64,000 nt of DNA from Polaribacter sp. (lineage in GTDB: Bacteria > Bacteroidota > Bacteroidia > Flavobacteriales > Flavobacteriaceae), in assembly GCA_029245785.1 (NCBI GenBank), contig JAQWOR010000021.1, forward strand, positions 86,932 to 150,931. The letters run 5' to 3'. The notes beneath the pieces are model-generated. The model saw only the letters and a list, made by a program, of their open reading frames with translations. It was not told the origin of the DNA and did not search any database. Positions 1-64,000 of this stretch are shown here, in pieces (positions within the stretch are counted from its first letter, which is position 1; the number at the start of each line of letters is the position of its first letter). The position numbers were made by a program, and so were the translations under genes.

Positions 1-353
1 CAGAAAACAACAATTTAAAAGAAAAATGGGACGCAACGGTAGAAAAACTATCTGCACAATTTGCTGATGGCGATACGCTAAATTTAGATGGAATTATCTA
101 TTTAATTGGAGTACAAGAATTGGGGCAAGGGCAAAGACGCTTTAAAAAAGACGAGAAAGTAAATTTAATGCACATTGCTATTTGTAAACTCCTAGAGCCT
201 TATGGCTATTATGAATTTGATTTTTTTGACCCAGATGGATGGCCACATTATAAAACAGCTACACAGCTTCCTACCCTAAAACCAGGTGAGCAATCTGTAT
301 TGATGAAAGAAGCCATTGTTAACTATTTTGAAGCCATCGATTTTTTTAAATAA
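1..353 (+). CDS. conserved hypothetical protein, 3' portion (5' end outside window)
   Basis: Frame open from position 3 through the listed ORF (ENNNLKEKWDATVEKLSAQFADGDTLNLDGIIYLIGVQELGQG...) to the stop at 351-353. Confidence 0.7.
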   Translation, partial: ENNNLKEKWDATVEKLSAQFADGDTLNLDGIIYLIGVQELGQGQRRFKKDEKVNLMHIAICKLLEPYGYYEFDFFDPDGWPHYKTATQLPTLKPGEQSVLMKEAIVNYFEAIDFFK

Positions 354-467
354 TTGCTTGTTTCTAATCCTCTACAATTATTTAAACCCTATGCAACTAT
401 TTCAAATTAGAAATGGTAATTTTGGTATGCTTCTTGAAATTTATCAACAAAACACAACAACAATTCT

Positions 468-1817
468 ATGAAAAAAATATTTCTTCTCTTGTTTTTATTA
501 TCTGTAGGGATACAGGCACAATACAAAATTAAAGGAACACTAAATTCTTCTGAAACATATACTTGGGTTATCTTGTACAAGATTGAAGGCACCAAACAGA
601 TTTTTGTAAAAAACGCTACAATAAATTCGCTTTCTAACAGTACCGTCAAACAATTTGAATTCGAGCTACCAAAAGAAACTGAAATAGGTGCTTACCGCAT
701 TTCTTATACGAATGACGACATAGAATTTGTGGATTTTCTTTTTAACAAAGAAGCTGTTTCTTTTTCTTTTGATCCAAAAAGTGCAGAAGAAACTATTGTT
801 TTTACGGCGTCTGAGGAAAACATCCTGTACCAAGAATATCGAAAAAAAATTACGACTGCACAACAAAAAATAGACTCTTTACAGTTGTCCTATTTAAAGA
901 ATCCATCTATAACTACAGCAAAGTTATATCTTTCTCAAACAAAAGAAATAGCCCTTTTACAAAAAGCATATGTTCAAAAAGGAACTGGAAAATTAGCACA
1001 AAACTTCATCATTGCAAGCTATAAATACAACAGTCCAAAAATTGCAAAAACACCCCAAGAATATCTAAGCGCAATCATTCAACATTATTTTGATGTAATT
1101 GACTTAAACAATCCGGTGCTGTACAACTCGGCTTTTTTAATCAATCGGGTTACAGATTATGTATTTTACATGAACTATTCTGAGGATGTTGAAACGCAAA
1201 AAAATTTATATCAAAAATCTGTTGCAACTGTTCTAGAGCAGATAAAAAACATTTCATTTAAAACAGACATTCTCGAGTATTTAATCACACAATTTGTAAA
1301 CTTTAAGAATGTGACTTTTGTAGATTATTTATTTGAAACCTATTACGATACCCTTCCTAAAAATAGTCAAAATATTGACTTTAAAAAGAGAGCTCTTGAA
1401 AAAATCTCTGTAGAAATTGGAAGAATTGCACCCGAGATAACTTGGACAGAAAACAAGAAAAACTACAAACTCTCTACCATTAACGAAGTTCGAAATTATG
1501 TATTAATTTTTTGGAGTACTACATGCTTTCATTGCTTAAAAGAAATTCCTGAATTAAATGCGTTTACACAAGATAAAAAGCACACAAAAGTGATTGCTTT
1601 TGGTATGGAAGAACATGAAAAAGGTTGGAAAAAACACATCTTAAAACTAAAGGGATGGCATCATATTTTAGGATTGGGGAAATGGGAAAATCCAACTGCC
1701 AGTGCATATCAAATTTATTCAACGCCAACTTATATTGTTTTAGACAGTAGTAAAAGAATCATCGCAAAACCAGAAACGTTAGAAGAATTGAAAAAAATTA
1801 TTCGTTATTTAGAATAA
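468..1817 (+). CDS. TlpA-like thioredoxin-fold lipoprotein/secreted protein
   Basis: N-terminal signal MKKIFLLLFLLSVGIQA; C-terminal thioredoxin motif FWSTTCFHCLKEIPELN (CxxC). Confidence 0.8.
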   Translation: MKKIFLLLFLLSVGIQAQYKIKGTLNSSETYTWVILYKIEGTKQIFVKNATINSLSNSTVKQFEFELPKETEIGAYRISYTNDDIEFVDFLFNKEAVSFSFDPKSAEETIVFTASEENILYQEYRKKITTAQQKIDSLQLSYLKNPSITTAKLYLSQTKEIALLQKAYVQKGTGKLAQNFIIASYKYNSPKIAKTPQEYLSAIIQHYFDVIDLNNPVLYNSAFLINRVTDYVFYMNYSEDVETQKNLYQKSVATVLEQIKNISFKTDILEYLITQFVNFKNVTFVDYLFETYYDTLPKNSQNIDFKKRALEKISVEIGRIAPEITWTENKKNYKLSTINEVRNYVLIFWSTTCFHCLKEIPELNAFTQDKKHTKVIAFGMEEHEKGWKKHILKLKGWHHILGLGKWENPTASAYQIYSTPTYIVLDSSKRIIAKPETLEELKKIIRYLE

Positions 1818-1826
1818 AGTATGTGC

Positions 1827-2186
1827 CTAGAAATGCAAAAAAGCATCTGTCAAATGTTCTATGTTAAAGGTGTTTTTTTTGTTGATAATGGCAATGATAT
1901 CAAAACGAACTTCTACGTTTAAATCATACTGAATTATATATGCATCAACGGCAGTTACCAACAACTTTATTTTCTTTGGGGTGATAAAATCTTGTGGGTT
2001 TCCAAAATAATCTGAAGAGCGCGTCTTTACTTCTACAATTGCCAAGGTGTTTTCTTTTTGAGCAATGATGTCTATTTCAGCTTTCTGAAAACGCCAATTT
2101 CGCTCTACAATTACATATCCGTTTTTTAATAAATGTGCAACTGCAAGATCTTCTCCTTTTTTTCCAAGCTCATTGTGTTCTGCCAT
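1827..2186 (-). CDS. YraN/UPF0102 family endonuclease-like protein
   Basis: GKKGEDLAVAHLLKNGYVIVERNWRFQKAEIDIIAQ...VEVKTR typical of UPF0102. Confidence 0.9.
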   Translation of the reverse strand: MAEHNELGKKGEDLAVAHLLKNGYVIVERNWRFQKAEIDIIAQKENTLAIVEVKTRSSDYFGNPQDFITPKKIKLLVTAVDAYIIQYDLNVEVRFDIIAIINKKNTFNIEHLTDAFLHF

Positions 2187-2190
2187 TTTT

Positions 2191-3216
2191 CTATTTAAAA
2201 ACCACCGAGGATTTCTTTTTTTTACGCACTTTTAATTTTACAACTTTTCCTAAAATTAAGGCCCTATTGTCTTTCTCATGTCCCGCAGGAAAATGAAACA
2301 ATATTGGAAAATTATATTCAGCCACAACATCTAAAATAAGCTGTTCAATAGAACTACCCCAAGCAGTTGTATTTTTTTTAATATTAGAAATATCTCCAAC
2401 AATTAAACCTTTATAATGTTCAAAAAAGCCAGCACGTTTTAAGCTTTGCAACATTCTATCAATGCTGTATTTATATTCGCCTATTTCTTCAATAAAAAGG
2501 ATTTTTCCTTTAGTGTTCATTTGGCTTTTAGAGCCTAGCATTGAGGCTAGAATAGAAATATTTCCTCCTACTATTGGCCCCTCTACAGTCCCTTTTTTAT
2601 TGGCTAATGAAGAAGCAATTTTATAGCGTAATTTTTCGCCAAACAACGCTTTCTTATATGTCGCAACCGTCTCAACAATACCTTCCAATTCATCTCCTAA
2701 ACTGCTCCCCATCATGGCGTGAATTGTTTCAAAACCCAAGGTATGCACATGACTGTGTAAGGCTGTAATATCAGAATATCCAACAATCCACTTCGGATGT
2801 TCTTTAAAGATTGTGAAATCTAATTGATCTAAAATACGAACTGTGCCATAGCCTCCTCGAGCGGCCCAAATTGCTTTGATATTTGGATTGTTTAACGCTT
2901 TTTGAAAATCTGCTGCTCGTTCAGTATCTGTTCCGGCAAAATGCCCTCCTTGATTGAATAAGTTCTCTCCATAGATTACTTTCAAACCCCAACTTTCAGC
3001 CAATTTTTTTGCTTTGGCAATGACTTTTTCTCTGTTTTTTAAAATTCCGGCGGGAGCAACAATCGCAATTGTATCTCCTGTTTGTAAATAAGGAGGTTGA
3101 ATTAATTTTGTAGTCACAGCAGCAGCAATAACATCTCTTTTTTCTTGAGCACTGATGCTCAAAACTATCCCGAAGAATACAATTACTAAAAACGGACGAA
3201 ATGATTTCATGCTCAT
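2191..3216 (-). CDS. LD-carboxypeptidase (peptidase S66 family)
   Basis: IAIVAPAG...; WAARGGYGTVRILDQLD; GYSDITALH; GPIVGGNISIL motifs. Confidence 0.9.
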   Translation of the reverse strand: MSMKSFRPFLVIVFFGIVLSISAQEKRDVIAAAVTTKLIQPPYLQTGDTIAIVAPAGILKNREKVIAKAKKLAESWGLKVIYGENLFNQGGHFAGTDTERAADFQKALNNPNIKAIWAARGGYGTVRILDQLDFTIFKEHPKWIVGYSDITALHSHVHTLGFETIHAMMGSSLGDELEGIVETVATYKKALFGEKLRYKIASSLANKKGTVEGPIVGGNISILASMLGSKSQMNTKGKILFIEEIGEYKYSIDRMLQSLKRAGFFEHYKGLIVGDISNIKKNTTAWGSSIEQLILDVVAEYNFPILFHFPAGHEKDNRALILGKVVKLKVRKKKKSSVVFK

Positions 3217-3323
3217 AAAAATGCTTTTTGTAATGTACTTTTTTTTGCTTGCTTAAAAAAATGTGTTTCTATATCGTTTTTTGTACTTTTGCTTTTCAAA
3301 AATCAGATTACAAAACAAATTCA

Positions 3324-5414
3324 ATGCACACTCCAAAAAGATATACCATTACTGCTGCTTTACCTTATACAAATGGCCCAATACATATTGGTCATTTGGC
3401 AGGTGTTTATGTTCCTGCGGATATTTACGCACGCTATTTACGCCAAAAAGGAAAAGATGTTTTATTTGTTTGTGGTTCTGATGAACATGGAGTTCCAATT
3501 ACAATCAAAGCAAAAAAAGAAGGAATTACACCACAGCAAGTGGTTGACAAATATCATGAGATCATTAAAAGCTCATTTATGGATTTCGGAATTACATTTG
3601 ACAACTATTCCCGAACTTCTGCCAAAATTCATCATAAAACAGCTGCTGATTTTTTTATAAAACTCTATAATGATGGGCAATTTATTGAAGAAGTTACCGA
3701 ACAATTGTACGATGCAGAGGCCAATCAATATTTAGCAGATCGTTTTGTGGTAGGAACCTGCCCTAAGTGTGGCAATGAAGAAAGCTATGGTGACCAATGT
3801 GAAAACTGTGGAACCACTCATAATGCTACTGACCTAATCAATCCAAAATCTTCAATTACAGGAAATACACCTAGCTTAAAAGAAACAAAACACTGGTTTT
3901 TACCGCTAGATAAACACGAGCCTTTTTTAAAAGAATGGATTTTAGAAGGTCATAAAAACGACTGGAAACCAAATGTATTAGGACAAGTAAAATCTTGGAT
4001 CGATGATGGGTTACGCCCAAGAGCCGTAACTCGCGATTTAGACTGGGGAATTCCTGTTCCTGTAAAAGGAGCAGACGGAAAAGTATTGTACGTATGGTTT
4101 GATGCTCCTATCGGGTATATTTCTGCCACCAAAGAATGGGCAGCACAACACCACAAAAATTGGGAAACGTATTGGAAAGATGAAGATACCAAATTGGTTC
4201 ATTTTATTGGAAAAGACAACATTGTTTTTCATTGTATTATTTTTCCTGCAATGCTAAAAGCACATGGCGATTATATCTTGCCAGAAAATGTGCCTGCCAA
4301 TGAGTTTTTAAATTTAGAAGGCAATAAATTATCCACCTCTAAAAATTGGGCGGTTTGGTTACACGAATATTTAAAAGACTTCCCAAACCAACAAGATGTA
4401 TTGCGATATACCTTAACGGCAAATGCACCAGAAAGTAAAGACAACGATTTTACTTGGAAAGACTTACAAGCAAAGAACAACAACGAATTAGTCGCTATTT
4501 TTGGAAACTTTATCAATCGAGTGGTTGTTTTAACAAATAAATATTACAACGGACAGATACCAACTCCTGGAGAATTTACAGAGGCTGATGAGGATGCCTT
4601 AGCAGCTTTAAAAGAATTTCCGAATGTGATTTCAACATCTATTGAGCGCTATCGTTTTAGAGAAGCTTCACAAGAATTAATGAATTTGGCACGCTTAGGA
4701 AATAAATATTTGGCAGATGAAGAACCTTGGAAAGTCATTAAGCAAGATGAGCAACGTGTACAAAGCATTATGTATATAGCCTTGCAAATTGCTGCTGGAT
4801 TGGCGGTATTGTCTGAGCCCTTTTTACCTTTTACTTCCATCAAATTAAAAAACATGTTAAATGTCAGTTCAAGTGTACCTTGCCTACCGGCAGGCAGGGT
4901 CGAAAACTCATTAAACTGGAATGATATTTCTTCAAAAGAAGAATTGTTGGCTCCCAAGCATCAAATTGGAAAAGCGGAATTGCTTTTTTCTAAAATTGAA
5001 GATGCTGAGATCACAACACAACTCGAAAAATTAGCTGCTACAAAAGTGGCAAATGAACAAAGCAAAAAAGTTGTTGAGCCTCAAAAAGAAACCATCGAAT
5101 TTGATGATTTTACAAAGCTAGACATCCGTGTAGGCACCATTCTTGAAGCGGAAAAAATGCCAAAAACGAAAAAATTATTGATCCTTAAAGTAGATGTTGG
5201 TATGGATGTAAGAACTATTGTATCTGGAATTGCAGAGAGTTTTCAGCCAGAAGATATTATCGGACAGCAAGTAACAGTTGTATGCAATTTAGCTCCGAGA
5301 AAGTTACGAGGTGTAGAAAGTCAAGGAATGATTTTAATGACCGATACACCTGATGGAAAATTAGCTTTTGTTGAGCCTACAGAGACTATTAACAACGGAG
5401 AACAAATTTCGTAA
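3324..5414 (+). CDS. metG: methionine--tRNA ligase with C-terminal tRNA-binding domain
   Basis: [16 protein letters not shown] (HIGH), zinc Cys cluster [25 protein letters not shown] (KMSKS-like), C-terminal [27 protein letters not shown]; start set at ATG 3324 rather than the ORF-track start 3249. Confidence 0.95.
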
Positions 5415-5467
5415 TCAACCATTAATTTCTTATTGGCAACTGTTTATTGATCACTGATCTGATTACC

Positions 5468-7030
5468 TTATCGAATAAACACTTGTGCTTTTTTTCGAAT
5501 AATCTCACCAATGGTCGTATTTTCTATTTTACTCTCTAACCAAGACAAAATATCTAAATATAAAAAGGCTCTTTTTTCATAGGGATGGTCTTCAAATTTC
5601 TGTAACCGAGCATGAATTTTCTTAAACTCTCTTTTTACTTCATTCGGATACACATCTCCCAACGCTTTGATCGAAACGATGAACTCTTTTTGTACGGCTT
5701 GTAAATTTTCCATCTTCAACAAAAATTTATAGGTTTCTCTAAATTGACGCTCTAAATGATAATCCATTCCACATTCATAATGCGCAATTAAATTCAACAC
5801 CCGCGCAAAGCACTGTAAATCTTCTGCTGCCTTTAAATTTTTAGAATCTATAATCTTGTTCAAATAATTTATACACAACCTGTTTTCTCCCATTCCAAAA
5901 TACAGACATGCAATTTTATAATACAACACAACAATATGATGACTGTCTAATCGGCTTCGATAGTCGTCTATTTTTTGCTCAATCTCATGCACCAAATATT
6001 CTCCTTCTCTAAACGTTCCTTCTAAAAAATGCAAATGTAATTTATTAGCGTTGTAATATTGAAAAATCAGCAATTCTGTATTGCTATTTAAAGGAATATT
6101 TTCATTGTTTATTTCATCTTCAAAAAGTACTAGCTCTTGCTTAAATTTCGAATAGTATTTTAGAAAAAACAATGATTCTAGTAGGTAGTTTTTCCCTTTC
6201 AAATAAAACACAGGGTGTAACGAAATCATTTTTGGATTTTCTCTAAACAACTGCACCCATTTGTGCGAGTATTTATAACACATTAAAAAATCTTGTGTCA
6301 AAAAACTACGCCAAACATAAGCTTTATACAGCCATAATTTTTCTCTAAAATGCAAAGTTGATAGCTCAAATTTTGGCAATCGATCATTAAAATAAGTGTT
6401 TATTTTATGAAACTCATTATCATTTCTTGCAGATCCCGTTTTCAACAAAATACTATACAATTGCAACGATAAATTAGAAAGTTTACTCGTAATTACATTT
6501 TGTTGACTTAGCTCTTTTGCTTGTTCAGAAAGTTCATCTGCTCTTGTACTAATACTTCGGGTAATGTATTGCGTTTCTATTACTTTTTCAAACTCTACAA
6601 TTTCATAAGCAATATTTTTTTCTTCATTTTCAATGGCCATCGACTTTGCTTTGTCCAATAATTTCAAACTTTGTTTGTACAGTCCTTTTTGATATAAAAC
6701 CGTTGCAAAATCTAACTGCTCTCTAATTTGAACTCTAATATTTTGATGTGATGGGTTTAAGCGTAAACTAATTAATAATTGACGGTATAAATGTGCCTTT
6801 AAATTTGACAATTGCAGTTTTGTGACAATTCCGCTTTTAATAATTTCTCGCTCATCATAGCTCTTTAATTTTTCTAAAAATTTGAATAACGAGAAAAATT
6901 TAGCATCTGTATTTCCATCCAACCGACCCACATACAGCTTGAATTGGCGCTTCTCTGATTTAGACAGCGATTTTATCAACACAAATAATGCATCGCTTTG
7001 AGTATTGACCAGTGTAGCTGATTTCTTCAT
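5468..7030 (-). CDS. hypothetical protein, 520 aa, helical/TPR-like
   Basis: Long ORF with helical repeat character; no catalytic motif recognised. Confidence 0.7.
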   Translation of the reverse strand: MKKSATLVNTQSDALFVLIKSLSKSEKRQFKLYVGRLDGNTDAKFFSLFKFLEKLKSYDEREIIKSGIVTKLQLSNLKAHLYRQLLISLRLNPSHQNIRVQIREQLDFATVLYQKGLYKQSLKLLDKAKSMAIENEEKNIAYEIVEFEKVIETQYITRSISTRADELSEQAKELSQQNVITSKLSNLSLQLYSILLKTGSARNDNEFHKINTYFNDRLPKFELSTLHFREKLWLYKAYVWRSFLTQDFLMCYKYSHKWVQLFRENPKMISLHPVFYLKGKNYLLESLFFLKYYSKFKQELVLFEDEINNENIPLNSNTELLIFQYYNANKLHLHFLEGTFREGEYLVHEIEQKIDDYRSRLDSHHIVVLYYKIACLYFGMGENRLCINYLNKIIDSKNLKAAEDLQCFARVLNLIAHYECGMDYHLERQFRETYKFLLKMENLQAVQKEFIVSIKALGDVYPNEVKREFKKIHARLQKFEDHPYEKRAFLYLDILSWLESKIENTTIGEIIRKKAQVFIR

Positions 7031-7160
7031 AACTAATTGATTGTCAGTTTTTTATTATTGCAAAAATAGTGTTAAACATCGTAAACAGCACCCTTTAAGC
7101 ATCGTGCTAACAGCAGCCAATATATACATTTGATTTTAATAAAAAAACCGCACATAGAAC

Positions 7161-8336
7161 ATGCAAGACAATAAGGTCCATATTTTTGACACGACACTTC
7201 GAGATGGAGAACAAGTTCCTGGATGTAAATTAGATACCCATCAAAAATTAATCATCGCAGAACGCTTAGATTTTTTAGGTGTTGATGTTATTGAAGCTGG
7301 GTTTCCAGTTTCAAGTCCTGGCGATTTTAATTCGGTTTCTGAAATTGCAAAAATTGTAAAAAATGCTACGGTTTGTGGATTGACCAGAGCCGTAGAAAAT
7401 GACATAAAAGTTGCTGCAGAGGCATTAAAACACGCTAAATTTCCAAGAATCCACACCGGAATTGGAACGAGTGATTCTCATATCAAATTCAAATTCAACA
7501 CTACTCAAGACAAAGTAATTGAGCGTGCAATAGGAGCGGTTTCATATGCAAAATCCTTTGTAGAAGATGTAGAATTTTATGCAGAAGATGCGGGAAGAAC
7601 GGACAATGCTTTTTTGGCAAAAATTTGTGAAGAAGTTATCAAGGCAGGAGCAACAGTATTAAATATTCCAGACACCACAGGCTATTGTTTGCCTGAAGAA
7701 TATGGCGCAAAAATAAAGTACTTACGAGAACATGTAAAAGGTATTGAACACGTTATTTTATCATGTCACTGTCACAACGATTTAGGAATGGCAACCGCCA
7801 ATTCAATTGCAGGAGTTATCAACGGTGCTCGTCAAATAGAATGTACGATTAACGGTATTGGAGAGCGTGCAGGAAATACAGCCTTGGAAGAAGTAGTGAT
7901 GGTGCTAAAACAACATCCTTATTTGGATTTACACACAAACATCAATACAAAATTATTATACGACACTAGTATCATGGTTCGAGAAAAAATGGGAATGCCT
8001 GTACAACCCAACAAAGCAATTGTGGGTGCAAATGCCTTTGCACACAGCTCTGGAATTCATCAAGACGGTGTTATCAAAAACAGAGAAACTTACGAAATTA
8101 TGGACCCTAAAGAAGTTGGGGTTACAGAAAGCGCCATTGTCTTAACCGCAAGAAGCGGAAGAGCTGCCTTGGCCTACAGAGCAAAAAAAATAGGCTATGA
8201 ATTAACCAAAATACAATTAGACCTTGCCTACACCTCTTTTTTAACATGTGCAGACAATCAAAAAGAAGTAAAAGATGACGACATCCATAGCATTATGAAA
8301 AGTGTAAATCAAATTTCTAAAATAGCAATTGCCTAA
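7161..8336 (+). CDS. leuA: 2-isopropylmalate synthase
   Basis: [45 protein letters not shown]; followed by leuC, leuD and leuB. Confidence 0.93.
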
Positions 8337-9718
8337 TGGGAAAAACATTATTTGATAAGGTTTGGGATGCACATGTGGTTGATGTGGTAGAAAATGGACC
8401 GCAGGTGTTGTATATAGACAAACACCTCATTCATGAAGTAACAAGCCCACAAGCTTTTAATGAATTAAAAGAGCGCAACATTCCAATTGCAAGACCCGAT
8501 AAAATTGTAGCCACTGCAGATCACAACACGCCAACAATCAATCAGCACTTGCCTATTAAAGATGCCCTGTCTCGCAAGCAATTAAAACAGCTTTCAGAAA
8601 ATTGTAAAGAAAACAATATACCGCTGTATGGCTTAGGTCATCAATACAATGGCATTATCCATGTAATTGCTCCAGAATTAGGATTTACACAACCTGGTAT
8701 GACCATGGTTTGTGGAGATTCTCACACCTCTACGCATGGGGCTTTTGGCACCATTGCATTTGGTATTGGAACAAGTCAGGTTGCGCACGTTTTTGCAAGC
8801 CAATGTTTGTTATTACAAAAACCGAAAAAACTACGCGTTTCTGTACACGGAAAATTAAACAAAGGGGTGTTACCTAAAGATGTTATTTTATATATCATTT
8901 CTAAATTAGGGACCAATTCTGGTACGGGATATTTTTGTGAATATGCCGGAAATGTCTTTGAAGAAATGACCATGGAAGGCAGGATGACGGTTTGTAATAT
9001 GAGTATTGAAATGGGTGCTCGTGGAGGAATGATTGCGCCCGACCAAACAACATTTGACTATGTAGAAGGAAAAGAATTTTCTCCAAAAGGAGCCGAATTC
9101 GAAGAGAAAGTTGCCTATTGGAAAACGTTAAAAACCGATGATGATGCAATTTTTGACCAAGAGTATTCTTTTGACGCCTCAGATATTGAGCCGATGATTA
9201 CCTATGGTACAAACCCAGGAATGGGAATAAAAATAACAGAGAATATTCCAAATTTCAATGACAGTTCTTTTGAAAAATCATTGAATTATATGAATTTCAA
9301 AAAAGGAGAATCGCTAATCAACAAACCGATTAACTATGTGTTTATTGGTAGTTGTACCAATTCAAGAATTGAAGATTTTAGAATTGTTGCCAACTTTGTA
9401 AAAGGGAAACAAAAAGCAAAAAATGTACATGCATGGCTAGTTCCTGGATCTCAAAAAGTAGCAAAACAAATTGCAGATGAAGGCTTGTTAACTATTTTTG
9501 AAACGGCAGGTTTTGTGTTAAGACAACCTGGTTGCTCTGCTTGTTTAGCCATGAACGATGATAAAATTCCGGAAGGAGAATATTGTGTTTCTACCTCAAA
9601 TAGAAATTTTGAAGGACGACAAGGGCAAGGTGCAAGAACTATTTTAACAAGCCCATTGGTTGCTGCAGCAACTGCTGTTGAAGGAAAAATTGTAGCCCTT
9701 ACTAATTATTTAAACTGA
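8336..9718 (+). CDS. leuC: 3-isopropylmalate dehydratase large subunit
   Basis: [35 protein letters not shown]; ends in TGA overlapping the leuD start. Confidence 0.95.
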
Positions 9719-10296
9719 TGGAAAAATTTACAAAACTAACATCAAGAGCAATTCCGTTGCCTACAGAAAATGTAGATACCGATCAAATTATTCCTGCTCG
9801 TTTTTTAAAAGCCACTGATAAAATTGGTTTTGGAGAACACTTATTCAAAGATTGGAGATTTCACAAAGACGAAAGTCTCAATACCAGTTTTGCACTGAAC
9901 AATCCGAAATATAGCGGAAGTATTTTAGTGGCAGGAAATAATTTTGGCTGTGGCTCTAGTAGAGAACACGCCGCTTGGGCTTTAGCCGATTATGGTTTTA
10001 AAGTCATTGTTTCTAGTTTTTTTGCAGATATTTTTAAAGGAAACGCCCTTAATAACGGATTGCTTCCTATACAAGTTTCAGAAGATTTTTTAAAAAAATT
10101 ATTACCTGTTTTACAAGAAAATCCTCAGATAGAAATTGTTGTAAACTTAGAAAAACAAACCATAGAAACTCCTGTAGGAATTGCTACTTTTGAAATTGAC
10201 GCCTACAAGAAAACATGCCTGCTAAACGGGTATGATGATATTGATTTTTTAATCAGTAAAACAGCTAAAATTAATGCCTTTGAGGCCACATTATAA
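9718..10296 (+). CDS. leuD: 3-isopropylmalate dehydratase small subunit
   Basis: [28 protein letters not shown]. Confidence 0.95.
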
Positions 10297-10302
10297 CAAT
10301 AT

Positions 10303-11427
10303 ATGAAATATACAATTGCAGTAATTCCCGGAGATGGCATTGGGCCCGAAGTAACCGCTCAAGCTAAAAAGGCACTGAACGCCATTGCCGATGTATACGA
10401 CCATACGTTTATATACAAAGAAGCAATGATGGGCGCTTGTGCAATTGACGCAACAGGCAATCCGTTACCACAAGAAACAGTAACTGTTTGTGAACAATCA
10501 GATGCGATTTTATTTGGTGCTATTGGTCACCCAAAATACGACAATGATCCTTCTGCAAAGGTACGTCCAGAGCAAGGTTTGTTGAGTTTACGAAAACAAT
10601 TAGGCTTGTTTTGTAATGTGAGGCCTGTAAAAGCTTACGAGCAATTGATTGCCAATTCTCCCTTAAAAAAAGAAATTATCAGCGGAACTGATATTTCTAT
10701 TTACAGAGAATTAACAGGCGGAATTTATTTTGGAACCAAAGAATTAAGTGAAGACGGACAAGTTGCTTTTGATGGGTGTTCGTATTCGGTTGAAGAAATT
10801 GAACGCATTGCGCATTTGGCATTTAAAGAAGCTCAAAACAGGCGTAAAAAACTAACGTTGGTTGACAAAGCAAATGTATTAGAAACCTCTCGATTGTGGA
10901 GAAAAACAGTGACCGCATTAGCAAGTCAATATAAAGATGTTGCATTAGATTTCTTATTTGTAGACAATGCCGCCATGCAGCTCATCTTAAATCCAAAACA
11001 GTTTGATGTCATCTTAACAGAAAATTTATTTGGAGATATTATCAGTGATGAAGCAAGTGTAATTGGAGGTTCTATTGGCTTGTTGGCTTCTGCTTCTATT
11101 GGAAAAGAAAATGCCTTGTTTGAACCCATTCACGGTTCTTTTCCGCAGGCAACAGGAAAAGACATTGCAAATCCTTTGGCATCTATTTTATCTGCCGCTA
11201 TGCTGTTAACACATCTTGGTTTACATGCAGAAGCAAATGCCATAGAAAGAGCGGTGCAAAAATCATTAGCATTAGGAATTACAACGGAAGACATACAGCA
11301 AAAAGAACATTCTTTTTCAGTTTCTACTTCTAAAGTTGGAGATTTTATTGCCGATTATATTGAAAATCAAGATGATAGTAATTTGAATTTCAAAAACATA
11401 CACATGGGACAAAGTACTATTATTTAG
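10303..11427 (+). CDS. leuB: 3-isopropylmalate dehydrogenase
   Basis: IPGDGIGPEV, DNAAMQLI, TENLFGDIISDEA, EPIHGSFPQATGK. Confidence 0.95.
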   Translation: MKYTIAVIPGDGIGPEVTAQAKKALNAIADVYDHTFIYKEAMMGACAIDATGNPLPQETVTVCEQSDAILFGAIGHPKYDNDPSAKVRPEQGLLSLRKQLGLFCNVRPVKAYEQLIANSPLKKEIISGTDISIYRELTGGIYFGTKELSEDGQVAFDGCSYSVEEIERIAHLAFKEAQNRRKKLTLVDKANVLETSRLWRKTVTALASQYKDVALDFLFVDNAAMQLILNPKQFDVILTENLFGDIISDEASVIGGSIGLLASASIGKENALFEPIHGSFPQATGKDIANPLASILSAAMLLTHLGLHAEANAIERAVQKSLALGITTEDIQQKEHSFSVSTSKVGDFIADYIENQDDSNLNFKNIHMGQSTII

Positions 11428-11454
11428 TCCCAAAATAAGTTAAGTTTATTGATC

Positions 11455-11494
11455 AAAAAGGCGTGTTCCCTATTTTAGGAACACGCCTTTTTTT
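11455..11494. terminator. bidirectional intrinsic terminator between convergent leuB and argH
   Basis: AAAAAGGCGTGTTCC-ctatttta-GGAACACGCCTTTTTTT. Confidence 0.9.
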
Positions 11495-11507
11495 GTTTAT
11501 CTATTAT

Positions 11508-12782
11508 TTATGCTGGAAACTTCGCTCGAATTTTATCCAAACATAACTTATGAATACTTCCAACATGCGAATGTTTTTTTGAGCTATCTGGCTCATACGT
11601 TCCCGCTTCAACTTCTGCTCCAATTTTTTGATAGGCGTCTCTAAAAGTCATTCCGTTTTCTACCAACGTATTCATATTATCAACCGTAAATAAGAACTTG
11701 TATTTCTTATCATTTGAACTAACTTCTTTCACTATGATCTGTTTGATTGCAAAATCAAAAATCTCTAAAATACTTTTCACCTCTTCAAAAGCGGCAATCA
11801 TATTTTCTTTTAACAGCTGAAAATCTCTATGATATCCACTTGGTAAATTGTTGGTGATTAAAATCATTTCTGTTTGTAAAGCTTGAATCTTATTGCACTT
11901 TCCTCGAATCAATTCAAACACATCTGGATTTTTCTTGTGTGGCATGATACTGCTTCCTGTAGTTAATTCATCTGGGAAGGAAATAAAATCAAAATTCTGA
12001 CTCATATACAAACAAATATCCATTGCAAATCGCGACAAGGTATTGCACAAGCCTCCTAAAGAAGCAGAAATGGTTCTTTCATTTTTTCCTCTACTCATTT
12101 GTGCAGCAACCACATTATATTTTAAGCTAGCAAAATTCAATTCTTGGGTGGTAAATTCTCTATCAATAGGAAAAGAACTTCCATAACCTGCCGCAGAACC
12201 TAATGGATTTTGATCAACAGTTTTTATTGCAGCATTTAACAAATACACATCATCAATTAAGGCTTCTGCATAGGCAGAAAACCACAAACCAAAAGAAGAA
12301 GGCATGGCAACTTGTAAATGTGTGTATCCAGGAAGCAGCCTTTTTTTATGTGTTTCTGCCAATTCTAACAAGGTTTCAAAAAAAGTATTGGTTTGTTGTT
12401 TTACCAATAACAAATTCTCTTTGTAATACAAATGAAGCGCTACTAAAACCTGATCATTTCTCGATCTTGCTGTGTGAATTTTTTTACCCACTTCTCCAAA
12501 TTTTTTAGTCAGCTCAAATTCTATTTTAGAATGCACGTCTTCAAACTGAGCTTCTATCACAAAAGTGTTGTTATCTATTTGCTCCCATAACTCTTGCAAG
12601 CCTTTTTCTAATTGTTGCAATTCTTCTGTAGAAATTATGCTGATTTTTTGCAACATTTTAGCATGTGCCAATGAGGCTTGTACATCATATTTTGCAATGT
12701 GCAAATCTATTTCTCTGTCGTTTCCAACGGTAAACTGTTCTATTTTTTTATCTATTGATATTCCTTTATCCCAAAGTTTCAT
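11508..12782 (-). CDS. argH: argininosuccinate lyase
   Basis: HTARSRNDQV, GSSIMPHKKNPD; start set at MKLWDKG (12782) because the ORF-track start (12800) lies inside a repeat. Confidence 0.93.
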   Translation of the reverse strand: MKLWDKGISIDKKIEQFTVGNDREIDLHIAKYDVQASLAHAKMLQKISIISTEELQQLEKGLQELWEQIDNNTFVIEAQFEDVHSKIEFELTKKFGEVGKKIHTARSRNDQVLVALHLYYKENLLLVKQQTNTFFETLLELAETHKKRLLPGYTHLQVAMPSSFGLWFSAYAEALIDDVYLLNAAIKTVDQNPLGSAAGYGSSFPIDREFTTQELNFASLKYNVVAAQMSRGKNERTISASLGGLCNTLSRFAMDICLYMSQNFDFISFPDELTTGSSIMPHKKNPDVFELIRGKCNKIQALQTEMILITNNLPSGYHRDFQLLKENMIAAFEEVKSILEIFDFAIKQIIVKEVSSNDKKYKFLFTVDNMNTLVENGMTFRDAYQKIGAEVEAGTYEPDSSKKHSHVGSIHKLCLDKIRAKFPA

Positions 12783-12795
12783 ACTTTTTGTTTTT

Positions 12796-12869
12796 GTCAT
12801 TCCTGCGAAGGCAGGAATCTTATTATTTTTATCTTATTCTTTCTGGATTCCTACCTTCGCAGGAATGAC
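12796..12869. repeat. palindromic intergenic repeat (GTCATTCCTGCGAAGG..AGGAATC type)
   Basis: GTCATTCCTGCGAAGGCAGGAATC (12796-12819) inverted against GATTCCTACCTTCGCAGGAATGAC (12846-12869), one mismatch. Confidence 0.9.
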
Positions 12870-12875
12870 AACGTG

Positions 12876-13946
12876 TTAAACAATTACACGATTCAACAAG
12901 TCAATATAAATGTTGATTCCTTCTTCTATCTCATTGATGTATATAAACTCATCTGCTGAATGTGAACGCGTGCTATCTCCTGGGCCTAATTTTAAAGACG
13001 GACACGACAAGCATGCTTGATCAGACAAGGTTGGCGAACCATAGGCACTTCTTCCGATGTCAATTCCTGCTTTTACAAGCTCGTGATCTATTGGAATTGA
13101 CGATGAATTTAATTTTAAACCTCTTGGTACAATACGATCACAAGGTGCGTTATTGATTAATAACTCTGCAATTTCATTGTTTGAATACTTGTCATTAACT
13201 CGTACATCGACAACCAAGGCTACCTCTGCCGGAACCGCGTTGTGTTGCTTTCCTGCATTGATTTGTGTAACAGTCATTTTAACATCTCCTAAAGCTTCTG
13301 AGCTCTTTTTAAATTGAAAATCTCGGAACCATTTCAACACATTAATCGTATTGTAGATAGCATTGTCATCATTCGGATGTGCTGCATGACCTGGTGTACC
13401 TTTTACAACGGCATCAAAAACGACCAAACCTTTTTCTGCAACGGCCAAATGCATCAATGTTGGTTCGCCAACAATCGCAACATCAATCTTCGGAATCACA
13501 GACAACATGCTATTCAATCCATTTTCTCCACTGCTTTCTTCTTCAGCAGAAGCCACCAACACTAAATTGTACTTTAAATTTTTATGCTGATAAAAATGGG
13601 CAAATGTGGCTGTTAATGACACCAAACATCCTCCAGCATCATTGCTTCCCAAAACAAATAATTTTCCATCTTCTACAATGGCTTTAAAAGGGTCTTTTGT
13701 ATAGCCATTATTTGGTTTTACGGTATCATGGTGTGAATTGAGTAACAACGTTGGTTTACTATTGTCAAAATGCTTGTTGACTGCCCATACATTGTTTTCT
13801 GTTCTCTGAAAAGAAATATCATGTTGTTCAAGCCAATTTTCTATAAGAGCTGCTGTTTGCTCTTCTTCGGATGAAAATGAAGGAGTTTCTATCAAATTTT
13901 TTAATAGCGTTATCGCTTCAAGAGTTAATTGTTTTTGTGTTTTCAT
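12876..13946 (-). CDS. argE: M20 family metallo-hydrolase, N-acetyl/N-succinyl-ornithine deacylase
   Basis: LLNSHHDTVKPNNGY, SNDAGGCLVS, ASAEEESSGENG; position in the arg operon. Confidence 0.85.
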   Translation of the reverse strand: MKTQKQLTLEAITLLKNLIETPSFSSEEEQTAALIENWLEQHDISFQRTENNVWAVNKHFDNSKPTLLLNSHHDTVKPNNGYTKDPFKAIVEDGKLFVLGSNDAGGCLVSLTATFAHFYQHKNLKYNLVLVASAEEESSGENGLNSMLSVIPKIDVAIVGEPTLMHLAVAEKGLVVFDAVVKGTPGHAAHPNDDNAIYNTINVLKWFRDFQFKKSSEALGDVKMTVTQINAGKQHNAVPAEVALVVDVRVNDKYSNNEIAELLINNAPCDRIVPRGLKLNSSSIPIDHELVKAGIDIGRSAYGSPTLSDQACLSCPSLKLGPGDSTRSHSADEFIYINEIEEGINIYIDLLNRVIV

Positions 13947-14722
13947 TAGGCTTGTATTGTGGTGTGTTTTGGATTAGGATTAAAAAGCATGTCTGGTTTT
14001 CCAATACATACTTTTTGTACATGATGTGCTATTGCATAAAAGCAATTGGCTAATTTTGGCAGCATTCCGTCTGCAATAATTCCGTCTGCCACCAATGTTT
14101 TGTATGTGCTTGTATTGATGTTTTCTATGACTGAATCCGCCTTGTTGATATCTTTTAAAACACCGTTTTTTTCAAAACAATAGTACAGTTCTACGTTGTA
14201 TTTCTTTGCAAATCCAATGGCTAATTCTGATGCAATAGTATCCGCATTTGTGTTTAACAATTGCCCGTTTTTATCATGGGTAATGGCGCAAAAAACAGGC
14301 GTTATATTGCCTTTCAGCAACACATCAATAGTTTGTGTCTGTACGGTTACTACATCGCCTACAAAACCAAAATCAATGGTGTTTATTGGGCGCTTCTCAG
14401 ACACAATGCTATTTCCGTCTGCTCCTGTAAACCCAATAGAATTACATTGGTGCGTTTGTAATTTGGCTACCATATTTTTATTGATTTTTCCTGCATATAC
14501 CATCGTAATAATCTCTAAAGTAGCTGCATCAGTAATCCGTCTTCCGTCAATCATTTTTACAGGAACGTTCATTTGAGCAGCCAATTGAGTTGCCAATTTC
14601 CCTCCTCCATGAACCAATATTTTTTTCCCTTTTATTTTTGAAAAATTGTGTAAAAAAGCGTTCAAAGTGATTTGATCATCGATAATATTACCTCCTATTT
14701 TTATAATTTTTAGTGTTTCCAT
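13946..14722 (-). CDS. argB: acetylglutamate kinase family protein
   Basis: IKIGGNIIDD, LVHGGGKLATQLA, NTNADTIASELA; arg operon context. Confidence 0.9.
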   Translation of the reverse strand: METLKIIKIGGNIIDDQITLNAFLHNFSKIKGKKILVHGGGKLATQLAAQMNVPVKMIDGRRITDAATLEIITMVYAGKINKNMVAKLQTHQCNSIGFTGADGNSIVSEKRPINTIDFGFVGDVVTVQTQTIDVLLKGNITPVFCAITHDKNGQLLNTNADTIASELAIGFAKKYNVELYYCFEKNGVLKDINKADSVIENINTSTYKTLVADGIIADGMLPKLANCFYAIAHHVQKVCIGKPDMLFNPNPKHTTIQA

Positions 14723-14724
14723 AA

Positions 14725-15660
14725 CTAGTTATTTTCTAACAATTTTTTTAACACAATTTGTGCTGCAAAGGTTCTATTACTTGCTTGCTGAATTACCACA
14801 GACTGTTCACTATCTAACACCGCATCTTCAACAACAACATTTCTTCGCACAGGCAAACAATGCATAAATTTAGCAGTCCCTAATTTTTCTTTCGTCAGCA
14901 TCCAATTTGCATCTTCGCTTATTACTTTTCCATAATCAGTGTAGTTGCTCCAGTTTTTTACATAAACAAAATCAGCTTCTTTTAACGCCTTTTCTTGATC
15001 GTAATCAATGGGTATGTTTTTGGTAATTTCTGAATTCAATTCATAGCCTTTTGGGTGTGTAATGCTAAAATCAACATCCAACAATTGCATCATTTCTACA
15101 AATGAATTGGCAACTGCCTGTGGCAATGCCTTAGGATGTGGTGCCCAAGACAACACCACCTTTGGTTGTTTCTTGGTCTTTAGTTCTTCAATGGTAATGG
15201 CATCTGTTAACGCTTGCAGCGGATGTGCTGTTGAACTTTCCATATTTACAATAGGAACCGTTGCGTATTTTACAAAGCTGTTGAGCACAAATTCAGAGGC
15301 ATCTTTTTCTTTATCTTTCAATGTTGGAAATGCTCTTACGGCAATAATGTTTGCGTATTCTGAAATTACTTGTGTGGCTTCTTTAATATGTTCTGTGGTC
15401 TTACAATTCATAATCGTTCCGTCTTCGAATTCCAAATTCCAAGCATCATTTACATTCAATATCATAACTTCCATTCCCAAATTTTTTGCCGCTTTTTCTG
15501 TGCTCAACCGAGTCCGTAAACTCGAATTAAAAAACAACATAACCAAGGTTTTGTGCTGTCCCAATTTTTCAAATTGAAAAGGGTTTTTCTTTAACTGAAT
15601 CGCTTTCTGAATCATTTCAGAAAGGTTTACAATATCTTTTATGGTGGTGTATTTTTTCAT
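14725..15660 (-). CDS. N-acetyl/N-succinyl-L-ornithine carbamoyltransferase
   Basis: FFNSSLRTRLSTEKAA, HPLQALTDAITIEE, WAPHPKALPQAV, FMHCLPVRRN. Confidence 0.9.
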   Translation of the reverse strand: MKKYTTIKDIVNLSEMIQKAIQLKKNPFQFEKLGQHKTLVMLFFNSSLRTRLSTEKAAKNLGMEVMILNVNDAWNLEFEDGTIMNCKTTEHIKEATQVISEYANIIAVRAFPTLKDKEKDASEFVLNSFVKYATVPIVNMESSTAHPLQALTDAITIEELKTKKQPKVVLSWAPHPKALPQAVANSFVEMMQLLDVDFSITHPKGYELNSEITKNIPIDYDQEKALKEADFVYVKNWSNYTDYGKVISEDANWMLTKEKLGTAKFMHCLPVRRNVVVEDAVLDSEQSVVIQQASNRTFAAQIVLKKLLENN

Positions 15661-15661
15661 T

Positions 15662-16786
15662 TTATAATTCTTTTTTTAAAGCTTCAAAGAACATATCAAT
15701 GTGTTTTTTCTGAACAATTAACGGCGGAAGAATTCTTAATAAATTCGGATTCTTTGCGCTTCCAGTAAAAATATGATGTTTGAAAATGAGCTTTTTTCTC
15801 AACGCTCCAATTGGAAAATCAAATTCCAATCCCAACATCAACCCTCTTCCTTTGATCGATTTTATGTTCGAAATAGCGGCTGCTTTTTCTTCAAAATATT
15901 GAGAGAGTTTTTTAACATTTTGCAGCAAGCTCTCTTCTTCTATCACTTTTAAAACTGCCAGTGAAGCAGCACAAGCCAAGTGATTTCCTCCAAACGTAGT
16001 TCCTAATAAACCAAAAGAAGCTTTGATGGCTGGATGAATAAAAATTCCTCCAATTGGAAAACCATTCCCCATCCCTTTTGCCATTGAAATAACGTCTGGC
16101 GTAATGTTGTGTTTTTGAAAAGCAAAGAAATCGCCTGTTCTCCCAAAACCAGATTGCACCTCATCAGCAATTAACAGCGTGTGGTATTTTTTACACAGTT
16201 GTTCTAAACCTTGGTAAAATGCAGTGGTACTTTCATCCAGTCCGCCAACACCTTGAATCACTTCAATAATTACAGCACAAATATCCTTTTTTTCAAGGGC
16301 GTTTTCTACAGCAACTAAATCTCCCAATTCCACAAACTCAACTTCTTGTTGTGCATTTATTGGAGCTACAATTTTTGGATTGTCTGTGGCTGCAACAGCT
16401 GCAGATGTTCGTCCGTGAAAAGAATTTTTAAAGGCGAGAACTTTCTTTTTACCTGTATGAAATGACGCCAGTTTTAAGGCATTTTCATTGGCTTCTGCCC
16501 CTGAGTTACATAAAAACAATTGATAGTCTTCACACGATGATAACTGTGTTAATTTTTGAGACAATTCAATCTGCAATGGATTTTGAATAGCATTGCTATA
16601 AAACCCCAGTTCACTCAATTGCTCACTCACTTTTTTTACATACACTGGATGCGAATGTCCAATAGAAATTACGGCATGTCCGCCATATAAATCCAAATAC
16701 CTTATCCCTTCTTTATCAAAAACATACACGTCTTTTGCCGTTATAGGCGTAATATCAAACAAAGGATATACATTAAATAAACTCAT
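15662..16786 (-). CDS. argD: acetylornithine/succinylornithine aminotransferase
   Basis: DLYGGHAVISIGHSHP, NSGAEANENALKLA, LLIADEVQSGFGRTG, FGGNHLACAASLAVL. Confidence 0.9.
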   Translation of the reverse strand: MSLFNVYPLFDITPITAKDVYVFDKEGIRYLDLYGGHAVISIGHSHPVYVKKVSEQLSELGFYSNAIQNPLQIELSQKLTQLSSCEDYQLFLCNSGAEANENALKLASFHTGKKKVLAFKNSFHGRTSAAVAATDNPKIVAPINAQQEVEFVELGDLVAVENALEKKDICAVIIEVIQGVGGLDESTTAFYQGLEQLCKKYHTLLIADEVQSGFGRTGDFFAFQKHNITPDVISMAKGMGNGFPIGGIFIHPAIKASFGLLGTTFGGNHLACAASLAVLKVIEEESLLQNVKKLSQYFEEKAAAISNIKSIKGRGLMLGLEFDFPIGALRKKLIFKHHIFTGSAKNPNLLRILPPLIVQKKHIDMFFEALKKEL

Positions 16787-16802
16787 TTTTTACTTTTTTA
16801 TT

Positions 16803-16880
16803 TGTCATTCTGAGCATAGCGAAGAATCTTCTTTTATCTTATAAGATTCTTCATTTCGTTAACACTCATTCAGAATGACA
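16803..16880. repeat. palindromic intergenic repeat (TGTCATTCTGAGCATAGCGAAGAATCTT type)
   Basis: TGTCATTCTGAGCATAGCGAAGAATCTT and an inverted, imperfect AAGATTCTTC...TTCAGAATGACA. Confidence 0.85.
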
Positions 16881-16881
16881 T

Positions 16882-17682
16882 TTATAATTGTTCTGTTTTA
16901 ATTGTGTTAATTTTCTGAAACGAAGTCACCATCCCTTGAATTAAAGAAGAACTCAAGCCCTTGTGTTCCATTTCATTCAACCCTTCAATGGTACAGCCTT
17001 TAGGCGTGGTTACTTTGTCAATTTCTTGCTCTGGATGATTGCCCGTTGTAATCAATAAATTAGCAGCTCCTTCACAGGTATACATGGCTAATTCTTGAGC
17101 TTCTTTAGCATCAAACCCTAATTGAATTGCTGCTTGCGTAGTAGCTCTAATCAACCGCATCCAAAATGCAATTCCACTTGCACAAACTACTGTTGCTGCT
17201 TGCATTTGATTTTCTGGAATCGCAATAGATGTTCCTAAACGATTAAAAATAGCGGTGGCAATTTTAATTCGGTTTTCTCCCTTTTTATTACTGCACAAAC
17301 AAGTCATTGATTTACCAACTGCAATCGCCGTATTTGGCATTGCTCTAATCACAAATTGATCTTGACCAACAATGGCTTCTATTTTAGAAATTGAAAAGCC
17401 TGTAATGGTTGAAATCAACACATGATTCTCTGTTAAAAAAGGAGCAATTTTTTTTAATATTGTTTCAAAATGTGCTGGTTGAACAGCAAAAATGATGATG
17501 TCTGAATGTTGAACTGCTTGTACATTATCAGAAGTAAGCACAACATTTTTATAATCTTCAAAATCTTGAAGGGTTGTGACCGTTCTTTTTGTCAAGTACA
17601 GTGTCGTAATCGCATTGGTCGTTATCAATCCTTTTGCGATTGATTTTCCTAAATTTCCGGTTCCTATAATGGCTATTTTCAT
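16882..17682 (-). CDS. proC: pyrroline-5-carboxylate reductase
   Basis: IIGTGNLGKSIAKGL, FAVQPAHFETIL, RAMPNTAIAVGKSMT, GCTIEGLNEME. Confidence 0.9.
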   Translation of the reverse strand: MKIAIIGTGNLGKSIAKGLITTNAITTLYLTKRTVTTLQDFEDYKNVVLTSDNVQAVQHSDIIIFAVQPAHFETILKKIAPFLTENHVLISTITGFSISKIEAIVGQDQFVIRAMPNTAIAVGKSMTCLCSNKKGENRIKIATAIFNRLGTSIAIPENQMQAATVVCASGIAFWMRLIRATTQAAIQLGFDAKEAQELAMYTCEGAANLLITTGNHPEQEIDKVTTPKGCTIEGLNEMEHKGLSSSLIQGMVTSFQKINTIKTEQL

Positions 17683-17754
17683 GTGATGTTTTTTTTAAGT
17701 TTCAGAGAGGTAAAGTTTTAAAGGTGCAGAGTTCAGACCTAGATCCTGTTTCAG

Positions 17755-17798
17755 CTTTGTTACTTTACCGCTTTGTTACTTTGTTACTTTGTTACTTT
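17755..17798. repeat. 8-bp tandem repeat (CTTTGTTA)n
   Basis: CTTTGTTA CTTTACCG CTTTGTTA CTTTGTTA CTTTGTTA CTTT abutting the argC stop codon. Confidence 0.9.
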
Positions 17799-18776
17799 CT
17801 AGAAATATGTCGCTTTTAGTTGTAGCCCTTCAGCTTCATCAAATCCAAATAGTAGATTCATATTCTGAACTGCTTGTCCAGAATCACCTTTTAAAAGGTT
17901 GTCTATAACGCTTGTAATTAATAATTTGTTTTCGTGTTTGTATAAATGAATGATACATTTATTGGTATTTACCACTTGTTTTAAATGGATGTCTTTATCA
18001 GAAATACAGGTAAAAACAGCGTCTTTATAAAACGATGTATAGAGCGCTTTTGCGTCTTCCAAATCTCCGTCAAAATCAGTATATGCCGTTGCAAAAATTC
18101 CTCTTGAAAAATTTCCTCTGTTGGGCATAAAAACAATTTCTGAAGAAAAAGAATCTTGTAGCTGCCTAACTGTTTGGTTGATCTCTCCTAAATGTTGATG
18201 CGCAAATGGCTTGTAATGTGAAAAATTATTATCTCTCCATGTAAAATGAGTGGTTTTAGACAATGCTGTTCCTGCTCCAGTTGCTCCAGTTACTGCATTT
18301 GCATGTACATCATTAGTCATCAAATTGTGCTGTGCCAATGGTAAAACCGCCAACTGAATAGCGGTTGCAAAACACCCTGGATTGGCAATATAACTTGCTT
18401 TTTTAATGGCTTCTTTTTGCAATTCTGGCAATCCATACACAAAAGATTTGTTGTCAAAAATAGCGTCCTCTTCCAATCTAAAATCGTTGCTTAGATCAAT
18501 GATTTTAGTGTGTTCTGAAAAAGTGTTTCTCTCTAAAAAGGCTTTTGAATTTCCATGTCCTAAACACAAGAATACAACTGCCACTTCTTTGTTGATCTTA
18601 TTGGCAAACAACAGGTCTGTTGTTCCTTCTAAGTCTTGATGTACATCACTAATTTTGTTTCCAGCATTCGATGTGCTGTACACAAAATTAATCGTTGCTT
18701 TTGAATGAAATAACAGTATTCTGATCAATTCTCCTGCGGTATAACCCGCGCCTCCAATGATTCCTACTTGTACCAT
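17799..18776 (-). CDS. argC: N-acetyl-gamma-glutamyl-phosphate reductase
   Basis: GIIGGAGYTAGELIRILLFH, YIANPGCFATAIQLAVLPL, GATGAGTALSKTTHF. Confidence 0.93.
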   Translation of the reverse strand: MVQVGIIGGAGYTAGELIRILLFHSKATINFVYSTSNAGNKISDVHQDLEGTTDLLFANKINKEVAVVFLCLGHGNSKAFLERNTFSEHTKIIDLSNDFRLEEDAIFDNKSFVYGLPELQKEAIKKASYIANPGCFATAIQLAVLPLAQHNLMTNDVHANAVTGATGAGTALSKTTHFTWRDNNFSHYKPFAHQHLGEINQTVRQLQDSFSSEIVFMPNRGNFSRGIFATAYTDFDGDLEDAKALYTSFYKDAVFTCISDKDIHLKQVVNTNKCIIHLYKHENKLLITSVIDNLLKGDSGQAVQNMNLLFGFDEAEGLQLKATYF

Positions 18777-19960
18777 ACTTTTCCGTTTACTTGTTGATAT
18801 ATTTTATTTTGATTTCCAAAAATCTTTATAAACCCTTTGGCTTCATCTGCGGTCCAACCCGTGTTTATCTCTCCATAACTTCCAAACTTCGCATTCATTA
18901 AATCGTGTTTTGAAGAAATTCCATTCAGTGTAAAATGATAGGGTTTTAAGGCAATACTAACAGTTCCTGAAACTTGACTTTGGCTGCTTTCTAAAAAGGC
19001 TTCCATATTTCGCATTACTGGATCTAAATATTGACCTTCATGCAAATGCATTCCGTAAAAACCTGCCAAATATTCTTTGTGCTGCAATTGCCATTTGGTC
19101 AGCGTGTGTTTTTCTAATAAATGATGTGCTTTTATGATAATTAACGCAGCGGCAGCTTCAAAACCTACTCTTCCTTTGATGCCGACAATGGTATCTCCAA
19201 CATGAATATCTCTTCCAATTGCATACGCAGATGCCAACTCGTTTAGTTTTTCAATATTTTTTTGAGGACTATTTACAGTTCCATTAATCGCGATAAGCTC
19301 TCCTTTATCAAAAGTTAAAACTACTTTTTCTTCGCCTGTTTTTTCTAATTGAGATGGATATGCTTGTTCTGGCAACGGGTTTTCTGAGGTTAAGGTTTCT
19401 TCACCACCAACACTTGTTCCCCAAAGACCTTTGTTGATGGAGTACTTTGCTTTTTCCCATGACATCTCAATTCCGTTGCTTTTTAAATACGCAATTTCTT
19501 CTTGTCTAGAAATCTGTTGATCTCTAATGGGCGTGATAATTTTTATTTCTGGAGCTAAGGTTTGAAAAATCATATCAAAACGTACTTGGTCATTTCCTGC
19601 GCCAGTACTTCCATGAGCAATATGTGTTGCACCAATACTTTTAGCGTAGTTTACAATTTCAATGGCCTGAATAATTCTTTCAGCACTAACCGAAAGAGGA
19701 TACGTATTGTTTTTTAATACATTTCCAAACACTAAATACTTGATCACCTTTTGATAAAAAGTGGCTACAGCATCAATGTTTTTATAGGTCGAGACACCCA
19801 TTTTATAAGCATTCTCTTTAATAATGGTAATTTCTTTTTCGGTAAAACCTCCTGTATTTACACTCACTGCATGCACCTCAAAATTATGCTCTTTTGATAA
19901 CTTCACAGCACAATATGATGTGTCTAAACCTCCGCTATATGCGATGACTAATTTTTTCAT
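18764..19960 (-). CDS. argG: argininosuccinate synthase
   Basis: VIAYSGGLDTSYCAVKL, HGSTGAGNDQVRFD. Confidence 0.95.
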   Translation of the reverse strand: MKKLVIAYSGGLDTSYCAVKLSKEHNFEVHAVSVNTGGFTEKEITIIKENAYKMGVSTYKNIDAVATFYQKVIKYLVFGNVLKNNTYPLSVSAERIIQAIEIVNYAKSIGATHIAHGSTGAGNDQVRFDMIFQTLAPEIKIITPIRDQQISRQEEIAYLKSNGIEMSWEKAKYSINKGLWGTSVGGEETLTSENPLPEQAYPSQLEKTGEEKVVLTFDKGELIAINGTVNSPQKNIEKLNELASAYAIGRDIHVGDTIVGIKGRVGFEAAAALIIIKAHHLLEKHTLTKWQLQHKEYLAGFYGMHLHEGQYLDPVMRNMEAFLESSQSQVSGTVSIALKPYHFTLNGISSKHDLMNAKFGSYGEINTGWTADEAKGFIKIFGNQNKIYQQVNGKVWYK

Positions 19961-20574
19961 TTTTTTTCTTTTTTTAAGTATATAGCTTCCTTTAGTCTTT
20001 TTAATCGCTTAAAAACGGTTGCTTTTATTTTTTTATCTTCTTTTTTCTCTGTGGATATTGGATCAAATAACATCCCTGTACACAAACACATGCTTTGTGA
20101 TGTTCGTTGCAATACATCGTAATTTTTACAGGTTTGACAACCGTCCCAAAATGATTGATCGTCTGTTAATTCTGAAAATGTAACGGGAGTATATCCCAAT
20201 TGACTATTCATTTTCATAACGGCCAATCCTGTAGTAATACTAAACACTTTTGCTGTAGAAAACTTTGTTCTTGAATGCTCAAAAATTTTCGCTTTTATTT
20301 TTTTAGCCAAGCCTTTTCCTCTAAAATCTGGATGAACAATTAAGCCTGAATTGGCTACAAATTTTCCATGTCCCCATTTTTCGATATAGCAGAAACCTGC
20401 AAATTGAGTTCCCTCTAAAGCAATGACAGCGTTCCCGTTTTCCATTTTAGAAATGACATACTCAGGTTTCCTTTTGGCAATACCAGTTCCTCGAACCTCT
20501 GCCGCTGCTGCAATAGTTTCGCAAATAATTACCGCATACATGCGATGTGACTTATTGGCAATAACAATTTCCAT
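19957..20574 (-). CDS. GNAT family N-acetyltransferase, first gene of the arg operon
   Basis: GLIVHPDFRGKGLAKKIKAKIFE acetyl-CoA site; stop overlaps the argG start region. Confidence 0.85.
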   Translation of the reverse strand: MEIVIANKSHRMYAVIICETIAAAAEVRGTGIAKRKPEYVISKMENGNAVIALEGTQFAGFCYIEKWGHGKFVANSGLIVHPDFRGKGLAKKIKAKIFEHSRTKFSTAKVFSITTGLAVMKMNSQLGYTPVTFSELTDDQSFWDGCQTCKNYDVLQRTSQSMCLCTGMLFDPISTEKKEDKKIKATVFKRLKRLKEAIYLKKEKK

Positions 20575-20775
20575 TGTATTGATTTTGAATTAAAATAATT
20601 GTACTGTTGAAATGTTGAAATGAAGAACCGGACTCACCTAAGTTCAAGAAAAGAAAGCACCCCTACGGGCGACGCGGGAAAAAGCGGCGTACAGAAACCT
20701 TGTTATTGTTTCCAATAACTAAAGATAAAAATGATATGAAAAATGATGTGTACAAAGTGAAAAAAAATAAAAATT

Positions 20776-20853
20776 ACATACGAACTAATTGCTGCTTAAG
20801 TTTAGCGCAAGCGGCGCCCATTGCGAAAGCGCAATATGGGTGACGGTGTATGT
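20776..20853. other. GC-rich structured/hairpin region of unknown identity
   Basis: Outer arms ACATAC/GTATGT; inner CCCATTGCG-AAAG-CGCAATATGGG hairpin (2-nt bulge), in an AT-rich intergenic region. Confidence 0.6.
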
Positions 20854-20926
20854 ATTTTATTTTTTAAAGTAATCATGAAGCAAACCTACAATTTATTTTT
20901 TAATAACAACTTGTCAATCAGTATTT

Positions 20927-22540
20927 TTATAAAATATAATGCGTATTTACAAAATTCGAAGCTTTGCTTTCTAGTAGCTCTGTCAAAATTTGATCATTTG
21001 ATTCATTGCTCTTAAACGCTACCAATGTTCTGATAGAAAAAGTTCGTAACGCATCATGCACACTGAGTGTGCTCATTGCTGAATCTTTTCTTCCAACAAA
21101 AGGAAAAACATCAGGTCCTCTTTGACATTGACTGTTGATGTTTACTCTACACACTTGGTTTACCAGCAGATCAATTAAGGGCGCCAATGAGTTAGGATTT
21201 TCACTAAACAAACTCACTTGCTGTCCATAATTAGAGTTTGAAATATAATCCAACGGTTCGTTAATATCCTTAAAGGAAACTATTGGAACCACAGGTCCAA
21301 ACTGTTCTTCTTCAAAGACTCTCATCTTTTCATTTACCGGAAACAATACTGCCGGAAACACAAAACTTTTAATCGTTTCACCTCCTTGAGGGTTGATTAC
21401 TTTTGCACCTTTGGCTGCGGCGTCTTCAATTAGCTCTTTTATATACGCTGGTTTATTGGGTTCTGGCAATGGCGTTACCTTGACTCCTTCGTCCCAAGGC
21501 AATCCGTAAGTTAGCTTGCTTACTTCTGCAACAAATTTAGCATTGAATTCTGCTACAATATCTTCATGTACAAACAAAATTTTCAAGGCTGTACACCGTT
21601 GTCCGTTATAGGACAATGCTCCTAAAACACATTCTTGTACCGCCAAATCAATATCACAATCTGGCATTACAATTGCCGGGTTTTTAGCTTCCAATCCCAA
21701 TACCAGCCGCAGTCTATTTTTCTTCGGATGGTAACTTTGTAAGGCATTTGCCGAAGTGCTGTTGCCAATCAATGCCAATACGTCTACTTTGCCAGATTCC
21801 ATGATTGGAGTTGCCAGAGTTCTTCCACTTCCATAAATAAGGTTTACAACCCCTTTCGGGAAACAGGCTTGAAAGGCTTTTAACAATGGAGACAATAATA
21901 AGATTCCATATTTTGCAGGTTTAAAAACAGTAGTATTTCCACAAATCAATGCTGGAATCAACAAACAAAATGTTTCATTCAACGGGTAATTATAGGGTCC
22001 CATACATAAGATAACACCTAATGGGCCTCTACGAATTTGAGCATAAACGCCACTTTCTAATTGGATGTTTGATTGCTTTCTGTCAATCTCTTTTAAATCA
22101 TTGATTGTGTCGTAAATATATGCTATTGTTCTGTCAAATTCTTTACAAGCATCAAGATATGTTTTACCTATTTCCCACATGATTAGTTTTACAACCTCAT
22201 CACGTGTTTTTTTCATCATTGTTGTAAAATTCTCAATGCATTTTATACGGTCTTCAACCTTCATCACAGCCCACTCTCCTCGTCCTTTATCATAAGCATT
22301 ATAGGCCGATTCTAATGCTTCTAGCGCATGTTCTTTTCTCATATTAGGAACCGTTCCTAATAATTTTCTCTGTAATTCACCACTTGTGTTTTCTTCATAA
22401 ATAGAAGCGTACACTTGTGTTGTTTCGCCATTCCAATTTACCAATTCTCCATCGAGTAAATACGTGTCTTGATGCAGTAAGTCTTTCATTTTAAACTGAT
22501 CAGGAACCTGTTGATTGATAAAAACGTTTTGTAGCGTCAT
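20927..22540 (-). CDS. aldehyde dehydrogenase, NADP-dependent glyceraldehyde-3-phosphate dehydrogenase-like
   Basis: [58 protein letters not shown]. Confidence 0.85.
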
Positions 22541-22560
22541 GCGATAAAATTTTATGCAAG

Positions 22561-23826
22561 TTATATCAAATATTGAAATAAATCAGGCTTATCATTCAAA
22601 TAATCTCCATAGAAATTCTTCGCTTTCATTCTTCCTATTAAAGGTTGTAAATCGCATTTATTTTTCAATTCAATCCCAACAATGGCAGGGCCATTTTCTC
22701 GGTTGTGTTTTTTAGAATATTCAAAATGTGTGATGTCATCTTGTGGGCCTAAAATATCAACTACAAATTCTTTTAATGCGCCTGCTCTTTGAGGAAAACG
22801 AATGATAAAATAATGTTTCAAGCCATTGTACAACAAGGCTCTTTCTTTAATTTCTGCTGTTCGGGTAATATCGTTATTACTTCCGCTCACAATACATACT
22901 ACATTTTTTCCCTTAATTTTATCGGCATAAAATTCTAATGCAGACAAAGTCAATGCACCTGCTGGCTCTACAACAATGGCATCTTTATTGTACAAGTCTA
23001 AAATGGTTTGACATACTTTTCCTTCCGGAACCGCAATCATATCATCTAGATTTTCTTTACAAATTTGAAAGGTTAAATCTCCAACTTGTTGTACTGCTGC
23101 GCCATCCACAAATTTTTCGATGCTTTCTAAACGAACATTTTTATTTTCTTTGATGGCCGTTTTCATGGATGGAGCGCCTGCTGGCTCCACGCCTATAATT
23201 TTAGTATTTGGTGACAGCATTTTAAACACGCTCGATAATCCAGCTGCTAACCCACCGCCGCCTACCGGAACAAACACGTAATCTATTGTTGAAGTTGCTT
23301 GCTCTATAATTTCTAAACCAATTGTGGCTTGCCCTTCAATAATTTTTTCATCATCAAAAGGAGGGATACTTATTTTTTGTAAACGGTCGCATTCTAATTT
23401 TGCGGCTGCTTGCGCATCGTCAAAAGTATCGCCAATTAGCTTAATATCAACAAATTCTCCACCAAACATTTCTACCTGCATTAGTTTTTGCTTAGGTGTT
23501 GGAGTTGGCATAAAAATAGTACCGTGTATCTTTAATTTTTGACAGGCAAAAGCAACTCCTTGGGCGTGGTTTCCAGCACTTGCGCAAACAACTCCCTTTT
23601 GTAACGCATCATTTGTTAAGGAGCTAATTTTGTTATAAGCGCCCCGTATTTTATAAGACCTTACTTGTTGCAGATCTTCTCTTTTCAACAAAATATTTGC
23701 TCCAAATTCTCTAGAATAATTGATGTTTTCCATCAACGGAGTTACAGCGGCCACTTCTTTTAATACGGTTACAGCTTTCTTTATGTCTTCTATTTTCGGA
23801 TAATATGTTATTGTTTTGACACTCAT
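22561..23826 (-). CDS. ilvA: threonine ammonia-lyase (threonine dehydratase)
   Basis: [47 protein letters not shown]-terminal ACT-like region. Confidence 0.92.
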
Positions 23827-23878
23827 TAATTTTGGTATTGTAGTTGTTCTCGAGACAACATTTATTTACATAACTTGA

Positions 23879-24018
23879 TGTCACATCGAGTGAATTTGAT
23901 TTTTCAATCGAAAATCAAATTAGTATCGAGATGCTATACTCTTTCAAATTGTTCTCGATACTAACTTATTCGTTCCTCATAAACTCACCTGCCTACCGAA
24001 GGCAGGCTCGAACTGACA
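23879..24018. repeat. composite nested palindromic repeat
   Basis: TGTCAcaTCGAGTG (left) versus CTCGAacTGACA (right); internal AATTTGATTTT/AAAATCAAATT and CCTGCCT-accga-AGGCAGG hairpins. Confidence 0.8.
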
Positions 24019-24020
24019 TT

Positions 24021-25487
24021 TTAGAGTTGTTTCATTGCTGTCATAGAAGCTCTTAAAATAGCACCTACTTTTTCTACGGGATGGTTTCTAATCTTTTGGT
24101 TTACTGCAATCAATTGTTGGTTATCAACACCATTTGTACTTGCATATGATTTTCCGATAATATCTGTGCTTACCGTCTTCATAAAATCGGTTAATAAAGG
24201 TTTGCACGCGTGGTCAAATAAATAACATCCATATTCTGCTGTGTCAGAAATCACTCTATTCATTTCAAATAATTTTTTACGTGCTATGGTATTTGCAATC
24301 AATGGTGTTTCGTGCAATGATTCATAATAGGCAGACGCTGCGATAATTCCAGAAGCTGTCATTGTCTCAAATGCTAATTCTACACCAGCTCTCACAAAAG
24401 CAACTAATAACGTTCCGTGATCAAAAAATTCTTGTTCCGTAATTTCTTGTTCTGTTATAGTTGTTTTTTCAAAGGCTGTTTCTCCTGTAGCAGCTCTCCA
24501 TTTTAATAAATTTACATCATCATTCGCCCAATCTTCCATCATGGTTTTTGAAAAATGTCCAGACATGATATCGTCCATGTGTTTTTGAAATAAGGGACGC
24601 ATGATTTCTTTTAATTCTTCTGAAATTTCAAAGGCTTTTAGTTTTGCAGGGTTTGACAAACGGTCCATCATGTTGGTAATTCCTCCATGTTTTAATGCTT
24701 CTGTAATGGTTTCCCATCCATACTGGATTAGTTTAGCTGCATACCCCGCTTCGATACCTTCTGCTACCATTTTGTCAAAAGATAAGATGGCTCCAGTTTG
24801 TAAAACTCCACATAAAATGGTTTGTTCTCCCATCAAATCAGATTTTACTTCGGCTACAAAAGAAGATTGTAATACTCCGGCTCTGTGTCCGCCTGTTCCA
24901 ACTGCATACGCTTTCGCTTGTGCCAATCCTTTTGCTTGCGGGTCATTTTCTGGATGTACTGCAATTAATGTTGGCACACCAAACCCTCTTTTATATTCTT
25001 CTCTTACTTCAGATCCTGGGCATTTTGGTGCCACCATAATTACGGTTAAATCTTTACGAATCTCCATGCCTTCCTCAACGATATTAAATCCATGAGAATA
25101 CGACAAGGTAGCGCCTTGTTTCATCAATGGCATTACCGCTGTTACCACATGGGTATGTTGTTTGTCTGGTGTTAAATTCAATACCAAATCTGCTGTTGGA
25201 ATTAATTCTTCATAAGTTCCTACAACGAATCCGTTTTCGGTAGCGTTTTTGTAAGATTGACGCTTTTCTGAAATTGCTTGTGCTCTTAGCGTGTATGAAA
25301 TATCCAATCCAGAATCTCTCATGTTTAATCCCTGATTTAATCCTTGGGCTCCACATCCTACAATGACAATTTTTTGCCCTTTTAAGGCATCAATACCTCC
25401 TTCAAATTCTGAAGATTCCATGAATCTACATTTTCCTAATTCTGTCAATTGATCTCTTAGAGATAGTGTGTTAAAATAATTTTTCAT
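24021..25487 (-). CDS. ilvC: ketol-acid reductoisomerase
   Basis: [50 protein letters not shown]; start placed at [14 protein letters not shown]. Confidence 0.93.
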
Positions 25488-25503
25488 TCTTGGTTTATTT
25501 GTG

Positions 25504-26028
25504 TTAAAATGCTGCAAGCATTTCTGATATATTCATTGGTTCTTTTGTTACTGATATTCTTCCTGACCTAACAAACTGCATTAATTTATACGGCTTTAAA
25601 TCTTTGTATAATTGTTCTGTTTCATGTCTACGCCCTGTCTTTTCTATCACAAAAAACTCACGAGAAACCGTGACAATGTTGGCGTGACTTTCTTTGATGA
25701 TGTTTTGGACTTGACGTTGCTCAAACAAAGAATCTGAAGCTACTTTATACAGTGCCGTTTCTTGATAAATGGTCTCTTCATCTGTATGGTAATACGCTCT
25801 GATTACTTCAATTTGTTTTTCCAATTGTTTGGCCACTTTTTCTGCCTGAAATTCTGTCATTTCAGAAACAATTACAAAACGATTTACATGTTCAATTTCT
25901 GATTGAGACGTTGTTAAACTTTCAATATTTAAATGTCTTTTTAAAAATATTGATGACACTCTATTCAATAAACCGATATTGTTTTCTGTATATATTGAGA
26001 TGGTGTATAATTTCATTTCTGTGTTCAT
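25504..26028 (-). CDS. ilvN: acetolactate synthase small subunit
   Basis: [34 protein letters not shown] domain; between ilvB and ilvC. Confidence 0.9.
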
Positions 26029-26131
26029 GTTATCTTTATTTAGTTAAAGAAAAGAGGAAAGGCAATTTTTGTTTTACAAATATCTCGTTTCCTATATGCT
26101 GTTTTCTTGGTGCTATTTTCTTCTTTTTAAT

Positions 26132-27865
26132 TTAACTTAATCTCATATCTGAAACCGAGGCTCCTGTTGGAATCATTGGAAACACATTGTTTTCTTTTTC
26201 TACGCATACTTCTAAAAAATACGAATCTTTACAAGCAATCATTGTCTCAATTGCTTTGCTCAAATCTTCTCTTTTTGTAACGCGATTTGCTTCTATATGA
26301 TATCCTTTTGCAATGGTTACAAAATCTGGATTTACCATTTCTGTAGAGGCGTATCTTTTGTCAAAAAACAATTGTTGCCATTGACGAACCATCCCCAAAA
26401 ACTCATTGTTTAACACCACAATTTTTACGGCTGCTTTGGTTTGAAAAATAGTCCCCAATTCTTGAATGGTCATCTGGTAACCGCCATCTCCAATAATGGC
26501 AATCACTTCTCTTTCTGGCGCTCCCATTTTTGCGCCAATGGCCGCTGGTAAGGCAAAACCCATTGTTCCTAATCCTCCAGAAGTAATATTGCTTTTTGTT
26601 TGCTTAAACTCTGCATATCTACAGGCAAACATTTGATGTTGTCCAACATCAGAAACAATGACTGCTTTTCCTTTTGTTACCGCATTAATCTCTTTAATTA
26701 CTTCTCCCATAGTAATTCCTTCTTTTGTGGGATACAGCTCATCTTTGATCACTTTATCAAATTCTATCGCGTCCAATTTTTTGAATTCTTGCATCCAATG
26801 TTCATGTGAATTTGAATTTACAAAAGGTAAAATTTGCGCCAATGTTTCTTTCACATCGCCTAAAACGGCAACGTCTGCTTTTACATTTTTACCTATTTCT
26901 GCAGGGTCAATATCAAAATGAATTACTTTTGCTTGTTTTGCATAGGTGGCTAAGTTTCCTGTAACACGATCATCAAATCGCATTCCGATGGCAATTAACA
27001 CATCGCATTCATTTGTCAATATATTAGGAGCATAATTTCCGTGCATTCCAACCATTCCTGCATTTAAAGGATGTTTAGATGCTAAGGCAGACAGTCCTAA
27101 AATAGTGCAAGTAGATGGAATTTCTGTTTTTTCTATAAAGGTTTTAAATTCTAATTCTGCCTTTCCTAAAATAACTCCTTGACCAAAAATGATCATTGGT
27201 TTTTTTGCGACATTGATCAATTTTGCAGCCTCTTTTAATTGATTTTCATCAACCTCTGGAACTGCTTTATAACTTCGAATGGACGTACATTTTTCATACT
27301 CAAAATCAAAGGTATCAAACTGTGCGTTTTTTGTAATATCAATCAATACAGGCCCCGGACGTCCAGAACGTGCTATATAAAATGCCTTTGCCATAATTTC
27401 AGGAATTTCTGAGGCTTCTGTTATTTGATAATTCCATTTTGTAACAGGTGTAGAAATACCAACAATGTCTGTTTCTTGAAATGCATCAGAACCTAATAAG
27501 TGTTTCCCAACCTGACCTGTAATACACACCATGGGTGTAGAATCTATCTGTGCGTCTGCAATTCCAGTTACTAAATTAGTAGCTCCTGGACCAGAGGTTG
27601 CCATGGCAACACCAACTTTTCCTGTAACTCTTGCAAAACCTTGAGCAGCATGTGTTGCTCCTTGCTCATGGCGCGTTAACACATGCTGTAATTGATCTTG
27701 ATATTTGTACAATTCATCATAAATTGGCATAATTGCACCTCCTGGGTATCCATACAATAAATCAACTCCTTCTGCCAACAAGCATTTAATGACTGCTTCA
27801 GCACCTGAAATATGTTCTGTTTGTTTTTCAGTTATTTGATTGGCTGTTTGTGTTTTCGCTTTCAT
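26132..27865 (-). CDS. ilvB: acetolactate synthase large subunit
   Basis: GYPGGAIMPIYDELY, HEQGATHAAQGFARVTGKVGVAMATSGPGATNLVTGIADA, TPP motif GDGGYQMTIQELGTI. Confidence 0.95.
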   Translation of the reverse strand: MKAKTQTANQITEKQTEHISGAEAVIKCLLAEGVDLLYGYPGGAIMPIYDELYKYQDQLQHVLTRHEQGATHAAQGFARVTGKVGVAMATSGPGATNLVTGIADAQIDSTPMVCITGQVGKHLLGSDAFQETDIVGISTPVTKWNYQITEASEIPEIMAKAFYIARSGRPGPVLIDITKNAQFDTFDFEYEKCTSIRSYKAVPEVDENQLKEAAKLINVAKKPMIIFGQGVILGKAELEFKTFIEKTEIPSTCTILGLSALASKHPLNAGMVGMHGNYAPNILTNECDVLIAIGMRFDDRVTGNLATYAKQAKVIHFDIDPAEIGKNVKADVAVLGDVKETLAQILPFVNSNSHEHWMQEFKKLDAIEFDKVIKDELYPTKEGITMGEVIKEINAVTKGKAVIVSDVGQHQMFACRYAEFKQTKSNITSGGLGTMGFALPAAIGAKMGAPEREVIAIIGDGGYQMTIQELGTIFQTKAAVKIVVLNNEFLGMVRQWQQLFFDKRYASTEMVNPDFVTIAKGYHIEANRVTKREDLSKAIETMIACKDSYFLEVCVEKENNVFPMIPTGASVSDMRLS

Positions 27866-27878
27866 TTTTATGTATTTA

Positions 27879-29558
27879 TTACGCGTCAGTTATGCATCCT
27901 TTTGACGCTGATGCAACCGTTTTTGCATATTTGTATAATATTCCTTTTTTGTGCTTCAATGCCGGAGCAACCCATTTCAATTTTCTTTCAGCAATTTCTG
28001 TATCAGAAAGCAAGACATTAATGGTATTGTCTTTTGCACTAATTCTAATGTTATCGCCTGTTTCTAAGATTGCTATTGTCCCTCCAGATTGTGCTTCTGG
28101 TGTAATATGTCCCACTACAAAACCGTGTGTTCCTCCAGAAAAACGTCCATCAGTTATCAATGCAACAGATTTTCCTAATCCTGCACCCATAATCAATGAA
28201 GTTGGCTTTAACATTTCTGGCATTCCTGGGCCTCCTTTTGGGCCTACATAACGAATTACAACTACATCTCCTCTACTAACTTCTCCGTTAGAAATTCCTG
28301 TATTTGCGGCTTGTTCTCCATCATAAACCACTGCTTTTCCTTCAAAAAGCAATCCTTCATTTCCACTAATTTTTGCCACTGCTCCTTCAGTAGCGAGGTT
28401 CCCGTATATGATTTGGATATTTCCTGAAGACTTTAATGCCTTATCCTTTGGATAAATAACATCTTGATCATCTTCAAAAGAAAGCGGTGCTACCTCAGCC
28501 AAATTTTCTGCCAATGTTTTTCCTGTAACGGTCATGCAATCGCCATGTAAATACCCATTATCTAATAGGTATTTCATTACGGCTGGAGTTCCTCCAACGC
28601 CATGAACATCTTCCATTAAGTATTTTCCGCTAGGTTTTAAATCAGCAATTAAAGGTGTTCTATCACTTACTTTTTGAAAGTCTTCTAAACTAAAATTAAT
28701 ATCAGCAGCATGTGCAATTGCTAAAAAGTGCAATACTGCATTTGTTGATCCTCCTAAAGCATTGACCAATGCAATGGCATTTTCTATTGATTTTTTAGAA
28801 ATAATATCTAAGGGTTTTAGATCTAATTCCATTAAGTTTTTAAGTGATATGGCTGTTCGTTCACTTTCTGATAATTTATTAGGGTTTTCAGCAGGAATTG
28901 AAGAGTTATATGGTAATGAAAATCCCATTGCTTCAATAGCAGATGCCATTGTATTTGCTGTATACATTCCGCCACAAGCTCCAGCTCCTGGAATTGCTCT
29001 TTTAATGATTTCTCTATATTCTACTTCATCAATTTCTCCGGCAACTTTTTGCCCTAAGGCTTCAAAAGCAGAAACAATGTTTAATTTTTTCCCTTTGTAA
29101 TTTCCAGAAGCAATTGTTCCTCCGTACATCATAATTGATGGACGGTTTAAACGCAACATGGCAATGACAGCTCCAGGCATGTTTTTATCACAACCAACTA
29201 CAGAGATTAATCCGTCATAACTCTGGGCATTCATTACCGTTTCTATAGAGTCGGCTATAATATCTCTAGAAGCTAACGAATAATTCATCCCAGAAGTTCC
29301 CATAGATATTCCATCACTAACTCCAATTGTATTAAAACCTAAGCCAACCAAACCAACAATATTACATTCGGTTTTTACTTCGGCAGCTAAGTTGTTTAAG
29401 TGCATATTACACGGGTTTCCATCGTAACCTGTACTAGCAATTCCTACTTGCCCTTTACTCATATCATCATCGGTCAAACCAACTGCATACAACATGGCCT
29501 GCGACGCTGGCTGAGATTGATCTTGGGTTAATCTACTACTGTGTTTATTTAATTTCAT
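27879..29558 (-). CDS. ilvD: dihydroxy-acid dehydratase
   Basis: [58 protein letters not shown]. Confidence 0.95.
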
Positions 29559-29763
29559 TTCTTTTATTATTTTTTACAGATAAAAACAGCTGTTATTTTG
29601 GGATTCAAAATCGTAGCGATTTCGAAATTAGCTATTTGTACTTGTGTTCTCTGCTTTCTTTTAGTGTACTCCTTATATTCACTTTCCTTTAAAATAATTT
29701 AACTTACTGACATACAGTAAATTATGATTTTTGATATATGATAGTCAATGGCGGCTCTTTATC

Positions 29764-29800
29764 GCAAAAAAGAGCCTGTATCAATTTGATACAGGCTCTT
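29764..29800 (-). terminator. intrinsic terminator 2 of the ilv leader (attenuator)
   Basis: Minus strand AAGAGCCTGTATCAA-a-TTGATACAGGCTCTT followed by TTTTGCG; 15-bp perfect stem. Confidence 0.9.
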
Positions 29801-29825
29801 GCTTTATAGGCAATGATTAGCTGTA

Positions 29826-29882
29826 TCAACTCGATGATGAGCTAATAATGACTACAATAATTATGTTTTTTAAATAATTCAT
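29826..29882 (-). CDS. ilv leader peptide 2, MNYLKNIIIVVIISSSSS
   Basis: 18-codon ORF with IIIVVII run, upstream of terminator 2 and ilvD. Confidence 0.7.
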   Translation of the reverse strand: MNYLKNIIIVVIISSSSS

Positions 29883-29893
29883 TTTTTGTCCAT

Positions 29894-29924
29894 AAAAAAA
29901 GCCTTCCAAATTTGGAAGGCTTTT
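29894..29924 (-). terminator. intrinsic terminator 1 of the ilv leader (attenuator)
   Basis: Perfect palindrome GCCTTCCAAATTTGGAAGGC flanked by AAAA and TTTTTTT on the minus strand. Confidence 0.9.
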
Positions 29925-29955
29925 AGTTATATTTTAATTTTAATATACGCTTCCT

Positions 29956-30018
29956 TTATCCTTGCTTTTGAATAGCAATGACATGAATAGAAATGATATT
30001 AATTAATTGTGTGTTCAT
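29956..30018 (-). CDS. ilv leader peptide 1, MNTQLINIISIHVIAIQKQG
   Basis: 20-codon ORF with 6 Ile, 1 Leu and 1 Val, upstream of terminator 1. Confidence 0.7.
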   Translation of the reverse strand: MNTQLINIISIHVIAIQKQG

Positions 30019-30028
30019 AATGATGAAA

Positions 30029-30058
30029 CAAATATCTATTATTTTTTTGAGTTGGCAA
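30029..30058 (-). promoter_or_regulatory. candidate flavobacterial promoter of the ilv operon
   Basis: Minus strand TTG-N19-GATATTTG (7/8 match to TAnnTTTG), about 10 nt before the leader peptide 1 ATG. Confidence 0.5.
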
Positions 30059-30088
30059 GGAATTTTATAAAAATTTCTTGCCAACTTA

Positions 30089-30120
30089 AAAAAGCACCCA
30101 TTACAAAACGGGTGCTTTTT
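30089..30120 (-). terminator. ssb intrinsic terminator
   Basis: AAAAGCACCC-attacaaaac-GGGTGCTTTTT. Confidence 0.85.
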
Positions 30121-30142
30121 CTCTTTTCATAAAGCAACTTTT

Positions 30143-30481
30143 CTACTGCTTACTTCCCAACATTAACAACTCGCTACAAACAATTTCGGTAATGTATTTT
30201 TTCACGCCTTCTTTATCTTCATAAGACCTAGATGTTAGTTTGCCCTCAATAGCTACTTCGTTTCCTTTTTCAAGGTACTTTTCAATAATTTCAGCGGTTT
30301 TGTTCCATGCTATAACATTGTGCCATTGAGTGTCAGTTATTTTTTCGCCTTCGGCGTTTTTATAACTCTCGTTTGTGGCAATAGAAAATTTTGCCAATTT
30401 TTTACCCGAATCTAATGTAATAATTTCTGGGTTGTTTCCTAAATTTCCAATTAACTGTACTTTGTTTCTTAACGTACTCAT
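30143..30481 (-). CDS. ssb: single-stranded DNA-binding protein
   Basis: MSTLRNKVQLIGNLGNNPEI...WHNVIAWNKTAEIIEKYLEKGNEVAIEGKLTSRSYEDKEG. Confidence 0.93.
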   Translation of the reverse strand: MSTLRNKVQLIGNLGNNPEIITLDSGKKLAKFSIATNESYKNAEGEKITDTQWHNVIAWNKTAEIIEKYLEKGNEVAIEGKLTSRSYEDKEGVKKYITEIVCSELLMLGSKQ

Positions 30482-30664
30482 AAGATAAGTTTTAAATGAT
30501 TGATAAAATATAATTGCCAAATACTACCATCGATTTGACATTGCAAAGATGAAACGACTTGCAAATTTTATTCGGTTATAAAGCACTTACTTTCGGTTGT
30601 AAGTATTTGTAGTCGTTTGTAAACGTTTTTTTCAGTACCTTTATCCACTATAAAATAAACCGCT

Positions 30665-31015
30665 ATGGAAACCAAACAATGTTTAGAGTGTGGAGACGCA
30701 ATACGAGGAAGAGTTGATAAAAAATTCTGTACTGATTATTGCAGGAACACCTACAACAATAAGGTAAATAAGGATAGTAAAAACTTAATTAGAAACACCA
30801 ATAATAGGCTTCGAAAAAACCACAAAATCTTGTCAGAAATCAATACTTCTGGCAAGACAAAAACAACAAGAACTCGGTTGTTTGATAAAGGCTTTGATTT
30901 TCATTTTTTTACATCCATTTATACAACAAAAACAGGAAACACCTATTTTTATGTGTATGACCAAGGTTATTTGGCACTTGAAAATGATTATTATTTGTTG
31001 ATTAAAAGAGACTAA
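30665..31015 (+). CDS. small zinc-ribbon-containing hypothetical protein
   Basis: CLECGDAIRGRVDKKFCTDYC Cys cluster at the N-terminus. Confidence 0.7.
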   Translation: METKQCLECGDAIRGRVDKKFCTDYCRNTYNNKVNKDSKNLIRNTNNRLRKNHKILSEINTSGKTKTTRTRLFDKGFDFHFFTSIYTTKTGNTYFYVYDQGYLALENDYYLLIKRD

Positions 31016-31065
31016 AAATACCGTGTATTTCTTATCAATATCTAAAAAAAGTAATGGAATCTGTT

Positions 31066-31533
31066 TTATTTCCAGGTATTTCCTTTCAGTTCTATAACTG
31101 CTTTTAAAATATCTCTCTGGCTAATCTGCCCTACTAATTTCCCTTCTTCTACGATAGGAAAACGTCTCCGTTTAGACTCCAAAAAAATGTTTATTGCGTC
31201 AAAAACATTCATGGTGCCATCAATTGTTTTTACTTCTTTTACCATCGTATTCTCTACCGTTTGCTCTTGGTTTAAGGGCATATTGTAATACCTGCTGTCC
31301 GAAATTCGTTTCATACAATCTCCTTCAGAGATGATTCCAATCAATTCGTTTTGTTTATTGACAACGGGGCCTCCAGAAATTTTATGTGTTATCAATGTGT
31401 GTATTACATACTCTATAGAGTCGTCTGGCTTAAAAGTAATGAGTTTACGAGTCATATAATCTGAAACTAAAATAGGTGTATTTTCAGATTCTTGCTGTAA
31501 TGTTCTTTTACCTTGAAAGTTAATAATTCCCAT
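31066..31533 (-). CDS. CBS domain-containing protein
   Basis: SDYMTRKLITFKPDDSIEYVIHTLITHKISGGPVVN...; two CBS-type repeats; start at about MGIINFQG. Confidence 0.85.
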   Translation of the reverse strand: MGIINFQGKRTLQQESENTPILVSDYMTRKLITFKPDDSIEYVIHTLITHKISGGPVVNKQNELIGIISEGDCMKRISDSRYYNMPLNQEQTVENTMVKEVKTIDGTMNVFDAINIFLESKRRRFPIVEEGKLVGQISQRDILKAVIELKGNTWK

Positions 31534-31772
31534 AATCATTAATTTTAGTCTTCTAAAGTTACTAATTTTCAACCTTTTAAAATTAAATAGTTGCTTATTT
31601 TTTTAATTTTAGTACATTTATAGCCAATTACTCGATCTAAGAAGTTATTTATTCTCGATATCAAAATATTCCCTCCTCTAGTCAAACTATCAGAACAATC
31701 GTTTTTTTGCTTATCACCCATAGGCTCAAACAGGTCGTTTCAAATAAATCAAACTCAAAAAATTAACCTTTA

Positions 31773-34070
31773 ATGAAAAAATACGCGTCTCTACTTTCCA
31801 TTCTGCTGATTACAGCCGTTATTTACTGGAGCTTTTCTGACATGAAACCTTCTGTAAACTCAAAAAAAACAGCTTCAGAAACTGAATTCTCTCTAAACAG
31901 TGCATTGGTTCACTTAAAGAAGATCAGTCAAAAAACACATTATGTTGGTTCTCAAGAACACAAAGTAGTGCAAAATTACATTGTAAACGAGCTTAAAAAA
32001 CTAGGGTTAAACCCAGAAATACAACAACAGGTTGCGGTTAATTCTAAATGGCTTGCCGCAACAAATACAGAAAACATTCTTGCAAAAATTAAAGGAACCC
32101 ATACAGGAAAAGCACTCTTGTTATTAACACATTATGACTCTAGTCCACATTCTTCTTTAGGAGCGAGTGATGCGGGTTCTGGAGTGGTGACTATTTTAGA
32201 AGGACTCAGGGCTTTTTTAGCAAACAATAAGCAACCAAAAAATGACATCATCATTTTAATTTCCGATGCAGAAGAATTGGGGTTGTTAGGAGCAAAGGCT
32301 TTTGTTGACACGCATCCGTGGGCAAAAGAAGTTGGGTTGGTCCTAAATTTTGAAGCACGTGGAAGCGGAGGTCCAAGTTATATGTTGATGGAAACCAATG
32401 GGAAAAACGGAAAACTATTGTCTGAATTTATAAAGGCCAAACCCAATTACCCTGTAGCAAGTTCATTAATGTATAGCATCTATAAAAAACTACCTAATGA
32501 TACCGATCTAACGGTTTTTAGAGAAAATGCAAACATCAATGGTTTTAATTTTGCTTTTATTGGCGATCATTTTGATTATCATACAGCACAAGATTCTTAT
32601 GAAAGGCTAGATAGAGAAACCTTGCTACATCAAGCGGATTATTTTACAACCATGTTGAATTATTTTGCCTATTCTGATCTCCAAAACTTAGAGAGCAATC
32701 AAGATTTAGTCTATGTAAATTTTCCATTTATAAAATTATTGAGCTATCCTTTCTCATGGATTTTTCCAATGTTAATTATCGCTATTATTCTTTTTATAGG
32801 GTTGTTAATCCTCGGAATTGCGTTGAATAAAATTACCCTCAAAGGACTCTTAAAAGGAGGGATTCCTTTTCTAGTTTCTTTACTTTTATGTGGAGGTGTT
32901 TCCTTCGGGTTCTGGAAATTATTGTTGGTCATTCATCCACAATACCAAGATATTTTACATGGATTTACCTACAACGGATATCTATACATTAGCGCTGTTG
33001 TTTTTTTAAATCTATGGATCTTACTAAAAATTTACAGTCCTTTTTACAAAGATGAAAAACCGATAAACTTGCTTATTGTGCCTATTTTTATCTGGCTAAT
33101 CATCAATTTTTATGTCTGGAAATATTTACAAGGCGCAGGGTTTTTTATCATTCCTGTACTCAGTGCGTTGCTTATTTTAACCATCGCTATTTTTAGAAAT
33201 CTCAACAGGAAATTTACTCCTTTTCTATTTACAATTCTTTCAATTCCTACACTTTATATTTTTGCGCCTTTGGTAAAAATGTTTCCTGTTGGTTTGGGCT
33301 TAAAAAGCTTATTTATCAGTGCCGTTTTTATTGTTTTATTATTTGGTTTATTAACGCCTATTTTTATTCGTAAAAAAGCAACTAATCGCCTCCGAAAAAC
33401 CGCTGGATACTTAACCTTTTTGTGTATTGGTTTAGCAACTTACAATAGCGGTTTTTCTGTTGATCATAAAAAACCAAACAGCTTGGTGTATGTACAAAAC
33501 TCCAACACTAAAACGGCTTATTTTGGCACATACAACAACGTTTTAGACAGCTATACCAAACAAATTTTTAACAAAAACGACACCATTGCTGAAACTGAAA
33601 CTACATCAACCACAAGCAAGTACAACACTCGCTTTAAGAAGTACAAAAAAACAGTTTTTAAAAACATCTCAACCGCAGTTATTACTATACAAACAGATAC
33701 AATTATTGCTCACCAACGGCATATAGAATTACTGATTACACCGCAGCGAAAAATTAATAAATTAGAATTTCGCACCAAAAACAAAGTTACCTTTAATCAA
33801 CTTAAAATAAACGGTGTGTTTTTAGAAAAAGTTCCTTTTTCTACACGAAAAGGGGCCTTTTTAACCTATTCTTTTGGAAACCTAGACAGTAAATTAGCAC
33901 TTTCTTTTTCTGTTAAAAAAGAAAGCAATCTCGAAATCGTTCTCAAGGAAATATCCTATGATTTACTAAGCAACCTTCAATTTGACTTACAACCAAGAAC
34001 GGCAGAAATGATGCCCATGCCTTTTGTTACAAATGATGCTATTATTTGCATCCAAGAAATAAATCTTTAA
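31773..34070 (+). CDS. M28 family metallopeptidase with C-terminal transmembrane helices
   Basis: LLLTHYDSSPHSSLGASDAGSGVVTILEGLR, LISDAEELGLLGAKAF, multiple TM segments. Confidence 0.88.
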   Translation: MKKYASLLSILLITAVIYWSFSDMKPSVNSKKTASETEFSLNSALVHLKKISQKTHYVGSQEHKVVQNYIVNELKKLGLNPEIQQQVAVNSKWLAATNTENILAKIKGTHTGKALLLLTHYDSSPHSSLGASDAGSGVVTILEGLRAFLANNKQPKNDIIILISDAEELGLLGAKAFVDTHPWAKEVGLVLNFEARGSGGPSYMLMETNGKNGKLLSEFIKAKPNYPVASSLMYSIYKKLPNDTDLTVFRENANINGFNFAFIGDHFDYHTAQDSYERLDRETLLHQADYFTTMLNYFAYSDLQNLESNQDLVYVNFPFIKLLSYPFSWIFPMLIIAIILFIGLLILGIALNKITLKGLLKGGIPFLVSLLLCGGVSFGFWKLLLVIHPQYQDILHGFTYNGYLYISAVVFLNLWILLKIYSPFYKDEKPINLLIVPIFIWLIINFYVWKYLQGAGFFIIPVLSALLILTIAIFRNLNRKFTPFLFTILSIPTLYIFAPLVKMFPVGLGLKSLFISAVFIVLLFGLLTPIFIRKKATNRLRKTAGYLTFLCIGLATYNSGFSVDHKKPNSLVYVQNSNTKTAYFGTYNNVLDSYTKQIFNKNDTIAETETTSTTSKYNTRFKKYKKTVFKNISTAVITIQTDTIIAHQRHIELLITPQRKINKLEFRTKNKVTFNQLKINGVFLEKVPFSTRKGAFLTYSFGNLDSKLALSFSVKKESNLEIVLKEISYDLLSNLQFDLQPRTAEMMPMPFVTNDAIICIQEINL

Positions 34071-34072
34071 TA

Positions 34073-34110
34073 AAAAACCCATCAGATAAAAATTTTTCTG
34101 ATGGGTTTTT
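34073..34110. terminator. bidirectional intrinsic terminator between convergent genes
   Basis: AAAAACCCATCAGA...TCTGATGGGTTTTT. Confidence 0.88.
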
Positions 34111-34131
34111 GTATGCACTTCGTTTATTCTC

Positions 34132-35559
34132 TTATTTTATTTCCGTAATACGCAAAGTATTTACCATTCCTTTAGCTTTTACAGGCATTGCTGTTAAATT
34201 AATTACATGATCTGACGCCTTTAAGAAACCTTTTGTTTTAGCAATGTTATTGATGTCAACAACGGTATCATCTGTACTTACATTTCTGTTGTAATAAAAA
34301 GATTTTACACCCCATAGCAAGCTCATTTTACTTAAAATTCTACGCTCTGATGAAAACACCAAAACATGAGCTTTTGGTCTCCATGCAGAAATTTGAAATG
34401 CTGTATACCCACTATTTGTCAAGGTAGAAATTGCAGCTGCATCAATATCATTTGCCATTAGTGCGGCATGATGACATATTGCTTTTGTCATAAAACGATC
34501 TGTTCTAATATGTGGTGGTGCCTGAGGAACCTTAATCAATGGAGAATCTTCTACGCTTCTAATAATTTCTGTCATCTTTTGAATTACTTTTACTGGATGG
34601 GCTCCAACTGAAGTTTCTCCAGATAACATTACGGCATCTGCTCCGTCCATAATAGAGTTGGCAACGTCATTTACTTCTGCTCTCGTAGGTACTGCATTGG
34701 TAATCATCGTTTCCATCATTTGAGTGGCAATAATTACTGGAATTCGTGCTGTTTTTGCTCTCTGAACGAGTCTCTTTTGAATTAATGGCACTTCTTGCAT
34801 TGGTATTTCAACGCCTAAATCTCCACGGGCAACCATCAAAGCATCACAATATGGAATTAAAGCATCGAGGTTTTCTACAGCTTCTGGTTTTTCAATTTTT
34901 GCGATTACAGGAACTCTATGCGACGAATTTTGTTTAATCAAGTCGTGTAGTTTTCTTAAATCTTCTGGGTTTCTAACAAATGAAAGTGCCATCCAATCTA
35001 CATGTTGTTCTAAAGAAAAAATGGCATCTTTCATATCTTTCTCTGTCAATGCAGGTAAAGATATGTTCGTGTTTGGTAAATTCACTCCTTTTTTAGAGGA
35101 TAGCACTCCGCCAACCAAGACCTTTGTTTTAACTGCTGTTTTTTTATCTGTACTGATTACTTCAAACATCAATTTTCCATCATCTACTAAGATGTGTTCT
35201 CCTGCTTTAACATCTCTAGGGAAATTCTGATACGTCATAAAGGCTTTTTCAGAAGTACCCTCACATTCTTCTGTTGTAAAGGTAAACGTTGCTCCATTTT
35301 TTAAAACCACACCGTCTCCCATAACACCAACGCGCAATTTTGGACCTTGTAAGTCGGCCAGAATAGCCACGTTAACATCTTTTTCTTTGTTGATCTCTCT
35401 AATGTCTTTTATTCGATCTTTTACATTTTGATAGTCTGCATGTGAAAAATTTATACGAAAAACATTGACTCCTGCCGTCACCATTTTATCTAAAATAGCT
35501 TTGGTATTTATTGCAGGGCCTAAAGTGGCTATAATTTTGGTTTTTTTATTATCTGGCAT
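34132..35559 (-). CDS. pyk: pyruvate kinase
   Basis: KIIATLGPAI, FRINFSHADY, VARGDLGVEIPMQEVP, TQMMETMITNAVPTRAEVNDVAN. Confidence 0.95.
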   Translation of the reverse strand: MPDNKKTKIIATLGPAINTKAILDKMVTAGVNVFRINFSHADYQNVKDRIKDIREINKEKDVNVAILADLQGPKLRVGVMGDGVVLKNGATFTFTTEECEGTSEKAFMTYQNFPRDVKAGEHILVDDGKLMFEVISTDKKTAVKTKVLVGGVLSSKKGVNLPNTNISLPALTEKDMKDAIFSLEQHVDWMALSFVRNPEDLRKLHDLIKQNSSHRVPVIAKIEKPEAVENLDALIPYCDALMVARGDLGVEIPMQEVPLIQKRLVQRAKTARIPVIIATQMMETMITNAVPTRAEVNDVANSIMDGADAVMLSGETSVGAHPVKVIQKMTEIIRSVEDSPLIKVPQAPPHIRTDRFMTKAICHHAALMANDIDAAAISTLTNSGYTAFQISAWRPKAHVLVFSSERRILSKMSLLWGVKSFYYNRNVSTDDTVVDINNIAKTKGFLKASDHVINLTAMPVKAKGMVNTLRITEIK

Positions 35560-35561
35560 AG

Positions 35562-36032
35562 TTAAAAAATTAAAAAATCTTTCGATTTTAGTGTCATTGG
35601 GTTAATTGTGTAAGAGGTAATTACTTGACTTATAGCATTGATATTGTTGAGCGTTTTTACGATAAATTCTGCTTCAAAATCACCTTCTAATTTTAAGAAA
35701 AAATCAACTTTCTTTTTTTCTGGTATTAGGTAAGTAGTACTATCACCACTACTAAATAAGCCTGTTTTAATGCCTTCTAACTGGTTCTTATATTTATTTT
35801 CAATTAGAAACCAATTGTGGTTAAATTTTCTATGTAAATGTTCATAAATAGAAAACGAGGCGTTGTTATTCTTGTTTTCAAAATCTAAGCTATAGGTTGC
35901 TTTTGAAAATTTTGTGTTTATATTTTTATTTAAAGAGTACGCTAGCTTAAATCCTTCTAATGCTGTATGTATCCCTATTAGGGTGTAATTATTATCAGAA
36001 AAATCATCTAATTCTAACGAGTGAGTTTGCAT
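35562..36032 (-). CDS. IPExxxVDY family protein
   Basis: Contains LIPEKKKVDFFLKL; adjacent to pyk and rnc. Confidence 0.75.
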   Translation of the reverse strand: MQTHSLELDDFSDNNYTLIGIHTALEGFKLAYSLNKNINTKFSKATYSLDFENKNNNASFSIYEHLHRKFNHNWFLIENKYKNQLEGIKTGLFSSGDSTTYLIPEKKKVDFFLKLEGDFEAEFIVKTLNNINAISQVITSYTINPMTLKSKDFLIF

Positions 36033-36167
36033 ACTTTCTACACTAAAAAATGGAACAGGCGGTTGCTGTTTTTAAAACAAAATTTATACCCTAATGAGGG
36101 CTAAATTACGGATTGTTTGGTAAATGTTAGTGATAAAATGACGAAATCGTTATCGTATAAAGTAGCA

Positions 36168-36905
36168 TTAAGAGCTTTTAATTTGATCTTGTAATGTAAA
36201 AAACACTCTTTTAGCAGCTTGTTCTTCTGCTTTTTTCTTGGAGGTTGCCCTACCTTTTGCTACAAACTCTCCATCAATACTTATTCTTACACTAAAGTGC
36301 TTGATATTTTCGTTACCAGAATCTTCATACGTATCAAAAAGATAATCTTTCTTTTGTTTCTGACACCACTCAATAATAAGTCCTTTATAGCTCGTAACCT
36401 TTCCTTCTAATTTAGCAATATCTACGTACGGCACAATCACTTTTTCGTAAACAAATTTCTTAGCATAATTGTAGCCTTTATCTAAATAAATAGCTCCTAT
36501 TAAAGCTTCAAAAACATTGCCATAGATATTATCTCCTATATTTTTATCGGCACTATTTCTTTTTACAAATTTTAGTAAATTTAAATCTCTTCCTAGTTCG
36601 TTTAAATGCTCTCTGCTCACTATTTTAGAACGCATTTGGGTTAGATACCCTTCGGTACCTGTTGGCACTTTTTTATACAAGTAAGAAGCAATAATAGATC
36701 CCAACATGGCATCTCCTAAAAATTCTAATCGTTCGTAATTAACAGGGGTTCCTTTTTCGTCTACCAATTTTAAAGACTTATGGGTAAAGGCCTTTTTATA
36801 GTAGTTTATTTTTTTTGGAGAGAATGATAGGAGTTGTTTTAATTCGTAATAAAAGACCTCGTCTTCTTTAGAGTGAGGCTTTACTATTTTACGAATAAAA
36901 TTCAT
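36168..36905 (-). CDS. rnc: ribonuclease III
   Basis: NYERLEFLGDAMLGSIIASYL, C-terminal dsRBD (GRATSKKKAEEQAAKRVF). Confidence 0.93.
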   Translation of the reverse strand: MNFIRKIVKPHSKEDEVFYYELKQLLSFSPKKINYYKKAFTHKSLKLVDEKGTPVNYERLEFLGDAMLGSIIASYLYKKVPTGTEGYLTQMRSKIVSREHLNELGRDLNLLKFVKRNSADKNIGDNIYGNVFEALIGAIYLDKGYNYAKKFVYEKVIVPYVDIAKLEGKVTSYKGLIIEWCQKQKKDYLFDTYEDSGNENIKHFSVRISIDGEFVAKGRATSKKKAEEQAAKRVFFTLQDQIKSS

Positions 36906-36914
36906 AGAAGAATG

Positions 36915-38165
36915 TTAATTCATTTTTTTTAAGGCTACACAGGCATTTTGTCCTCCAAATCCAAAAGTATTGCTTATCGCAATTTTAACTTCTCTTTTTT
37001 GTGCTTTGTTAAACGTAAAGTTCAATTTAGCATCAATCGCCTCATCATCTGTAAAATGATTAATTGTTGGCGGAACAATTCCGTGTTGTATCGCTAATAT
37101 TGAAGCAATCGCTTCAATAGCACCAGCAGCACCTAATAAATGCCCTGTCATTGACTTTGTTGAATTGATGTTGATCTTGTATGCGTGCTCACCAAATACT
37201 TCTTTAATTGCTTTTGATTCTGCAATATCTCCGAGTGGAGTAGAAGTTCCGTGCATATTAATCGCATCTACATCTTCTGGTTTTATACGGGCATCTCTTA
37301 AACAGTTGAGCATTACATTTCTGGCCCCCAATCCTTCTGGATGTGGAGCGGTAATGTGATGCGCATCAGAAGACATTCCTCCTCCAAGTACTTCTGCATA
37401 AATTGTTGCTCCTCTAGCTATAGCATGCTCGTATTCTTCTAACACAAGCGCTCCTGCTCCTTCTCCTAAAACAAACCCTTCACGGTCTTTGTCAAAAGGT
37501 CTCGAAGCTGTTTCTGGGCTATCATTTCTTGTAGATAGTGCATGCATTGCATTAAACCCTCCCATTCCAGCAATAGTTACCGCTGCTTCAGAACCACCAG
37601 TTACAATGGCATCTGCATGTCCTAAACGAATATAATTCAACGAATCTATAATCGCGTTTGAAGAAGATGCGCAAGCAGAGACTGTTGCAAAATTAGGTCC
37701 TCTAAAACCGTGTTTGATTGAGATTTGCCCTGGAGCAATGTCTGAAATCATTTTTGGAATAAAGAATGGATTAAATCTTGGTGTACCATCTCCAGCCGAA
37801 TAATTTAATACTTCGTTCTGAAAGGTTTCCAAGCCTCCAATTCCTGATCCCCAGATAACTCCAATTCTATCAGGGTTATGATCTGTTGAATTTAATCCCG
37901 AATCAGCAATTGCCTCATCAGATGCAACCTCAGCGTATTGAGAGAAACGATCCATTTTACGGGCATCTTTTCTATTGATAAAATCGGTTGCTGTAAAGTT
38001 TTTTAATTCACATGCAAAACGAGTTTTGAACTTAGTAGCATCAAAATACGTTATAGGTGCGGCTCCGCTAACTCCGTTAACTAAGCCGCTCCAATATTCT
38101 TGTATATTATTACCAATTGGTGTTAATGCACCAAGTCCAGTTACTACAACTCGTTTTAATTGCAT
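36915..38165 (-). CDS. fabF: beta-ketoacyl-ACP synthase II
   Basis: VVVTGLGALTPIG, SACASSSNAI, MHGTSTPLGDIAE, NSTKSMTGHLLGAAGAIEA. Confidence 0.95.
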   Translation of the reverse strand: MQLKRVVVTGLGALTPIGNNIQEYWSGLVNGVSGAAPITYFDATKFKTRFACELKNFTATDFINRKDARKMDRFSQYAEVASDEAIADSGLNSTDHNPDRIGVIWGSGIGGLETFQNEVLNYSAGDGTPRFNPFFIPKMISDIAPGQISIKHGFRGPNFATVSACASSSNAIIDSLNYIRLGHADAIVTGGSEAAVTIAGMGGFNAMHALSTRNDSPETASRPFDKDREGFVLGEGAGALVLEEYEHAIARGATIYAEVLGGGMSSDAHHITAPHPEGLGARNVMLNCLRDARIKPEDVDAINMHGTSTPLGDIAESKAIKEVFGEHAYKININSTKSMTGHLLGAAGAIEAIASILAIQHGIVPPTINHFTDDEAIDAKLNFTFNKAQKREVKIAISNTFGFGGQNACVALKKMN

Positions 38166-38172
38166 ATAAAAA

Positions 38173-38409
38173 TTACTTTTTTGCTTCTTCTATATAGCTT
38201 ACTGCCTGACCTACAGTTCCAATATTTTCTGCTTGATCGTCTGGTATTTGAATATCAAATTCTTTTTCGAATTCCATAATTAATTCAACAGTATCTAAAG
38301 AATCTGCTCCTAAATCATTTGTGAAGCTAGCTTCTGTTGTTACTTCGTTATCGTCTACGCCTAATTTGTCTACGATAATAGCTTTTACTCTTGATGCAAT
38401 GTCTGACAT
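38173..38409 (-). CDS. acpP: acyl carrier protein
   Basis: [29 protein letters not shown]. Confidence 0.95.
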
Positions 38410-38586
38410 AATTTTATAAGTTTTAAAAATTTAAAATCGATGCAAAAATACGAATCTTATTATTTAATTCTAGCTTTTACATGAAAATTGTGAAATCTAA
38501 ATTAAAAAAATTTCAGAAACTTTCTTTAAAGAAATGATTATTGTTAATAATTATTCTTTTTTTTGCAGTAACACAAATCAATTTAC

Positions 38587-39162
38587 ATGAAACGAATTGC
38601 TATTTTCGCCTCAGGATCAGGCTCTAACGCAGAAAATATCATTACTTTTTTTAATGCCTCCAAAACGGCTTTAGTAACCAAAGTATATTGTAATAAAAAG
38701 GAGGCATTTGTTTTTGACCGCTGTAAAAGATTGCATATTGACTGTGTTCTTTTTAGTAAAGACGACTTATTTTCTTCAACCAGTATGATAAATCAGCTAA
38801 AAAACGACGTAGATTATATCATTTTGGCGGGGTTTTTATGGAAGGTTCCTACTGCCATCCTTCAGCAATTTCCTGATAAAATCATCAACATTCATCCAGC
38901 ATTGTTACCAAAGTACGGCGGCAAGGGAATGTACGGAATGCATGTACACAGGGCCGTAAAAGAAAACAACGAAATTGAAACGGGAATTACCATTCATTAT
39001 GTAACCGAAAATTATGATGAAGGTGCCATCATTTTTCAAGCCAAAACACCGATAGACAAAAAGGATACTCCTGAAGATATTGCACAAAAAGTACACCTAT
39101 TAGAGCAAGAACATTTTCCGAAGGAAATTGAAAAAATACTTCTAAATTTAAAAAATGGCTAA
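38587..39162 (+). CDS. purN: phosphoribosylglycinamide formyltransferase
   Basis: IAIFASGSGSNAENI, IINIHPALLPKYGGKGMYGMHVH. Confidence 0.93.
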   Translation: MKRIAIFASGSGSNAENIITFFNASKTALVTKVYCNKKEAFVFDRCKRLHIDCVLFSKDDLFSSTSMINQLKNDVDYIILAGFLWKVPTAILQQFPDKIINIHPALLPKYGGKGMYGMHVHRAVKENNEIETGITIHYVTENYDEGAIIFQAKTPIDKKDTPEDIAQKVHLLEQEHFPKEIEKILLNLKNG

Positions 39163-39790
39163 AAAAAAGTTTTATGTCGTTTGGAGTGGCCACAAAACAG
39201 GTGTTTTTTCTTCATGGGCTGTTTGTAAAAAGCATATTGACGGTTTTAAAAACGCGCAATACAAAGCCTTTGCTGATAAAGCAGCCGCCGAACTCGCGTT
39301 TACAAAAAGCTATAACGACTATAAAGGCAAAAACACCAAGAAACCAACATTGACTGTTGCTGAAAAACAAGCCTACGGTACGCCTATTTTAGAAAGTATT
39401 TCGGTAGATGCTGCTTGTAGTGGAAATCCTGGTATTATGGAATACCGTGGTGTGCTGACACATAGCAAAAAAGAACTATTTAAAAAAGGTCCTTATCAAA
39501 GAGGTACCAATAATATTGGAGAATTTTTAGCATTGGTTCATGGAATTGCGATGTTAAAAAGCAAAGGCATGGATGCGCTTCCTATTTATTCTGATTCAAA
39601 AATTGCAATGAGCTGGGTACGCAAAAAACAATGTCGCACCAATCTTGTTTTTGATAAAAAAAATAAGAATCTTCTCGAATTAATCCAGCGTGCCGAAAAA
39701 TGGCTCAAAGAAAACTCATTTCAAAACCCTATCTTAAAATGGGAAACCAAAGCATGGGGCGAAATTCCTGCAGATTTTGGAAGAAAATAA
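39155..39790 (+). CDS. ribonuclease H with N-terminal viroplasmin-like domain
   Basis: KFYVVWSGHKTGVFSSWAVCKKHIDGF; SVDAACSGNPGIMEYRGV; SDSKIAMSWV. Confidence 0.9.
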   Translation: MAKKKFYVVWSGHKTGVFSSWAVCKKHIDGFKNAQYKAFADKAAAELAFTKSYNDYKGKNTKKPTLTVAEKQAYGTPILESISVDAACSGNPGIMEYRGVLTHSKKELFKKGPYQRGTNNIGEFLALVHGIAMLKSKGMDALPIYSDSKIAMSWVRKKQCRTNLVFDKKNKNLLELIQRAEKWLKENSFQNPILKWETKAWGEIPADFGRK

Positions 39791-39810
39791 GGTGTTAGCT
39801 ACTGGTTACT

Positions 39811-39944
39811 AGTTGAAATTTAAAAAATAGTCTCAGCCAACCTCTTTTTAATTTTTTTTTGTCCTGACTCCCTGCCTACCGGCAGGCAGGTTGGTTCTAG
39901 ATTTTAGGTTCTCTTTTTAATTTTTCACTTTTCTCTTTCAACTA
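39811..39944. repeat. composite inverted-repeat element containing CCTGCCTACCGGCAGGCAGG
   Basis: Outer arms TAGTTGAAA/TTTCAACTA; internal CCTGCC-TACC-GGCAGG at 39871-39886. Confidence 0.65.
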
Positions 39945-39947
39945 AAA

Positions 39948-41159
39948 TTAAGCCAACATCTTTGCAGCTCTTTTTATAGCAGACACCAATATGTCTATTT
40001 CTTGTTTCGTATTATAAAATGAAAAGGAGGCCCGAACTGTACCCGGAATGTTGTAAAAATCCATAATAGGCTGCGCACAATGATGACCCGTTCTTACCGC
40101 CACACCCAATTTATCTAAAATAGCACCAATATCATACGGATGAACCCCTTCTATATTAAAAGAAATAACAGCTGTTTTACTTACCGTTCCATAGATTTTT
40201 AACCCCGCTATTTCTTGGAGTTTTTCCGTTCCGTATAGTAACAACTCATTTTCATATGCTGTAATGGCATCAAAACCTATACTGTTCATATAATCTAAGG
40301 CAACACCAAAAGCAATGCCTCCACAAATGTTTGGGGTTCCTGCTTCAAACTTATGTGGCAAGCCGGCATAGCTTGTTTTTTGAAATGTAACCGTTTCTAT
40401 CATTTCTCCACCTCCTTGATAAGGTGGTAGTTTCTGTAGCCATTCTTCTTTTCCGTAGAGGATTCCAACACCCGTTGGCCCACAAATTTTATGAGCAGAA
40501 GCCACATAAAAATCAACATCTAAGGCTTGTACATCTGGCTTAATATGTGGGCACGCTTGTGCGCCATCAATTAAAACAGCCGCACCAACCTGGTGGGCTT
40601 TTCTAATTATTTCCTGTATTGGATTGATTGTTCCTAACGCATTAGAAACATGATTGCAAAAAACCAATTTTGTTTTTTCAGAAAGTAATTCCTCATATAC
40701 ATCCAATTGTAAAGAACCATCTTCGCTCATGGGAATGACCTTTAGCACCGCGTCTGTTTTTTCGCACAACATTTGCCAAGGCACAATATTAGAATTATGT
40801 TCTAACGCAGAAACAATAATTTCATCTCCTGCCAATAACAACTCTGAAAAACCAGAAGCCACTATATTTATTCCATGGGTTGTTCCTGAAGTAAAAATAG
40901 CTTCATAGGACTTTTCTGCATTGAAATGTTGTTGGATTTTAATACGTGCTTTTTCATAAGCATCTGTTGCTTCTTGACTCAAAGAATGTACACCTCGGTG
41001 AATATTGGCGTTGTAGCTACTATAATAATCTACAATTGCATCAATCACAACCTGTGGTGTTTGTGAAGTGGCTGCATTATCAAAATACACTAAGGGCTTT
41101 CCATTTACAGTACGTTGTAAAATGGGAAAATCGGCTCTTATTTTATCTATAGAAAACAT
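39948..41159 (-). CDS. sufS: SufS-type cysteine desulfurase
   Basis: YFDNAATSQTPQ, SAHKICGPTGVGILYGK, VRTGHHCAQPIMDF; start at MFSIDKIRADFP. Confidence 0.92.
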   Translation of the reverse strand: MFSIDKIRADFPILQRTVNGKPLVYFDNAATSQTPQVVIDAIVDYYSSYNANIHRGVHSLSQEATDAYEKARIKIQQHFNAEKSYEAIFTSGTTHGINIVASGFSELLLAGDEIIVSALEHNSNIVPWQMLCEKTDAVLKVIPMSEDGSLQLDVYEELLSEKTKLVFCNHVSNALGTINPIQEIIRKAHQVGAAVLIDGAQACPHIKPDVQALDVDFYVASAHKICGPTGVGILYGKEEWLQKLPPYQGGGEMIETVTFQKTSYAGLPHKFEAGTPNICGGIAFGVALDYMNSIGFDAITAYENELLLYGTEKLQEIAGLKIYGTVSKTAVISFNIEGVHPYDIGAILDKLGVAVRTGHHCAQPIMDFYNIPGTVRASFSFYNTKQEIDILVSAIKRAAKMLA

Positions 41160-41279
41160 CTTGTCTAACTTTGTACTACAAAAATAGTTTATGTAAATGA
41201 AACGAGTATCGCGCATGACAAAAAATATTTTAAAATACATGATACATTTGTTCACAACAACAAGATATAAAAGTATTCA

Positions 41280-41310
41280 GACCCACAAGGTTTTGAAAAC
41301 CTTGTGGGTC
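41280..41310. repeat. 31-nt perfect palindrome GACCCACAAGGTTTTGAAAACCTTGTGGGTC
   Basis: 15-nt perfect arms around one central base. Confidence 0.9.
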
Positions 41311-41369
41311 TTACAGAAAACAATTGTATAAATTATTATATTTGCTTTCAACTTAAACTCGTTGTCTCT

Positions 41370-42686
41370 ATGAAATTTTTAAAAAGAAGCATCTTACTCC
41401 TTTTAGCTATTGCTACAGGAATTGTAGCGATTAATTATCCTAGGCTAAATATCATTGCAGGATATTCTGCAAAAAACATGAGTTCTTCGGTATTTTTAGC
41501 TGACAGAGGCCTTGAGTTTACAGATATCCATGACAATAATTTTGACCTTATAAAATTTGCAGATGACAATATCAATCAAACAGAAAGGTCTGCTTCTGCT
41601 TCTGTTTTTGGTTTATTGACAAGAAAAGCGGTTTTTAGAGAAGGCTTAGGAAGTGTGCTACTCTTAGACAAGACCATCAATACAAAACCTTTAATTCCGA
41701 AACGATCTGAACCAGATAACACCAATTCGTATCCGATTGGAAATGCAGCTCAAAAGGACAGCTTATTTGCTTCAGTGAACTATGATCAGCTACATAAATC
41801 GGTGGCAAAAATCTTTAATGACACTAACAAAACAAGAGCGGTTGTTGTCATCCATAAAAACCAAATTATTGCAGAAAAATATGCAGAAGGCTTTGATAAA
41901 GACGCTCGTATTTTAGGTTGGTCTATGACCAAAAGCATTACGGCTACTGTTTTTGGAGTGTTGCAAGCTCAAGGAAAACTCAATGTACAACACAAGGCGC
42001 CTATTGCTGCTTGGAAAAATGACTCTAGAAAAGAAATTACCATTCATCATTTACTACAAATGAACAGTGGTTTAGAATGGGACGAAAATTACAATACCAT
42101 TTCTGATGTGAGTAAAATGTTGGTTTTAGAAAAAGACATGACCGCAAGTCAAATTCACAAACCTTTTGTTGGAAAACCAAATGAAACTTGGAACTACTCT
42201 TCTGGAACAAGCAATTTACTATCAGGTATTTTACGAAGTCAGTTTAAAACACATCAAGAATACTTAGATTTTTGGTATGTTGAGCTTATCGATAAAATTG
42301 GAATGAATTCGATGGTGATTGAAACCGATTTGTCTGGAAATTATGTAGGCTCTTCATACGCTTGGGCAACCCCTAGAGATTGGGGTAAGTTTGGGTTGCT
42401 TTATCTAAACAACGGAAACTGGAATGGCGAACAATTATTTGATAGTACTTGGACAAACTATGTAACAACTCCAACGCCCACTTCTAAAGGAGAGTATGGC
42501 GCTCATTTTTGGCTGAATGCAGAAGGGCAATTTCCAGACATTCCCCACAACATGTTTTCTGCCAATGGTTACCAAGGGCAGCGTGTCTTTATCTTTCCTG
42601 ATCAAGACTTGGTAGTGGTTCGAATGGGTTTAAAAAGCATGGATTACAATGCTTTTTTAAAGGAGGTGATTGAGGCTATAGAATAA
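41370..42686 (+). CDS. serine hydrolase (class C beta-lactamase/penicillin-binding protein-like)
   Basis: GWSMTKSITATVFG (SxxK), WNYSSGTSNLLSGIL (YSS), signal/TM N-terminus; start downstream of a TATATTTG -7 motif at 41336-41343. Confidence 0.87.
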   Translation: MKFLKRSILLLLAIATGIVAINYPRLNIIAGYSAKNMSSSVFLADRGLEFTDIHDNNFDLIKFADDNINQTERSASASVFGLLTRKAVFREGLGSVLLLDKTINTKPLIPKRSEPDNTNSYPIGNAAQKDSLFASVNYDQLHKSVAKIFNDTNKTRAVVVIHKNQIIAEKYAEGFDKDARILGWSMTKSITATVFGVLQAQGKLNVQHKAPIAAWKNDSRKEITIHHLLQMNSGLEWDENYNTISDVSKMLVLEKDMTASQIHKPFVGKPNETWNYSSGTSNLLSGILRSQFKTHQEYLDFWYVELIDKIGMNSMVIETDLSGNYVGSSYAWATPRDWGKFGLLYLNNGNWNGEQLFDSTWTNYVTTPTPTSKGEYGAHFWLNAEGQFPDIPHNMFSANGYQGQRVFIFPDQDLVVVRMGLKSMDYNAFLKEVIEAIE

Positions 42687-42699
42687 AAAACAGCTTTTT

Positions 42700-44013
42700 C
42701 TATAAATCAAACCCCATATTTACCGCCAACTTATTGGCAATAATCTTCGTAATTCTTTTTTTAACTTCTGGTATTTTTACGCTTTCTAATACTGTGTTTG
42801 CAAAAGCATACATGAGTAGCGCTCTGGCTTCTTTTTTTGGAATTCCTCGTTGTTGCATATAGAACAATGCATCACTATCTAACTGACCAATGGTACATCC
42901 GTGAGAACATTTTACATCATCTGCAAAAATTTCTAGCTGCGGCTTTGCATTAATTGTTGCTCTGTTGCTCATCAAAATATTGTTGTTTTTCTGATATGCA
43001 TTTGTTTTCTGAGCTTCTTTATTTACAAGTACTTTTCCATTAAAAACTCCCGTAGAACGCTCGTTGTAAATTCCTTTATAATCTTGGTGACTTTCGCAAT
43101 TAGGCGCTATATGGTGTACCAAGGTATTGTGATCAACATGTTGTTTTCCTTCAATAATGGTAATCCCTTTTAAAATAGAGTCGATATGCTCTCCTTTTTG
43201 GTAAAAATTTAAATTATTTCTCGTGATATTCCCTCCAAAAGAAAAGGTATGAACCGAGCACACACTGTTAGATTGCTGCTCAATAAACACGTTATCAACT
43301 AAGGATGCGTGTATGGAGTCATTCTGAATTTTATAATAATCTACCGTGGCATGTCTATCAACATATATCTCTGCAACCGCATTGGTAAGTACCGAATTGC
43401 TTGTTAAACTTTGATGGCGCTCAATAATTTGAACATGCGCATTTTGTTCAACAACAATTAAATTACGCGGCTGCAACATTGTAGCATTTTCTGCTCCTGT
43501 TGTAAAGTTGATAATTTGAATCGGCTTTTCTACCTCCACATTTTTTGGAATATGAATAAAGGCACCTTCACTAGCAAAAGCAGTATTTAAAGACGTTAGA
43601 TTGTCTTGCTTGGCAATTTTATTGAAATAATTTTCAATAATTACTTTATATTTTGGTTTTCTAAATGCTGCAGACAGTAAACAAACATCCATTCCATCAT
43701 GTGTTGTTTCCGATAAAAAAGAGCTGTACTTCCCATCAATAAACACAATTTTATAAGTGTCTATATCATGAATAAAATACTTCTTTACATCTGCCAATTC
43801 AATGGCAATTTCATTGTCTGGAAAAAGGCTATAATCTTGTTTTAATACGGAGTTCAACGAGGTGTATTTCCAAGCTTCTAATTTTTTAGACGGAAATCCC
43901 AATTTTTCAAAATGACGCAAAGCATTTGTACGGATTTCATGGATATCTGTATGGATATCGATTCCGCTTTCAAATGCTACATATGACGCTACTAATTTTT
44001 CTTTTAATTCCAT
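42700..44013 (-). CDS. sufD: Fe-S cluster assembly protein SufD
   Basis: ADDVKCSHGCTIGQLDSDALFYMQQRGIPKKEARALL. Confidence 0.92.
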   Translation of the reverse strand: MELKEKLVASYVAFESGIDIHTDIHEIRTNALRHFEKLGFPSKKLEAWKYTSLNSVLKQDYSLFPDNEIAIELADVKKYFIHDIDTYKIVFIDGKYSSFLSETTHDGMDVCLLSAAFRKPKYKVIIENYFNKIAKQDNLTSLNTAFASEGAFIHIPKNVEVEKPIQIINFTTGAENATMLQPRNLIVVEQNAHVQIIERHQSLTSNSVLTNAVAEIYVDRHATVDYYKIQNDSIHASLVDNVFIEQQSNSVCSVHTFSFGGNITRNNLNFYQKGEHIDSILKGITIIEGKQHVDHNTLVHHIAPNCESHQDYKGIYNERSTGVFNGKVLVNKEAQKTNAYQKNNNILMSNRATINAKPQLEIFADDVKCSHGCTIGQLDSDALFYMQQRGIPKKEARALLMYAFANTVLESVKIPEVKKRITKIIANKLAVNMGFDL

Positions 44014-44021
44014 TCTTCTAT

Positions 44022-44036
44022 CTTCGCAGGAATGAC
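44022..44036. repeat. half-site of the GTCATTCCTGCGAAG repeat
   Basis: CTTCGCAGGAATGAC, identical to the outer part of the right arm at 12855-12869. Confidence 0.7.
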
Positions 44037-44053
44037 AAACAAACCCTATTTAT

Positions 44054-44800
44054 TTACACCAATTCTTTAATCCAATCGTACCCTTTTTCTTCCAACTCTA
44101 AGGCCAAAGAGGCATCGCCTGATTTTACGATTTTACCATCGTACAACACATGTACAAAGTCTGGTTTTATATAGTCTAATAATCGTTGATAATGTGTAAT
44201 AATAATAACCGCATTGTCTTTTGATTTTAATTTATTAACGCCACTTGCAACAATTCGCAAAGCATCAATATCCAATCCCGAATCGGTTTCGTCAAGAATG
44301 GCCAATTTAGGCTCTAACATGGCCATTTGAAAAATCTCATTCCGTTTTTTTTCTCCTCCAGAAAATCCTTCATTTAAAGAACGAGACAAAAACTTTCGAT
44401 CTATTTCTAACAAGGCAGATTTTTCACGAATCTTTTTCAACAAGTCTTTGGCCGGCATGTCTCCCAAGCCTTTCGCTTTTCTGTTTTCGTTGATGGCTGT
44501 TTTTATAAAATTAGTGACAGAAACTCCTGGAATTTCAACGGGATATTGAAACGATAAAAACACGCCTTGGTGTGCTCTTTCTTCTGGCGCTAAATCGGCA
44601 AGATCAACACCTTCCAGTTCGATAACTCCTTCGGTCATTTCGTAACTTTCGTTTCCTGCAATGACAGAAGCCATTGTGCTTTTTCCAGCTCCATTGGGAC
44701 CCATAATTGCATGAACCTCTCCTGGTTTTACTTCTAAATTAATTCCTTTCAGAATTGCTCTATCTTCTACGCTTGCGTGTAAATTTTCTATTTTTAACAT
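44054..44800 (-). CDS. sufC: Fe-S cluster assembly ATPase SufC
   Basis: AIMGPNGAGKSTMASVIAG, FSGGEKKRNEIFQMAMLEPKLAILDETDSGLDIDAL. Confidence 0.95.
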   Translation of the reverse strand: MLKIENLHASVEDRAILKGINLEVKPGEVHAIMGPNGAGKSTMASVIAGNESYEMTEGVIELEGVDLADLAPEERAHQGVFLSFQYPVEIPGVSVTNFIKTAINENRKAKGLGDMPAKDLLKKIREKSALLEIDRKFLSRSLNEGFSGGEKKRNEIFQMAMLEPKLAILDETDSGLDIDALRIVASGVNKLKSKDNAVIIITHYQRLLDYIKPDFVHVLYDGKIVKSGDASLALELEEKGYDWIKELV

Positions 44801-44895
44801 ATTATATTACAATTTAAAGACTAAAATTGAAAGTCTAAAAGACGTTAAATTAAACGTTTTATTTTTTTAAATACTTTATAAACCCACTTATCATT

Positions 44896-46344
44896 TTACC
44901 CCACAGATCCTTCTAAACTAATTTCTAATAATTTTTGAGCTTCAACGGCAAACTCCATTGGTAATTTATTCAGTACCTCTTTACTAAATCCATTAACAAT
45001 TAATGCAATGGCTTTTTCAGTATCTATTCCGCGCTGGTTGCAATAAAACAATTGTTCTTCTCCAATTTTACTCGTAGTAGCCTCGTGTTCTATTTGTGCC
45101 GAACTATTTTTTGTTTCTATATACGGAAACGTGTGGGCTCCACACTCATTACCCATTAACAGAGAATCACATTGTGAAAAGTTACGTGCATTTTCTGCCC
45201 TTGCTCCAATGTGTACCAGCCCTCTATAGCTGTTCTGAGATTTCCCTGCAGAGATTCCTTTCGAAATAATGGTTGATTTGGTGTTTTTTCCCAGGTGAAT
45301 CATTTTTGTTCCTGTATCTGCTTGTTGGTAATTATTGGTCACCGCAATCGAGTAAAATTCTCCTACAGAATTATTTCCTTTTAAAATACAACTTGGATAT
45401 TTCCATGTAATGGCACTTCCTGTTTCTACTTGTGTCCAAGAAACTTTAGCATTGGTTTCGCACAATGCTCTTTTGGTAACGAAATTAAAAACACCTCCAC
45501 TTCCTTCTGCATCACCAGGGTACCAATTTTGTACGGTAGAATATTTGATTTCTGCATCATCTAAAGCAATCAACTCTACTACCGCTGCATGCAATTGATT
45601 TTCGTCTCTTGCCGGAGCAGTACAGCCTTCTAGGTAACTCACATAACTTCCTTTGTCTGCAACGACCAAGGTTCTTTCAAACTGCCCTGTTCCGCCCTCA
45701 TTAATTCTAAAATAGGTTGATAGTTCCATCGGGCAACGCACTCCTTTCGGAATATAACAGAAAGAGCCATCAGAAAAAACAGCCGAATTTAAGGCGGCAT
45801 AAAAGTTATCTGTGGTGGGCACTACGGTTCCTAAATGCTTGCGAACCAATTCTGGATGCTCTTGGATTGCTTCAGAAATAGGCATAAAAATAATGCCTTT
45901 TTCGCCCAATGTTTTCTTAAATGTTGTTGCTACAGAAACCGAATCTACGACAATATCAACAGCAACATTTGCCAATCTTTTTTGCTCTTCTAAAGAGATT
46001 CCTAACTTCTTAAAGGTTTCTAATAGATCTGGATCTACCTCATCTAAGCTGTCTAATTTCTTTTTGGGTTTTGGCGCAGAATAATAGGCTATTTCTTGAA
46101 AGTTTGGTTTTTTGTAGGTTACATTTGCCCAATTGGGTTCTTCCATTTGCTCCCAAACTCGAAAGGCTTCTAAACGCCAATCAGTCATCCATTGTGGTTC
46201 ATTTTTCTTTTTAGAAATAGCACGCACAACGTCTTCATTCAACCCTTTTTTAAAGGTTTCACTTTCTATATCAGTATAAAAACCATACTCGTACTCTTTG
46301 GTTTTTAACTCTTCTCTTAAATCGTCTTCAGTATATTTACTCAT
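44896..46344 (-). CDS. sufB: Fe-S cluster assembly protein SufB
   Basis: [63 protein letters not shown]. Confidence 0.95.
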
Positions 46345-46437
46345 CTTTTAGATATTAAAAGATTGAATGACTCAATTATTTAATAATTGAAAACTCAATC
46401 AATATCACTATTCTTTAAATTTTTGAATTGCTTTTCT

Positions 46438-46767
46438 TTATAAGGAAAAACTTTCTCCACATCCACAAGTACGGCTTGCGTTTGGGTTATTAAACACAAA
46501 TCCACTACCATTCAATCCGCCAGAATATTCTAACGTTGTTCCTACCAAGTACAAGAAGCTTTTTTTGTCTACGATGATTTTAATATTATTATCTTCAAAG
46601 ACCTTGTCTTCTTCTTGTTGGTTTTTATCAAACTTTAAATCGTAGGACAATCCAGAACATCCTCCGCTTTTTACGCCTACACGAACAAAATCTATTGCAG
46701 CATCAAAACCGTCATCGGCCATTAGCTGTGTGACTTTCTTCTTCGCTATATCTGAAACTTTTATCAT
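46438..46767 (-). CDS. HesB/IscA family iron-sulfur assembly protein
   Basis: GVKSGGCSGLSYDLKFD and C-terminal CGCGESFSL. Confidence 0.92.
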   Translation of the reverse strand: MIKVSDIAKKKVTQLMADDGFDAAIDFVRVGVKSGGCSGLSYDLKFDKNQQEEDKVFEDNNIKIIVDKKSFLYLVGTTLEYSGGLNGSGFVFNNPNASRTCGCGESFSL

Positions 46768-46874
46768 TATCTTAAGATAGATTAATTCTAAATTGTGCGC
46801 AAATATACAATATAAGTAACACTATATCACATCCTTTTGCATTATATTAAAATAGGATGGGTAAGAAAATTTTA

Positions 46875-47933
46875 TCAATTTTGAAAAGCGGCGTTCTTGA
46901 TAAAGTCATTATCTGAAAGCGTGAGTAAAAAAGCTTTTAAATCTGCTTTTTCTTTCGGTGATAATTGAACGCCTCCTTGTTCAACTTTTTTTATTAATGG
47001 ATCAATTGTTCGAGAGGTTTTTAGCCCTTCACTATAATGATTAATTACGGCGTCTATTGTTGCAAATCTTCCATCGTGCATATAAGGGGTGGTAAATGCT
47101 AGATTTCGTATAGAGGGGGTTTTAAATTTTCCACGATCAGAAGAATTTCCCGTTACACTTTCTAAACCCTTTGAAGGAAAATTATCCAATCCGTTATTAT
47201 GAAATTTATTGTCTGTCCATAACGGGTTTTTATCACTTCCATGACAATGAAAACAATCGCCTTTGGCCTCATTCATAAAGACATTGAACCCGCTTAATTC
47301 TGAAGCTGTTAGCTGTGCTGTTCCTGCTAAATATTTATCAAACTTAGCGCTTGAAGAAATCAATGTTCTTTCAAACTGGGCCAAGGCTTTAGCTACTAGT
47401 GTAGAATCTATTTTTCTAGTTCCAAATGCAGCAAAAAACAAATCAGGATATTGTAGGTTGTCTTGTAAAGAAGCCATTGCTTTTACCCAAGTATTGTGCA
47501 TTTCAACAGGGTTTCTTACTGGTTCTAATGCTTGTTCTTCTATACTGTTTGACCTTCCGTTCCAAAAGAATTTTTCATCAAAATTCCATGCCATATTAAA
47601 CAAAGGCATAGAATTTCTATTTCCTAGTTTTCCATCAATCCCTTCGCTAAACTTTTTATTGTCAGCAAATGCAAATTGCGGATCATGACAACTTGAGCAA
47701 GACTGGGTGTTGTTTGCTGATAAAATAGGATCAAAAAATAATTTTTTACCCAACAATATTCCTTCTTCTGTTTGTGGATTATTGCTTGGAACTATGGGTG
47801 CAATTAATAAATTTTCAAACAATCTTGGTATTTCAATTGGTTTTAAAACCGGTACATACACTTCGCTACTTTCTTTAGAACAAGAAGAAGCTATCACTAA
47901 TATGAAGGTATAAAAAAAGGTTCTTTTCAACAT
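46875..47933 (-). CDS. di-heme cytochrome c peroxidase (MauG/MbnH-like superfamily)
   Basis: Two CxxCH motifs (CSSCHDP, CFHCHGS), YMHDGRFATIDAVINHYSEG; N-terminal lipoprotein signal. Confidence 0.88.
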   Translation of the reverse strand: MLKRTFFYTFILVIASSCSKESSEVYVPVLKPIEIPRLFENLLIAPIVPSNNPQTEEGILLGKKLFFDPILSANNTQSCSSCHDPQFAFADNKKFSEGIDGKLGNRNSMPLFNMAWNFDEKFFWNGRSNSIEEQALEPVRNPVEMHNTWVKAMASLQDNLQYPDLFFAAFGTRKIDSTLVAKALAQFERTLISSSAKFDKYLAGTAQLTASELSGFNVFMNEAKGDCFHCHGSDKNPLWTDNKFHNNGLDNFPSKGLESVTGNSSDRGKFKTPSIRNLAFTTPYMHDGRFATIDAVINHYSEGLKTSRTIDPLIKKVEQGGVQLSPKEKADLKAFLLTLSDNDFIKNAAFQN

Positions 47934-47937
47934 ACAA

Positions 47938-48699
47938 CTATGGGATAACTGTTCCTAAACTAAATACCGATTTCCCATTTTCATTCATGAGTAGTTGAGC
48001 ATTAAAATTTGGCATTAATACTGTATTTAATATATTTAAGTTCCAAGTATTTGGGTTTTTAAACCACTCAGAAATATTCATTTTTATTTCTACAATAGCA
48101 TTGTTTTTAATTGTCACTTCCCCTAAGTTTACTTTAAACGAAGTGTCTTGAAGCACCATGTTTATTGGGTCTGTTATATCCGCCGCTCTTATTACATGGT
48201 AATTAAAGTTTGCAAGTTGTGTATTTGCCAACAGATATTTTCCATCCAATTGCATAAAATGGTACCCTCCTCCTAACATTTTGGGAACATTGAAACTTAC
48301 TGAATTCAAATCTTGATACACGCCATCTCGATTGTTAGCAGCGTTCAGCCCAAATGTAAATGACAATGTGTAATTTCCTTCAGGTATTGGATTGTCGGAT
48401 TGTAAATTAAATCCAGTTTTTTCTCCAACATCAACAAGGTTGTATGCCTTTATCTGAAGCGGTGTGTTTTCGGCATTTGTTAATGTAATGTTTGAAATCA
48501 AATAACGCAACCGCTCAATACTCAATCTATTTCCGTTTGCATTAACAAACTTTACGGTATTAAAATCTGCTTTTGTTACTGCTGTCTCATCCCAATTATG
48601 AGAAAATTGAACTGTTACAAAAGTTGTCGGCTCATTTATTTCTTTTTTTTCGCAAGAAACAAGTAAAACCGCAAGTACCATTGTTTTTAAACACTTCAT
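47938..48699 (-). CDS. MbnP-like family lipoprotein
   Basis: Lipobox LVSCEK; SFTFGLNAANNRDGVYQDLNSVSFNVPKMLGGGYHFMQLDG; next to a di-heme peroxidase. Confidence 0.72.
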   Translation of the reverse strand: MKCLKTMVLAVLLVSCEKKEINEPTTFVTVQFSHNWDETAVTKADFNTVKFVNANGNRLSIERLRYLISNITLTNAENTPLQIKAYNLVDVGEKTGFNLQSDNPIPEGNYTLSFTFGLNAANNRDGVYQDLNSVSFNVPKMLGGGYHFMQLDGKYLLANTQLANFNYHVIRAADITDPINMVLQDTSFKVNLGEVTIKNNAIVEIKMNISEWFKNPNTWNLNILNTVLMPNFNAQLLMNENGKSVFSLGTVIP

Positions 48700-50019
48700 T
48701 TACTTTAATTTAACAATTAACAAATCCGTAAAACCTTTGTTGGTTACAACATCTTTATCGCTACTGTTACTTTCTCCAACAATAACAATACTTGTGTCAT
48801 TAATCTGGGCGATATCATGCGCAAAATCGATGTTGGAACCTCCAACTGTTTTTTGCCACAACATCGCTCCTGATGCATTAATTTTTAGCGCCCAAACATC
48901 ATTCAATCCTTTGTTCTCACTCACATCAACATCTGCACTTCTTGTACTTCCTGCAATCAAATAACTACCGTCTTTAGCCATTGTTACAGCTCTTGCAACA
49001 TCAAAACTAGTGCCTCCATAATTTTTCTCCCAAACAACACCACCATTCAAATTCATTTTTACCACCCAAATATCGGCGCCTCCATATTGATTTGTAACAT
49101 CTCCCTCTGAGCTTCTTGTTTCACCAACTAATAAAAAATGATCATCTGCTGTTTTTATCAATTGATAGGCTTCGTCTATTTCTTTTCCTCCTAATGATTT
49201 TTCCCAAAGCTGTTTTCCTGTTTTATCAATTTTTACAATCCAAAAATCATAACTTCCTTTGTTTCCACTTATATCAACATCTACACTATCTGAAGAGCCC
49301 AACATTATATATCCGTCTATGGTTTCTATTACATCATAACAGGTATCTGTGTTAGAGCCTCCAAAATATTTTCTCCATTCAATGGCGCCAGTAGAAGAAA
49401 GTTTTATTCCCCAAAAATCTCCTCCTGCATGCCGTTTTTTACGATTCCCTAGACCTCCAGAAGCTGTTACATCTAAAATACTTCCTACAAAATAGCCTCC
49501 ATCTGTAGTTTGAGTAATCGAAAACCCTTTATCGGTTCCTGAAAACCCAGTACTCGTTGTCCATTCAATATTTCCAAATTCATTTAATTTTAAAATCCAA
49601 ACATCTTCAAAACCTTCATTTGATACTACATTTCCATTACTACTCTTGCTGTAACCAACAACAGCAAAACCATTGTCTGTAGTTTGAATTATTTTATATC
49701 CTTTGTCATCTTGGCTTCCTCCGTAAAATTTTTGCCATTGTACTTCATCTTTGGCATTAAATTTTAACACCCAAAAATCATATTGTTCAGTGGGTTTTGC
49801 AATTGAAATATCCCCATCGTTGCTTTGGGTAAACCCTAAAACAGCATACCCGCCATTGTTGGTGGCTACAACACTCCGAGCGCTTTCGTTTTTTGATCCA
49901 CCAAAGGTTACTACTGATTGAATTTCTGGAGGTTTTTCTGATAAAAATACCCCTTTCTCTTTAGAGCAATTACAGCAAATTATTGATAAGACACTTATAA
50001 AGAAATATTTTTTACACAT
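48700..50019 (-). CDS. repeat-containing (beta-propeller-like) lipoprotein
   Basis: Lipobox IICCNC; about seven repeats of the form GGSxxDxxxxIxxTxDGGYxxxGxTxSxDGDV...DxWVxKxxxxGxxxWxKxxG. Confidence 0.75.
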   Translation of the reverse strand: MCKKYFFISVLSIICCNCSKEKGVFLSEKPPEIQSVVTFGGSKNESARSVVATNNGGYAVLGFTQSNDGDISIAKPTEQYDFWVLKFNAKDEVQWQKFYGGSQDDKGYKIIQTTDNGFAVVGYSKSSNGNVVSNEGFEDVWILKLNEFGNIEWTTSTGFSGTDKGFSITQTTDGGYFVGSILDVTASGGLGNRKKRHAGGDFWGIKLSSTGAIEWRKYFGGSNTDTCYDVIETIDGYIMLGSSDSVDVDISGNKGSYDFWIVKIDKTGKQLWEKSLGGKEIDEAYQLIKTADDHFLLVGETRSSEGDVTNQYGGADIWVVKMNLNGGVVWEKNYGGTSFDVARAVTMAKDGSYLIAGSTRSADVDVSENKGLNDVWALKINASGAMLWQKTVGGSNIDFAHDIAQINDTSIVIVGESNSSDKDVVTNKGFTDLLIVKLK

Positions 50020-50021
50020 GG

Positions 50022-51269
50022 CTAACTTCCTGTTTTTCTAACAATAAATAGTCCGCTATTAATATCGCTTACTACTATATTTCCACTACTAAAAAAAGGA
50101 TATACATTCCATACTCCACTAAAGTTTACTCCATCATTTGCTGGGTATGTATCAAAATAACCAACCTCTGTCATTGCCCCAGTTCCAATAGAACTAATAT
50201 CAATAAAACGAACACCTGCTGTATAGTTTGCCAAATAAAAAGTGTTTCCTTTTATATAGCCATTATGATCAATTGCATTGGTTGGTCCGCTATATATAAA
50301 TTTTTGCTTGGGAGCCTCTAAATCAGAAAAATCTAAAATAATGGTTCTCGTACTAAAACCAAATCTTTGTTCATCTAATTCGTCTCCTACAATAAAATAA
50401 TTTTGATCCTCTGTAAACCATCCTTGATGCGTATACCCAACATTTTCATAAGATATTTTAGAAATATTTTTTGGATTGGACTTGTTCGTAATATCTACAA
50501 TTACCACTTCGTTTTCATTGCTTCCAATTAATATTTCTTTTCCTGTATGCTCTGAATCTGGACCGCTATAAGTGACTACTTGTGCATCATGGCTATAATT
50601 GTCCATGCCCCATCCTCCTTCAGAAATTGGGTTTTTAGGTTCTTTTATATTGATAAACAACGGACCTCCTTTATAAGTTCCTCCTTTGCTAGTTCCTACA
50701 GGATAAGCATAGCCAGACTCTTCGTTAATTACCATATTGTGAGCACTTCCAAAGCCTGTAAAGTGTGTGTCTGCAACAAATGTAATGGGTAAATTGCTGG
50801 TGGCTGTTCTTAGTTTTGTCAAATCAAAAACTTGCATTCCGTGATTTTCTGCTTCACTAACAATAAATGCATGGTCTTTATATACTTTGATATCTCTCCA
50901 AGAACTATTTACAGTAGCTGTGGGTAATTTTCCTAAATATATTGGCGCTTCTGTATCGGTAACATCCACAAAAGCAGTCCCGTTATTCAATCCGATAATC
51001 GCATATTCTTTATGGGTTGTTGCATCGGTCCAACCCCAAGAATCATTTGCTGAGGTTGCATCGAACGTTTCCAAATCAAGGTGTGTCATTAAATCATAGT
51101 CATTGCAAGGAAAAGTTCCTGCCAATCCATCTGTGCAAATTTTTCTATTCTTTATAAGAGTTGGTTCTTCTGTACCATTATCTAAAGAGGCTTCTGTACA
51201 GCTAGCCATTACAAAAAGCATCAAAAACAGCAATGCTACACTTTCTTTTAAAATACAATTATTTTTCAT
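50022..51269 (-). CDS. choice-of-anchor B family / LVIVD-repeat-like lipoprotein
   Basis: Lipobox VMASCTEA; DLMTHLDLETFDATSANDSWGWTDATTHKEYAIIGLNNGTAFVDVTDTEAPIYLGKLPT. Confidence 0.8.
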   Translation of the reverse strand: MKNNCILKESVALLFLMLFVMASCTEASLDNGTEEPTLIKNRKICTDGLAGTFPCNDYDLMTHLDLETFDATSANDSWGWTDATTHKEYAIIGLNNGTAFVDVTDTEAPIYLGKLPTATVNSSWRDIKVYKDHAFIVSEAENHGMQVFDLTKLRTATSNLPITFVADTHFTGFGSAHNMVINEESGYAYPVGTSKGGTYKGGPLFINIKEPKNPISEGGWGMDNYSHDAQVVTYSGPDSEHTGKEILIGSNENEVVIVDITNKSNPKNISKISYENVGYTHQGWFTEDQNYFIVGDELDEQRFGFSTRTIILDFSDLEAPKQKFIYSGPTNAIDHNGYIKGNTFYLANYTAGVRFIDISSIGTGAMTEVGYFDTYPANDGVNFSGVWNVYPFFSSGNIVVSDINSGLFIVRKTGS

Positions 51270-51377
51270 GTTCTTTCTTTTAGCCTATAACTCTTTTAGC
51301 ATCAACACAAATATAGTGCAAAATCTAGTTCAGAATCCTAGTATCTTTTTGTAATTTTGCAAACTAATTTCCTTTTT

Positions 51378-52427
51378 ATGTTAGAAAACAAATCCAATCA
51401 ACATACGTCTTTATCTGAACTTGGTGAGTTCGGATTGATTGCTCATTTAACAGAACATTTTAAAATACATCACAGCACTACTCTAAAAGCGGTTGGTGAT
51501 GATGCTGCTGTTATAGACCAAGGTACTAAGCAAACGTTAATTACTACTGATTTATTGGTTGAAGGAGTACATTTTGATTTGAGCTATATGCCTTTAAAGC
51601 ATTTAGGCTATAAAGCGGTAATGGTAAACCTATCGGATGTGTATGCCATGAACGGAACGGCAGAACAAATTACGGTTTCTATTGCGGTTTCTAATCGCTT
51701 TAGTTTAGAGGCTCTAGAAGAACTCTATGCAGGAATTCAATTGGCTTGTAATACCTATAAAGTAGATTTGATTGGAGGAGACACCACCTCTTCTACCAAA
51801 GGAATGCTGCTCTCTATAACAGCAATAGGAGCTGCAAATAAAGAAGACATTGTGTATAGAAATGGCGCAAAAGAAACTGATTTACTAGTCGTTTCTGGAG
51901 ATTTAGGTGCTGCCTATTTAGGCTTGCAAGTCTTAGAGCGTGAAAAACAAGTGTTTCAAGTTGATCCAAAGAACCAACCCGATTTAGACAATTATACCTA
52001 TTTAATTGAACGTCAATTAAAACCTGAGGCTCGTAAAGACATTCCTGAAATGTTAAAAGAACTGAACGTAAAACCCACTTCTATGATTGATATTTCTGAT
52101 GGCTTGTCTTCAGAAATTATGCATATTTGCTCGCAAAGTAAGGTAGGTTGTAAAGTGTACGAAGACAAATTGCCTCTAGATCCGCAAGTAATTTCTACCT
52201 GTGAAGAATTTGAATTAGACAGCACAATGATTGCTTTAAGTGGTGGCGAAGATTACGAATTGCTTTTTACTGTTCCCATTGCTGATTTTGATAAAATTAA
52301 AGGAAACCCTAATTTTTCTATTATTGGTCATATTACCGAAGAAAGTCAAGGGCTAAATTTAGTGACTCGTGCCAATCAAGAAATTGAGCTAAAAGCACAA
52401 GGGTGGAATGCAATGAAAGATTCGTAA
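51378..52427 (+). CDS. thiL: thiamine-monophosphate kinase
   Basis: LSELGEFGLI, GDDAAVID, TTDLLVEGVHFDL, ALSGGEDYELLFTV; start downstream of TAATTTTG at 51352-51359. Confidence 0.94.
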   Translation: MLENKSNQHTSLSELGEFGLIAHLTEHFKIHHSTTLKAVGDDAAVIDQGTKQTLITTDLLVEGVHFDLSYMPLKHLGYKAVMVNLSDVYAMNGTAEQITVSIAVSNRFSLEALEELYAGIQLACNTYKVDLIGGDTTSSTKGMLLSITAIGAANKEDIVYRNGAKETDLLVVSGDLGAAYLGLQVLEREKQVFQVDPKNQPDLDNYTYLIERQLKPEARKDIPEMLKELNVKPTSMIDISDGLSSEIMHICSQSKVGCKVYEDKLPLDPQVISTCEEFELDSTMIALSGGEDYELLFTVPIADFDKIKGNPNFSIIGHITEESQGLNLVTRANQEIELKAQGWNAMKDS

Positions 52428-52436
52428 TTACTTTAA

Positions 52437-53267
52437 TTAACAGCTTTTTACAAATTGTTTTAAGGCTATAATTAGTTTGTGTTTATTTTCAATATGACTC
52501 ATATGTCCGTCAGAGAAAACAACTGTTTCTGTGGCTGTTTCTTCAGCTTCTTTTTCAACTAATTGATAGTTTAAAACAGGATCGCTTTCGCCAATAATAA
52601 AGAGTTTTTTAAACGAAGACTGTGCCAAAACAGCTGTTCTGTCTGGTCGGTTTTTCATTCCTTCTTGTGCAGCAATATACCCTTGTATTGGTGTTAATAA
52701 TGCCTGTTCTTTTATCTTTAAAACCTCTTTCTCATAGATTTTTAAATTGACCTCTTTAAATAAATTAGAGATCGACATTCGTACCAAATTTTTATAGTTG
52801 GTTTGTGCCGATTTAATGGCTCTATTTCTTAATTCAACTCTAATGGCATCATCTGCTCTAGCGGTTGAGTTCATTAAGCACAGTCCTTTTACCTTCTGTG
52901 GGTTTTTCTCAGCCAACGCCAATGCAACATAGCCCCCTAAAGAATGACCAATAAAGATCGCACGACGAATTCTTAACTTTTTTAAAACCGCTTCTACCGT
53001 TTCAGCCATCAACTCCATCGTATGTACATATCCCAAACATGCGGTTTGTCCGTGCCCCAACAAATCAATACAAATAACCCGGTTTCGTTTTGAAATTTCT
53101 GGAACAATCGCTGACCACATGGTTGCATTTTCCAAAAACCCATGAAGCAACACAACGGCAGCTCCTTTTCCTTCAGAAGAAAAAGCGACGTTGGTGTTTT
53201 TGTAACGAACAAACCCCGAAAGGGTTTCAAACCCTTTTGGGGTTAATTGGGTTAAATTTTCAACCAT
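52437..53267 (-). CDS. alpha/beta hydrolase
   Basis: VVLLHGFLENATMW, FIGHSLGGYVALALAEK; overlaps the 3' end of the transposase ORF by 16 nt. Confidence 0.88.
   Translation of the reverse strand: MVENLTQLTPKGFETLSGFVRYKNTNVAFSSEGKGAAVVLLHGFLENATMWSAIVPEISKRNRVICIDLLGHGQTACLGYVHTMELMAETVEAVLKKLRIRRAIFIGHSLGGYVALALAEKNPQKVKGLCLMNSTARADDAIRVELRNRAIKSAQTNYKNLVRMSISNLFKEVNLKIYEKEVLKIKEQALLTPIQGYIAAQEGMKNRPDRTAVLAQSSFKKLFIIGESDPVLNYQLVEKEAEETATETVVFSDGHMSHIENKHKLIIALKQFVKSC
53212..53244. repeat. REP-like 33-nt palindrome next to a RAYT-type gene
   Basis: AACCCCGAAAGGGTTT-C-AAACCCTTTTGGGGTT (16-nt arms, one G/T mismatch). Confidence 0.9.
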
Positions 53268-53854
53268 TTTTCAACAGATATTGTATCTATTTTTTGATGA
53301 TGACTATCTATAAAATTTGCTGTATCATCAAACCAGCCTAAAACTTTATTTCGCTGTAATTTTGTTTTTTTTAATGAAATTATTGACAAATAGGAACTCC
53401 AAGGATATTCTAACAGGTGTTTTGTAAAACCATGTTGAATAGGATTGTTATGGATATAAAGAACTAAATTTTTAAAATAGCTCTCATCTGTCACTTTTTT
53501 TCTTCTAAAAGGAGCCTCAAACAAAGAACCGTGTCGATTATACCGTTTATTAATTGCTTGAGCATAGGCGTTAAACAAGTGTGAAAAATTTTGCGAAGGT
53601 TTTTTATTGACCTTTTCTGAATCTAATTTGAAAATTGCGCTGATCTCTTCCTCTGATTTAATTTTTATTAAAAAATGAAAATGGTTCTTAAGTAAGCACC
53701 AAGAAAATGTTTCTGCAATTGGATCTATATATTTTTCATAAAGCTGTAAGAAATAAGTATACGTATCTGCCGAATAAAACAAGTTTTCTCCATTAATACC
53801 TCTGTTGTATATATGGTAATACCTGTCCAACTCTATAGCTTCTATTTTTCTCAT
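53252..53854 (-). mobile_element. IS200-like / REP-associated tyrosine transposase (Y1_Tnp superfamily)
   Basis: YYHIYNRGINGENLF, LLKNHFHFLIKI (HUH motif), LYIHNNPIQHGFTKHLLEYPWSSYLS. Confidence 0.88.
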
Positions 53855-54050
53855 TTTTGCCCAACCTCTTTTTAACTTTCTATTGTATACAAAAATATGT
53901 ATCTTTCCTCAGCTATCTTCTTTTTAGATTAAAATATTTCGATGCGCTTTAAAATACTGAATTTTCTAAAAACACAAAAACTATCATTTTCAATGATTTT
54001 AACTTGTTTTTTATCAATTTTAACGATTAAATGATTAAAAAAGCCAAATA

Positions 54051-55337
54051 ATGAACAAAAATAAAGAAATACTAATTGTAGGATTTGCATTGTTTTCGAT
54101 GTTTTTTGGTGCTGGCAATTTAATTCTCCCTCCGTATTTAGGAGTAAAAGCAGGAGAAGCTTGGAGCTTGGTTACCATCGGCTTTTTTATCACCGCTGTT
54201 TTTATTCCCATTTTAGGAATTTTAGCACACGCCAAGTTACAAGGAACCATGTACGATTTTGGTAAAAAAGTAGCCCCCTCTTTTAGTCGGATCTATTGTT
54301 TGATTGTCTATCTCATTTCAATAACACTCCCTGCACCTAGAACTGCTTCGGTAACACATGAAATGGCAGTTGCGCCCTTTTTTAAAACCAGCCCTTTATT
54401 AACAAGTGTTATTTATTTTGTACTTGTTTTTTTATTTGTCATCAATCGCTCTAAAATTTTATCACTAATTGGCAAATACCTAACTCCCTTAATCATCCTT
54501 ATTTTAACCAGCATTATCTGTGTTGGAACTTTTTCTGCTCCAGAAACCATGCAAGCTTCATCATTATCAGCTCCACTAATCAATGGTGTATTAGAAGGTT
54601 ATCAAACTTTTGATGCCATTGGAGCCATTGTAGTTGGTGGTGTTTTGATTATTTCTATCCATTTTAAAAAAGACGTACCCTTCAAAATCAAAAAAGAACT
54701 CATTAGCAAAGCAGGGTTTGTAGCAGGAATTGGCTTACTAATTATCTACACTGGGCTCATATATAACGGTGCATTATTTAGCAATATTTTTTCTTCGGAA
54801 ACAACAAGAGTTGAAGTATTGTCTGGCTTAAGCACACATACGCTTGGCAATATTGGTACTGCTTTTTTAAGTATTTTGGTGGGGTTGGCATGTTTTACAA
54901 CGGCCATCGGAATTATTACTGGAACTTCAGACTATGTTAAAGGGTTGTTTAACAATTCACAACGTGCCTATATAATAACCGCTATTGTTGGCTGTATTTT
55001 AGGCATCGCCATTGGGCAATTTGATGTGCATTATATCATCAACATCGCCTTACCTGCATTGATGTTTGTCTATCCAATAACAATTGTACTTATTTTTTTA
55101 AATGTACTGCCAAATAAATGGGCATCACCACTAGTGTTTAAAGCGGTGGTATTTTTCACTTTTGTTTTTAGCATCCCCGATTTTTTACAGTTTTTACTGC
55201 CTGCGGATAGCCTTACGAAAATTCAACATATGATTCCGTTTTCAAAAGAAAACTTGGGCTGGGTCTTGCCTGCTTTATTAACTTTTATTATAGTTAATTT
55301 GACACAAAATACCCGTTTTGTAAAAGCAAGTAGTTAG
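54051..55337 (+). CDS. brnQ: branched-chain amino acid transport system II carrier protein
   Basis: GFALFSMFFGAGNLILPPYLGVKAG, multiple TM helices. Confidence 0.92.
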   Translation: MNKNKEILIVGFALFSMFFGAGNLILPPYLGVKAGEAWSLVTIGFFITAVFIPILGILAHAKLQGTMYDFGKKVAPSFSRIYCLIVYLISITLPAPRTASVTHEMAVAPFFKTSPLLTSVIYFVLVFLFVINRSKILSLIGKYLTPLIILILTSIICVGTFSAPETMQASSLSAPLINGVLEGYQTFDAIGAIVVGGVLIISIHFKKDVPFKIKKELISKAGFVAGIGLLIIYTGLIYNGALFSNIFSSETTRVEVLSGLSTHTLGNIGTAFLSILVGLACFTTAIGIITGTSDYVKGLFNNSQRAYIITAIVGCILGIAIGQFDVHYIINIALPALMFVYPITIVLIFLNVLPNKWASPLVFKAVVFFTFVFSIPDFLQFLLPADSLTKIQHMIPFSKENLGWVLPALLTFIIVNLTQNTRFVKASS

Positions 55338-55338
55338 C

Positions 55339-55917
55339 CTACTTGTTTCTCTCCTGATTTTCGCATTCTTTTGGGCCCCAACCACAGCCAAAACCGGTAA
55401 TGGTAAACGTTAACAGTGATAGACTCATAATGGTTGTATAGACCAGTTTAATTGGGTTACCGTTGGTTTTAAAATAGACATCCAATACAGAGCCATCATG
55501 AATCCCTTCAATAAAATCTGATCGCCTGCGTTCAATTAGCAATAGGTTTCCGGTAACTCCATCTAGCTGAACACCGTAATAGTCTGTAAACATAAACTTT
55601 ACAACCCCCTTATTTTTACGCACATCAATCCGTTTAATTGCTACTGATAATTCGTTAGAAACGGAATCTAACAAATAGCTTGTGGCTTTTTTGTGTAAGC
55701 TATCTAAAGGTAGCCATTTTTTTAAATCAGTAGAAGTACCAGTCTGTGTTTTTGAAAGTATAACCCCATAACTATTTTTTTTCCAACCCAGTAAAAGTGC
55801 GGTTATGGCCACTATAAAAAAGAACAAAAACAAGGTAGCACCTGTCATTCTATGAACTTTTCTAAAAGTTCGAAGCATCTTTGCCTGTTTTTTTCGTTTT
55901 TCGTTTTCTTTCTTCAT
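55339..55917 (-). CDS. PepSY-associated transmembrane protein
   Basis: FRKVHRMTGATLFLFFFIVAITALLLGWKKN; GIHDGSVLD; C-terminal TM. Confidence 0.75.
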   Translation of the reverse strand: MKKENEKRKKQAKMLRTFRKVHRMTGATLFLFFFIVAITALLLGWKKNSYGVILSKTQTGTSTDLKKWLPLDSLHKKATSYLLDSVSNELSVAIKRIDVRKNKGVVKFMFTDYYGVQLDGVTGNLLLIERRRSDFIEGIHDGSVLDVYFKTNGNPIKLVYTTIMSLSLLTFTITGFGCGWGPKECENQERNK

Positions 55918-55984
55918 CTCTTATGCAAGTAACACAAATGACTAATCATTTTAAGCAGGCGAATCTAATTTTTTTTACATAAAA

Positions 55985-56006
55985 AAAGCGAGCTTTCACT
56001 CGCTTT
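55985..56006 (-). terminator. pepP intrinsic terminator
   Basis: AAAGCGAG-ctttca-CTCGCTTT with a T-run on the minus strand. Confidence 0.82.
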
Positions 56007-56033
56007 AACTTTTTATTATGAATCCGTTTTTTA

Positions 56034-57326
56034 CTACGGGTTCATCAAGTCTTCTATCTCATCGGCTTCAATAGGAATGTTGCGCATCAAATTAAAAGGA
56101 TCTCCTTGTTCTTGAATCACCACATCATCTTCCAAGCGAATTCCAAATCCTTCATCAGGAATGTAAATTCCAGGTTCTACAGTAAAGACCATATTTGCTT
56201 GCATTGGTTCTGTTAACAAACCATAATCATGCGTATCTAGCCCCATGTGATGCGAAGTTCCGTGCATAAAATATTTTTTATAGGCTGGCCAATTTTTGTC
56301 TTCGTTCTGTACATCTGCTTTGTCTAACAAGCCTAAGCCGAGCAATTCTGAAGTCATTATGTTGCCCACTTCTACATGATAATCTGCCCAAATAGTTCCT
56401 GGAACCAATAATTTTGTTGCTTCGTTTTTTACACGATTTACCGCATTATACACTGCTTTTTGTCGGTCCGTAAAACGTCCAGAAACAGGAATTGTACGGG
56501 TCATGTCCGAAGAATAATTGGCGTATTCCGCACCTACATCCAACAAGATTAAATCGCCCGATTTACACTGCTGGTTGTTTTCTATATAATGCAATACATT
56601 GGCATTGTTACCACTAGCAACAATTGGTGTGTAGGCGAATTTTTTAGATCGATTTCTTAAAAATTCATGTATAAATTCTGCTTCAATTTCATATTCCCAA
56701 ACTCCTGGTTTGGTAAAATTTAAAATTCTACGAAAACCTTTTTCAGTGATGTCACAAGCTTGCTGAATTAAATCTAATTCTATTTGATGCTTTACAGAGC
56801 GTAAACGCTGTAAAACAGGGTTGCTTTTTGCTACTGTGTGCGCAGGATACTTTTCTCGCATCCATTTGGTAAAGCGATCTTCTCTGGTTTCTGTTTCTAC
56901 AGAAGCTCTATAATGCTCATTGGTATTAATATATATCGTATCGCATTGTGTCATCAATTCAAAAAACACCTTTTCTAAGTCTTGCAACCAATACACTGTT
57001 TTGATTCCTGCAGTTTTTAACGCAGCTTCTTTGGTTAATTTTGCGCCTTCCCAAACAGCAATATGCTCATTGGTTTCTTTTAAGAATAACACTTCACGAT
57101 GTTCTGGTTTTGGGCTATCAGGAAATAAAACCAAAACACTTTCTTCTTGATCTACACCACTCAAATAAAAAATATCTCTATGCTGTTCAAAAGGCATTGT
57201 ACTATCTGCACTAATTGGATAAATATCATTCGAGTTAAAAACAGCCAAACTCTTTGGCTTCATGTTGGCCATAAAATTTTTTCGATTGGTGATAAATAAG
57301 CTGCTATTTATTGGCGTGTATTTCAT
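56034..57326 (-). CDS. pepP: Xaa-Pro aminopeptidase P family protein
   Basis: DVGAEYANYSSDMTRTIPVSG, HGTSHHMGLDTHDYG, VFTVEPGIYIPDEGFGIRLEDDV. Confidence 0.93.
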   Translation of the reverse strand: MKYTPINSSLFITNRKNFMANMKPKSLAVFNSNDIYPISADSTMPFEQHRDIFYLSGVDQEESVLVLFPDSPKPEHREVLFLKETNEHIAVWEGAKLTKEAALKTAGIKTVYWLQDLEKVFFELMTQCDTIYINTNEHYRASVETETREDRFTKWMREKYPAHTVAKSNPVLQRLRSVKHQIELDLIQQACDITEKGFRRILNFTKPGVWEYEIEAEFIHEFLRNRSKKFAYTPIVASGNNANVLHYIENNQQCKSGDLILLDVGAEYANYSSDMTRTIPVSGRFTDRQKAVYNAVNRVKNEATKLLVPGTIWADYHVEVGNIMTSELLGLGLLDKADVQNEDKNWPAYKKYFMHGTSHHMGLDTHDYGLLTEPMQANMVFTVEPGIYIPDEGFGIRLEDDVVIQEQGDPFNLMRNIPIEADEIEDLMNP

Positions 57327-57638
57327 GTCTTTACGTCTATTGGTTTAGTCCTGACAAATGTAGCAATTCTATAGAGAAAAAGTTAGGCGTTTTTTACCCT
57401 TTTTAAAGCGTATAAAGACCTATTCACAGATAAAAAAACCTCTTTTTAGATTAAAAATCAATCTCGAATACTCAGAATAGAAAATAGCACCGAAAAACAA
57501 ATCGCCAGTAAACATTGATTTTCAAAGGGTTATACAGTAGAAAATGAAAAAAAAGATAAAAAAATAATTGTATTATGTCGTTTCTATAAGATTATAATAG
57601 TACCTTTGCGGCTAATATTATTTTTAATTTTTATTACA

Positions 57639-57830
57639 ATGAGTAAAGGTACAGTAAAATTTTTCAATGAATCTAAAGGATTTGGTTTCATCACTGAAGA
57701 AGACAACAACAACGAACATTTTGTACACATTTCTGGATTAATCGATGAGATTAGAGAAGGAGATGAAGTAGAATTTGATTTGCAAGAAGGTAGAAAAGGA
57801 ATGAACGCGGTAAACGTGAAAGTTATCTAA
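57639..57830 (+). CDS. cold-shock protein
   Basis: MSKGTVKFFNESKGFGFITEEDNNNEHFVHISGL; preceded by TACCTTTG -7 motif. Confidence 0.95.
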   Translation: MSKGTVKFFNESKGFGFITEEDNNNEHFVHISGLIDEIREGDEVEFDLQEGRKGMNAVNVKVI

Positions 57831-57850
57831 TAAATATACTTTTTTAGTAC

Positions 57851-57884
57851 AAAACGCCTATCAATTAATTTGATAGGCGTTTTT
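57851..57884. terminator. bidirectional intrinsic terminator between convergent genes
   Basis: AAAACGCCTATCAA...TTGATAGGCGTTTTT. Confidence 0.88.
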
Positions 57885-57910
57885 ATTTGACCTCTGTTGA
57901 AGCAGTTCTT

Positions 57911-59182
57911 TTATCTTCTTCTATTTTTATTTCTATTTCTTCCAGAGTTATTTCTGTTCTTATTTTCAGAAGATCCTCCTCTAGACCTTTGTCTTTGAGA
58001 GTTTCTGAAATTTGATTTTTTAGAATTTGGCTTTCCTGGCTCCGTAGTATTATTGGGTTCAAAACCTTCAATAATTTCCGATGCCAATTGTTGTTTCAAC
58101 AATTTTTCAATACCTCTTACATATTCCATTTCTTCAATACAAACTAAAGAAATAGCTTCTCCTTTTGCACCAGCCCTTCCTGTTCTACCAATTCTGTGCA
58201 CATAATCTTCAGGAATGTTCGGCAATTCATAATTGACAACATGTGGCAATAACGGAATATCTAAACCACGTGCTGCGATATCTGTTGCCACCAAAACTCG
58301 TACGTCATTGCTTTTAAACCCTGCTAAAGCTTTGGTTCTTGCTCCTTGACTTTTATTTCCGTGAATGGCTGCTGCAGAAATTTCACTTTGTATTAATTTT
58401 TTAGTCAGCTTATTGGCGCCGTGTTTGGTTCTTGTAAAAATCAATACTTGTTTCCAATTTCCTTCAGAGATTAGCTTGGTAAGTAGCTCGGTCTTTTTAC
58501 CCTTATCTACACGATATATTTTCTGCACTACCTTTTCTGCGGTAGAGTTTTCTGGAGTTGCCTCTACCAAGGCAGGGTTGTGTAAAATACCTCCTGCTAA
58601 CTGCCTAATTTCTTTAGAGAATGTAGCAGAGAATAACAAGTTCTGACGTTTAGAAGGCATTAAACTCATGATTTTTTTGATATCTCTTAAAAAACCCATG
58701 TCTAACATTCTGTCAGCTTCGTCCAATACCAAAATTTCAATTCTTTTTAAAGAAAGTGCGCCTTGACTTTCTAAATCTAACAACCTTCCTGGTGTTGCCA
58801 CCAACACATCAATTCCTTGTCGGATTGTAGCAATTTGTGCCTTGGCTTTTACGCCTCCAAAAACCACCGTAGACCTCATGTTTAAATGGGTACCATATTC
58901 TCTTACATTGTCATATACTTGTGCCGCCAATTCTCTGGTTGGAGTTAAAATCAACGCTCTAATTGGACGATGCCTAGCTTTTTTTGTTGCTTCAAGTATT
59001 TGTAGCATTGGTAAGGTAAATCCTGCTGTTTTTCCTGTTCCTGTTTGAGCAGAAGCCAACACATCTCTTCCTTCTAAAATAAGGGGAATTGCTTTTTCTT
59101 GTATCGGTGATGGGGTTGTGTATCCTTTTTCTTGTACCGCTTTTAATAAAGCGTCTGATAATCCTAATGATTTAAACGACAT
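57911..59182 (-). CDS. DEAD/DEAH-box RNA helicase
   Basis: [49 protein letters not shown], basic C-terminal tail. Confidence 0.95.
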
Positions 59183-59378
59183 ATATCTATTTTTAAAAAC
59201 AATGCAAACCCTTGTTTTTATATCGCAGCAAATGTACAGCTAATTATCTAAAAAAAAGTGTGTAAATATGGTATCAACGAAAGGCTCATGTCTAGTTAAG
59301 CTTTCTAAAGGAATCGCTACTCTTAAAGAACCTTTAAAATTTTGTTAATTTTTTTATTTCTGATTAGACTTGTTGTAA

Positions 59379-61808
59379 ATTCATCGCTTAAAATCAACTG
59401 ACAAAGGAAAAACATGGGTCAACGTTGGCTTAACAGATTCTCATCATATTGGTAGGATTATCATCAATAAAAACAATCCTAACCAAGTAGTTGTTGGTGT
59501 TATTGGTCATTTGTATTCTTCAAATGCTGAACGTGGAGTTTTTAAAACAACAGATGGTGGAAAAACCTGGAAAAAAACACTTTTTATAAACGAACACACC
59601 GGAATTATTGACATTAGTGCATCTCCTTCCAATTCTTCCATTTTATATGCGGCTTCTTGGGAACGCACTAGAAAAGCGTGGGATTTTGACGGCGACGGCA
59701 GTGGTTCTGCAATTTACAAAAGTACAGATGCTGGAACTAGTTGGACAAAAATAACGGGCAAAGGAAAAGGATTTCCTTCAAATAATGGTGTTGGTAGAAT
59801 TGGTTTGGCAGCTTTTAATGACAATATCGTCTACGCATTTTTAGACAATCAAAACAGAAGGCCGGTAACTCCTAAGAAAAAACAAACGGGAATTCAAAAA
59901 GATGACTTTAAAACAATGACGGTGGCTGATTTTATGAACTTAGACAATACCGCCCTAAATAAGTACCTAAAAAGCAATCGTTTTGCTAAAAAAGAAACGG
60001 CAGTAACTGTAAAGGCTTCTGTAAAAAGTGGAAAGATCAAGCCGCTTCATTTGGCCTCTTATTTAGAAGATGCCAATTCTAAATTGTTCAATTCTCCAGT
60101 AATTGGAGCAGAAGTATATAAATCTACAAATGGCGGAAAAACCTGGAAAAAAACACATACAAATTATTTAGACGGCGTATATAGTTCTTATGGTTATTAT
60201 TTCGGAATTATAGGGGTTAGTAACAGCAATCAAAACAACATTTATATTGGAGGTGTTCCGTTGTTAAAATCAGACAATGGCGGAAAAACTTTTACCTCAA
60301 TAGGAAAAAGCAATGTACATTCAGATCATCAAGCGCTTTGGGTACATCCAACGATACCTGGGCATATCATTAACGGAAATGATGGTGGAATCAATATTAC
60401 CTACGATGATGGAAAAAACTGGACCAAAAACAACTCACACGCAGTAGGGCAATTTTATTCGGTAAACATAGATCATAAAAAGCCATACAATGTATATGGC
60501 GGCTTACAAGACAATGGCGTTTGGTATGGACCAAGCACCTATCAAGCCTCTAAAAGATGGGAAGGCAGCGGTAGCTATCCATACAAAAGCATTGGTGGCG
60601 GAGATGGCATGCAAGTGCAAATAGACAACCGAGATAACGTTACGGTCTATTCAGGTTCTCAATTTGGTTACTATTATCGGGTCAATTTAAAAACAGGAAA
60701 GCGCCTTTCTATTCATCCAAAACATGAGCTTGGAGATGCTCCTTATCGTTACAATTGGCAAACTCCTATTTTATTATCTCCCCACAATCAAGATATTTTA
60801 TACATGGGCGCTAATAAATTATTGCGTTCTATGGATCAAGGAGCTACTTTTCAAGTAATTTCTAACGATTTAACAACAGGTGGGAAAAAAGGAAATGTTC
60901 CTTATGGTACCTTAACAAGCATTTCTGAAAGTCCACTGCAATTTGGACTGATTTATACGGGTTCTGATGATGGCTTGATTCATATAACAAAAGATGGCGG
61001 TAGCTCTTGGAAAAACATCACAGGAGCCTTGCCAAAAAATTTATGGGTAAGTAGAGTTATTGCCTCTAAGCATCACAAAAACAGAATATATGCAACCTTA
61101 AACGGAATGCGTTTTGATGATTTTACAAGCTATGTTTTTGCCTCTGACAATTACGGAAAAACCTGGAAAAATATTGGGAGCACAATTCCTACATCTGCCG
61201 TAAATGTGATTCGTGAAGATGAAGAAAACGATGCTGTTTTGTATGTAGGTACTGACAATGGCTTGTATGTTTCTTTAAACAATGGAGCTTCTTGGAATGC
61301 CTTTACAAAAGGATTGCCAAATGTGGCAGTTCATGATATTGTGATACAACCACAAGCCAAAGAATTGGTTGTAGGAACCCACGGTAGAAGTATTTACAAG
61401 GCAGATATTTCTGTATTGCACAACTTTAAGGAATACCAACATAAAGCCCTTCACCTTTTCAATATTTCAACCATTCGTCATTCATCAAGATGGGGCAATT
61501 CTTGGAGCCAGTGGTCACAACCAAACCTTCCAAAATTAAAGCTCTCTATCTATTCGAGTGCTCCTAAAAAAGCAAGCGTTTCTGTGTTTTCTAACACTGT
61601 AAAAGTAACTTCATTTACCGCTGAACTAAACAAAGGGTTTTCATTTATAAACTATGATCTTTCCATGTCTAAAAAAGGAAGGAAAGCTTATTTGAAAGCA
61701 AACCCTAAAACAAAATTGAAAGCGGGTAAAAATGGGGTGTATTATTTGCCAAAAGGAAACTATACCGTAAAAATTGGAGCTATAAAACAGCCGTTTGAAA
61801 TAAAGTAA
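59379..61808 (+). pseudogene. N-terminally truncated VPS10/BNR (sortilin-like) beta-propeller protein
   Basis: Frame open from 59379 (IHRLKSTDKGKTWVNVGLTDSHHIGRIIINKNNPNQVVVGVIGHLYSSNAERGVFKTTDGGKTW...); no signal peptide or good start; TAA at 59376-59378. Confidence 0.6.
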
Positions 61809-61833
61809 ATTACGATTGTTCAGTTATTGATTC

Positions 61834-62045
61834 CCCGATAGCCATCGGGATAGTTTTAATTACTGAGATTGCTTCTCTTTGCTCGCAATGATAACTATCT
61901 AATGAACACATACTGGAAACGCGATACAATCGCACACCAGCAATGAGGGTGCTCTTGTTTTTTAGTTATTGGTTACTGATCACTGCTTACTGAGTACTGA
62001 CTTTGTTTTTCTCCTTGCCGGCTTTACTTGCCGCAAGTCAGGAGG
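61834..62045. repeat. cluster of degenerate palindromic intergenic repeats
   Basis: CCCGATagccATCGGG (61834-61849); GAGATTGCTTCTCTTTGCTCGCAATGA; GCGATacaATCGC (61921-61933); CTTGCCGGC...GCCGCAAG. Confidence 0.6.
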
Positions 62046-62119
62046 CAGGTTGGTCTATTTTCTTGTTTCATATTTATCAATTATTTAAACGCGTTCTAAA
62101 TACTTTAGAAAACAAAAAA

Positions 62120-62155
62120 GTTGTTTGCTCAAACAACTCAATAGGCGTAGATTTG
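62120..62155 (+). promoter_or_regulatory. candidate sdh promoter with a palindrome over the -33 element
   Basis: GTTGTTTG-CT-CAAACAAC (62120-62137); TTTG-N20-TAGATTTG. Confidence 0.55.
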
Positions 62156-62178
62156 TACTAATTTTTAACAAACAAAAA

Positions 62179-62838
62179 ATGAGCGGATTATTATCTTCAT
62201 CGATAGCAAGAAAGTTTGCAATGGCACTTTCGGCACTTTTCTTAGTCTTTTTTCTCTTAATACATGTAAGTGTAAACCTGTTATCGGTTTTTAGCGAAGA
62301 GGTATTTAATACCGCTTCCCACTTTATGGGAACAAACCCATTGGTGCAATTTGCGCTACAACCTGTGTTAATTTTTGGAGTTGTTTTTCATTTTGTACTA
62401 GGCTTTGTCTTAGAATTAAAAAACAGAAAAGCGGTAGGAATTAAGTATGCACAAAACAACGGAGCAGCAAACTCTACTTGGATGAGCAGAAATATGATTT
62501 ATTCTGGATTGGCAATTTTAGCATTCATCGTATTGCATTTTATCGATTTTTGGATTCCTGAATTAAAATACAAATATATAGATGTATTGCCCGAAAATCC
62601 GCATCGCTATTTTGAAGAATTACAGCATAAATTTATTTCTCCATGGAGAGTTGGCGCTTATATAATTGCCTTTGTGTTTTTAGCATTGCATTTATTACAC
62701 GGATTCAACTCTGCATTTCAATCGATGGGGCTTAACAATGCCTATACAAAAAGCTTTAAAAAATGTGCAAACGGATATGCAATTCTCGTTCCAGCATTGT
62801 TCATTTTTATTGCACTGTTTCACCATTTCAATCACTAA
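62179..62838 (+). CDS. sdhC: succinate dehydrogenase cytochrome b subunit
   Basis: SSSIARKFAMALSALFLVFFLLIHVSVNLLSVF...; followed by sdhA. Confidence 0.92.
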   Translation: MSGLLSSSIARKFAMALSALFLVFFLLIHVSVNLLSVFSEEVFNTASHFMGTNPLVQFALQPVLIFGVVFHFVLGFVLELKNRKAVGIKYAQNNGAANSTWMSRNMIYSGLAILAFIVLHFIDFWIPELKYKYIDVLPENPHRYFEELQHKFISPWRVGAYIIAFVFLALHLLHGFNSAFQSMGLNNAYTKSFKKCANGYAILVPALFIFIALFHHFNH

Positions 62839-62844
62839 ACTAGT

Positions 62845-64000
62845 ATGGCTACATTAGATTCTAAAGTTCCTAAAGGTCCTATAAAAGACAAATGGACAAC
62901 CTATAAAGACAAAATCAATCTTGTAAATCCTGCAAACAAGCGAAATATCGACATTATTGTAGTTGGAACAGGTTTAGCAGGAGGTTCTGCCGCTGCAACC
63001 TTAGCAGAGTTAGGATACAATGTAAAAGCATTTGCCTACCAAGATTCTCCTCGTAGAGCACATTCAATTGCAGCACAAGGAGGTATCAATGCTGCAAAAA
63101 ACTATATGGGCGATGGAGATTCTAACTATCGTTTATTTTATGACACCGTAAAAGGAGGCGATTACCGCTCTCGAGAAGCCAACGTACATCGATTGGCAGA
63201 AGTTTCAGGAAACATCATTGATCAATGTGTAGCACAAGGAGTTCCTTTTGCTCGTGATTATGGTGGCTTGCTAGACAACCGTTCATTTGGAGGCGTATTG
63301 GTTTCTAGAACTTTCTATGCGAAAGGGCAAACCGGACAACAATTATTGTTAGGTGCTTATTCTGCCATGAACCGTCAAATTGCTCGTGGTAAAATTGAAA
63401 TGTTCAATCGCCATGAAATGTTAGACGTGGTACTTGTTGATGGGAAAGCCCGTGGAATTATTACACGAAACCTTATTACTGGAGAAATTGAACGCCATGC
63501 TGCACACGCTGTAGTAATTGCTACTGGAGGATACGGAAATGTTTATTTCTTATCTACAAATGCCATGTGATCTAACGCAACTGCTGCTTGGAAAATACAT
63601 AAAAAAGGTGCCTTTTTTGCAAACCCTTGTTATACGCAAATTCACCAAACCTGTATTCCACGTTCAGGAGATTATCAATCGAAATTAACATTGATGTCTG
63701 AATCATTACGTAACGACGGACGTATTTGGGTTCCAAAAAACATGGAAGATGTTTTGGCCATTAGAGAAGGTCGTAAAAAACCAACGGACTTATCAGAAGA
63801 ACAAAGAGATTATTACTTAGAAAGAAGATATCCTGCATTTGGGAACTTAGTACCAAGATATGTAGCATCAAGAGCAGCAAAAGAAAGATGTGATGCTGGT
63901 TTTGGAGTAAATAAAACAGGAGAGGCGGTATATTTAGATTTCACTTCAGCAATCCAAAGATATGGAAAACAAGAGGCGGCAATTGCACGAATTGAAAACC
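62845..64000 (+). CDS. sdhA: succinate dehydrogenase flavoprotein subunit, truncated by window end and interrupted by an in-frame TGA at 63568-63570
   Basis: [36 protein letters not shown]; after the TGA the same frame reads [56 protein letters not shown]. Confidence 0.9.

Follow-up and report, generated by a model that had tools for sequence, protein, structure and literature searches.

A probable pair of isoleucine/valine attenuators in series before the ilv operon of a Polaribacter

What does the DNA between ssb and ilvD do for the branched-chain amino-acid operon that follows it? The question is raised by a contig of Polaribacter sp. (assembly GCA_029245785.1, contig JAQWOR010000021.1), of which we analysed positions 86,932 to 150,931 of the forward strand; this whole 64-kb stretch is called the window in what follows, and all coordinates are positions within it. 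A first-pass annotation, made from the letters of the window, had proposed an attenuator upstream of ilvD. From the comparisons presented here, that element appears to be the second member of a double attenuator, conserved and arranged in series, and this is the main addition to the first reading. Very likely, two ribosome-mediated Ile/Val transcription attenuators stand one after the other in the leader of the ilvDBNCA operon.

The operon, its leader and the two elements

Downstream of the leaders, on the minus strand, the gene order is ilvD-ilvB-ilvN-ilvC-ilvA. According to NCBIfam, these genes encode dihydroxy-acid dehydratase (ilvD, 27879-29558; TIGR00110, 711 bits), the large subunit of acetolactate synthase (ilvB, 26132-27865; TIGR00118) and its small subunit (ilvN/ilvH, 25504-26028; TIGR00119), ketol-acid reductoisomerase (ilvC, 24021-25487; NF003557, 926 bits) and threonine ammonia-lyase (ilvA, 22561-23826; NF006390, 631 bits), that is, the pathway of the very amino acids encoded by the leader codons. 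On the other side ssb has a terminator of its own directly 3' of the gene (AAAAAGCACCC...GGGTGCTTTTT, 30120-30089, minus strand), so that the ilv leader is isolated as a separate transcript. A putative promoter of the Bacteroidota type, comprising TTG (30058-30056), 20 nt and ATATTTG (30035-30029), would span 30029-30058 of the minus strand; it resembles the consensus TTTG / TAnnTTTG given for this phylum (PMC7366714), and among 73 relatives, most have a TTAGGAT/TTTG ... ATATTTG pair directly 5' of leader 1. The stretch from the ssb terminator to leader 1 also contains an inverted repeat, long and imperfect (AGTTGGCAAG...CTTGCCAACT, 30086-30050, minus strand), which overlaps with the putative promoter at its -33 region. 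This repeat could serve as an operator or belong to the ssb 3' end; a genome search with an approximate pattern, which missed the window's own copy too, gave no second copy.

In the minus-strand sequence 30100-29500, the element first reported, attenuator 2, is found with every part that had been described at the coordinates given for it. Its leader peptide (MNYLKNIIIVVIISSSSS, 29826-29882, minus strand) lies where the first-pass annotation had placed an Ile/Val leader, and holds the uninterrupted IIIVVII run. The terminator said to come just after it is present: segments 3 and 4 (AAGAGCCTGTATCAA-A-TTGATACAGGCTCTT, 29770-29800, minus strand) are followed by a T-run (T6), and the hairpin alone reaches -21.4 kcal/mol, with a z-score of -7.3 against dinucleotide shuffles, the whole element having a z-score of -4.9 against shuffles. 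Segment 2 (TTGATACAG, 29821-29829, minus strand), the 5' arm of the antiterminator, has the TGA stop within it; a 9-nt complementarity links it to segment 3 (CTGTATCAA, 29794-29786, minus strand) in the 5' arm of the terminator, a match which had been announced as perfect and is exact. Terminator and antiterminator of the original description stand, but three features had been missed. The first is a protector hairpin 1:2, the 5' arm of which is segment 1 (TATTAGCTC, 29839-29847, minus strand) while its 3' arm (GAGTTGATA, 29824-29832, minus strand) shares bases with the leader stop and with segment 2. The second is an inner hairpin, TTGC-N7-GCAA (29799-29813, minus strand), which sits inside the antiterminator loop and forms together with 2:3 in folds; related leaders show, by eye, other complementary pairs at this site, for example ATTG/CAAT in L111. 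The third is a complete attenuator upstream, spanning 30018-29897.

This attenuator 1 is unrelated in sequence to attenuator 2. Its leader peptide (MNTQLINIISIHVIAIQKQG, 29956-30018, minus strand) holds six Ile, one Val and one Leu, and homologous leaders of the MKKQILNIISIIVIVIITT type occur in most relatives. Its segment 2 (GGAAG, 29950-29954, minus strand) begins 1 nt past the stop of leader 1 and pairs with CTTCC in the 5' arm of terminator 1 (AAAAGCCTTCCAAATTTGGAAGGCTTTT and a T-run, 29897-29924, minus strand), itself directly 5' of leader 2. Only 14 nt separate terminator 1 from the ATG of leader 2, too short a stretch for a promoter, so that attenuator 2 would be met only by polymerases that have gone past attenuator 1. 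We most likely have to do with two attenuators in series on one transcript. That a single attenuator was duplicated into two was considered and rejected, as segment 2, terminator and leader all differ (GGAAG/CTTCC against TGATACAG/CTGTATC).

Could such elements be fortuitous? The window was scanned for an Ile/Val-rich leader starting with ATG, accompanied by a T-tailed terminator with a 5' arm complementary to the leader-stop region. Exactly two were found in 64 kb, attenuators 1 and 2, and the same combination did not occur once when the whole window was shuffled 60 times with its dinucleotides preserved. Ile and Val together make up 15% of the residues of the operon proteins, so that a seven-residue run at a given site has a p of about 2e-6. 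It may be argued that the two terminators, both of them very strong, are constitutive, marking the end of the ssb transcript or acting as fixed polarity elements, and that the Ile-rich frames are incidental in an AT-rich genome; such DNA does yield them by chance, with about 3.7 Ile/Val-rich short ORFs per shuffled window. Yet ssb is already provided with a terminator, no shuffle associates a leader with terminator and complementarity, and the leaders, their codon-level structure and the alternative pairings are conserved. The orientation of the elements points the same way: at least one lies within 1600 nt 5' of ilvD in 38 of 80 named loci, as against 2 of 80 in antisense and 0 of 400 shuffles. 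Constitutive termination appears to us very improbable, and we keep attenuation as the working interpretation.

Alternative pairings and the position of the ribosome

Both elements display what is expected of a leader-peptide attenuator: an Ile/Val-rich leader made of regulatory codons, an intrinsic terminator 3:4 before the first gene, an exclusive antiterminator 2:3 and an exclusive protector 1:2, with a segment 2 that overlaps the leader stop or directly follows it. Read from this anatomy, from its conservation and from the alternative pairings, the leaders would be translated and the position of the ribosome would set the fate of the transcript. Were isoleucine and valine plentiful, the ribosome arriving at the stop would cover segment 2, 3:4 would pair and RNA polymerase would stop, leaving premature 3' ends. 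Were charged tRNA-Ile or tRNA-Val scarce, the ribosome would stall in the Ile/Val run and break 1:2, 2:3 would form first and transcription would continue. If translation failed altogether, 1:2 would form and the terminator would win. Expression of the operon under such regulation by isoleucine and valine would need passage of both attenuators, the effects of which may multiply.

Simulated ribosome positions are in keeping with this scheme. In a fold test of 169 candidates (some of which are antisense false positives), where the transcript ended at segment 3 and the ribosome footprint was masked, the antiterminator formed in 117 when the ribosome sat in the Ile/Val run, in 16 when it sat on the stop and in 52 when there was none; the thr attenuator of Escherichia coli, taken as a control, behaved in the same way. 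The antiterminator of attenuator 1 appears in folds with the ribosome placed on the Ile codons. Minimum-energy folding of the full-length transcript gives the terminator for almost all ribosome states, with E. coli thr as well, which implies that antitermination must be kinetic, 2:3 being formed before segment 4 is made.

The first-pass annotation had made conservation of the leader frame and stems of attenuator 2 in close relatives a condition of its reading, and the proposed logic is conserved in the homologues of this element. In the class-2 alignment A1, made of 34 distinct homologous sequences, pairing holds in 100% of cells for the antiterminator 2:3 (GATACAG with CTGTATC), in 99.7% for the protector 1:2 (TATTAGCTC with GAGTTGATA) and in 98.2% for the terminator 3:4; compensatory changes affect 5 of the 13 terminator pairs, and two-sided changes are seen there in 27 cells against 8.4 in shuffles. 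Controls in which the partner was slid by 1-3 columns gave 15-58% paired, a comparison that is not decisive alone since the structures were derived from the same sequences. Shuffling of the 3' letters inside class 2 was uninformative for 2:3 and 1:2, because their columns hardly vary. The 2:3 helix changes solely by wobble substitutions on one side, so that its evidence of covariation comes from a test across families, which took one locus for each of 24 terminator clusters (a few of them spurious) across Bacteroidota: the 2:3 duplex of a locus with its own arms averaged -8.06 kcal/mol, against -5.41 (sd 0.45) with permuted arms, and none of 20,000 permutations did as well. Homologues, permutations and thr-like folding lend strong support to the ribosome-mediated logic that had been put forward for this element.

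What is conserved in class 2 lies mainly in the final codons of the leader, in its stop, in segment 2 and in the arms of the terminator, and the codons near the stop, AGC TCA CCA CCG AGT TGA TAC AG, are almost invariant, third positions included. This distribution bears on control independent of translation, by a T-box, a riboswitch or a protein-bound leader, for which the leader ORFs would be secondary. Terminator/antiterminator pairs, common as they are to all types of attenuator, would suit such control; the centring of conservation on the end of the leader frame does not, and nothing in the window attains the gathering score of any Rfam family, the sub-threshold matches being scattered (the best of leader type on the strand are Phe_leader with 31.8 and Thr_leader with 28.0 bits, for a cut-off of 55). 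We may conclude that the element falls outside the catalogued RNA families (T-box, riboswitch, Thr_leader, Phe_leader or Bacteroid-trp), and to translation-independent control we grant even less credence than to constitutive terminators.

Attenuation by a translating ribosome is further in line with the choice of codons. When native leaders were compared with 150 synonymous recodings that preserve the peptide, using the stability of the leader/segment-2 fold, the native codons stabilised the 1:2 fold in 127 of 128 leaders, with a mean z of -2.2 in class 1, -3.2 in class 2 and -1.9 in the others. Folds of the full leader pair the leader-1 codons AAT ATC ATT TCT with GGAAGTGATATT after the stop, and this codon-level pairing offers an explanation of conserved motifs of the leader-1 peptide such as NIIS. 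RNAalifold returned no consensus structure for the class-1 alignment A2, in which spacer lengths differ, and class 1 was for this reason judged locus by locus and with the recoding test.

Distribution among relatives

Searches with IlvD, followed by extraction of the upstream stretches, yielded about 190 distinct upstream regions, the group treated in the search as a single genus including Polaribacter and Tenacibaculum records. Attenuator 1 is present in most members of this group. In many relatives it stands alone, most of the Polaribacter-type ones being devoid of attenuator 2, which is therefore dispensable. Attenuator 2, the leaders of which end in IISSPPS and the terminators of which are built on CTGTATC/GATACAG, stands together with attenuator 1 in the closest relatives of the window.

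This pattern leads us to ask whether attenuator 2 is decaying in the genome of the window, leaving attenuator 1 to regulate as it would in the relatives that possess no other. Along with the absence of attenuator 2 from most Polaribacter-type relatives, some drift of the copy itself speaks for decay: leader 2 reads SSSSS where relatives have SSPPS, the conserved Pro-Pro codons being lost, and its 1:2 hairpin is weaker than most, with a z of -1.1 against synonymous recodings, which is no significant gain. The 9-nt 2:3 pairing, the 14-bp terminator, the open leader frame and the Ile/Val run are nevertheless intact, the closest relative (G033/L002, with an IlvD 96% identical) has a complete attenuator 2 with a compensated terminator, and the class-2 covariance model detects the copy of the window at 90 bits. 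Decay is unlikely on this evidence, and we retain two working attenuators as the preferred reading. The same model, run on 396 genomes of the class, gave scores mostly of 36-43 bits, a tally that we do not use as a prevalence because several inspected matches came without a leader ORF.

Two elements in tandem were found at 25 loci. Tenacibaculum and related loci have the same series of attenuators 1 and 2 ahead of ilvE-ilvD. Among the 25 are also tandem pairs of different sequence, in Lutibacter (L037), Aquimarina (L061), Myroides (L091) and a cyclobacterium (L057). The two classes are alike in codon content, with means of 7.1 Ile and 2.4 Val in class 1, and of 6.7 Ile and 2.3 Val in class 2. 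We are somewhat inclined to understand this as the maintenance, across Bacteroidota, of two unrelated attenuators for the same amino acids in series, as a compound switch. Readthrough would then be the product of two probabilities, so that repression would be tighter, and the response to Ile/Val starvation steeper, than with any single attenuator.

Several loci show features of their own. The ilvE-ilvD pair lies downstream of tandem attenuators in L026-L030, L040, L111, L112, L117 and L122. The clade of the window has no ilvE at the leader locus, an ilvE_II homologue being located on another contig (G000:C68); the gene may have been lost, or relocated, beneath a retained double leader. In L232 and L233, two loci of another lineage that come in addition to the 25, two different Ile/Val leaders in tandem (for example MKKQNLYIIVIIQTL and MRKKTIVSVIIIIHSTE) precede an ilvE-like gene; it may be that independent tandem pairs are widespread in Bacteroidota. 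The two attenuators of Aquimarina L061 resemble each other, one being based on CCCTTT and the other on CCCTTC; in contrast to the unrelated pair of the window, they give the impression of a true duplication. The leaders of L022, L183 and L185 are poorer in Ile codons (for example MKTRQIHIISVIIGKNP) and their complementarity is shifted; these attenuators are perhaps changing or losing function. Finally, L047, L063 and L099, labelled Ignavibacteriae, Candidatus Planktophila and Planctomyces, have an ilvD 63-68% identical to the query, as do other Bacteroidota loci, and are probably mislabelled bins.

Relation to known attenuation systems

A comparative study of 2004 reportedly predicted some leader-peptide attenuators in Bacteroidetes. 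The enterobacterial attenuators (ilvGMEDA, thr, leu, his, trp) share with the present ones a leader of regulatory codons, the 1:2 / 2:3 / 3:4 logic and a position before the biosynthetic operon of the amino acid sensed. They differ in that no relation in primary sequence is seen, the leader stop lies here inside segment 2, there is no convincing Shine-Dalgarno sequence and two attenuators are in series. Bacteroidota mostly do without Shine-Dalgarno initiation. Since attenuation requires coupling of transcription with translation, these leaders would be a natural reporter of coupling in the phylum. The comparative evidence, which is strong, would extend classical ribosome-mediated attenuation to the branched-chain amino-acid operons of Bacteroidota.

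A survey of 2010 knew of no leader-peptide systems beyond Proteobacteria and Actinobacteria (PMC2965389). The first-pass remark that few attenuators are documented in Bacteroidota was a fair one, though the 2021 transcriptome of Flavobacterium psychrophilum, a member of the same family, had 'strong clues' for leader-peptide attenuation before amino-acid operons (PMC9723704); its main text describes structured 5' regions, with no ilv, tandem elements or analysis of alternative pairings. In Corynebacterium, a leader ORF and alternative hairpins likewise come before the branched-chain genes ilvBNC, in another phylum and with a single attenuator described (PMC10272879, PMC11857589). In the literature searched we came across no case of two leader-peptide attenuators in tandem that share their codons and stand before a biosynthetic operon, though one may be described elsewhere.

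A further parallel is the mgtCBR leader of Salmonella, with tandem attenuators presented as a singular case (PMC3641672). There, as here, two leader ORFs and two attenuators occupy a single mRNA leader, the second attenuator of the window apparently having no promoter of its own, to judge from the lack of room. The mgtCBR attenuators sense different signals, ATP and proline, before a transporter and virulence operon, whereas the two described here are both Ile/Val-rich, nearly identical in codon content, and precede a biosynthetic operon. Serial attenuators for the same signal would make it possible to test in what way a simple RNA switch can be sharpened by bacteria.

Follow-up and report, generated by a model that had tools for sequence, protein, structure and literature searches.

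The window, a 64,000-nucleotide stretch from a genome assembly of 81 contigs, carries on its minus strand an ilv gene cluster in the order ilvD-ilvB-ilvN-ilvC-ilvA. The gene upstream of the leader is ssb, which has its own terminator at 30120-30088. From the ATG of a first leader ORF (ORF1) to ilvD there are 460 nt, and this interval contains two attenuator-like units, unit 1 upstream and unit 2 downstream (Table 1). A 33-nt near-perfect inverted repeat, TTGGCAAG...CTTGCCAA, at 30084-30052 overlaps the -33 element of the promoter assigned to unit 1. It was not seen in the closest relative and may serve as an additional terminator stem for ssb or as an operator.

Table 1. Features of the ilvD leader region and the basis on which each was assigned
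Feature	Position	Strand	Basis or remarks
Predicted Bacteroidota-type promoter, TTG-N19-GATATTTG	30029..30058	-	Sequence; position conserved among 122 loci
Leader ORF1, MNTQLINIISIHVIAIQKQG	29956..30018	-	Sequence; 64/64 gap runs within the ORF alignment have lengths divisible by 3
P1 hairpin, TTGCT/AGCAA, in ORF1 3' end (putative pause hairpin)	29962..29978	-	Covarying pairs; synonymous recoding controls
Antiterminator 1, GGAAG (29954-29950):CTTCC (29918-29914) plus inner A/U helix	29914..29954	-	Folding, conservation
Intrinsic terminator 1, AAAAGCCTTCCAAATTTGGAAGGCTTTTTTT	29894..29924	-	12-bp stem, 4-nt loop, U-run
Leader ORF2, MNYLKNIIIVVIISSSSS	29826..29882	-	Sequence, relatives' alignment
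Unit 2 1:2 hairpin core, AGCTC/GAGTT (anti-antiterminator)	29828..29843	-	RNAalifold consensus, 18 sequences
Unit 2 region 2, GAGTTGATACAG (antiterminator 2 5' arm)	29821..29832	-	Near-invariant
Intrinsic terminator 2, GAGCCTGTATCAA/TTGATACAGGCTC plus U-run	29766..29798	-	RNAalifold consensus; sequence
ilvD	27879..29558	-	First gene of the cluster under predicted control; Pfam ILVD_EDD_N + ILV_EDD_C, ORF list

ORF1 encodes a peptide of 20 residues that includes six Ile, one Val, and one Leu. An earlier reading of this DNA, made from the sequence only, had proposed this Ile-rich minus-strand ORF, a perfect terminator behind it, and a promoter-like motif about 10 nt before its ATG; its coordinates and sequences for these elements proved exact. 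That sequence-only reading had also staked its proposal on the conservation of ORF1, which the comparison of genomes bears out. Among the ilvD upstream regions from 90 loci of the same genus, most show unit 1, in a recurring pattern of an M.KQ.LNIISIIV-type peptide whose stop codon abuts GGAAG, followed by a CTTCC...GGAAG element and a U-run. Using a covariance model of unit 1 (R1), we found the unit in 88 of 116 same-genus genomes and in 79 of 301 sampled genomes of the family, representing 67 of 238 genera; the genomes compared are related, so these counts are not independent. The unit is linked to its presumptive target, as 69 of 70 family loci directly precede ilvD or ilvE-ilvD and the 70th lies at a contig end (NCBIfam identified the branched-chain aminotransferase gene, ilvE, before ilvD in one example). 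All 64 gap runs within the aligned ORF keep the reading frame, gaps after the stop codon are of any length, and in the NIIS core most of the codon variation falls at synonymous third positions. The in-frame gaps and synonymous variation together provide strong comparative evidence that ORF1 is translated.

Searches beyond the family yielded no convincing unit 1. At the order level, matches came from the same family only, and class-level R1 matches outside the family (L180-L182) were rejected, as they had neither an Ile-rich ORF nor ilvD. In the window itself, R1 also matched weakly across the end of ssb (about 30089-30205, E 0.005), and this was judged to be chance. One genome of the comparison (G023) has a second copy of ilvD (L090) with a leader of its own, MKNRNIIASILEIVIISHER, in which the antiterminator is compensated (GGATG/CATCC).

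The -7 box of the promoter differs from TAnnTTTG by one mismatch and ends 10 nt upstream of the ORF1 ATG. A box with at most one mismatch lies within 25 nt of the ATG in 103 of 122 related loci, compared with 19-50 for control windows, and the box-to-ATG distance has a sharp peak at 8-10 nt. With the box at -12 to -5 relative to the start, a spacing taken from a published study (PMC9723704), transcription of unit 1 is predicted to begin about 3-6 nt before the ATG across loci, and near 30024 in the window. Shine-Dalgarno-like tetramers were found before ORF1 in only 1 of 55 loci and before ORF2 in none of 19. Since the predicted start adjoins the ATG and Shine-Dalgarno sequences are absent, unit 1 is probably read almost leaderless and unit 2 by way of internal initiation. 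Flavobacteriaceae largely do without Shine-Dalgarno initiation.

For unit 1, RNAalifold returned almost no structure on a plain MAFFT alignment, in which the variable linker length left the terminators out of register; the structure was therefore derived from an N-padded alignment. Terminator 1 has a folding energy of -17.2 kcal/mol, its segment scores z = -4.1 to -4.8, and none of 200 shuffles was equally stable. Its consensus contains eight pairs (98.7% paired), three of which show the two-sided changes of covariation.

The competing antiterminator has an energy of -4.4 to -5.9 kcal/mol and forms in 58 of 59 same-genus loci when the 3' arm of the terminator is withheld. In a permutation test that drew on related sequences, the two arms of a locus paired more favourably with each other than did arms permuted across 126 loci (mean -6.90 versus -6.46, sd 0.10; matched in 0 of 200 permutations). 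Within the genus, the GGAAG/CTTCC pair is too invariant for covariation to be informative; inspection by eye suggests a comparable pairing in more distant relatives, GGAA-bulge-GG with CC-UUCC. The antiterminator thus appears, on comparative grounds, to be clearly kept and under selection, weak as it is in energy. The sequence-only reading had offered GGAAG/CTTCC as a weak candidate; the pairing is present and weak, but the inner A/U helix and the conservation had been overlooked. At -4.4 kcal/mol in the window against -17.2 kcal/mol for terminator 1, this antiterminator can work only kinetically.

A further hairpin, P1, which the same reading had missed, occupies the 3' end of ORF1. In relatives it takes the forms TCGTAA/TTACGA, TTGTGA/TCACAA, AGGTAA/TTACCT, and others, and it scores 11.8 against 8.4 for synonymous recodings (Wilcoxon 5e-19, with shared ancestry ignored). 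Its covariation count is inflated by our having located the hairpin in each sequence before counting pairs. P1 lies wholly within ORF1 and leaves GGAAG uncovered. It therefore does not qualify as a 1:2 anti-antiterminator, and its likeliest role is that of a pause hairpin. The position of the antiterminator arm relative to ORF1 is also consistent with control by a ribosome. The arm could be placed unambiguously in 92 of 122 loci, where its distance from the stop codon is -2 to +6 nt, so that it would be masked by a ribosome paused on that codon. A ribosome covers about 10 nt beyond its A site, and the last Ile or Val codon lies a median of 11 nt upstream of the arm, and 16 nt upstream of it in the window; stalling at that codon would therefore leave the arm free. 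Unit 1 thus combines three features expected of a leader-peptide attenuator: a conserved Ile/Val-rich ORF, an intrinsic terminator before the structural gene, and a mutually exclusive antiterminator that can be masked.

Unit 2 is built differently, and consensus folding points to a textbook 1:2/2:3/3:4 set of alternative structures. Its region 2 stays near-invariant while the end of the peptide and the stop codon shift; antiterminator 2, TTGATACAG/CTGTATCAA, has an energy of -13.1 kcal/mol and terminator 2 of -21.7 kcal/mol. The suggestion that the two units might differ in mechanism is thereby supported on structural grounds, in that the 1:2 hairpin of the classical four-segment (trp/ilv) type is present in unit 2 and missing from the seemingly near-leaderless unit 1. 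We dropped the idea that a Pro-Pro pair in unit 2 is important as peptide, as the window has Ser-Ser there.

Unit 2 occurs in 36 of the 116 same-genus genomes, and in all 36 of these unit 1 lies 9-24 nt upstream on the same strand, whereas 52 of the 116 have unit 1 alone, directly before ilvD. Across the family, unit 2 follows unit 1 at 21 of 70 loci (window included), two of which (L148 and L166) are 1-2-2 triples. In other Flavobacteriaceae genera (L183, L184, L190, L191, L194, and L199-L202), unit 2 precedes ilvD without a recognisable unit 1. The serial arrangement before ilvD proposed from the window is therefore retained in every unit-2-bearing genome of the genus and recurs in other genera. 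Because singles, pairs, and triples all occur and the order is fixed, the units appear to be independent modules stacked in a fixed order. By the same comparison, unit 1 is the commoner module of the genus and not an extra copy, with unit 2 a separate add-on. In L148 and L166, both copies of unit 2 carry an altered antiterminator/terminator sequence, CCTTTCTCA.

The leader peptides of units 1 and 2 are nearly equal in composition, with 34.6% Ile and 13.2% Val versus 34.9% and 12.6%, and little Leu (122 leaders scored). With Ile at about 35% and Val at about 13% in both, the likeliest reading is that the two units respond serially to the same charged tRNAs. An unlikely alternative is that they sense different amino acids and form a two-signal gate like that of Salmonella mgtCBR. 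The two peptides do differ in sequence, and unit 2 has conserved Ser and Pro codons; however, the near-identical Ile/Val content speaks against separate signals, and these codons coincide with the 1:2 hairpin. Together with the Ser in place of Pro in the window, that coincidence suggests a constraint on the RNA and not on the peptide.

It is also quite improbable, in our estimation, that only unit 2 controls ilvD, with unit 1 yielding an independent short transcript that functions in trans, as a small RNA or a terminated leader, and with another promoter, between the units or after unit 2, driving the operon. Such an arrangement would accord with the promoter and terminator that unit 1 has of its own, with the occurrence of unit 2 without unit 1 in some genera, and with a sigma-70-like match at 29748-29721. 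Yet the window contains no TTG-N19-TAnnTTTG between unit 1 and ilvD, only 9-24 nt separate the units in the 36 genomes, and where unit 1 stands alone before ilvD, in 52 of 116 genomes, it must act in cis. We give practically no credence to unit 1 being a decayed or chance Ile-rich ORF beside an ordinary terminator. Ile codons are common in AT-rich DNA, and when the intergenic region was shuffled by a Markov procedure, 2 of 1000 shuffles did contain two Ile/Val-rich mini-ORFs, but chance is refuted by conservation over 67 genera, the in-frame gaps, and the linkage to ilvD.

Unit 1 is thus very probably a ribosome-mediated leader-peptide transcription attenuator of the ilv operon that acts in series with unit 2, and the operon as a whole is probably under two same-signal switches. 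The ORFs, terminators, antiterminator pairing, ilvD linkage, and fixed order established by comparison suggest the following scheme for regulation by these leader attenuators, in which we infer the start site, the stalling of ribosomes, and any pausing at P1. Transcription would start about 6 nt before ORF1. With Ile- and Val-tRNA charged, a ribosome reaching the ORF1 stop would cover the adjacent GGAAG and block the antiterminator, and the CTTCC/GGAAG hairpin with its U-run would then cause termination. Were Ile or Val short, the ribosome would stall on the upstream Ile/Val codons and leave GGAAG free to pair with CTTCC, so that the polymerase would read on into unit 2. There the decision would be repeated through the classical 1:2/2:3/3:4 set, and only then would ilvD be transcribed. 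The two termination probabilities would multiply, which may give tighter repression and a wider range.

The region between the attenuators and ilvD has features of its own. At single-unit loci of the genus, the spacer of about 170 nt between terminator 1 and ilvD is near-constant in length and holds several conserved blocks, more than an ordinary untranslated segment would be expected to show. Between its final attenuator and ilvD, the window has a conserved 12-mer, TTGRAYATCATA, at 29748-29737 on the minus strand; in many loci (L093, L096, and L108, for example) it lies 15-25 nt past the last terminator, behind single as well as tandem leaders. With at most one mismatch, it is present at most ilvD-adjacent loci versus 3 of 160 shuffled sequences, and each genome has one or two copies of a longer form, mainly at ilv. 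IlvD itself is of two types in the genus, with about 90% and about 68% identity to the IlvD of the window. Tandem leaders mostly accompany the type with about 68% identity, and another gene often separates such a leader from ilvD; unlike many tandem loci, the window has no such intervening gene.

Proteobacteria, Firmicutes, and Actinobacteria supply the best-known cases of leader-peptide attenuation, and branched-chain amino acid (BCAA) operons under ilvL-type control include ilvGMEDA of E. coli. Corynebacterium ilvBNC likewise has a leader-peptide attenuator (PMC11857589). The leader described here resembles both in having a short ORF rich in codons for the end products, alternative pairings, and an intrinsic terminator before ilv genes. 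It differs from them in phylum and promoter type, in its two dissimilar serial units, in the absence of Shine-Dalgarno sequences, and in a unit 1 that is apparently almost leaderless and has no 1:2 anti-antiterminator. Tandem attenuators have been described in Salmonella mgtCBR, where the units mgtM and mgtP sense different signals, ATP and proline, a case its authors called singular (PMC3641672). Like mgtCBR, the ilv leader is predicted to hold two consecutive short ORFs with attenuators, but both are Ile/Val-rich and precede a biosynthetic operon. Within the same family, the main text of a study of Flavobacterium psychrophilum reports clues for leader-peptide attenuation before operons for amino acid biosynthesis and names pheA and hisG as genes preceded by conserved elements; that main text includes neither ilv nor tandem units (PMC9723704).

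No Rfam family scored above its gathering threshold anywhere in the window, and T-box and metabolite riboswitch models gave no match there. Phe_leader (RF01859, 31.8 bits) and Thr_leader (RF00506, 28.0 bits) show a weak resemblance in the terminator region, below the gathering score of 55 that applies to each. Our search of the open-access literature returned no description of an ilv attenuator from Flavobacteria or Bacteroidetes. The mechanism we propose is thus a known one, leader-peptide attenuation, in an arrangement that appears previously undescribed as far as that literature shows.

Taken more broadly, Flavobacteriaceae may have a modular ilv leader in which two structurally different same-signal attenuators occur as singles, 1-2 pairs, and 1-2-2 triples, unit 1 being read near-leaderless and unit 2 through internal initiation that needs no Shine-Dalgarno sequence, and in which serial termination multiplies to give a wider or steeper response to Ile/Val-tRNA; for this model as a whole, we consider the balance to be even. 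The comparison points to attenuation as a widespread control of BCAA synthesis in the Flavobacteriaceae. The natural variation in unit number before this operon, from zero to three, makes it possible to test directly what purpose the stacking of same-signal switches serves, and also whether attenuation can operate from an ORF that is nearly leaderless.
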